A DNA stretch of 32,912 nucleotides from Bacteroidales bacterium (GTDB lineage: Bacteria; Bacteroidota; Bacteroidia; Bacteroidales; JAIPAP01), in the NCBI GenBank assembly GCA_021740045.1, contig JAIPAP010000046.1, forward strand, positions 1-32,912, in the 5' to 3' direction. A program made the translations under genes and the position numbers. Below the pieces are notes generated by a model. It was not told where the DNA came from and did not search any database. It saw only the letters and a program-made list of their open reading frames with translations. Shown here one piece after another: positions 1-32,912 of the stretch. Within the stretch, counting starts at the first letter, position 1, and every line of letters begins with the position of its first letter.

Positions 1-69
1 CTGAAAGTTTTTAAGGAAAATGTAGCCCATGTTACAAACTTGCTGATGGATGTAATTAAAAGTATGTGA
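1..69 (+). CDS. 3' end of an upstream gene (partial)
   Basis: Frame 1 is open from the window edge and closes at a TGA at 67-69, giving a 22-residue tail that ends in DVIKSM. The frame is too short to identify. It lies 50 bp upstream of the sensor-kinase start and on the same strand, so it could belong to the same operon. A response regulator would be a natural neighbour, but nothing in the tail shows that. It could also be a chance open frame. Confidence 0.35.
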   Translation: MKVFKENVAHVTNLLMDVIKSM

Positions 70-119
70 TCAGAATATTTTGTTAATCCATTTCAAACAA
101 GTTGTTTAACTTTGGCTTC

Positions 120-2258
120 ATGCTAAGGAGGGACATAAAGCGATACTTACAACACATTTTTCGTAAGCAAAACCTTATAATAGGGCTTACGCATCCTTTG
201 TTTCTTGCATTGTTTCCGGCTATAGCTTTTATTTTGCTTTCCACCAACCCGGTGGAGGAACATTATCTAAAGATCACAAACACCGATCCCCAAGGCAATG
301 AGCGCTGCAGAGTGTATTATGAAGACCTGAACAACGATGGCATATCGGAAAAGATCAGCTTGGTGGAAAACAATATCGGGTGCCTGGCCATCAAGCTTCA
401 AAATAGTAATGATGTATCCCTTTCACAACATAATTTTCCCGAATTCCCATTCTCCGAATACCAGCAACTGGCCTTTATCGATCATGATAAAGACGGCTAT
501 AAGGAAATATACTTCATCACTTTTAACACCGACTCCATATTCCTTAATTGCCTTGAACCCTTTGATGAGCAATTTAAGCTAAAGCGGAAATACATTGATA
601 CAATTTTCCGGAAACTGGATAAGCCCGATGTTTCACAGGGAGCGTTTTACCTAACCGATGTTGATGAAGACAACACCGACGAAGTGGTTTTTTTGATAAA
701 AGCCGGATTTGCCCTTTATCCCCGCAGGATCTATGCCTACGATTATGAAACGGATGCCATTGATAAAAGCCCCTTAATGGGCGCCACACTGGCGGGGGGA
801 TTTGAACCCATTAATTTGGATGGGGACATCTATGATGAATTCATCTTTGGTACAAAAGCGTATAATAATTTCACCGAAGACTACCCCATCCCCTACCCCG
901 ATTCAAGTGCATGGTTTATGGCCCTCGATCATGATCTTGAATTTTTATTTCCGCCTGTCGAAGTGAAGGGATTGCGCTCTATTGCCATGCCCTTTCCAAT
1001 GTTCAACCGCAAAAATGATCAGCTTATTGGTTTTAAGCGGCAGGTCCACCAAGACGAATATGATTATCACCTGGCGCTGTTGAGCCTGGACGGACGCATC
1101 GTCAAATCATTACCGCTGCCCCTGAATGAGATGTTTAAAACAAACATTAAGTATATACCTGAACAGGAAAAGCTATTTGTTTCATCAAAGGAAAACCGCC
1201 TTATTGTTAACCGTGACCTCGAAATAAAACCCCTTGATATCAGCTCTCTTGGCTCTTCACTGCTAATGGATTATCACGATTTGGACGGAGACGGAACGGG
1301 TGAGTATATTTTTGAAAATAGGGAGTATTCGGAATTATTAGTGGTTTCGAATGATTTTTCGAAGTTTTGCTCGGTTTCGATTCCAAGGCTTAACACCCGG
1401 ACTTCCTTTGGCCCTGTCTACAAGAGCGATTCCCAGGGATATCACATTCAAGTTGGGAGCTTTAATTATGTACTACGCTACCGTAAAAATCCTTATTCCT
1501 GGCTGCAAATTCCGTATTATCTTTTGATCTATGCCGTGTCGCTTCTTTTTGTCTGGGTTATTATGCGGATACAGAAAAACCAGTTGAAACAACGTTATGT
1601 CCTGGAGCGCAAGGTTGAGCAGCTTAAACTACGTTCGGTACGCAACCAGCTTGATCCGCATTTTATGTTCAACACCATCAACACCATAGCCTCGTCCATT
1701 TTCAGGGATGATAAACATATTGCCTACCGGCAGCTGATCAGGTTTTCGCAAATGATGCGCTCCACTGTTGAACATTACGATAAAACCACACGCCGGTTGG
1801 GAGATGAGTTGGATTTCATACGCAATTATCTCGAAATCCAAAAGCAACGTTTCGGCGATAAAATCAATTATGACATCGATATTGATTCCAGGGTGGATAT
1901 TAATTCCCCGGTTCCCACCATGGCCATACAAACTTATGTGGAAAATGCCATTAAACACGGTTTAAAACCGCTCAAAGACCAAAAGGGCGAAATAAAGATC
2001 GCCGTAAAAGAAAGGGTGAACGATTTAAAGATCACCGTACAAGACAACGGTGTGGGACGCATCAAATCAAAAGAATACAACAAGGAAACCACCAAGATGG
2101 GTCTCAAATCCCTGCGCGATATGTACCAAGTACTCAACGCCATCAACGATAACAAAATAAAGGAACGCTTCACCGACCTCTACGACAAGAACGGCAACGC
2201 CATCGGTACCAAAGTGGAACTGGTGGTGCCGAAGGGGATGGAGTATAGGGTGGAGTGA
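120..2258 (+). CDS. LytS/YehU-type sensor histidine kinase with FG-GAP-like sensor domain
   Basis: Membrane sensor kinase of about 712 residues. One membrane segment lies near the N-terminus (rich in L/F/A, followed by LLSTNP) and another near residue 470 (YYLLIYAVSLLFVWVIM). The region between them carries five Asp-rich loops of FG-GAP/VCBS type, for example DLNNDG, DHDKDG, DVDEDN and DLDGDG, which suggests a calcium-binding beta-propeller-like sensor outside the membrane. After the second membrane segment comes the His_kinase (LytS) motif DPHFMFNTIN with His near residue 514, then an HATPase domain with NAIKHG and DNGVGR. Kinases of this class usually signal to a LytTR response regulator, and none is visible here. 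I prefer ATG at 120 over the in-frame TTG at 102. What it senses is unknown. Confidence 0.9.
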   Translation: MLRRDIKRYLQHIFRKQNLIIGLTHPLFLALFPAIAFILLSTNPVEEHYLKITNTDPQGNERCRVYYEDLNNDGISEKISLVENNIGCLAIKLQNSNDVSLSQHNFPEFPFSEYQQLAFIDHDKDGYKEIYFITFNTDSIFLNCLEPFDEQFKLKRKYIDTIFRKLDKPDVSQGAFYLTDVDEDNTDEVVFLIKAGFALYPRRIYAYDYETDAIDKSPLMGATLAGGFEPINLDGDIYDEFIFGTKAYNNFTEDYPIPYPDSSAWFMALDHDLEFLFPPVEVKGLRSIAMPFPMFNRKNDQLIGFKRQVHQDEYDYHLALLSLDGRIVKSLPLPLNEMFKTNIKYIPEQEKLFVSSKENRLIVNRDLEIKPLDISSLGSSLLMDYHDLDGDGTGEYIFENREYSELLVVSNDFSKFCSVSIPRLNTRTSFGPVYKSDSQGYHIQVGSFNYVLRYRKNPYSWLQIPYYLLIYAVSLLFVWVIMRIQKNQLKQRYVLERKVEQLKLRSVRNQLDPHFMFNTINTIASSIFRDDKHIAYRQLIRFSQMMRSTVEHYDKTTRRLGDELDFIRNYLEIQKQRFGDKINYDIDIDSRVDINSPVPTMAIQTYVENAIKHGLKPLKDQKGEIKIAVKERVNDLKITVQDNGVGRIKSKEYNKETTKMGLKSLRDMYQVLNAINDNKIKERFTDLYDKNGNAIGTKVELVVPKGMEYRVE

Positions 2259-2309
2259 GGGGTAATGTGTGCGGAGTATATTGTTTAGGAGGCAAAGTAT
2301 AATGACAAA

Positions 2310-2351
2310 CAAACCTAATAATTAAAAGCCTGCAACCAACCTTTAGGTTTG
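2310..2351. terminator. possible weak bidirectional terminator hairpin
   Basis: A 9-bp perfect inverted repeat (CAAACCTAA / TTAGGTTTG) with a 24-base spacer lies between the convergent kinase gene and the minus-strand membrane protein gene. The flanks are AT-rich but lack a strong T-tract, so the terminator role is inference. Confidence 0.3.
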
Positions 2352-2376
2352 AATCATATTATTACCCTCATTAAAA

Positions 2377-2730
2377 TTACCCCGCAACTTCCTTCTTCCT
2401 TGTAGCATAGGTCGCCACAAAATCGATAATAATGCCGTAAACAAGGCCGGCGCCAACAAGCATGAAGAAGCCTTCCCAGCCATTGCTTAGCGCTGAAAAA
2501 CCCACTTCAAGGCTTACAATAATGCCCAATACAGCGCCGCGCAATATGGAGTGCCACTTGATACGGTCGGCCATGGCGATGACCAACCCGAGAATGACAC
2601 GGTTAAACCCGAGGCCCACCAGGACCGGGGTGCTTAAATCAACTTCGGGAGCTTTGGAGGATGTCCAGGCACAAAAAGTACCGAATATAACACCCAGTAT
2701 TAATGCAATTACCGTACGTTGTGTTTTCAT
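2377..2730 (-). CDS. small integral membrane protein, unknown function
   Basis: The 117-residue product has about four hydrophobic segments: residues 5-22, 35-55, 62-82 and 88-108. It ends in a basic tail (ATRKKEVAG). No signal peptide separate from the first membrane helix and no catalytic motif is seen. It is the last gene of the minus-strand block but probably has its own promoter, since a TAACTTTG box lies 33 bp upstream and the 185 bp before it hold only short repeats. I do not recognise the family. Confidence 0.75.
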   Translation of the reverse strand: MKTQRTVIALILGVIFGTFCAWTSSKAPEVDLSTPVLVGLGFNRVILGLVIAMADRIKWHSILRGAVLGIIVSLEVGFSALSNGWEGFFMLVGAGLVYGIIIDFVATYATRKKEVAG

Positions 2731-2763
2731 GGTTAAGCGGATTTTTGTTTAACAATCAACCAT

Positions 2764-2771
2764 CAAAGTTA
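2764..2771 (-). promoter_or_regulatory. Bacteroidota-type -7 box (TAACTTTG)
   Basis: On the minus strand this reads TAACTTTG, a full match to TAnnTTTG, 33 bp upstream of the membrane protein start at 2730. No clear TTG (-33) element was found. The match is short and could be chance. Confidence 0.4.
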
Positions 2772-2779
2772 AAAGAAAA

Positions 2780-2807
2780 TAGAAAGTAGAAGGTAGAAAT
2801 TAGAGAG
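2780..2807. repeat. tandem heptamer array, TAGAARG type
   Basis: Four contiguous 7-bp units: TAGAAAG, TAGAAGG, TAGAAAT, TAGAGAG. They lie 3' of the coiled-coil protein gene. The same unit type recurs at 27724. Confidence 0.75.
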
Positions 2808-2882
2808 TATGCAACACTATAAAATAGCTTCAACCTAATCATCCGCCTAATCATCCGATAAGCAGAAATGACGGCTAACCAG

Positions 2883-2910
2883 GAACTTAAAACTTGAAAC
2901 TTGGAACTTA
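2883..2910. repeat. tandem heptamer array, RAACTTR type
   Basis: Four 7-bp units in the order GAACTTA, AAACTTG, AAACTTG, GAACTTA. The array ends 5 bp before the stop-codon end of the minus-strand gene at 2916, so it lies directly 3' of that gene. Confidence 0.7.
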
Positions 2911-2915
2911 ACCCA

Positions 2916-3479
2916 TCACTCCTCATCTTTCCGCTTATCCTCGTTCTCTTCCGGCGGCGCCGGGGGCTTGTTTTCATCGGCATCCAGGTTGTTTTCATCC
3001 CGCTCGAAATCGATGCCAGGTGTGGAGGCTTCCAGCTCATCATCCAGCGAAACCTTATTCTTTTTCTCTTCAGAGGAAGATTCCTCCTTGCTTTTCTTTT
3101 GTTTCCAATTCTTTTTTTCCTGTGGCTCTTCCTGCTTACCCCCGGCCTTTCGCGACTCCCAGGTGGGCTTATCCTCAGCCTCGGGAAAAGGCTCTTTAAA
3201 ATAATCATCAATCATCGTAGGGATCGGTTGCTCATTTTCCCAGGGGAATTTTTCTTCCTCTTTGGGCCCCTCCTCTTCAGGCTCCTGATTCTCTTTTGCA
3301 GGCCCGGCTTGTCCGGGTTCTTCCTGCTCAAACTGTTCCTTTAACTTGAGGTTTTCGGCAAGGAGCTTTTCATTCTCCTTTTTATAATAATTCACCTTCG
3401 ATCGCAAATCAACGATTTCCGAAAGGTAAAGCGTGATCTTATGGGTTAGGGCATCTATATCGCTTTCTATATTCGCCAT
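2916..3479 (-). CDS. acidic coiled-coil protein, unknown function
   Basis: The product has 187 residues. Residues 1-50 form a likely coiled coil (heptad-like L/I spacing, LSEIVDLRSKVNYYKKENEK). The rest is highly charged low-complexity sequence rich in E, K, P and D with no predicted fold. No signal peptide or membrane segment is seen, so it is probably cytoplasmic. It starts 7 bp after the stop of the zinc-ribbon/LysM gene and is probably cotranscribed with it. The N-terminal part resembles a short partner-binding coil, so an adaptor role is possible, but this is only inference. Confidence 0.7.
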   Translation of the reverse strand: MANIESDIDALTHKITLYLSEIVDLRSKVNYYKKENEKLLAENLKLKEQFEQEEPGQAGPAKENQEPEEEGPKEEEKFPWENEQPIPTMIDDYFKEPFPEAEDKPTWESRKAGGKQEEPQEKKNWKQKKSKEESSSEEKKNKVSLDDELEASTPGIDFERDENNLDADENKPPAPPEENEDKRKDEE

Positions 3480-3486
3480 AGAATCA

Positions 3487-4077
3487 TTATTTTTCGATTT
3501 TCAATCGCTGTCCGGCCGTTATGGAGGAACTTGTCAGGTTATTATCCTCCATGATCTTCTTATACTTATGTCCATTCCCATATTCTTCACGGGCAATGGA
3601 AAATAATGTCTCACCGGGTTTTACCACATGTATGCTCCACTGTTCCTGCTGCTGTTGCCGTTCGGTTTGGGGTTGCCGATCCGTTTGCTCAACAGTGGCG
3701 GGTTTTTCATCTTCCGAAGTTTCCGGCGAGCCTGATCCTCTTTGATTATTTCCACCCGAGCGTAATTCGATAATGGTACGCATCAGGTTGTCTTTTTCAT
3801 TTTTAAGCCGCTCCACCTCATCCCTAAGTTGGTTGATCTCCTCGGAGTTTGTATTCTGACTGGATTGGATAGAATCCTGCCAGTAGATCATGCCCCCAGC
3901 TACTCCAATCACAAACAGCAACAAAACAACCGCCAGCAGATTAACATTGCGGCGCTGCGCTTTCCAGTTTCGCCGGATATTATCGAGGTACCGGAACATG
4001 GTTAAATCCGAACCACAATTCGGACACTTGGAAGCATTATCATCAATACCAGATGTTTTACAAACCGGACAATCCAT
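3487..4077 (-). CDS. membrane-anchored zinc-ribbon / coiled-coil / LysM protein
   Basis: The product has 196 residues in an unusual order. A zinc ribbon (C3, C6, C18, C21) is followed by a basic stretch, one membrane helix at about 45-66 (VNLLAVVLLLFVIGVAGG), a coiled coil at about 78-105, a Q/E-rich linker, and a C-terminal LysM domain at about 148-196 (VKPGETLFSIAREEYGNGHKYKKI). By the positive-inside rule the ribbon is cytoplasmic and the LysM faces the periplasm, where LysM domains commonly bind peptidoglycan. The gene lies 46 bp after the OLD-type ATPase gene and 7 bp before the coiled-coil gene, all on the same strand. Function is unknown; a link between cell wall and cytoplasm is inferred from topology only. 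Confidence 0.85.
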   Translation of the reverse strand: MDCPVCKTSGIDDNASKCPNCGSDLTMFRYLDNIRRNWKAQRRNVNLLAVVLLLFVIGVAGGMIYWQDSIQSSQNTNSEEINQLRDEVERLKNEKDNLMRTIIELRSGGNNQRGSGSPETSEDEKPATVEQTDRQPQTERQQQQEQWSIHVVKPGETLFSIAREEYGNGHKYKKIMEDNNLTSSSITAGQRLKIEK

Positions 4078-4098
4078 TATCCACTATTTCATGTTTAT

Positions 4099-4119
4099 GT
4101 TATCATTGTAAACGATAAC
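4099..4119. promoter_or_regulatory. imperfect 21-bp palindrome upstream of the LysM gene
   Basis: GTTATC and GATAAC arms flank a nine-base centre with partial further symmetry, in the 46-bp gap between the ATPase stop and the LysM gene start. An overlapping 10-bp palindrome, ATAACGTTAT, lies at 4115-4124. It could be an operator or a small hairpin. There is no direct evidence for either. Confidence 0.3.
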
Positions 4120-4123
4120 GTTA

Positions 4124-6022
4124 TTATAATAATTTGTTGATTTCTTTAAATAATTTTTCGAACCGGGCCAGGGTCTTCGACGAGAAAAAGGTGGCATCTA
4201 CCGACAGTAAGGCAAGCTTGCTGGCCACCTGGTATGGGTCGAAATCACGCTTACCGGTCAGGCTATCCAATTGATCAAGTATATTCGGTTTTGCTGAATC
4301 CAGGTCCTTTAGCCGGATGTCGGTTCGGGTTTCATAGGCTGCATTATACAGGCGGATGTATTCCTCTTTCTCAAAAAGATCTTCAATGGAAGCCAGCTCC
4401 ATATTGGCCGTAAATTCATCATAAAAACGAATGTTACGGCTATTGATCATCTTTTCCCTGGTTAGTTCTTCGGCCTTTTGTTTGCTCTCATCCGAACGGA
4501 ACGAGTGCATCAGGCAAACCAGCGAAAGTTTATCGGAGCGAACCAGCGAAATGAACGTTACCAGCTTATCAAGCCCGCCAATGGGAATAATTTTAATGGT
4601 CTCCTTGAGGCCGGTCCTTCTTTTTGCTTTGAGTATGTTCGACAAAACGGTAAGATAGATCAGGTCCGAAGGATTTTCAACCAGGAGATTCCGTTTATAC
4701 CGGAAAATGCTTTGTGCCAAATTGAAGCCGATGGCCGCTTGCAAGGGGAATAAAGTATCGGGATCATCTTCACGTAACAGCTCCGAAATATTGCTTCCAT
4801 CCTTGCTGTCGACCAGTGTTCTTACCCGGCCCATATGCGACGGATCGATCATAAACGGCGAATGGGTAGTATAGATCACCTGGTATTCTTTGGAAAGATC
4901 TTCGATAAATTTCAATAAGTCGGCTTGTGCCGATGCATGAAGATTGAGCCCGGGTTCATCGAGCAGGAGAATAAAATTTCGTTTGCCCTGATGCTGTATC
5001 TTGCTAAACCATACGATGAACGAGAAAAACATGTTCAAGCCACGACTGCGATTACGAAGCGGTAGCGAAACTTTTCGATTCGTATTCCTAATGCGGATGT
5101 CAAGGATCTTATCCCCGGTTTGTTCATGATGCTCAATATCGAACTTAATTTCCAGGTCACGATCGGTGGTCCAGTATTTGAATATTTCTTCGGTCACCGC
5201 ATTAGACGTCGCTTCCAAATCCGCCACATAGGATTCGAAATCATCGGTTTCCAGTAGTTCATCCACATTGATGCCGGCCAGCTCGAAAAAGGCACGTGAG
5301 ATCTTGAGCGACTCATCCTCGGGGTTCGATCTTTTTAATGCACTAATGTTAATGCGTGAAGGCAGCAAATAATATTCATCAAAATACCAAAAACCGGGCA
5401 TGTTCTTCTTAAGGTGATGCTTGGCAATGTATCCTTTGATCTTGTTCTTCCATTTATACCCTTTTTTAACATAGGTCGATTCCAGGTCGCTTACCAGCTT
5501 TGCCAGCAATTCATCCTGCCTGTTATGCTTGCGGTATTCCAACAGATCAGTAATTGTTTTTATTTCCGAAAGCTTCTCCCTGAGGCTGTCGGGAATATCA
5601 TACTGGTTAAGGAAATGATCGATAAATTTCTTTTCGTTGGCTTTCAAATCAAACCAAGTGGTTTTGCCCTTGTAAGAGATGCCGCATGAAAAGCGGCGTG
5701 TGGGAAACACTCCTTTGCCCACATCATCTTCAATATCCTGCATCATTTGCCGGCTAATGTCGAAGGTACACCTGAGGGCTTCCATATCCTTTTTGCTATT
5801 ACGGAATGTAACCAACTCATTACGCGGATAGTCCGAAACCGGGTTCAATTTGAAATTCTTATCCTTTTCAAAATAATTGACCTTGGCCAATGCCTCGAGG
5901 AAAGCAGTTTTACCTGATTCGTTCTTGCCCACCAAGGTGGTAACACGATCCTCGATTTTCACTTCCTGCTCTTGCTGGAAGCTTTTGTACTTATTAATCT
6001 TTACCTTAACCAGTTTTAGCAT
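4124..6022 (-). CDS. OLD-family ATPase with degenerate TOPRIM-like C-terminus
   Basis: The product has 632 residues. The N-terminal ABC/SMC-like ATPase shows Walker A GKNESGKT (32-39), the OLD-type signature region RSRGLNMFFSF, Walker B LLLDEPGLNLH (D355, E356) and the H-loop TTHSPFM. The C-terminal part aligns in layout with the TOPRIM nuclease domain of OLD proteins: the first acidic motif is VENPSD (E449, D453). The position where the DxD motif is expected reads CLMHSF (503-508), without acidic residues. The ATPase looks intact while nuclease activity is doubtful. No UvrD-like (Gabija), HNH (Septu) or reverse transcriptase (retron) partner is adjacent. It is the first gene of a probable three-gene minus-strand run. 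A role in DNA repair or defence is inferred from the family only. Confidence 0.85.
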   Translation of the reverse strand: MLKLVKVKINKYKSFQQEQEVKIEDRVTTLVGKNESGKTAFLEALAKVNYFEKDKNFKLNPVSDYPRNELVTFRNSKKDMEALRCTFDISRQMMQDIEDDVGKGVFPTRRFSCGISYKGKTTWFDLKANEKKFIDHFLNQYDIPDSLREKLSEIKTITDLLEYRKHNRQDELLAKLVSDLESTYVKKGYKWKNKIKGYIAKHHLKKNMPGFWYFDEYYLLPSRINISALKRSNPEDESLKISRAFFELAGINVDELLETDDFESYVADLEATSNAVTEEIFKYWTTDRDLEIKFDIEHHEQTGDKILDIRIRNTNRKVSLPLRNRSRGLNMFFSFIVWFSKIQHQGKRNFILLLDEPGLNLHASAQADLLKFIEDLSKEYQVIYTTHSPFMIDPSHMGRVRTLVDSKDGSNISELLREDDPDTLFPLQAAIGFNLAQSIFRYKRNLLVENPSDLIYLTVLSNILKAKRRTGLKETIKIIPIGGLDKLVTFISLVRSDKLSLVCLMHSFRSDESKQKAEELTREKMINSRNIRFYDEFTANMELASIEDLFEKEEYIRLYNAAYETRTDIRLKDLDSAKPNILDQLDSLTGKRDFDPYQVASKLALLSVDATFFSSKTLARFEKLFKEINKLL

Positions 6023-6212
6023 ACCGCATTCAATTAGTCACACACAAATTTTCAATCCCCCTTCGTCCTGATTTTCAATTACTTAACCGACAAACCGGGA
6101 AATTATGTCCCAATATAAGAAGAATTTTTAACAAATTTAATTTCCATTTGATTTTCCAAACAATTTAAATCAGCAATTGATGAAAATGATCTGACTAAAT
6201 GAAAAAATGGCC

Positions 6213-6572
6213 TTATTTTAAATTCATATTATACACAATCGCCGCCACCTGATCAGCCACCTTGCGGTTGAATTCAAAAGCCAGGCTCTTATGATTCACT
6301 ATGTCGACAATGGTCCCTATCAAACACAAGCCGCCGGTTAACAAATAGAGCAATCCCATCCCTATTTGCCCCATAATCAAGCGATGCACTCCTGCCACCC
6401 CTAAAAAACCTATTAGGTTGAGCACAAGCACCAAATCGGGCGATTTACGGCGGTTCCTGTAGATCAGGGCAAATTCCCTGGCCTGTTTTTCATTGTAATC
6501 ATTCATGATCCTTTGTACATGGCTATGTTCCAAGCCTTCAATTTCCGGTAAATAAAGTAATGCGTCTGCCAT
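6213..6572 (-). CDS. TM2 domain-containing protein
   Basis: The product has 119 residues. About 45 mostly polar N-terminal residues are followed by two membrane helices (LVLVLNLIGFLGVAGVHRL and the MGLLYLLTGGLCLIGTIVDIV stretch), with G/H-R turns typical of the TM2 fold. The sequence ends in a polar tail. TM2 proteins are small two-helix membrane proteins, mostly of unknown function. It starts 12 bp after the DUF2752 gene, and the two are often neighbours or partners in Bacteroidota genomes, so cotranscription is likely. Confidence 0.85.
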   Translation of the reverse strand: MADALLYLPEIEGLEHSHVQRIMNDYNEKQAREFALIYRNRRKSPDLVLVLNLIGFLGVAGVHRLIMGQIGMGLLYLLTGGLCLIGTIVDIVNHKSLAFEFNRKVADQVAAIVYNMNLK

Positions 6573-6584
6573 CTCCTTTTGGTT

Positions 6585-6911
6585 TTATGAATAAATGATT
6601 TTTACCATTTTTACTGAATCTGAAAAAACAACAAATATACGGTAAATAAGCACGAATAATGCAGGAATTCCCAGCGGATGTGCCTGCACCGATTGAGAGA
6701 ACTCTCCCCTAAACAACCATGAAATAGCATGGCCTAAGCCACATCCGGGACAAAATGATAAGCCCAGATTTTTAAACAAGCACAAGCTGTAGTGACATCC
6801 TCCGGTGGGATCATCAAATGCCAGCAACAAAATAGCTACAATCCATATAATGGCTTCAATGCTATGCTTAACAAAAACAATATGTTTTTTCTTAAAGCCC
6901 ACAGTTTTCAT
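6585..6911 (-). CDS. DUF2752 family membrane protein
   Basis: The 108-residue protein carries the family hallmark CPGCG (residues 54-58) followed by GHAISWLFRG, with a hydrophobic helix before it (residues 18-32) and one after it (about 77-95). Cysteines C39 and C44 precede the motif. The biochemical role of the family is unknown. It is divergent from purD, with a 98-bp shared upstream region, and leads the TM2 gene. A TAACTTTG box lies only 10 bp before the ATG, which implies a very short leader. Confidence 0.85.
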   Translation of the reverse strand: MKTVGFKKKHIVFVKHSIEAIIWIVAILLLAFDDPTGGCHYSLCLFKNLGLSFCPGCGLGHAISWLFRGEFSQSVQAHPLGIPALFVLIYRIFVVFSDSVKMVKIIYS

Positions 6912-6921
6912 TGTATTTATA

Positions 6922-6929
6922 CAAAGTTA
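6922..6929 (-). promoter_or_regulatory. -7 box (TAACTTTG) for the DUF2752-TM2 operon
   Basis: A full TAnnTTTG match on the minus strand, ending 10 bp before the start codon at 6911. If used, the transcript leader would be only a few bases long. No clear -33 element is seen. Confidence 0.4.
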
Positions 6930-7009
6930 AAAATAAAACACTTGAAAGGCCATGAGGCAGGCTTTATTTGCATTAAAATATTTATTTTGCAAAGCAAAAA
7001 TGTGCAGAT

Positions 7010-8296
7010 ATGAAAATATTAGTGTTAGGATCGGGAGGCCGTGAACATGCGCTGGCCTGGAAACTGGTTCAAAGCAAGCGATTAACCAGGTTATTTGTAG
7101 CGCCCGGCAATGCAGGAACCGCTGCCATTGCCGAAAACATACAGGTAAAGCCCGGTGATTTTAAAGCTGTAAAGCAATTGGTGCTGGACCAAGCGATCGA
7201 AATGGTGGTGGTTGGCCCCGAAGCTCCCTTGGTTTCCGGAATAGCCGATTTTTTTCAGACCGATGATCAATTGAAAAACGTTGCTGTTATCGGACCCGGA
7301 AAAAAAGGTGCACAGCTGGAAGGCAGCAAGGATTTTGCAAAAGCCTTTATGGGACGCCATAATATACCCACGGCACGTTATCAAACATTTTACCGGGACA
7401 ACTATACCGATGCCCTCGATTACTTGCGCAACCATGAAAATCCCCCCTACGTCATCAAAGCCGACGGATTGGCAGCCGGTAAGGGGGTGAGTATTTGCCA
7501 GCATTTTAATGATGCAAGTGAGAATCTGCACAATATGCTGCTTGGGGGAAAATTCGGTAAAGCTTCTGCAAGCGTTGTAATTGAACAATACCTCGAAGGC
7601 ACAGAGCTTTCCGTGTTTGTGATCACCGACGGGAAGTCTTATAAAATACTCCCATCAGCCAAGGACTATAAACGCATTGGTGAAAACGACACCGGCCCAA
7701 ATACAGGAGGAATGGGTTCCATTTCGCCGGTACCTTTTGCCGGTGAAACCTTTATGAATAAAGTTGAAGAACAAATTATCAAACCCACCATCAAGGGATT
7801 GCAAAAAGAAAGCATTCCGTTTAAAGGATTCATCTTTTTCGGTTTGATGAATGTTAAAGGCGATCCTTATGTGGTTGAATATAATGTACGCCTGGGCGAT
7901 CCCGAGGCCGAAGTTGTGCTGCCCCGAATAAAAACGGATATGCTCGATCTGTTGGAAGCCACCTGGAATGAAAAGCTCGATAATAGCACACTTGATATCG
8001 ACAAGCAATATGCAACCGCTGTTATGCTCGCATCAGGTGGATATCCGGGGGAATATGAGAAAGGAAAACCAATTACTGGCATTGAGCAGGTTAAAGAAAG
8101 CATTGTTTTCCAGGCCGGCACCAAGCAAGGTGAAAATAAAAACCTCCTGACAAGCGGCGGAAGAGTTATGGCGGTTACCGGTATGGATAAGACCCTGGAA
8201 AAAGCCCTGGAAAAAACCTACCGGAGTATAAAGCAGATCAGTTTCGAACGGATGTACTTCCGGAAGGACATTGGAAAAGACCTGATGTCGCGTTAA
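7010..8296 (+). CDS. purD: phosphoribosylamine--glycine ligase (GAR synthetase)
   Basis: This cytoplasmic ATP-grasp enzyme of purine synthesis joins glycine to 5-phosphoribosylamine. The length of 428 residues is normal. The N-terminal LGSGGREHALAW (6-17) is diagnostic. The ATP-grasp region shows ADGLAAGKGV, GPNTGGMGSISP and the metal-binding VEYNVRLGDPEAEVVLPR, and the C-terminal part has TSGGRVMAVTG. All hallmark motifs are present. It heads a run of three plus-strand genes with a DUF6427-like membrane protein 28 bp downstream and rnhB after that. The hairpin TTTTGC-AAA-GCAAAA at 6985-6999 lies just before the start. Confidence 0.98.
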   Translation: MKILVLGSGGREHALAWKLVQSKRLTRLFVAPGNAGTAAIAENIQVKPGDFKAVKQLVLDQAIEMVVVGPEAPLVSGIADFFQTDDQLKNVAVIGPGKKGAQLEGSKDFAKAFMGRHNIPTARYQTFYRDNYTDALDYLRNHENPPYVIKADGLAAGKGVSICQHFNDASENLHNMLLGGKFGKASASVVIEQYLEGTELSVFVITDGKSYKILPSAKDYKRIGENDTGPNTGGMGSISPVPFAGETFMNKVEEQIIKPTIKGLQKESIPFKGFIFFGLMNVKGDPYVVEYNVRLGDPEAEVVLPRIKTDMLDLLEATWNEKLDNSTLDIDKQYATAVMLASGGYPGEYEKGKPITGIEQVKESIVFQAGTKQGENKNLLTSGGRVMAVTGMDKTLEKALEKTYRSIKQISFERMYFRKDIGKDLMSR

Positions 8297-8324
8297 ACCA
8301 ATAATCATTTAACAACCAAAACCT

Positions 8325-9305
8325 ATGTTGATATCGCTTTTCCGCTCGAGTTACTCCTCAAAGATACTGATCTTCTCCATTGTGGGAATATTGCTTTGGC
8401 TGGATGCCTTTATTGGGCCACCGGCTATGCCGGCACCCCCGGAATTAAGTCCATTATATGCAATATTACACAATTGGATAGGCGATATTAAATGGCTTCC
8501 CACCATCCTGGCTTTTATTCTGCTTTTTATCCAGGCTATAACATTTAATTATGCGGTTACCGAACGCGGAATGCTTTCGAAAACCACTTTTATGATTGCC
8601 TTGGTTTACCTGGTGCTGATGTCACATTCGCCCGAAATGCTAACCCTGCACCCGGTCCTGATCGCAAATTTGTTTCTTATCATTGCCCTCAACCGGATTT
8701 TGCAGATATACGGTAAAAAAGAATCCCTGGTTCATTTGCTGGATGCCAGTTTAATGGTGGGCATGGCATCACTGTTTTATTTTCCGGCTATACTTTTCCT
8801 GGTTTTTGTCCTGATAAGCCTGCTTAGTTACAGCTTTTTATCCTGGCGCGAATGGTTGATTGCTCCCTGGGGAGTAGTTACACCCTATATTTTTCTCTTT
8901 GGATATTTTTATTGGATCGGTCAGTTAAATGATCAACTAAGCCATTATGGAAATTTTATAGCCGAAATTTCAGCGCTGAACATCTCTCATTACCCGGGCA
9001 TCTATCACATCTTCTGGTCGATTATAGTGATCATGCTTGTGTTAACCCTTGGTAAGTTCCTGAACCGATTGGGCGAACGAACTGTCAGCCTGCGTAAAAA
9101 GTACATTGTGATCATTGCATTGTTTCTATCGGGATTGGTTACCTTTTTATATGTACATGGTAATTTTAAATATCATATTATGCTGCTTTTTATCCCGGTT
9201 GCGGTGTTTATTGGTTTTTACCTTATTGAAGTTAAAAAAACCTTTTGGTCGGAAGTTATGTTCGGTTTGTTGTTACTGGTCATCATCATCGCTAAATTTC
9301 TATAA
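8325..9305 (+). CDS. DUF6427-like polytopic membrane protein
   Basis: The 326-residue protein is strongly hydrophobic, with roughly eight to ten membrane helices and no soluble domain. The N-terminus ([18 protein letters not shown]) and the location between purD and rnhB match what I recall of the Bacteroidota DUF6427 family. Function is unknown. It starts 28 bp after purD and ends 2 bp before rnhB, so it is almost certainly cotranscribed. The family name is from memory and could be wrong. Confidence 0.8.
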
Positions 9306-9307
9306 TC

Positions 9308-9904
9308 ATGCTTAAGGCATTTCACACATATAATGTTATCGAAGCAGGCTGTGATGAAGCCGGCAGGGGGTGTCTTGCAGGGCCGGTATTTGCAGCTGCG
9401 GTAATTTTACCATCCAATTTTAACGCCCCGCTGCTGAACGATTCGAAAAAATTAACGGTCCATGAACGAAATAAGCTAAGGCTTCAAATCGAAAATGAAG
9501 CCTTGGCATGGGCAGTAGGTTCCGTTGATAATCGTGAGATTGATGAGATCAATATTTTAAATGCATCTTTCCTGGCCATGCACCGGGCGCTCGATCAATT
9601 AAAAATTACCCCCCGGCAATTGCTGATCGATGGAAACCGTTTTAAAGCTTATAAAAGCATAAAGCATATTTGTATTGTAAACGGAGACGCAACTTATGCT
9701 TCCATCGCAGCAGCCTCCATTCTTGCCAAAACTCACCGCGATGCCTATATGGAGCAACTTCACAGTGAATACCGGCATTACGCATGGATCACCAATAAGG
9801 GTTATCCTACTCCCGCCCATAAGAAAGCCATAGCCGAGCACGGCATTTCGCCCTATCACCGTAAAAGCTTCAGGATAAACGAACAAATGAAACTGGATTT
9901 TTAG
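9308..9904 (+). CDS. rnhB: ribonuclease HII
   Basis: This enzyme cleaves RNA in RNA-DNA hybrids and at single ribonucleotides in DNA. At 198 residues it is of typical length. The catalytic acids are all visible: D16 and E17 in GCDEAGRG, D108 in LLIDGNRF and D127 in [16 protein letters not shown]. The C-terminal HRKSF stretch is also typical. The start lies 2 bp after the membrane protein stop, the closest spacing in this operon. The next gene, a DUF3352-like protein, has its own promoter box. Confidence 0.97.
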
Positions 9905-10063
9905 CTAATGGGGAATCCACAATATGCATCCCAATTCCCAGTCAAGCTTTCATCCATTCAATCATTCCACTTTAAAACAACCATATTACAGCATGATCTC
10001 CTATTAACATCAGGCTGTTGATAGATTTTTCTTCATAGCAGTTTCAATGCCCTCAAAATCCCT

Positions 10064-10071
10064 TATTTTTG
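10064..10071 (+). promoter_or_regulatory. -7 box (TATTTTTG) of the DUF3352-like gene
   Basis: A full TAnnTTTG match, 30 bp before the ATG at 10102. The 18-bp string CAAAATCCCTTATTTTTG at 10054-10071 recurs exactly at 26085-26102 before the PqqD-like gene. The box overlaps the in-frame TTG at 10069, which argues against TTG as the start. Confidence 0.6.
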
Positions 10072-10101
10072 GTAATTGGTATAAATGAATTTAAAACCTC
10101 T

Positions 10102-12783
10102 ATGAAATCCTGGCGGACCGTATTTGTTGTTTTGATTGTTCTCATCTTGCTGGGTGGATTGGGAGGCGGAGGCTATTATCTGTACTTCAAAGCACAGGAG
10201 CCTTACACCCCGGCAGCAAAAGCAATTCCTGAAAGCGCCATCCTTGTGTTCGAAACCAATAATGCCTTGGAGTTAATGCAAAATCTTCAGGGCCGGGAGT
10301 TTTGGAAAAACCTGCGGAACATCGACGAGATAGAGCGTATTGACCGGGTTTTGCTCTCAATAGATACCACCCTGAGGAAGGAAAGTAAAATAAGAGACAT
10401 CCTTGAAACCCGGAATCTCTTTTTATCCCTGCACCAGGTGAGCACAAACCGATTCGATGTGCTTTTTTCCATAAACATCTCCGATGCCGCCGGAAAAAAT
10501 GGTGTGACCAATTTGATCAGCAAGGGACTTGGTAACAGTTATGAAATTATTAAAGCCCAAGCCAACTCAATTACCACCTACAAAGTAATCCACAAGCAAA
10601 CCGGGTCGGTTTTCAACTATGCCGTGAAGAAAGGCGTTTTTGTTTGCTCCTTCTCCGTTGATCTCATCGTGCGTGCTATGGCTCACCTCGATGGCGAGGA
10701 AACCCTGGAAAGCTCACAGGCGTATAAAAAAGTCATTAAAACCGCCGGCAACAAGGTAAACGGAAACCTCTATATTAACTATGAGGCGCTGGCGCCATTT
10801 ATTAAATCCCTTTCGGCAAAATCAATTGACCAGGCTATTATCGACCGGTTTGCACGCACCTCTTCGCTGGACCTTACCTTAAAAGACAAAAAGCTCTTTT
10901 TAAGTGGATTCACTTTTGCAGGCGATTCAACCGAAAAATTCCTGGTTAATCTTAAAAATTCACCAAAAGAGCAGGATTTGGTAGGCTACCTCCCTTCCCA
11001 AACTTGCTGGTTTTTAAAATATCATTTTGACCCGGAGGCTTATCGTAATCACCGGCAGGAATTCTTGAAGACCAATGGCGACTATAACCATTACCGGAAA
11101 CAGTTATCGACACTTGAGGCAAATTACGGGAGCGATCCGGTTAAAGCGCTTAGTCCCATTTCCAGCGGCAATGCTATCATTTCTACCTGGCACAAGGGGA
11201 CCGGGCAACAATTACAAAATGTTGCTATTATCGGGATTGAAAACAGGCGGGCAGCAAGGCGTTGGATCAACCGGTATGGAAGACTTATCAGGCATGATAT
11301 TTACAAGCTTCCGGAGAACACCCTCCCCTTGTTATTTGGTGAACCCTTTGGGGAACTAAAAAATGCCTATGGGATTATAACCGATAAAATCCTCCTGATC
11401 TCCGAAAGCTATGAGAATGTGAAGCAACTTTACGGCCTAATTAACCGTGAGCAAACCCTTAATAGGGAACAGCATTTCAAGAATTACCAGGAAAATACAA
11501 TGAACGATGCCGCTGTGCATTTTTATGCTAATCTTCATTTTGCCGGCGCCATTTTTAATGAATACCTGGAAGAAGAATTGGCTAAAACCCTGGAAGATTA
11601 CCTGCCGGCGCTCGACAACTACATTTTTTCGATGGAATATGCCCCCAATCAGGATCTTTATTATTCCAATTTATGTATTTGTTACTCACAGGCTAAGCAA
11701 ACCGATGAAGCCTATGATTGGTCGGCCGAACTCAAGACGAACATCGACAAGGGGCCTTATCTTGTCCGTGACCATACCACCGGAAAACTAAAAATTCTTG
11801 TTTTTGATGAACTTCATCAAATGCATATGATCGATCACCTGGGTAATTTAAAATGGACTGTACCGCTGGCCGGCAATGTGATAAGTGATGTTTTAGTGGT
11901 TGATTATTATAAAAACGGAAAATTCCAATACCTCTTCAACACCAATGAATTCATTTATCTAATCGATCTTGAAGGAAACAAAGTGGCCGATTACCCCATC
12001 AAACTTAAAACAAAAGCCACAAACGGAGTATCAGTACTCCACTATCGCGACATCAACAGCAGGCGAATCTTGCTGGCCTTAAAGGATAAAAAAGTTTATA
12101 ACTATTACCTCGAAGGAAAGCCTGTGAGAGGTTGGCACAAACCTGCCCTCGATTCACGCGTTAACTACCCGGTACAACATGTTATTGCCGGCAACCGCGA
12201 TTACATCATTATTCCTCAAAGCAACAACAACATCAAGATCGTTAACCGGCGGGGAGCAACCCGCATATCCATGAAAAGTGATTTTCTTAACGCCCTGAAT
12301 TCACCTTTTTATGAGAATAACACCAATAGTAAGGGAATCATGATCACAACAGATGTAAACGGTAAGCTTACTTATATAAAACGATCAGGGAATATTCAAA
12401 AGACTGATTTTGGAGAATTTACTGCCGGCCATTATTTCCGCTACGTTGACATGGATAATGATAATTCAGAAGATTTTGTTTACCTTGATGGTGACAGGCT
12501 CATTGCTTTCGACCGGTTTAAAAATGTAATTGTCGAACACCGTTTTCAATCCCCTATTATAAATGCTCCCCTTTTCAGGGAAAATACACCTTACGGAAAC
12601 ATTCTTGCCGTGATGGACAACCAGCATGAGTATGTCCAATTATTCAATAAATCGGGAGCAATGTTTCCCCGCCTTGAGTTTAAAGCCAATACAGGCATGG
12701 CCCTTGGCAACCTGAACAATGATGATAAGCTGCACCTGGTCACCTCCTACCGGAATAAGGTATTGGTATATTCCCTCAACTAG
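10102..12783 (+). CDS. DUF3352-like membrane-anchored protein with propeller-like C-terminus
   Basis: The product has about 893 residues from the ATG. One N-terminal membrane helix (VFVVLIVLILLGGLGGGGYYLY) is followed by a long extracytoplasmic part. Residues 30-500 start with IPESAILVFETNNALELMQ and resemble DUF3352 proteins found in Bacteroidota next to rnhB. The C-terminal third has repeats of the beta-propeller kind (LKWTVPLAGNVISDVLVVDYY, GNKVADYPIKLK) and Asp-rich loops DMDNDNSED and NLNNDD like FG-GAP repeats. No enzyme motif is seen. I moved the start to ATG 10102 because the upstream TTG overlaps the promoter box. The function is unknown, possibly an envelope protein. Confidence 0.8.
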   Translation: MKSWRTVFVVLIVLILLGGLGGGGYYLYFKAQEPYTPAAKAIPESAILVFETNNALELMQNLQGREFWKNLRNIDEIERIDRVLLSIDTTLRKESKIRDILETRNLFLSLHQVSTNRFDVLFSINISDAAGKNGVTNLISKGLGNSYEIIKAQANSITTYKVIHKQTGSVFNYAVKKGVFVCSFSVDLIVRAMAHLDGEETLESSQAYKKVIKTAGNKVNGNLYINYEALAPFIKSLSAKSIDQAIIDRFARTSSLDLTLKDKKLFLSGFTFAGDSTEKFLVNLKNSPKEQDLVGYLPSQTCWFLKYHFDPEAYRNHRQEFLKTNGDYNHYRKQLSTLEANYGSDPVKALSPISSGNAIISTWHKGTGQQLQNVAIIGIENRRAARRWINRYGRLIRHDIYKLPENTLPLLFGEPFGELKNAYGIITDKILLISESYENVKQLYGLINREQTLNREQHFKNYQENTMNDAAVHFYANLHFAGAIFNEYLEEELAKTLEDYLPALDNYIFSMEYAPNQDLYYSNLCICYSQAKQTDEAYDWSAELKTNIDKGPYLVRDHTTGKLKILVFDELHQMHMIDHLGNLKWTVPLAGNVISDVLVVDYYKNGKFQYLFNTNEFIYLIDLEGNKVADYPIKLKTKATNGVSVLHYRDINSRRILLALKDKKVYNYYLEGKPVRGWHKPALDSRVNYPVQHVIAGNRDYIIIPQSNNNIKIVNRRGATRISMKSDFLNALNSPFYENNTNSKGIMITTDVNGKLTYIKRSGNIQKTDFGEFTAGHYFRYVDMDNDNSEDFVYLDGDRLIAFDRFKNVIVEHRFQSPIINAPLFRENTPYGNILAVMDNQHEYVQLFNKSGAMFPRLEFKANTGMALGNLNNDDKLHLVTSYRNKVLVYSLN

Positions 12784-12853
12784 ACCTGTTATGTTATTCT
12801 TGCAGGCTCTTTGTTGAACTAATACACTTTATGATTTCGTGTTTCTTATATCC

Positions 12854-14644
12854 TTATCGCTTCATAACTTTCCGGGTAATCAAGGTGTTCCCGGTATTAA
12901 CCTGGATCAAATACATCCCTGATTTCATTTCATCCGGCAGCTTAATACGCATGAGTCCTGCATTTTCCTGCTTTGCTTGCTTGATGATCCTTCCCGTTAG
13001 ATCGGTTACCCGAACCGTGAAGTTTTTCACTTCTTGTTGCGGAACTGTTATATAAATCACATCGCCGGCGGGATTGGGATAGATTTTTATAGCCCTGGAA
13101 CCTTGCTCCCGGTTTTCATTTACACCTGTTTCCTCACCCGGGCAAATGGTCAGATCTTCCCCTTCCATATACCTGACTTCTCCGGGAATAGTCCCTTCAT
13201 CGAGTTCATTGGGAATGCCAATGGAAGGCCAATCGGAGTTGACATTCCAAAATATGGGTTCGCCATCCAGATAATAGGTTTCGTCGGTCAGGTCATCGGT
13301 GCCTGAGGGAATGATGGTTCCTTTCACATTATTGCCGTATTCAAAATGTTCTTCTCCGCTAATTGAGTAATTGCCGTGCAGGGGTTGGGTATTGGTAACC
13401 TCATTACCCACAAAATTCTGTTTGTCGGTTTCCACTTCTGAAGAAGTTGAGATGATCCCGTATAATTCAGCCCGGTTGCGGAAAAAGGTGTTATACGGTC
13501 CGGCAGGGCCCCAGTAATGGTCAATGATGAGGTTCTGGATGATATTCCCTTCGAAAAGATTGGCAAACGGGTAATGCCCGTGCAATGATATATCGCCGCC
13601 TCCATCGGTGGGATATTCGGGTCGATTGGGTTCAATGGAATAATTGTACCCGAACACGTTACCATTGGCCCCTGTCTTCACCATCATGGCATGACGCAAG
13701 TACCGGAAGATGTTATTCTCAATAAGGCAATCGCTGGTATGATTGTTTAACGTAACACCGTAACCACGCTTACCTTCGCCGTTATAAGTAAAAGCATGGT
13801 GGATATAATTGCCGGTGATCTCAATATTCTTACTGGTAACCACATCGATGTGGGAGGAAACGCTTTTGTGGCTCTCCACGCCAATTACCCAGCAATTAAC
13901 TGCCATATTCATCTTAATGTTGGCGCCCGAACCCTCGGGAACACTATCAAGGCGGCGGATTTTCAGGCATTCGACCCCCACATCCATAACAGGGTCTATC
14001 TTTCTGATCTCCGGGTTTAATTGGCTGTCCATATCAATGCGTAAAGGCCGGTCAATTGTGAGGGATTGCCCGTTGATGGCAGTAACTTGAACCACTTGCC
14101 CCACAACTTTCTCAGCCCAGGGAGCCGGATCGGAATCCCATTCGCCGTTTTCCTGGCGCAGTTCCGCATAATCTCCTGCACTGAACTGCGAGGCATCTTC
14201 AACTGTGATGGTATTGGAACCTTTCTCCAGGCCTCCGTTTATCATCACAAAACTCCCATCGGCGGTTCCGTTGATCTTTATACAATCAAGGGGTTGTTCC
14301 TCCAAATTGAAATGAATGGCTGCCGAATCGGTTTCCAGTCCCCGTAATATAATCCCTTCCGGAAGTGTTAAGGAACTTTTAACCAGGTATGTTCCCGAAG
14401 GGAAATAAATCACCGCCGGATCTTCTCCGGCAGCATCAATGGCATCGGTAATGGCCCCGTAATCATCGGTAACGCCATTGCCTGTGGCTCCATAATCCAT
14501 TACATTCAGAATATTGGCAGGGTCGGGTAATTCACCCGAATAACCCACTTGACTCCAACTAACCCGCATGGAATCGGGTATAACTTGTGCATGCACAAGA
14601 GAACTAATAAAGAATAAAGCAATAATGAGGGTAATTTTTTTCAT
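12854..14644 (-). CDS. secreted right-handed beta-helix (pectate-lyase-3-like) protein with T9SS sorting domain
   Basis: The 596-residue protein has a signal peptide (MKKITLIIALFFISSLVHA, cut before or after Q). The catalytic-type region starts with NVMDYGATGNGVTDDYGAITDAI and IYFPSGTYLVKSSL, the signature of the Pectate_lyase_3/GH28-like beta-helix. N-rich coils such as ENNIFRYLRHAMMVKTGANGN follow. The last about 78 residues form a Por-type type A sorting domain (IKIYPNPAGDVIYITV, DLTGRIIKQ, SGMYLIQV, KVMKR), so it should cross the outer membrane by the type IX system and be anchored or released. The substrate is unknown, and the fold alone does not prove lyase activity. A TAATTTTG box lies 58 bp upstream. 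Confidence 0.88.
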   Translation of the reverse strand: MKKITLIIALFFISSLVHAQVIPDSMRVSWSQVGYSGELPDPANILNVMDYGATGNGVTDDYGAITDAIDAAGEDPAVIYFPSGTYLVKSSLTLPEGIILRGLETDSAAIHFNLEEQPLDCIKINGTADGSFVMINGGLEKGSNTITVEDASQFSAGDYAELRQENGEWDSDPAPWAEKVVGQVVQVTAINGQSLTIDRPLRIDMDSQLNPEIRKIDPVMDVGVECLKIRRLDSVPEGSGANIKMNMAVNCWVIGVESHKSVSSHIDVVTSKNIEITGNYIHHAFTYNGEGKRGYGVTLNNHTSDCLIENNIFRYLRHAMMVKTGANGNVFGYNYSIEPNRPEYPTDGGGDISLHGHYPFANLFEGNIIQNLIIDHYWGPAGPYNTFFRNRAELYGIISTSSEVETDKQNFVGNEVTNTQPLHGNYSISGEEHFEYGNNVKGTIIPSGTDDLTDETYYLDGEPIFWNVNSDWPSIGIPNELDEGTIPGEVRYMEGEDLTICPGEETGVNENREQGSRAIKIYPNPAGDVIYITVPQQEVKNFTVRVTDLTGRIIKQAKQENAGLMRIKLPDEMKSGMYLIQVNTGNTLITRKVMKR

Positions 14645-14702
14645 AATAACCGGTATTTTTGAGCACCTAAAATTAGCAATTCATTTAGTAGAAAGCAAGT
14701 GC

Positions 14703-14710
14703 CAAAATTA
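14703..14710 (-). promoter_or_regulatory. possible -7 box of the beta-helix gene
   Basis: It reads TAATTTTG on the minus strand (TAnnTTTG), 58 bp upstream of the start at 14644. The 274-bp divergent gap is very AT-rich, so a chance match is quite possible. Confidence 0.3.
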
Positions 14711-14918
14711 AAGATGCGGTGTGTTTCACTATTGCGGATTTTTTCATAGATTTATGCTTTCATTAGTGAACAAAACAGACAGCATATAATTTATATACGT
14801 TGTCATTGGCTGTTAAATATTGATAGTAATCGTTATTTTGTTAATGAGTTGTTAAGAACAAGAACATATAAAATGACATGAGTATTATTGTTATTAATCA
14901 AAACTTAAGTAATCAACT

Positions 14919-17021
14919 ATGAAAACCATTTTAAAACGGAGCATTTTATCGTCCGGATTGGGGATAATGGCCCTGTTGATGTTCTTTTTGACGTCGTGCC
15001 AGAAAGATCTCGATAAGGTAAGGACACCCGATCTCAATCCAACCTTTGCAGTGCCGGTGATCAACTCGGAGTTGACGCTGGGCCATTTGCTTGACCCCGA
15101 TTCAACACTGATCTTCGATACCATCAGTGATAATGAAGTTGCCATTAAGGTAGCCTATTCAGAAGATTCATTATTTAGCGTTAACATTGATGAAGTTTTT
15201 GAATTACCGGATAATGAAGCGCTTACCGAGAGCTATTCCATGGGTGGAGTAAAACTGGAAGATGTAAACGTGCATGGCAAAGCGGTGCTGGACCAGTTGC
15301 TTGGATCGATCAACCAGGATGCAGCAGATTCATTGCAAGCATACGATGGAGAGGAAAATATTTTCCCACCTATGGAACTTGAGAGTCCCTATGACTTCAA
15401 TATCGATCCATTTGACAAGTTCCAGCAGGCTACTTTTTCGGAAGGATCATTGGTGTTGACCTTTTCAAATTACCTGCCAGTTACACTAACCGACCTTCAG
15501 CTCGATCTTAGAAACAGTGCAGAAGACACCCTGATCAAGAGTTACACCCTAGAGCAAATAGCCCCGGGTGAAACCGAAAGTGAGCCTTTCGATCTGGCCG
15601 GCAAAACATTGCCCAACACCATTAATGCTGCAATCGTAGCTTTCAATTCCCCGGGAAGTCACCCTGATTCGGTTATGATCAACTTACAGGACAGCATCTC
15701 CATGGATATGGGGATAGTTGATGCCACTGTTATCAGCGGGCAGGCCGAAGTAGAAGCACAGCAAGTTATCGCCGACACCACCAACATCGCAATAACCCCG
15801 GAAAACAACGCCGAAGTTACACTCCTGCGACTCAGCAAGGCCAAAATCGACTATACCTTTAATTCTGAAATCCCCCTTGATATAGAACTGTTTCTCAACC
15901 TTCCTTCCAGTGAACTTGATGGTTCCGCACCAGAGCTAAGCAGAACAGTACCTGCCTTTGGCTCTGTCTCAGGTGTGTGGGATCTCGACGGGGTGGAAAT
16001 GGACCTCACACAAGCTCCCGATACGGCCTACAACCGGCTTAGAGTTGGTTATCGTGTTAACACCATAGCCTCCGATGGCATAATTGCAGTTGATTCGGCC
16101 GATTTCGTTGAAGTGGATCTCTCACTTACTGACATGGAATTCGACTATGTGGAAGGCTATTTTGGTGATGCCACAGTTGATGTGGAAGCCGATTCTCTGG
16201 ACCTCGGCATCGATTTCTTCGATCAGATTGAAGGAGGATTAACGCTAACCAATCCCAACCTCAACTTTAATTATTCCAATTCCATTGGAGTGCCCATAGA
16301 GGTTGCCCTCAACTTTACAGGACGTTCTGCAGAAGGCGAAGCACAAAGCTTGAACATTAATATGGATGATGCCCCGGCAGGATCAATTCGTTTTAGCTAT
16401 CCACAAACACCGGGTGAAACGGTAGTTGAAACCATTACCATTAACAGTGAAAACTCCGATGTGGTCGATCTGCTGGCGCTACCTCCTGAGAAAGTAGTCT
16501 ACTCCGGTTCGGCCTTCGCCAACACATTCGGTTCGCAACAGAACTTCGCCTCCAAAGAAAGCAGCTTTACCATTGGAGTGGATATGGACCTTCCGCTTGA
16601 GATCAGAACCGGTAATCTTACCGTTCAGGATACAGCTGACCTGGATTTGGATGAGGACTTTAATGAAAATGTTGAAACGGTATCGCTGACTTTGCATGCA
16701 GTTAATCACTTCCCGTTCTCAGCCGACATTCAGCTTCATTTGTTTGATTCACAAAGCAATACTGTGATCGATGAAATTACTTTCTCCAATCCTTTAACGG
16801 CCGGCGAAGCCACTGAGAACTCATTGGTTAACGAACCGGGCGTAAGCGATATGGAACTTATTCTCAATCAGGAAGAATTCGATAACATGATTGCAGCCGA
16901 TCAAATGATCATTAAGGTTAATATAGCCACATATAACCATGAAAATCAGTCGGTAAAACTGTATACTGATAATAAGCTGCAAGTATTTGTTGGTGTTAAA
17001 GCTCAATTAAAAACTGATTAA
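14919..17021 (+). CDS. large lipoprotein, unknown function
   Basis: The 700-residue protein has a lipoprotein signal (lipobox LTSC at the end of the first hydrophobic stretch), so it is probably anchored to the outer membrane or exposed at the surface. The mature part is acidic and beta-rich, with no repeats of clear period. Segments such as GGLTLTNPNLNFNYSNSIGVPIEVALNF and SLTLHAVNHFPFSADIQLHL look like immunoglobulin-like or LEA-2-like modules, though this is a weak impression. It ends 2 bp before the DUF5723 gene and is likely cotranscribed with it, so the pair may form one outer-membrane assembly. I do not recognise the family. Confidence 0.8.
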   Translation: MKTILKRSILSSGLGIMALLMFFLTSCQKDLDKVRTPDLNPTFAVPVINSELTLGHLLDPDSTLIFDTISDNEVAIKVAYSEDSLFSVNIDEVFELPDNEALTESYSMGGVKLEDVNVHGKAVLDQLLGSINQDAADSLQAYDGEENIFPPMELESPYDFNIDPFDKFQQATFSEGSLVLTFSNYLPVTLTDLQLDLRNSAEDTLIKSYTLEQIAPGETESEPFDLAGKTLPNTINAAIVAFNSPGSHPDSVMINLQDSISMDMGIVDATVISGQAEVEAQQVIADTTNIAITPENNAEVTLLRLSKAKIDYTFNSEIPLDIELFLNLPSSELDGSAPELSRTVPAFGSVSGVWDLDGVEMDLTQAPDTAYNRLRVGYRVNTIASDGIIAVDSADFVEVDLSLTDMEFDYVEGYFGDATVDVEADSLDLGIDFFDQIEGGLTLTNPNLNFNYSNSIGVPIEVALNFTGRSAEGEAQSLNINMDDAPAGSIRFSYPQTPGETVVETITINSENSDVVDLLALPPEKVVYSGSAFANTFGSQQNFASKESSFTIGVDMDLPLEIRTGNLTVQDTADLDLDEDFNENVETVSLTLHAVNHFPFSADIQLHLFDSQSNTVIDEITFSNPLTAGEATENSLVNEPGVSDMELILNQEEFDNMIAADQMIIKVNIATYNHENQSVKLYTDNKLQVFVGVKAQLKTD

Positions 17022-17023
17022 TC

Positions 17024-18433
17024 ATGAAAAAAATAGTTATTATCACCATATACCTCGTTATTACCGCATCATTTGGTCTAAAAGCCCAAAATAATGTGGT
17101 ATTGCATAACTTCCATTCCGTACCGCAATCGGTATACACTAATCCGTCGATAATACCCGAACCCAAGCTAACGGTGGGTATTCCCGGCCTTTCGTCCATC
17201 TATTTTAATTATCATAACAGCTCATTAACGGTCAATGATATTCTGACCGAACGGGCTGCCGATGATTCATTGGATGTTGATATTGAAGGAATGCTGGGCG
17301 TTATGGAAGAAGAAAACCAAATGCTCCTTAATGTGCAAAACGATGTTTTATTCGTCGGCACCCGAATTAATAAGGGCTATCTGTCGCTTGGTGTTAACCA
17401 CGAAACCAACTTGTTATTTAACTACCCTAAGGAGCTTATCGAGTTTGTGTATTATGGCAATGCCGATGAGCGTTTCCTTAATGAAACCGTTGATTTTAGC
17501 GCCACCGATGTTGGCCTGGGCAGCTACCTGGCCTATCATGTGGGTTATTCCAGCCCCATACCGGGTTTTGAGGACCTCACCATCGGGGGGCGCCTGAAAT
17601 TCCTCAAGGGAATGGCAGCCATTTCAGTCGAACGTATGGATGTTAATTTTACAACCAGCAGCGATCCCGAAACGGTCTATAATTTATCGGGCCACTCCGA
17701 TTTCCTCATCCATACGGCAGGATTATCCACGGATGATGATACCGATATAACGGATAATTTGCTGTCGAATGAAAACAGTGGTTTCGCCATTGACCTGGGA
17801 GCTACTTATAAGGTAAATGACAAAATAACCGCTTCGGCAGCCATTACCGACATGGGCTCCATCAACTGGAAAACGGCCCTTAAAAGCTACGAAAGCGACT
17901 TTAAGGACTTTGAATACGACGGCTTTTACTTCAACGAAAAGAACGACTCCACCGATATAATGCAAGCCTTTACGGACACCCTTGAAGCCACTTTTAATGT
18001 GACCGAAACAGAAACGGAGTTCAGCACGTCACTACCCACCCGCTTTAACATTAGCGGTAATTATAAGATCAATAAGAAAAGCTCGGCCGGCGCCATGTTT
18101 TATGGAACAAGCTATGGCGATACCTTCATCCCGGTAATAAACCTCAACTATAATTACAAGGTAAACCGGGCTATTCATCTTAAAGCAGCTTATTCCATTA
18201 TTAACAATACTTATAGCAACATCGGACTGGGATTGTCATTGAATCTCGGCCCCATTCAAGCCTACTTTATCGGCGATAACCTGGTAGGGTTAATGGATCC
18301 GGACAATGCACGACAAGCCAACCTGAGGTTTGGTTTAAATGTTTCGATATTTGAAAAGCCCGAAAAGACCGGGGAAGAAATGAAGAAAGCTAAGGAAACG
18401 AAGAGCCCCGCACCCAAGGAGCAAACCGAATAA
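17024..18433 (+). CDS. DUF5723-family outer-membrane beta-barrel protein
   Basis: The 469-residue protein has a signal peptide (MKKIVIITIYLVITASFGLKA). The mature start QNNVVLHNFHSVPQSVYTNPS is characteristic of Bacteroidota proteins annotated DUF5723, with a PorV/FadL-like barrel. Later strands alternate hydrophobic and polar residues (AGAMFYGTSYGDTFIPVINL, AIHLKAAYSI). The last about 25 residues form a charged K/E/P tail after the last strand. It forms a pair with the lipoprotein 2 bp upstream. The function is unknown. Confidence 0.85.
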   Translation: MKKIVIITIYLVITASFGLKAQNNVVLHNFHSVPQSVYTNPSIIPEPKLTVGIPGLSSIYFNYHNSSLTVNDILTERAADDSLDVDIEGMLGVMEEENQMLLNVQNDVLFVGTRINKGYLSLGVNHETNLLFNYPKELIEFVYYGNADERFLNETVDFSATDVGLGSYLAYHVGYSSPIPGFEDLTIGGRLKFLKGMAAISVERMDVNFTTSSDPETVYNLSGHSDFLIHTAGLSTDDDTDITDNLLSNENSGFAIDLGATYKVNDKITASAAITDMGSINWKTALKSYESDFKDFEYDGFYFNEKNDSTDIMQAFTDTLEATFNVTETETEFSTSLPTRFNISGNYKINKKSSAGAMFYGTSYGDTFIPVINLNYNYKVNRAIHLKAAYSIINNTYSNIGLGLSLNLGPIQAYFIGDNLVGLMDPDNARQANLRFGLNVSIFEKPEKTGEEMKKAKETKSPAPKEQTE

Positions 18434-18451
18434 AATTGCTTAACGCAATTT
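18433..18451. terminator. weak bidirectional hairpin at converging stops
   Basis: A 7-bp perfect stem (AAATTGC / GCAATTT) with a five-base loop overlaps the stop of the DUF5723 gene and the stop of the minus-strand glucosaminidase gene. Short T-rich runs follow in both directions. Its stability is modest. Confidence 0.4.
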
Positions 18452-19420
18452 AAGTTTTACACCCGCATGGGGCTGGCTACCCGGTTCCATGCGGTTTTTT
18501 TTGTACAGTTTGTCAAGCTTTATTCCATAGCGCTGCGCTATAAAATGCATGCTCTCACCCTCGCCTACGGTATGGTATTTTTTAGTCCCTTTATTCCGTT
18601 TCTTCTCCAGGTATATCATCTGGCCTTTGTAAATGGTAGAGTGCTTATTTAAATCATTGTATTTATAGATCTGGTAAGCATATATCTTAAAATCTTTGGC
18701 AATCTTGAGGAAGCTGTCATTTTCACGGGCAAAAACAAACTTTTTCCCGTTGTTAAGATATATTTTACGGTTATTAGGCCCTTGTTCATGGAAGCGAAAT
18801 TCACTACTATCAATTCCCCTGGCCAGAAAACGTTCATTCGGTGTAATTTCCCTGGCTTGTGCCTCCATCTCCTTTTTTATCTGGCGTGGCTTTTTCCGGT
18901 CTAAACGGTCAAGATCATACCGCTCAATAATTCCGATCAGCAACTGGGCATATTGCGGATTGGTAGCATAACCGGCCCTTTTCAATCCTCTTGCCCATCC
19001 TTTATAATCAGTTACGTTCAAATCGAAAAGCCTGGAATATCGCCTGCCACTGGTTAAAAACTGTGAATGGTCTTTATACGATTGTTCCACCGAATTATAT
19101 TTGCGGAAACATTCATTAGGCAGGTCATCATCATGACGGTAAAATGCACCCCGCCATCCGTTATTGCATTTAATGCCGAAATGATTATTCGCTTTTGTGG
19201 CCAAGGTGCTATTACCACTACCCGATTCCAGAATAGCCTGTGCAAGTTTAATACTGGCAGGGATCTTATACCGGTGCATCTGCTCAATGGCCAGGCTCCT
19301 GTATGTATTGATATAATCCTTAGTTGAAGCAGATTTACGTGGAACAAACTTCTTGGTTCCACAACCACTAAAAATTAAGATGACGATTAAAAAAAATGCC
19401 AGGTAGCTAATTCGTCGCAT
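18440..19420 (-). CDS. lipoprotein N-acetylglucosaminidase-like protein with two LysM domains
   Basis: The 326-residue protein has a lipobox FSGC (C20). Residues about 34-175 form a FlgJ-type glucosaminidase domain: IKLAQAILESGSGNSTLATKANNHFGIK with probable catalytic E65, and WARGLKRAGYATNPQYA. Two LysM domains follow at about 228-276 and 280-325. Such proteins cut the glycan of peptidoglycan in the periplasm. It starts on the far side of a possible promoter box (TATATTTG, 19457-19464) and is convergent with the DUF5723 gene. The lysozyme-like E65 is the best-supported active residue, while the exact bond cleaved is inferred from the family. Confidence 0.92.
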   Translation of the reverse strand: MRRISYLAFFLIVILIFSGCGTKKFVPRKSASTKDYINTYRSLAIEQMHRYKIPASIKLAQAILESGSGNSTLATKANNHFGIKCNNGWRGAFYRHDDDLPNECFRKYNSVEQSYKDHSQFLTSGRRYSRLFDLNVTDYKGWARGLKRAGYATNPQYAQLLIGIIERYDLDRLDRKKPRQIKKEMEAQAREITPNERFLARGIDSSEFRFHEQGPNNRKIYLNNGKKFVFARENDSFLKIAKDFKIYAYQIYKYNDLNKHSTIYKGQMIYLEKKRNKGTKKYHTVGEGESMHFIAQRYGIKLDKLYKKNRMEPGSQPHAGVKLKLR

Positions 19421-19456
19421 ACGTCGATTAAAGTTTATTGCGCACTATCTAAGCAG

Positions 19457-19464
19457 CAAATATA
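19457..19464 (-). promoter_or_regulatory. -7 box (TATATTTG) of the glucosaminidase gene
   Basis: A full TAnnTTTG match on the minus strand, 36 bp upstream of the start at 19420. No clear -33 element is seen. Confidence 0.4.
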
Positions 19465-19507
19465 ATGAGCTATAATTAATCTTTAACGTACGATCGCGAA
19501 AATTCTT

Positions 19508-19930
19508 TTATGGCTTGATATTTTTAAAGGGATGATAATCTTCCATAATCCGCAGGTATTCATTAAACCGCGGGTGCTTATCCCCATAACGCTGAATAAA
19601 ATTCCCCTTGATCTGAAAGGTTACTTTGTCGCCCTTAATCCTTGAGAAAAAGATCTCAAATCGTTCGCCGTTGTCATCATACATCCATACCCGCACCAGA
19701 TCGTTGTACCTCCGATGATTTAGCCTGGCATGACAGATAGGACAAAAGAAACTGGCCCTTTCTCCGCTTTTCATCTCAAGGGAAGGGTGCATATGCGATT
19801 CATAATCTCCCAGCCTGGGGCTCAGAAATATCAAGCCGGAACTTCCCTTTTCGGTTTTAACCGAAAAAACCAGGTAGCCTTGCAAAACCAGGTATCCTCT
19901 GCACTTTGGGCAAGCGAATGAATTTTCCAT
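19508..19930 (-). CDS. zinc-ribbon protein, unknown function
   Basis: The 140-residue protein has two CxxC knuckles (C7, C10 and C63, C66), the second in FFCPICHARLNHRR, so one split zinc ribbon is likely. The middle (FSVKTEKGSSGLIFLSP) and C-terminal parts look beta-rich. There is no membrane segment or signal, so it should be cytoplasmic. It is divergent from the membrane protein at 20049 across a very AT-rich 118-bp gap. I do not recognise the family. Confidence 0.75.
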   Translation of the reverse strand: MENSFACPKCRGYLVLQGYLVFSVKTEKGSSGLIFLSPRLGDYESHMHPSLEMKSGERASFFCPICHARLNHRRYNDLVRVWMYDDNGERFEIFFSRIKGDKVTFQIKGNFIQRYGDKHPRFNEYLRIMEDYHPFKNIKP

Positions 19931-20024
19931 AATTTTTCTTTTATGTTGTTAAAATATGAATTACTTTTATATAAAGTTAATATTTTAAAAAAAAAGATAG
20001 TTATAATGTTCATATTTATTTATG

Positions 20025-20032
20025 TATATTTG
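20025..20032 (+). promoter_or_regulatory. -7 box (TATATTTG) of the four-helix membrane gene
   Basis: A full TAnnTTTG match, 16 bp before the ATG at 20049, in a strongly AT-rich region where chance matches are common. Confidence 0.4.
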
Positions 20033-20048
20033 TGTAAAACTCTAAATT

Positions 20049-20438
20049 ATGGGACGTAGTATATTAGCGATAATTACTGGTGTTATTGTAGGTATTATTG
20101 TTATAATACTGATTAAAGTGTTTGGCACCTTTCTCTATCCTGCAAATTTAGCGAAGAATGTTGGTGAGGCAACAACAGTGATTGAAAGCCTTCCGCAAGC
20201 AGCTTTATTTTATGTACTGGCGGCCTGGGGATTGGGATCTTTTGCAGGAGGACTGGTATCGGCATTGATTGCCAAAAACAATGGCACCACACATGCCCTG
20301 ATAGTTGGATTTGGACTGTTATTGGTGGGGTTACTTTGGGTACTGGCTATCCCACATCCCATGTGGTTTTGCATAGTCGGGCTGTTGGTGATGTTACCTT
20401 TTGCATACCTTGGTGGCGAAGTGCCCGGAAAAAATTAA
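20049..20438 (+). CDS. four-helix membrane protein, unknown function
   Basis: The 129-residue protein has four hydrophobic helices (residues about 4-26, 52-76, 84-103, 105-124). Small residues (G, A) are common in the second helix (GLGSFAGGLVSALIA). There is no extra domain and I do not recognise the family. It has its own promoter box (20025), and the lipoprotein gene 80 bp downstream also has its own box at 20482, so it is likely a single-gene unit. Confidence 0.75.
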   Translation: MGRSILAIITGVIVGIIVIILIKVFGTFLYPANLAKNVGEATTVIESLPQAALFYVLAAWGLGSFAGGLVSALIAKNNGTTHALIVGFGLLLVGLLWVLAIPHPMWFCIVGLLVMLPFAYLGGEVPGKN

Positions 20439-20481
20439 CTCATATATAAGCAAAAATATATGGCACTGATTGGATATTTCA

Positions 20482-20489
20482 TATTTTTG
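20482..20489 (+). promoter_or_regulatory. -7 box (TATTTTTG) of the OB-fold lipoprotein gene
   Basis: A full TAnnTTTG match, 29 bp before the ATG at 20519. The leader is A-rich with no Shine-Dalgarno sequence, as is usual in this phylum. Confidence 0.5.
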
Positions 20490-20518
20490 CCAATAATTAA
20501 CCATTAACAAAAAAACCT

Positions 20519-21073
20519 ATGAGAACATTCATTTCCCTGCTGCTCATTGCATTATTGTTTGCATCATGTGGCACAAGCGAGCAAAAAGCTGACAACGAAA
20601 AACAAGAAACACAAGTCGAAACCGTTCAGGTTGCCGATTTTGAACAAAAAGCCCCTGAATACGCCGGCAAAAAAGTATCCATAGAGGGTACGGTGGTTCA
20701 TGTATGTAAACATGGCGGAAAACGCATGTTTATCATGTCCGAAGATCCCGATAAAAGAGTTAAAATCCTAAGTACTGAACAAAGTGGCGTATTCAACGCC
20801 GAAATGGAAGGTAGCGATGTAAGGGTAACCGGTATCGTTAGTGTTCAGGAAATTACCAAAGCATCATTAGCCAAAATGCGCAGTGAAGCCGAGGAGATGA
20901 CCGAAACCACCAAACCCGAAGCTATGCATTCCGGTGAAGAAGGGCATGAACATAACGAAGAAGCCGAAGAAACGCTGATGAAAGTCGAAAATTGGAAAAA
21001 ACAGCTTGATGAAAGCAACAAGGACAAGCTTACATTTTATTCCATAGATTGCCAGGATTATACAGAACTTTAA
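20519..21073 (+). CDS. OB-fold-like lipoprotein with CxHGGK motif
   Basis: The 184-residue protein has lipobox FASC (C17). After a polar linker, residues 45-105 look like a small OB fold (KKVSIEGTVVHVCKHGGKRMFIM, then VRVTGIVSVQEI). C63 and H65 sit in the strand turn and could bind metal or a redox partner, which is inference. A His/Glu-rich segment (HSGEEGHEHNEEAEE) separates it from the C-terminal tail. A terminator follows at 21121. The PepSY-TM gene lies downstream but has its own promoter. Confidence 0.75.
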   Translation: MRTFISLLLIALLFASCGTSEQKADNEKQETQVETVQVADFEQKAPEYAGKKVSIEGTVVHVCKHGGKRMFIMSEDPDKRVKILSTEQSGVFNAEMEGSDVRVTGIVSVQEITKASLAKMRSEAEEMTETTKPEAMHSGEEGHEHNEEAEETLMKVENWKKQLDESNKDKLTFYSIDCQDYTEL

Positions 21074-21120
21074 GATATTCTAATCATTAGACTAAAGGGC
21101 ATTGATATGAATTTGGAATG

Positions 21121-21151
21121 GGTCGGGTTTTAAACCTGACCTTTTCTATTT
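21121..21151 (+). terminator. Rho-independent terminator after the OB-fold lipoprotein gene
   Basis: A stem of about nine pairs (GGTCGGGTT with ACCTGACC, one G-T pair) is followed by the T-rich run TTTTCTATTTTT. It lies 47 bp after the stop codon at 21073. The T-run overlaps the next gene's promoter box. Confidence 0.7.
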
Positions 21152-21154
21152 TTG
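21147..21154 (+). promoter_or_regulatory. -7 box (TATTTTTG) inside the terminator T-tract
   Basis: A full TAnnTTTG match, 22 bp before the PepSY-TM start at 21177. It shares its T-run with the upstream terminator. Confidence 0.5.
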
Positions 21155-21176
21155 CATCATAAAACTATTATGAAAG

Positions 21177-21731
21177 ATGAAGTGGAGAAAACTAAACCGG
21201 GCTGTCCACCGCGACCTGGGCTATTTCTTTTTTGGGATGACGATTATTTATGCCATTTCGGGTATCGCCATCAATCATGTTAAAGACTGGAATCCTAATT
21301 ACAACATCACTCAAAAAACGATAAAGGCCGAAAGCCTTGTTTCCAATCCCAGTCCCAATAAAGCAGAAGTGATTGATATACTCAAAAATTTCGGTGAAGC
21401 CAACAATTATAAAAAGCACTATTTCCCAGGTGAAAGAAGAATGAAAGTGTTCCTCGAAGGCGGCTCTATCATGTTCGATACCCAAACAGGTGTTGGGGAT
21501 CTTGAAAAGATCAAACGCCGCCCCATTCTTTATGAAATGAATTACCTGCATTACAACCCGGGGAAATGGTGGAAATATTTCTCCGATCTTTATGGTGTGG
21601 GATTGTTTGTGTTGGCAATAACAGGCTTGTTTGTTCTGAAAGGAAAAAACGGGATCACCGGCCGGGGAGCTTGGCTTACCACCATAGGTGTTCTTCTTCC
21701 ATTAATTTTCTTGTTTTTATATTTGAATTAG
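21177..21731 (+). CDS. PepSY-associated transmembrane protein
   Basis: The 184-residue protein begins with KLNRAVHRDLGYFFFGMTIIYAISGIAINH, which is typical of PepSY_TM-like proteins of Bacteroidota. A periplasmic part (about 45-120) with PepSY character and FDTQTGVGDLEKIKRRP follows, then the closing motif HYNPGKWWKYFSDLYGVGLFVLAITGLFVLKGK and two further helices. The arrangement suggests a membrane protein with a small periplasmic domain. Such proteins often occur with metal or siderophore uptake genes, but none is adjacent here. It ends 6 bp before rsmG and is probably cotranscribed. Confidence 0.87.
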   Translation: MKWRKLNRAVHRDLGYFFFGMTIIYAISGIAINHVKDWNPNYNITQKTIKAESLVSNPSPNKAEVIDILKNFGEANNYKKHYFPGERRMKVFLEGGSIMFDTQTGVGDLEKIKRRPILYEMNYLHYNPGKWWKYFSDLYGVGLFVLAITGLFVLKGKNGITGRGAWLTTIGVLLPLIFLFLYLN

Positions 21732-21737
21732 GGATAG

Positions 21738-22388
21738 ATGTCACTTCAGTTGATCCACAAATATTTTCCCGGTCTTGACGCCGGTAAGTATGAGCAGTTT
21801 GCCCGGCTTGATGAACTTTATCGCTACTGGAATGAGCGCATCAATGTGGTTTCCCGCAAGGATATCGATAACCTTTATCTTCACCATGTGCTTCACTCAC
21901 TGGCCATTGCAAAATTTTTTGGTTTTATAAAAGGAACTAAACTGCTTGATGCAGGAACCGGCGGTGGCTTTCCGGGAATTCCCCTGGCCATTATGTTTCC
22001 GGAATGCCAATTTCACCTGGTCGATTCCATTGCCAAAAAGCTAAAAGTAGTGGATGCCGTGGCCCGGGATATTGGCTTGGAAAATGTAAGCACCTCCCAC
22101 TCCAGGATGGAAAAACTAAAAGGCCGGTACGATTTTGTTCTTGGCAGGGCTATTACCGAACTTCCAAAGTTTATTGCCTTCACCCGTAAATTGATCAAAA
22201 AACAAGGTGAAAATGATCTGAAAAACGGTATCATTTACTTGAAAGGCGGTGAAGTGGAAAAAGAAATCCCTGCCGGAATAACGGCATACAAAATTTATGA
22301 GCTATCGTCCATTTTTGATGAAGCCTTTTTTGATACAAAGAATCTGGTGTACATTTCAAATTTCCAGGATTATGAGGGTAATCGGTGA
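21738..22388 (+). CDS. rsmG: 16S rRNA (guanine527-N7)-methyltransferase
   Basis: The 216-residue enzyme methylates G527 of 16S rRNA using S-adenosylmethionine. WNERINVVSR (31-40) and the cofactor motif DAGTGGGFPGIPLAI (71-85) are diagnostic. HLVDSIAKKLKVV and GRAITELPKF are also present. It starts 6 bp after the PepSY-TM stop. Unlike in many bacteria, mnmG or parAB is not adjacent. Confidence 0.96.
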   Translation: MSLQLIHKYFPGLDAGKYEQFARLDELYRYWNERINVVSRKDIDNLYLHHVLHSLAIAKFFGFIKGTKLLDAGTGGGFPGIPLAIMFPECQFHLVDSIAKKLKVVDAVARDIGLENVSTSHSRMEKLKGRYDFVLGRAITELPKFIAFTRKLIKKQGENDLKNGIIYLKGGEVEKEIPAGITAYKIYELSSIFDEAFFDTKNLVYISNFQDYEGNR

Positions 22389-22797
22389 ATGTAGAAGCTT
22401 TACGTTCTGTTTAACCTGTGACTGGGTGCATGGAGCTTGGCGTAAAAAAGGTTCTATGTTTTAAATGCGGAAAATTTGAAAATCAAAGATTTCTGTTTTT
22501 TCAGCATTCTGAGTCGCACGGGTTCCAAACACCTTGCACCATGCACCATGCTCCATGCTCCATGCTCCATGCTCCATGCAAAATACAAGTGCTTCTTCGT
22601 ATATAAACCATAAAATCGGTCAAAGAATTAATAATCATAACATCTTAATCAAACTAAATATCAACACACATCATTCTAATTATCAGTTATTTGACCGAAA
22701 CCTCATTATTTTTTGGAAAACTAATGATTGCCATTCTGTTAGATTTTCGCTTAATTCGCTCTGATTTTGAAAATTACTAACTTTAAAACGAGCAAAT
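22389..22797. other. gene-free gap between rsmG and the OPT transporter
   Basis: This 409-bp stretch holds two isolated GCATGGA-type heptamers (22428-22441), the heptamer array at 22531-22579, and then AT-rich DNA up to a possible TAACTTTA box at 22778-22785 before the transporter. No coding frame was convincing. Confidence 0.6.
22531..22579. repeat. tandem heptamer array, WCCATGC type (7 units)
   Basis: Seven 7-bp units in order: one ACCTTGC, two ACCATGC, four identical TCCATGC. The identical copies suggest recent expansion. Reverse-complement units (GCATGGN) occur at 26515 and 27761. Confidence 0.85.
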
Positions 22798-24849
22798 ATG
22801 TCAGATCAGAAGAACTTTGTACCATTTGTCTCCTCTGAAACGCGAATGACCGAGTTCACGGTAAGGGGATTGATCATCGGATTGATCCTGGCCGTAATTC
22901 TCGGTGCTGCTAATGCGTATTTGGGGCTTAAGGCGGGTATGACCATCGCAGCAACCTATCCGGCTGCTGTTATCGGTATGGCTATACTCAGAGCGTTAAA
23001 GGGAACCATACTCGAAGAGAACTTTACCCGTACAGTCGGATCGATAGGTGAATCGGTTGCTGCCGGAGCCATTTTCACGCTTCCGGCATTTTACATTTCG
23101 GGCATCTGGGATCCGTTTTATACGCCAGGTAATTACATCATCTCTGCACTTATCATGCTTACCGGTGGTGTTTTGGGAATTATGTTCGTAGCCTTGCTGC
23201 GCAGGGTGATGGTAAATGATGCCGAACTTCCGTTCCCCGAGTCGGTTGCTGCATCGGAGATCCATAAAACCGGGCAAACCGGTGGCGGTTCCAAGTACTT
23301 GTTCTGGGCTATGGGCCTTGGCGGTTTGATCAAGACCATGGGCGAATTCCGCATCTTTCTGCCCGTTTGGAACAAATTCGTTGCCTTCAAAACACAGTTT
23401 ATCACCGGCGCCGGGGAAGCCATTAAAGCCAAAGGCGGCATCCTGCTTGGAAGCCCCGGCTTGAAACCGGCTTATATCGGTGTGGGTTACATTATCGGAC
23501 CTAAATTGGCTTCTCTCAACTTTAGCGGTGGGGTTATCGCCTGGGGGCTGCTTACCCCGCTTATTCTTTATTTCATTGGCGATTCCATCGATTTGAATGC
23601 CTGGGCCGAATACCTGGTTGCCCAAAACCTGGCCACCGACATGAACGAAGCCATGAGCAGGGTTCAGGACCCGGTTTTCCAAATCCGCGAGGTATGGAAA
23701 ACTATTGTAAGGCCAATCGCTATTGGTGGTATGTTGGTGGGTACCGCATGGACCCTTTGGGGCATGCGTAAAAGCTTGGCTCAGGGCATTTCACGCTCCG
23801 TTCAGGACCTGAAGGAATCGGCTAAAGGCACATCAACCACCAAGCGTACCGAAAAAGACATCAGCTTCCTTTGGATTATGATAGGAATTGTTGCGGCCGG
23901 TGTGGCTACTTACCTGATTGCTCACTTCATTTTTGGCGCCAATTTCATTACAGCCCTGGTTGCCTCGGCGGTAATGGTGGTATTCGGATTTTTCTTTGCC
24001 GCTGTTTCCGGTTATTTGGTGGGTATTGTCGGTTCGAGTAACAACCCCATTTCCGGTTTAACGATTTCAACGGTTGTTGTAACTGCATTATTAATGTTGA
24101 TCCTTGGTGCGCGTGGTGAAAGCGGTATTGCTTCCACCCTGGCAGTTGCTGCCATTGTTTGTGTATCGGCAGCGGTTGCCGGTGAGATGCTGCAAGACCT
24201 GAAAGCCGGTCACCTCCTCGGCGGTACGCCCTGGAAAATGCAGATCGGTGACATCATAGGTGTGATTGCGGCTGCTGCCGTACTTTTCATTCCCTTGTTC
24301 ATCCTGCACGAAGGCGACATCGCCGTGGGCTTACGCGACGGTTATGAAGGTGGATTCGGTAGTAAAGAATTGCCTGCACCGCAGGCCAGCCTGATGGCTA
24401 TTCTTTCACAAGGAATTATTGGTGGTAAAATGGCCTGGCCACTTATTATTACCGGTATGCTGATGGGCGTTGGCTTCATCCTGATGCAGGTGAAAAGCCC
24501 CATGCTCGTTTCCATTGGTATGTACCTGCCCCTCCAAACCACCTTTGCCATTTTTATAGGTGGTATCATCAAAGGAATTCTCGATATTTATAAGGATAAA
24601 GGCAAGTTTAGCGAAAAACGGAAGGAGAAGGTCAACAACATTGGAATATTGCTGGCTTCCGGTTTAATTGCCGGTGAAGCCCTTATCGGGCTGCTCTTTG
24701 CCGGACTGGCATTTGGCGAGGTCGACTGGTTCCGCCTCGACAACCCGTCATTCATCACAAGCATTGTGATCTTTGTGATCATCGGTATTATCTTGGTTCG
24801 TATACCCTTAAAGCAATCGGCTAAGGTTAAAGAAGAAGATCTACAATAA
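22798..24849 (+). CDS. OPT-family oligopeptide transporter
   Basis: The 683-residue polytopic membrane protein begins TEFTVRGLIIGLILAVILGAANAYLGLKAGMTIAATYPAAVIGMAIL, the typical start of bacterial OPT transporters. Other family segments are ELPFPESVAASEIHKTG, SSNNPISGLTIS and MGVGFILMQVKSPMLVSIGMYLPLQTTFAIFIGG. About 14-16 helices are expected. Members move oligopeptides or metal chelates across the inner membrane, and the substrate here cannot be told from sequence. It is flanked by a strong terminator at 24874. The start fits a TAACTTTA near-match to the -7 box 12 bp upstream. Confidence 0.93.
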   Translation: MSDQKNFVPFVSSETRMTEFTVRGLIIGLILAVILGAANAYLGLKAGMTIAATYPAAVIGMAILRALKGTILEENFTRTVGSIGESVAAGAIFTLPAFYISGIWDPFYTPGNYIISALIMLTGGVLGIMFVALLRRVMVNDAELPFPESVAASEIHKTGQTGGGSKYLFWAMGLGGLIKTMGEFRIFLPVWNKFVAFKTQFITGAGEAIKAKGGILLGSPGLKPAYIGVGYIIGPKLASLNFSGGVIAWGLLTPLILYFIGDSIDLNAWAEYLVAQNLATDMNEAMSRVQDPVFQIREVWKTIVRPIAIGGMLVGTAWTLWGMRKSLAQGISRSVQDLKESAKGTSTTKRTEKDISFLWIMIGIVAAGVATYLIAHFIFGANFITALVASAVMVVFGFFFAAVSGYLVGIVGSSNNPISGLTISTVVVTALLMLILGARGESGIASTLAVAAIVCVSAAVAGEMLQDLKAGHLLGGTPWKMQIGDIIGVIAAAAVLFIPLFILHEGDIAVGLRDGYEGGFGSKELPAPQASLMAILSQGIIGGKMAWPLIITGMLMGVGFILMQVKSPMLVSIGMYLPLQTTFAIFIGGIIKGILDIYKDKGKFSEKRKEKVNNIGILLASGLIAGEALIGLLFAGLAFGEVDWFRLDNPSFITSIVIFVIIGIILVRIPLKQSAKVKEEDLQ

Positions 24850-24873
24850 AACAAAAAGTTAAATAATGAATTG

Positions 24874-24904
24874 AAAAAGGGCGCTGTATTGCAGCGCCCT
24901 TTTT
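24874..24904 (+). terminator. strong Rho-independent terminator of the OPT gene
   Basis: A perfect 13-bp stem including AGGGCGCTG / CAGCGCCCT with loop TATTG is followed by T-rich sequence, 25 bp after the stop codon. The A-run on the left and T-run on the right would let it work in both directions. Confidence 0.92.
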
Positions 24905-24905
24905 C

Positions 24906-24945
24906 GTTAATTGGTTTATTTGTTAATTTGTTAATTCGTAAAATT
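24906..24945. repeat. tandem octamer array, five units
   Basis: Units GTTAATTG, GTTTATTT, GTTAATTT, GTTAATTC, GTAAAATT. The reverse complement gives CAATTAAC-like units, the same family as the array at 25977 but inverted. Confidence 0.65.
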
Positions 24946-25032
24946 GGTGCCCGGGAAACATACCAGGAATCACTATTGTCCGGGAAAAAGGCATTAACAC
25001 AGAGATTCCCTTCCTGCCCGGCAGACAAGCTC

Positions 25033-25092
25033 GATTTATGCCGAGCACGATAGTCTCGATGGCTATTGGGATCGGAATCATCGGCATAAATC
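25033..25092. repeat. perfect 12-bp inverted repeat with 36-bp spacer
   Basis: The arms GATTTATGCCGA and TCGGCATAAATC at 25033-25044 and 25081-25092 are exact complements. The right arm runs straight into the TACCAATGACAAG repeat at 25093. It could be the end of a mobile repeat or a structured RNA. Confidence 0.7.
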
Positions 25093-25110
25093 TACCAATG
25101 ACAAGTTTTT
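25093..25110. repeat. dispersed repeat TACCAATGACAAGTTTTT (copy 1)
   Basis: Identical over 18 bp to 25215-25232. It is preceded by the 12-bp inverted repeat. Confidence 0.7.
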
Positions 25111-25214
25111 GTTGGATTTTGACTGTGAAAAGATTATGAATTACTCCGGATGAATCGGCTATGTTTAAATATAAAGGCGTTTGCAATTTGATGGAGACCT
25201 CTCAGTCGCCTCCT

Positions 25215-25250
25215 TACCAATGACAAGTTTTTACAACTAGCATATATACA
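25215..25250. repeat. dispersed 36-bp repeat (copy 2)
   Basis: It starts TACCAATGACAAGTTTTT and ends TAGCATATATACA. It matches 32229-32264 at 31 of 36 positions in the same orientation, 7 kb away. Confidence 0.75.
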
Positions 25251-25506
25251 AGATGTTATGAAAATGATATATCTTCGTAAGAAATAGAATATTGCTTTGG
25301 AAAAAGTGATCTTGTATTTTTCCTCCGGCCTTGTATTGAATGGCTCATAAAACAAGCGGGAAATTTAAGGGGTGGCCTTGAGCAAGCCATTCATGAGTGA
25401 GCATCCGGTAAAGTCTGCATTATGGTAATTCCTTTCATGCGAACGGCTTGAATGGCGCAAGCAAATTTCACGCGTAGCTTTTATGGTCATTCAATACGAA
25501 GCCTTG

Positions 25507-25550
25507 ATTTTTTCGTTCTTTTGTATCAAGACAAAAGAACAAGAAAATTT
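25507..25550. repeat. long imperfect hairpin, GTTCTTTTG / CAAAAGAAC core
   Basis: A 9-bp core stem (25515-25523 with 25532-25540, loop TATCAAGA) is extended by T-rich/A-rich arms with a small bulge. I recall similar CCTTGATTTTTT..TATCAAG segments between genes of other Bacteroidota, so it is probably a dispersed repeat. Confidence 0.55.
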
Positions 25551-25976
25551 GAGGTTATTATATGCTATTGGGCATGATCAAATTTTTGAAAATAAATTCC
25601 ATTTAGCCGAACAATAGATGATTAAAGCTAATTGTCATTAGTGCAATGTGGACTTATTAAAAGTCTAGGGATTCGAGGTGTCAAAGAGAGCCTAAAGATG
25701 GTAGAGATATATTATCCGTCAATAAGTTGTGCTTATTGAAAAGCTGTGGAAAATAGTACAGCTGTTTACAAAGAACCCTACAACCCGACGGAGATTTCTC
25801 AGTCGCCTCCTAGCGTCGGCTTCTACGAGGTGACAAAAGTTTTAAGAAAGTAGGTGGATGCGGAGGGAAAACGCAAAGCGTTTTTTCACTGCGTTCAAAT
25901 CGCTCAACTTAGGTACTAAATTGTATCGCTCATTTTCTGAGGGAAGAATCTCTTTGATGTTTACCGGACACCAGTG

Positions 25977-26072
25977 TTAACCAATTAACCATTCAACCAA
26001 TCAACTAATTAACCAATAAACCAATCAACCATTCAGCCTTTCACCCATTCAATCAATCATCCAATCAACCAA
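25977..26072. repeat. tandem octamer array, 12 units, upstream of the PqqD-like gene
   Basis: Twelve contiguous 8-bp units, consensus TYAACCAA (in another phase CAATYAAC), diverged but in register, 96 bp in total. It ends 22 bp before the TATTTTTG box at 26095. Confidence 0.85.
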
Positions 26073-26094
26073 TCCCCATCTGCCCAAAATCCCT

Positions 26095-26102
26095 TATTTT
26101 TG
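26095..26102 (+). promoter_or_regulatory. -7 box (TATTTTTG) of the PqqD-like gene
   Basis: A full TAnnTTTG match, 19 bp before the ATG at 26122. It is part of an 18-bp string shared exactly with the promoter at 10054-10071. Confidence 0.6.
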
Positions 26103-26121
26103 ATGCCATAAACCAGAAACA

Positions 26122-26505
26122 ATGCCCATGGGAAAAAATATATTTCAACGGCGACGCATGCTGAAAAAGGCCAACACTCTAGAACTAACACCTGTCAAGA
26201 ACCATGACCATCAGGTGGAAGAAGACGGGAGGCTGGCTTTGATCGTGCCGAAATTTGAAAAAAAGTGGATGCGGCGCTTTTTTATCGCGCCTGCCCGTAA
26301 AGATTATTTCAAGATCTACCTGGATGACCTCGGTGCTTCAACCTGGCTGTTGATCGATGGCAAGAAAACCGTTAAGCAGATATGTGAAGCTATGCAGGAA
26401 CAAAAGGAAGAAGAAATTCCCGAACTCGAGGATCGCGTTTCCAAATTCATTCATATGCTGTATGAGCAGCGGTATGTGTTAATTAAGGAGATGGAAGAGG
26501 CGTAG
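26122..26505 (+). CDS. PqqD-family protein
   Basis: The 127-residue protein has a basic N-terminus (QRRRMLKKA) and residues about 50-122 of PqqD type (DDLGASTWLLIDGKKTVKQICEAM, then EDRVSKFIHMLYEQRYV). PqqD-like domains present peptides to radical SAM enzymes in RiPP pathways, but no radical SAM enzyme or precursor peptide is seen here. In Bacteroidota, stand-alone PqqD-like proteins of this length are common and of unknown role. ATG at 26122 and at 26128 are both possible starts. It is preceded by an octamer array and followed, 9 bp after the stop, by a heptamer array. Confidence 0.82.
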   Translation: MPMGKNIFQRRRMLKKANTLELTPVKNHDHQVEEDGRLALIVPKFEKKWMRRFFIAPARKDYFKIYLDDLGASTWLLIDGKKTVKQICEAMQEQKEEEIPELEDRVSKFIHMLYEQRYVLIKEMEEA

Positions 26506-26514
26506 TAGCGAAGG

Positions 26515-26563
26515 GCGGAGAGCATGGAGCAAAGGGTATGGGGCATAGAGCGCAGGGCATTGA
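26515..26563. repeat. degenerate heptamer array, GCATGGA type (7 units)
   Basis: Seven contiguous 7-bp units starting 9 bp after the PqqD-like stop, for example GCATGGA, GTATGGG, GCATAGA, GCGCAGG. They are reverse-complement relatives of the 22531 array. Confidence 0.7.
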
Positions 26564-26686
26564 TCAGGGTGCTCAGAGCAAAAGATCTCACGAAAGGATG
26601 TTATTTGTCAACTTATAAGCGATTTGCTAAATTCATATAATTGGTAAAACTAACTTTCCGAATAGCTCCTGACTAGAAGCTGATGT

Positions 26687-27088
26687 TTAATTAACAAACT
26701 TTGTCGGATGAATAGCAATCTTCCCAAATTCTTTAATAATTTTCGTATCGAAGGTTACAAGTATTATGTTAAATTCCTGAGCCAAAGCAACGAATTCACA
26801 ATCGTAGGCCGAGCAACTTGATTGCTGCACCAACTTAATAACCTGAAGGGATGGGATGGTGAACTCATTGCCCTGCATCATTCTTTCAGCTTCCTCCATT
26901 ATTTGCGCGATATCATTAAAAGTCAAAATATGCCTTCTCAAATACAATGTTAGAACAGAATTAAATTCACTTCTCCATAAGGTTGGTGATATCCAGTTAG
27001 GGTCTTTGCGAAATACCTTAAGCGCATTTTCTTCCATATTATTTGGGACCCACAGGCTAGCGATCAGATTTGTATCAGCAACAATCAT
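26687..27088 (-). CDS. PIN-domain ribonuclease toxin (VapC-like)
   Basis: The 133-residue protein has the PIN quartet of acidic residues: D5 (ADTN), E41 (WRSEFNSVL), D96 (SAYDCEFVALA) and D114 (VTFDTKI). These bind divalent metal for RNA cleavage in VapC toxins. The ATG overlaps the antitoxin stop by 4 bp (ATGA), the usual coupling of antitoxin-toxin operons. All four acidic residues are present, so it could be active. The RNA target is unknown. Confidence 0.93.
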   Translation of the reverse strand: MIVADTNLIASLWVPNNMEENALKVFRKDPNWISPTLWRSEFNSVLTLYLRRHILTFNDIAQIMEEAERMMQGNEFTIPSLQVIKLVQQSSCSAYDCEFVALAQEFNIILVTFDTKIIKEFGKIAIHPTKFVN

Positions 27089-27327
27089 GGCCTTCCTTGT
27101 TCTATGGTTTCAATTATTTCTTCCATATCCAACGTCCCTGTTGCATTCCGTTTTATTTCCCGCACTCGCTTGATTCGTTCCTCCACATCCATAGGTTTAG
27201 CGCTTAACTGATCCTCAAGAATTGTAAGAATTTGTGCATTAATACTTCTTCTTTGCGCTTTAGCCCTAATCCTTAATCTTTCATAAACTTCCTTAGGAAT
27301 ACCCTTAATTGTGATGTTAACAGCCAT
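27085..27327 (-). CDS. ribbon-helix-helix antitoxin (FitA/VapB-like)
   Basis: The 80-residue protein has an N-terminal Arc/FitA ribbon-helix-helix domain (VNITIKGIPKEVYERLRIRAKAQRRSINAQI, residues 3-33) and a C-terminal arm that would occupy the toxin active site. It would neutralise the PIN toxin and repress the operon. A CCAATTGG palindrome at 27331-27338, 3 bp upstream of the start codon, is a candidate operator. Confidence 0.9.
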   Translation of the reverse strand: MAVNITIKGIPKEVYERLRIRAKAQRRSINAQILTILEDQLSAKPMDVEERIKRVREIKRNATGTLDMEEIIETIEQGRP

Positions 27328-27330
27328 AAG

Positions 27331-27338
27331 CCAATTGG
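27331..27338. promoter_or_regulatory. CCAATTGG palindrome, candidate VapBC operator
   Basis: A perfect 8-bp palindrome just upstream of the antitoxin start. Ribbon-helix-helix antitoxins bind short palindromes near their own promoter. The role is inferred. Confidence 0.3.
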
Positions 27339-27461
27339 TTTCTTTTTATAACTAAAACGGTTTATTGTTTATTGCTGCAATCTATCAGTTATCATTCCAA
27401 AAAAATGTTGTACCTTAGCAAATACAGAAAAGCTTTTGCAAGGATTCTTAAATTTTGTTAA

Positions 27462-27674
27462 ATGATAAAATATGAAATTATAATATACTGGAGCAAAAAG
27501 GATCAGGCATTTATTGCAGAGATTCCCGAGCTGGCAGGTTGTTCCGCCCATGGTCATACGCACGAGGAAGCACTTAAAAATGCTAAAGAGGCAATAGAAC
27601 TATGGATAGAAACAGCAAAGGAATTTAATGATCCTATACCAGAACCGAAAGGTGAACGCTTAATGTTTGCCTGA
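27462..27674 (+). CDS. HicB-like protein without HicA partner
   Basis: The 70-residue protein has the HicB partial RNase-H-like fold: YEIIIYWSKKDQAFIAEIPELAGCSAHGHTHEEALKNAKEAIELWIE. It lacks a separate C-terminal DNA-binding domain. HicA normally lies just upstream, but 27328-27461 has no HicA-like frame and none follows. It is an orphan antitoxin-type protein or a solitary regulator. A TACCTTAG near-match to the -7 box lies at 27411. Confidence 0.88.
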   Translation: MIKYEIIIYWSKKDQAFIAEIPELAGCSAHGHTHEEALKNAKEAIELWIETAKEFNDPIPEPKGERLMFA

Positions 27675-27723
27675 TCTTTTAATCGTAAACCTTGCGGAAC
27701 GGGAACCTTAAACTTTTCCAGGA

Positions 27724-27751
27724 TAGAAAGTAGAAGTTAGAAGATAGAACA
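27724..27751. repeat. tandem heptamer array, TAGAARG type
   Basis: Four 7-bp units (TAGAAAG, TAGAAGT, TAGAAGA, TAGAACA) between the convergent HicB-like and selenium-fusion genes. The same unit type occurs at 2780. Confidence 0.7.
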
Positions 27752-27760
27752 CCTAGCAAT

Positions 27761-27781
27761 GCATGGTGCATGGCGCATGGA
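27761..27781. repeat. heptamer array, GCATGGN type (3 units)
   Basis: Units GCATGGT, GCATGGC, GCATGGA, nine bases after the TAGAARG array. They are reverse-complement relatives of the 22531 array. Confidence 0.65.
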
Positions 27782-27846
27782 GTAGGAAGCCGGCTGTTTT
27801 GATGGTAAACCATTCGAAGTGAGCGGTAACTTTAAACTTTAAAGAT

Positions 27847-30051
27847 TTATTTAACTACTATTTTACCAACATTCCCTTCAACCACTTTGCCAATGCACGC
27901 CGCTTCAATGCCCGCTTCATGCATTTGCTGTATGATATTTTTCTCTTCTGATGCAGGAATCGAAATCAGTAGTCCTCCCGAAGTCTGCGCATCGCAAAGA
28001 AGCAGTTGATCCGTGTTGCTTACTGATGGATCCCACTCTACCACTTTTTTCACAAACTCCCGGTTATTCACCGTTCCACCGGGAACAATTCCGGATTGGG
28101 CAAATTCAATGGCTTCGGGTATGATAGGAATATCCTTATAACTGATTTGGATTTCCAACTTATTATTTCCAAGCATTTCTTTTAAATGTCCCATAAGTCC
28201 AAAGCCGGTTACATCGGTGCAGGCATTCACCGGAAATGCAAGCATGACTTCAGCAGCTTTCTTGTTAAGCTCAGCCATAATGCGCATTGCAAGTTCAGCG
28301 GTTTCTTTGGAAGCTATTCCCCTTTTAACTGCGGTAGCGATAATGCCCAATCCTATTGGCTTGGTAAGGATCAGTAGGTCGCCTGCTTTGATATTGTTAT
28401 TGGAAAGTACCTTACCGGGATGAACCGTGCCGGTGATCACCATACCAAACTTGGGTTCGGTATCTTCCACGGTATGGCCGCCCAACACATATATTCCGGC
28501 TTCTTCCGCTTTGTCGCTTGCGCCTTTCAGGATTTGTTCCAATGCTTCCAATGGAAGCCTTTTAGGTGGAAAACCAACGATATTCAAGCCAAACAAGGGC
28601 TTGGCGCCCATCGCATATACATCACTAAGGGCATTGGCTGCAGCCACTTGCCCAAAAGCATACGGATCGTCCACCACCGGCGTGAAGAAATCCAGGGTTT
28701 GCACCAAGGCGGTTTCTTCATTGATCTTAAACACAGCTGCATCATCAGCGGTATTGCTGCCCATCAATATTTGTGGATCGGTAGGTATGGGCAGGTCCTT
28801 AAGCACTTGTTCCAAATCCTGTGGACGAAGTTTACAGGCACATCCCAAACCGTGGGTGTAATGCGTTAACTTGATCTCCTTGCCGGTTCCCGGCTCAGCT
28901 TTACCAGCTTTTTCCGTATCAGGCTGAAGCCGTTCCACAGTGGAAGCGATTATTTCCACTGCCCGGTGGATCTGAGTCATATCATTGAGCTTACCCACCG
29001 AAAAACGTACAGTTCCCATGGCATACTGTATCGGTAGTTGCATAGCCTGCAAAACAGGCGAAACATCCACATCGCCGGTATGGCAAGCTGCACCTGCCGA
29101 AGCAGCAATTTCCTCCATCTCATCCAACAGGGTATTGGCTTCTATGCCGGGAAAGCTGATATTGGACGTATTGGGCAGGCGCTTTTCAGGATGACCGTTC
29201 ACCCTAATTTCTCCTAATCTCTTTGCCAATCCTGATTCCAGCGCATCGCGCATCTTTTGGTATCCCTGAACATTACTCTCCAGATCGCGGCGGGCTATTT
29301 CACAGGCTTTTCCAAAACCCACTATCTCTAATACATTCTCTGTGCCGGCCCGGCGGTTTTGCTCGTGATCGGCACCATGGATCAATTTTTCCAATTGGAT
29401 CCCTTGTTTCACATAAAGGGCGCCTATTCCCTTGGGAGCATAGAGTTTATGTCCTGCTAATGAAAACAGGTCTACCCCCAACTCCTGTACATCGGTTTTG
29501 ATCTTAGCTGCAGATTGGGCACCATCGGAATGAAAGACAATGCCGTGTTTATGAGCTATTGCAGCCAATTCACCAATAGGTTGGATGGTGCCCACTTCAT
29601 TATTGACATGCATAATGGAAACCAGGATGGTGGCCGGCTTGATCGCTTTTTCCAAATCTTGAGGATTGACCATACCAGATTCATCCACCGCCAACCAGGT
29701 CATCTCAAAGCCTTGCTTTTCCAGATATTTGCATACCTCCGATACGGCCGGATGTTCTATTGAGGAGGTGATAATATGGTTTCCCTCATGCCTGCGGGCA
29801 TAGGCAAGCCCTTTAATGGCATAATTGTTTGCTTCGCTTCCTCCGCTGGTGAAAACCACTTCTTCGGGGCGGCAATTGAGTAATTGAGCTACCTTCCTGC
29901 GAGCTTCCTCGATGGCTTTTTTTGTTTCCATTCCATAGCGATGCGAACTGGAGGGGTTGCCAAAATAATCCTTCAAAAAAGGACGCATAAATTCGGCCAC
30001 TTCCGGAAGCACCGGCGTAGTGGCATTATGATCGAGATAAATGGGATTCAT
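27847..30051 (-). CDS. selenocysteine lyase/cysteine desulfurase-SelD fusion
   Basis: The 734-residue protein is a fusion of two enzymes. Residues 1-375 form a PLP-dependent NifS/SCLY-type desulfurase: PLP lysine K202 in GHKLYAPKG, H100 in IEHPAVSEV, catalytic C323 in SAGAACHTG. The GAACH context resembles eukaryotic selenocysteine lyase more than the SSGSAC of classic NifS, as I recall. A linker at about 376-392 leads to selenophosphate synthase: HGLGCACKL with C404, C406 and K407 (equivalent to E. coli C17, C19, K20), then TLDFFTPVVDDPYAFG and TDVTGFGLMGH. The key residue is Cys, not selenocysteine. The product could release selenium and activate it as selenophosphate within one chain. It starts 3 bp after mnmH. 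Fusions of this kind have been reported elsewhere. Confidence 0.93.
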   Translation of the reverse strand: MNPIYLDHNATTPVLPEVAEFMRPFLKDYFGNPSSSHRYGMETKKAIEEARRKVAQLLNCRPEEVVFTSGGSEANNYAIKGLAYARRHEGNHIITSSIEHPAVSEVCKYLEKQGFEMTWLAVDESGMVNPQDLEKAIKPATILVSIMHVNNEVGTIQPIGELAAIAHKHGIVFHSDGAQSAAKIKTDVQELGVDLFSLAGHKLYAPKGIGALYVKQGIQLEKLIHGADHEQNRRAGTENVLEIVGFGKACEIARRDLESNVQGYQKMRDALESGLAKRLGEIRVNGHPEKRLPNTSNISFPGIEANTLLDEMEEIAASAGAACHTGDVDVSPVLQAMQLPIQYAMGTVRFSVGKLNDMTQIHRAVEIIASTVERLQPDTEKAGKAEPGTGKEIKLTHYTHGLGCACKLRPQDLEQVLKDLPIPTDPQILMGSNTADDAAVFKINEETALVQTLDFFTPVVDDPYAFGQVAAANALSDVYAMGAKPLFGLNIVGFPPKRLPLEALEQILKGASDKAEEAGIYVLGGHTVEDTEPKFGMVITGTVHPGKVLSNNNIKAGDLLILTKPIGLGIIATAVKRGIASKETAELAMRIMAELNKKAAEVMLAFPVNACTDVTGFGLMGHLKEMLGNNKLEIQISYKDIPIIPEAIEFAQSGIVPGGTVNNREFVKKVVEWDPSVSNTDQLLLCDAQTSGGLLISIPASEEKNIIQQMHEAGIEAACIGKVVEGNVGKIVVK

Positions 30052-30054
30052 AGC

Positions 30055-31110
30055 TTAATGAATTGCAGGGTTAGAAAATGAAGCGTGAATGTTCGTGGCA
30101 AACTCAACTACCTTCCTGGCATTGGCAACCGGGTCATCCGACGGCAATTTCAGCGGAAACACCGTATTATCCATCCGTTTCGAGAGTCCGTAATTATAGG
30201 CTTTGTCGTAATAATCAAGCGTTAGATCGGCAACAAGCGCGTAATCTTCTTTTTCAATGGCTTCGAGCGAGCGTTTTGTGTTCAATCCGCCCAGCCGCTT
30301 AGTGATGCGGTTAACCGCATTTCTCAACAATTGCTTATCGCAACCGGCATATTCTTTCACCAAGCGCTGTATACGAAGCTCTTTGGGCATTTCAATCTTT
30401 ATGACCGGACTTTGGCGCATTTGCGTATATATGGGCTCAGGAATATTCACCGTTCCAATTCCCCGGCTTTCATCTTCAAGCCAAAGGGTTTTTTCTTTAT
30501 CGATTTGCTTCCAAAAAGGAAACAGGTCATTTTCAAATTGCTCAGAGGTAGGTTGTGGCTTTTGCCCAATAGACCCAAATGAAGAACCTTTATGATGAGC
30601 CAGTCCTTCCAGGTCGATAACCTGTTCCCCTTGTTTTTCAATTTCCTTCAGGATATCGGTTTTACCGCTTCCGGTCATACCGCCTAAAATAACAATTCCA
30701 GCAGGCCTGCGAAAACACTCCCTGATGTAGCGGCGATAAGCCTTATAGCCCCCATTTAATGTGGCCACCGTAAATCCGGAAGTATCCAGCAACCAGGCCA
30801 GACTTCCGCTGCGCATACCGCCACGCCAGCAATGCATCAGCACCTCGTGATGCGGTGCGATTTTCCGGGCTTCTTTAACATACCAGCTCAGCTTCGGCCC
30901 CACCAGATCCAAACCTACCATGATAGCAGCTTCGCGACCGGCTTGTTTATAGCGGGTACCAACCTGTGCCCTTTCCTCATCGGTAAACAGAGGCATGCTG
31001 TGCGCTCCCGGAATGTGGCCGGCTGCAAATTCTCTTGGCGCCCGCACATCGATTACCGGGATGTATTTAGCCCGTTCCAAAAAGTCCGATGGATCGTATT
31101 GGTGAATCAT
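30055..31110 (-). CDS. mnmH: tRNA 2-selenouridine synthase
   Basis: The 351-residue protein uses selenophosphate to turn 2-thiouridine at the tRNA wobble position into 2-selenouridine. An N-terminal rhodanese domain carries C94 in LMHCWRGGMRSGSLAWLL. A C-terminal P-loop domain starts GIVILGGMTGSGKTDIL (Walker A about 144-151). I place the start at ATG 31110 (MIHQYDPSDF), because the longer frame to 31272 would translate through an octamer repeat array and a promoter box. The TAnnTTTG box at 31120-31127 leaves a leader of only a few bases. It is cotranscribed with the desulfurase-SelD fusion, which supplies the substrate. Confidence 0.95.
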   Translation of the reverse strand: MIHQYDPSDFLERAKYIPVIDVRAPREFAAGHIPGAHSMPLFTDEERAQVGTRYKQAGREAAIMVGLDLVGPKLSWYVKEARKIAPHHEVLMHCWRGGMRSGSLAWLLDTSGFTVATLNGGYKAYRRYIRECFRRPAGIVILGGMTGSGKTDILKEIEKQGEQVIDLEGLAHHKGSSFGSIGQKPQPTSEQFENDLFPFWKQIDKEKTLWLEDESRGIGTVNIPEPIYTQMRQSPVIKIEMPKELRIQRLVKEYAGCDKQLLRNAVNRITKRLGGLNTKRSLEAIEKEDYALVADLTLDYYDKAYNYGLSKRMDNTVFPLKLPSDDPVANARKVVEFATNIHASFSNPAIH

Positions 31111-31119
31111 AATCAGGTA

Positions 31120-31127
31120 CAAAGGTA
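31120..31127 (-). promoter_or_regulatory. -7 box (TACCTTTG) of mnmH
   Basis: A full TAnnTTTG match on the minus strand, 9 bp before the mnmH ATG. It is followed upstream by 21 bp and then the 12-unit octamer array. Confidence 0.55.
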
Positions 31128-31148
31128 CGATTTGTTGAGAGAATGGGC

Positions 31149-31244
31149 TGAAGGAATGATGGATTGATGGACTGATTGACTGATGGGTTGAAGGATTGAT
31201 GGGCTGAAGAACTGTGGTACTGTGAGACTGATGGAATGAAGGGT
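31149..31244. repeat. tandem octamer array, 12 units, upstream of mnmH
   Basis: Twelve 8-bp units, plus-strand consensus TGATGGAY. On the mnmH coding strand this reads WTCARYCM, the same family as the array at 25977. It is 96 bp long in both places. Confidence 0.82.
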
Positions 31245-31365
31245 TGAGCTTATATGGAGCAAGCTGAGGCAACTTATCATTGGAACCTCTATTTAAATAT
31301 CTTAAAATTAATATTAATTAGCCGGACAGTTGGTGAAAGTGAATAATGTTTTCATCAAATTTGCT

Positions 31366-31373
31366 TACCTTTA
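31366..31373 (+). promoter_or_regulatory. near-match -7 box (TACCTTTA)
   Basis: It differs from TAnnTTTG only at the last base and lies 5 bp before the ATG at 31379. If used, the transcript would be nearly leaderless. Confidence 0.35.
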
Positions 31374-31378
31374 CCCCT

Positions 31379-31825
31379 ATGGAACAAGATATCAGATGGG
31401 AACAACGCTTATCAAATTTTAAGAAAGCCCTGCATAAGCTGGAAAAGGCCGTTGAGATCATTCACCGGAATCAACAGGGATATTCCGCCGGGGAAGATGA
31501 AGAATCGATTGAAGAAGTTATACGAGAAGGCCTTATTCAACGTTTTGAGTATACGCATGAACTGGCCTGGAATGTGATGAAAGACTATGCTGAATATCAG
31601 GGTAATTATCACATCAAAGGCTCAAGAGATGCCACCCGGCTGGCTTTTAAAATGGGGTTGATCGCCGATGGTGAAATTTGGATGGATATGCTGAAGAGCA
31701 GAAATGAAACCTCCCATACCTATAACGAAGAAATTGCAAAGGAAATCTATGACAAAGTGATAGAGAAATACCTGCCTCTTTTTGAAGAATTTGACCTTGT
31801 TATGGAAAAACTCAAATCAAAATAA
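31379..31825 (+). CDS. nucleotidyltransferase substrate-binding protein, HI0074 family
   Basis: The 148-residue helical protein begins MEQDIRWEQRLSNFKKALHKLEKAV, the usual start of the HI0074 family, and continues with RFEYTHELAWNVMKDYAEYQG and RNETSHTYNEEIAKEIYDKV. It pairs with the small MNT-type nucleotidyltransferase 26 bp downstream, as in Haemophilus HI0074/HI0073. Such pairs are related in layout to HepT/MntA toxin-antitoxin systems. I prefer ATG 31379 to the upstream in-frame ATG at 31346, because the upstream one would precede the promoter-like box and is not conserved in what I recall of the family. Confidence 0.93.
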   Translation: MEQDIRWEQRLSNFKKALHKLEKAVEIIHRNQQGYSAGEDEESIEEVIREGLIQRFEYTHELAWNVMKDYAEYQGNYHIKGSRDATRLAFKMGLIADGEIWMDMLKSRNETSHTYNEEIAKEIYDKVIEKYLPLFEEFDLVMEKLKSK

Positions 31826-31851
31826 AACGATGATCTATTTAAGTAATTAGA

Positions 31852-32190
31852 ATGAAATTTGGCCTGAAAGAAAATACCCTGAAAGAAATCATCAAGGTGA
31901 TTGAAAAGTACCCTGAGGTAGAAGAAGCCATTTTATATGGTTCCAGGGCAAAAGGCACGCAAAAAAAAGCTTCTGATATAGATATTACCCTGAAAGGCGA
32001 AAAACTAACCCTGAGCATTAAGAATAAAATTGATACGGAACTGGATGACTTGCTGCTACCTTATATGTTTGATCTTTCACTATATCACCACATTAATAAC
32101 CCCGAACTCATTGAACATATCAATAGAGCCGGTATAACTCTCCATTGTCGTAAAACAAACACCGGCGTTAAATCCCATACACGGGAATAG
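31852..32190 (+). CDS. MNT-type minimal nucleotidyltransferase (HI0073-like)
   Basis: The 112-residue protein has the pol-beta-type motif ILYGSRAKGTQKKASDIDI (G30, S31, D42, D44) and a third probable metal ligand D74 in YMFDLSLY. It likely transfers a nucleotide or NMP group to an unknown target with the help of the HI0074-like partner 26 bp upstream. The active-site residues are intact. It may act as the antitoxin-type enzyme of a HepT/MntA-like system, but the partner is of the HI0074 type, so a toxin role is only inference. Confidence 0.92.
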   Translation: MKFGLKENTLKEIIKVIEKYPEVEEAILYGSRAKGTQKKASDIDITLKGEKLTLSIKNKIDTELDDLLLPYMFDLSLYHHINNPELIEHINRAGITLHCRKTNTGVKSHTRE

Positions 32191-32228
32191 AACCACAGCA
32201 AGTGAAACGGATTTACCTCAGGCGAGGT

Positions 32229-32264
32229 TACCAATGATAAGTCTTTTCATTTAGCATATATACA
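32229..32264. repeat. dispersed 36-bp repeat (copy 3)
   Basis: Matches 25215-25250 at 31 of 36 bases, in the same orientation. Confidence 0.7.
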
Positions 32265-32287
32265 GGCAGCTACACAAATATTCGTTT

Positions 32288-32369
32288 CAGGCTTTCAGCC
32301 TGAGAGAGGAGGATTGTACCCTATCCCAGGGCGTTGCCCTGGGCTGTGTTCTTTCAGGCCTTCGGCCTG
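32288..32369. repeat. three tandem GC-rich hairpins
   Basis: CAGGCT-TTC-AGCCTG (32288-32302), CCCAGGGC-GTT-GCCCTGGG (32325-32343) and CAGGCC-TTC-GGCCTG (32355-32369) are all perfect stems with 3-base loops. Similar sequence occurs in intergenic repeats of many environmental bacteria, as far as I recall. Confidence 0.7.
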
Positions 32370-32445
32370 GCAGCTTATCAAATTCAGAACTCCTGACCCT
32401 CTTATTGAAAATCAGGAAGGATTTCAATATCACGCACCCCCAATT

Positions 32446-32467
32446 CCCTCCCTATTATCAGGGAGGG
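32446..32467. repeat. CCCTCCCT / AGGGAGGG hairpin
   Basis: A perfect 8-bp stem with a 6-base loop (ATTATC). It lies in the same repeat block. Confidence 0.6.
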
Positions 32468-32678
32468 CTAGGGTGGGTAAACAAAGCAGATCAAAAATAG
32501 CTGCCGGTTTGTGTTTTAATAATCAGCATCAACATGCTTTTATCCACCCAACTGCACATATCAACTATCCGATCCCCCTGACTGACGGGGAGATTTATGA
32601 CAAGTAAACCAATATGCTTTAATACCAACTAAATCATTGATTTTTAATTTCGATATTTTGTATCCTTAGCAATAATAA

Positions 32679-32815
32679 AACCCAAATTGAGCGATTCTCG
32701 CTCACGATAAAGAAATTGTAAGCTTTTCACCTCACCTATTCGGTGAAAAGTAACAATTTCTATCCCGAAAACCTTCAGCCATTTTTCAGGGGCAATTTAT
32801 TTTAGTATTTGGGTT
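32679..32815. ncRNA. multi-helix RNA-like fold or 3' UTR structure
   Basis: The closing stem is AACCCAAAT (32679-32687) with ATTTGGGTT (32807-32815). Inside are GAGCGA-TTC-TCGCTC (32689-32703), a long arm (32712-32731 with 32742-32760) interrupted by one small internal loop, and a weaker stem near 32764-32791. The right closing arm overlaps the stop codon of the partial minus-strand gene. On the minus strand the left arm is followed by T-rich sequence, so it could be that gene's 3' structure or terminator. Neither strand is proven to make the RNA. Confidence 0.45.
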
Positions 32816-32912
32816 ATCGGAATTGAAAGTCAAGTTTGTAATTATACATCCAGGGGATACGTGGATCAATACCCTCACTGACCAATTGACGCGGTAAATT
32901 GCGATAATGCTT
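32814..32912 (-). CDS. 3' end of a probable outer-membrane protein gene (partial)
   Basis: The minus-strand frame is open from the window edge to a TAA at 32814-32816 and covers 32 residues: LPRQLVSEGIDPRIPWMYNY and then KLDFQFR. A final stretch of alternating aromatic/hydrophobic and polar residues ending in F-R is typical of the last strand of outer-membrane barrels such as TonB-dependent receptors. The family cannot be assigned. Confidence 0.55.
   Translation of the reverse strand, partial: KHYRNLPRQLVSEGIDPRIPWMYNYKLDFQFR

Follow-up and report, generated by a model that had tools for sequence, protein, structure and literature searches.

Arrays of the heptamer TAACTGA are found in Beggiatoaceae, Cyanobacteria and some Bacteroidetes, and the class of 5-11 nt repeats to which they belong (LSSRs) has been reviewed (PMC4679880). 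In Flavobacterium johnsoniae, transcription starts 4-5 nts past the −7 box, whose consensus for the Bacteroidota primary sigma factor is TAnnTTTG (PMC6847099). Elsewhere in the Bacteroidota, as well, the −33 element is weak. Short leaders are known in the phylum, as a minority: leaders of less than 10 nts account for 3.7% in Bacteroides thetaiotaomicron, and leaderless messages for 5.5% in Flavobacterium psychrophilum. Sites of Rho loading (rut sites) are C-rich, G-poor, unstructured and 70-80 nts long. Classical Rho terminators sit just past the stop codon of the gene being ended.

The window, meaning the whole stretch of DNA analyzed, is a 32,912-nt contig of a Bacteroidales bacterium (JAIPAP010000046.1). 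An array of octamers within it, 5′ of mnmH, is a real period-8 repeat and a member of a class present at many loci genome-wide. The direction in which arrays of this class face, toward genes, is a more unusual fact than the spacing between array and promoter box that first drew attention to the locus. No description of octamer arrays with such polarity was found in the literature searched, the coverage of which was partial.

The array, promoter and start codon of mnmH

The gene mnmH, for tRNA 2-selenouridine synthase (351 aa), is on the minus strand at 30055-31110, with its ATG start at 31110. The array 5′ of it, on the same strand at 31149-31244, has 12 units of 8 bp (96 bp), and its C-rich, G-poor strand (39% C, 6% G) is the mnmH sense strand. 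Lag-8 identity is 0.69, whereas 5000 dinucleotide shuffles average 0.30 and reach 0.55 at most, and a sub-period of 4 is visible (0.45). The repeat is clear in the eight gene-proximal units (31149-31212; lag-8 identity 0.73) and weak in the four degenerate distal ones (31213-31244; 0.62, reached by 5 of the 5000 shuffles). From the array end to TACCTTTG at 31127-31120 is 21 bp (20 by the end that TRF assigns), and this spacer, 31128-31148, would span about −13 to −33 of a promoter. A further 9 bp (31111-31119) separate TACCTTTG from the ATG.

Directly downstream of mnmH, at 27847-30051 on the minus strand, a single ORF of 734 aa combines a NifS/IscS-type cysteine desulfurase with selenide water dikinase (SelD); mnmH and this ORF are a compact selenouridine pathway. 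Divergent from mnmH across the array, at 31346-32190 on the plus strand, are an HI0074-type substrate-binding subunit and an MntA-like nucleotidyltransferase (a HepT/MntA-like pair).

TACCTTTG is of the TAnnTTTG type. Its significance was gauged with 653 sampled genes, each with at least 60 bp upstream, in which TAnnTTTG was compared with three control words. Of these, 164 have it no more than 60 bp before the start; the control words are there in 25-49. Distances from box to start are bimodal: 16 genes have 3-9 bp, no gene has 10-14, and the rest have 15 bp or more. Should transcription start 4-5 nts past the box, as it does in Flavobacterium, genes of the short class would be leaderless or nearly so, and the 9 bp of mnmH falls in that class, at its long edge. 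The mnmH genes of three other genomes of the order (G137, G015 and G027) have the box 4, 5 and 5 bp from the ATG, and in many others of the order it is at 15-33 bp. The motif and its enrichment support TACCTTTG being an ordinary Bacteroidota −7 box and a credible promoter. With two distance classes among the sampled genes, a near-leaderless mnmH mRNA is plausible; by the 4-5 nt rule transcription is predicted to start near 31115, with a leader of about 5 nts. The promoter part of the finding is ordinary.

A longer version of mnmH can be read from a TTG at 31272, and its added segment, 31111-31272, is mostly the array translated in frame. What keeps this ORF open is the lack of a stop codon, in that frame, on the C-rich strand of the array. 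MnmH family models match the ATG form only from residues 12-17 onward, relatives within the order align to MnmH from residues 1-19, most with an ATG in frame at the corresponding position, and a gene caller based on codon usage puts the start at 31110. The N-terminal extension is very likely an annotation artefact, and the mnmH array should not be annotated as coding.

Much of what the first-pass annotation had claimed about mnmH itself holds up. The 96-bp, 12-unit array is confirmed, on the minus strand and with its distal four units weak; the claimed distances of 21 bp from array to box and 9 bp from box to ATG were measured as 20-21 bp and 9 bp; the very short leader fits the short distance class, its transcript start being predicted from the box; and the dismissal of a long N-terminal extension is backed by family models, alignments of relatives, the gene caller and the array-derived codons.

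A genome-wide class of octamer arrays and its polarity

There are two more arrays of the class in the window. One, of the CAAYYAAC family, is on the plus strand at 25979-26074 (96 bp, lag-8 identity 0.78), upstream of a PqqD-like gene and with its C-rich strand in the sense direction. The box TATTTTTG at 26095-26102 on the plus strand is 20 bp past it and 19 bp before the ATG at 26122. The other, at 24903-24948 on the minus strand, was absent from the first-pass annotation. It comes after the gene at 22798-24849, and its C-rich strand is directed at the 3′ end of that gene, beyond the gene's hairpin and T-run.

About 1.5 Mb (1.51 Mb) of the 3.9-Mb draft genome, which is in 161 contigs, was sampled. 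Arrays were called by TRF and gathered in part by similarity to known arrays, and genes were called by a simple codon-usage script, with start positions that carry error. The sample contains 58 octamer and 50 heptamer intergenic arrays, and from contigs taken regardless of arrays about 68 octamer arrays per genome are estimated. Period 8 accounts for 40 intergenic versus 2 coding TRF rows. Unit families include CAAYYAAC, TCAATCCA, CATCCAAT and CTCAGTCT, and what they share is length and G-poverty. Searched against the DNA of the whole genome, the mnmH array hits arrays of the TCAATCCA type (at C103 and C69), the second window array hits those of the CAAYYAAC type, and neither retrieves the other at E<=10. 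The first-pass annotation had placed these two in one unit family. They do form one class (period 8, sub-period 4, C-rich, G-poor), but of different unit families.

Several other repeats were seen alongside. Intergenic arrays of 7-bp units (CTCCATG, TTCTACC, AAGTTTC and CTCCAAT types) are present at 22530-22580 of the window and about 50 places in the sampled contigs, often directly past stop codons. REP-like palindromes of the type CCTRCCTCCGGYAGGCAGG are between or beside octamer blocks, several in succession (G000 C86:14243-14411, C161:9394-9655, C155:24590 and C32:424; loci L103, L041, L179 and L093). Between some convergent genes there are inverted pairs of octamer arrays, each aimed at the nearer gene (G000 C32:236/424, C98:5792/5870, C69:19669/19742), and some arrays overlap the 3′ ends of ORFs with the octamers read as C-terminal tails (G000 C69:19669-19817, C69:23576-23717, C6:16897-17295).

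The CAAYYAAC type was counted across 149 genomes of the order, and apart from this genome just one other genus (G013 and G129) and G137 have it in abundance; a reversed-pattern control for this count is uninformative, as the motif reads identically backwards. Three species, from two families, carry arrays upstream of mnmH, and octamer arrays with other units, ATCAACAC in L248 (G283) and AATGATAT in L247 (G113), are upstream of mnmH in two further families. A scan of public genomes found only distant relatives, whose mnmH genes are without arrays. In a comparison of array sites between families, where genes flanking arrays have a relative, an array is there too in 5 of 5 cases versus 5 of 11 for other genes, numbers too small, and loci chosen with too much bias, for conservation to be claimed. 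Turnover is seen directly between the congeners G013 and G129, which are of another family than this genome. Upstream of their mnmH genes one clean 8-bp gap lies inside the array, gaps of 44 bp and 20 bp in the repeats are not whole octamers, and the box and its flanks are conserved. Such gaps are the kind of turnover that slippage gives, and slippage may well be their cause.

For polarity, each array was oriented by its C-rich strand, and the distances of its 3′ and 5′ ends to the neighbouring gene were compared. The measure was picked after the first array list, so the p value for this genome is post hoc and three relatives provide the independent test. In this genome the 3′ end of the C-rich strand is the closer in 45 of 51 arrays (p=1.8e-8); on contigs whose choice did not depend on arrays the count is 23 of 24. 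The three other genomes give 24 of 29 (p=5e-4), and the four pooled 69 of 80. Gene starts show the polarity (tandem sense 14/17) and gene ends do as well (11/12 for convergent and 18/18 for tandem antisense arrangements), so it cannot be reduced to the gene's own sense or antisense direction. Heptamer arrays have no clear polarity.

Compositional sources for this polarity were considered and rejected. Neither local GC skew (33 versus 25) nor gene-strand bias (30/28) agrees with it, and background intergenic skew, with no C-G skew before starts and only −0.03 to −0.08 after stops, is too small. The gene-ward polarity is hard to obtain from slippage alone, which suggests either that the opposite orientation is selected against or that the C-rich RNA is put to use. 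A testable rule results: in at least four genomes, arrays of 8-bp units are oriented with the G-poor strand facing whichever gene border is closest.

Promoter module, neutral repeats or Rho loading

The near-identical geometry at two genes had been taken as unlikely to be chance, with a search for other genes of the same layout proposed as one check. In principle the array, a fixed spacer of 21-22 bp and the −7 box could work together as a single promoter element, the array serving to bind an activator or to strengthen the binding of RNA polymerase, and the nearly equal spacing at two sites in one window, together with the coincidence of the array end with the upstream edge of the core promoter, speaks for this. 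The search of all 3.9 Mb for a box 14-34 bp from an array in the same orientation yielded no third site beyond the two in the window. Of 22 octamer arrays aimed at a start codon, 17 have no box in between, and in the other 5 it is at 20, 20, 61, 79 and 97 bp. When array-to-start gaps were combined at random with box-to-start distances, 0.87 sites were expected at 14-34 bp; the probability of two or more there is 0.22, of two within 1 bp of each other there 0.04, and of two that differ by no more than 1 bp at any distance to 60 bp 0.14. The spacing is not kept in relatives: in G013 and G129 the mnmH box is 17 bp from the ATG, and the octamer arrays, upstream and in the same orientation, come no closer to the box than about 100 bp. 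Moreover, the two window arrays belong to different unit families. The spacing match is weak evidence for a module. With pattern search, array list and random pairing all against it, a module was rejected as very improbable, and the matching distance is probably a coincidence.

At the other extreme, the arrays could be purely neutral and microsatellite-like, with no selected polarity. Many unrelated units alike in length only, the in-register indel, the running of some arrays into ORF ends and their sporadic spread over the order are all as would be expected of such repeats. This is nevertheless unlikely in view of a polarity of 69/80 across four genomes that composition leaves unexplained.

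The properties of the RNA bring Rho into consideration. Transcripts of the C-rich strand of the two 96-bp window arrays (39% C, 6% G and 33% C, 1% G) have a predicted folding energy of 0.0 kcal/mol, versus −10 to −15 for the opposite strand, and have YC steps every 4-8 nts. Both fit the rut description (C>G, unstructured, 70-80 nts, spaced cytosines), and a Rho gene is present in the genome. An array might then be a putative rut-like Rho-loading site facing inward, which halts read-through or antisense transcription from the intergenic side before it enters the adjacent gene. This would account for polarity at gene starts and gene ends alike, and in C-G about half of the arrays are above the 90th percentile for intergenic strands; just 22% are above the 99th, however, many arrays are shorter than 70 nts, and the majority of genomes in the order, most of them presumably encoding Rho, lack CAAYYAAC arrays. 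A simple terminator role does not fit, since the C-rich strand is near the gene ahead and not the stop codon of the gene behind. An intrinsic terminator before the array was scored in 0 of 31 cases versus 49 of 537 genes generally, a count that misses the one clear case in the window, where the T-run touches the array, and that therefore bears neither way. Taken on its own, insulation by Rho is a tentative possibility. The broader proposition, that a lineage-specific genome-wide set of polar octamers insulates genes, with unfolded C-rich RNA at each border loading Rho or another RNA-binding protein and so stopping stray sense and antisense transcription, is rather doubtful.

The account preferred, with moderate confidence, is of two independent layers that adjoin: an ordinary near-leaderless promoter, and slippage-grown arrays outside the core promoter whose polarity is under selection. 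mnmH would be transcribed from an ordinary Bacteroidota promoter with almost no leader, its −7 box being 9 bp from the ATG. The array, as one of the genome-wide octamer simple-sequence repeats, would expand and contract by slippage between genes, and it would stop at the edge of the core promoter since the promoter would not survive repeats any closer to the gene. The 3′ end of the G-poor strand is aimed at the nearer gene, be it at a gene start or a gene end, and the likeliest source of this would be selection on RNA, with only unfolded C-rich RNA tolerated, or even useful, on entering a gene. A plausible gain might be the loading of Rho and arrest of stray transcription before the gene, a component as tentative here as on its own. 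Against two independent layers is the fixed polarity, which exceeds what pure slippage predicts. That three species from two families have arrays 5′ of mnmH may point to a tie with this particular gene, and for the Rho part the position of the C-rich strand beside the next gene is unlike that in classical Rho terminators.

Comparison with described systems

The promoter component matches known Bacteroidota sigma-ABfr promoters. TACCTTTG fits TAnnTTTG (TAHHTTTG), a word that this genome has in excess at its gene starts, short leaders are known there and predicted here, and there is no categorical difference at mnmH. The likeness to rut sites, seen in the two 96-bp window arrays, is in C-rich, G-poor, unstructured RNA of about 70-100 nts with regularly spaced cytosines. 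The arrays differ from rut sites in being periodic, often shorter than 70 nts, and beside the gene ahead rather than right past the stop codon of the gene behind.

As tandem short units that are intergenic and at many loci (58 in 1.51 Mb), the octamers belong with LSSR/STRR repeats. Like these, TAACTGA included, they have units of 7-8 nts, number tens to hundreds per genome, are in scattered lineages, and frequently have a direction at start codons (PMC4679880). In-register indels between relatives, known from such repeats, have a candidate counterpart here in the single 8-bp gap between G013 and G129. However, the TAACTGA sets repeat a single invariant heptamer and for the most part directly precede start codons (PMC4679880), whereas the arrays here have 8-nt units of many families, alike in length and G-poverty, with a polarity toward the nearer gene end, whether start or stop.
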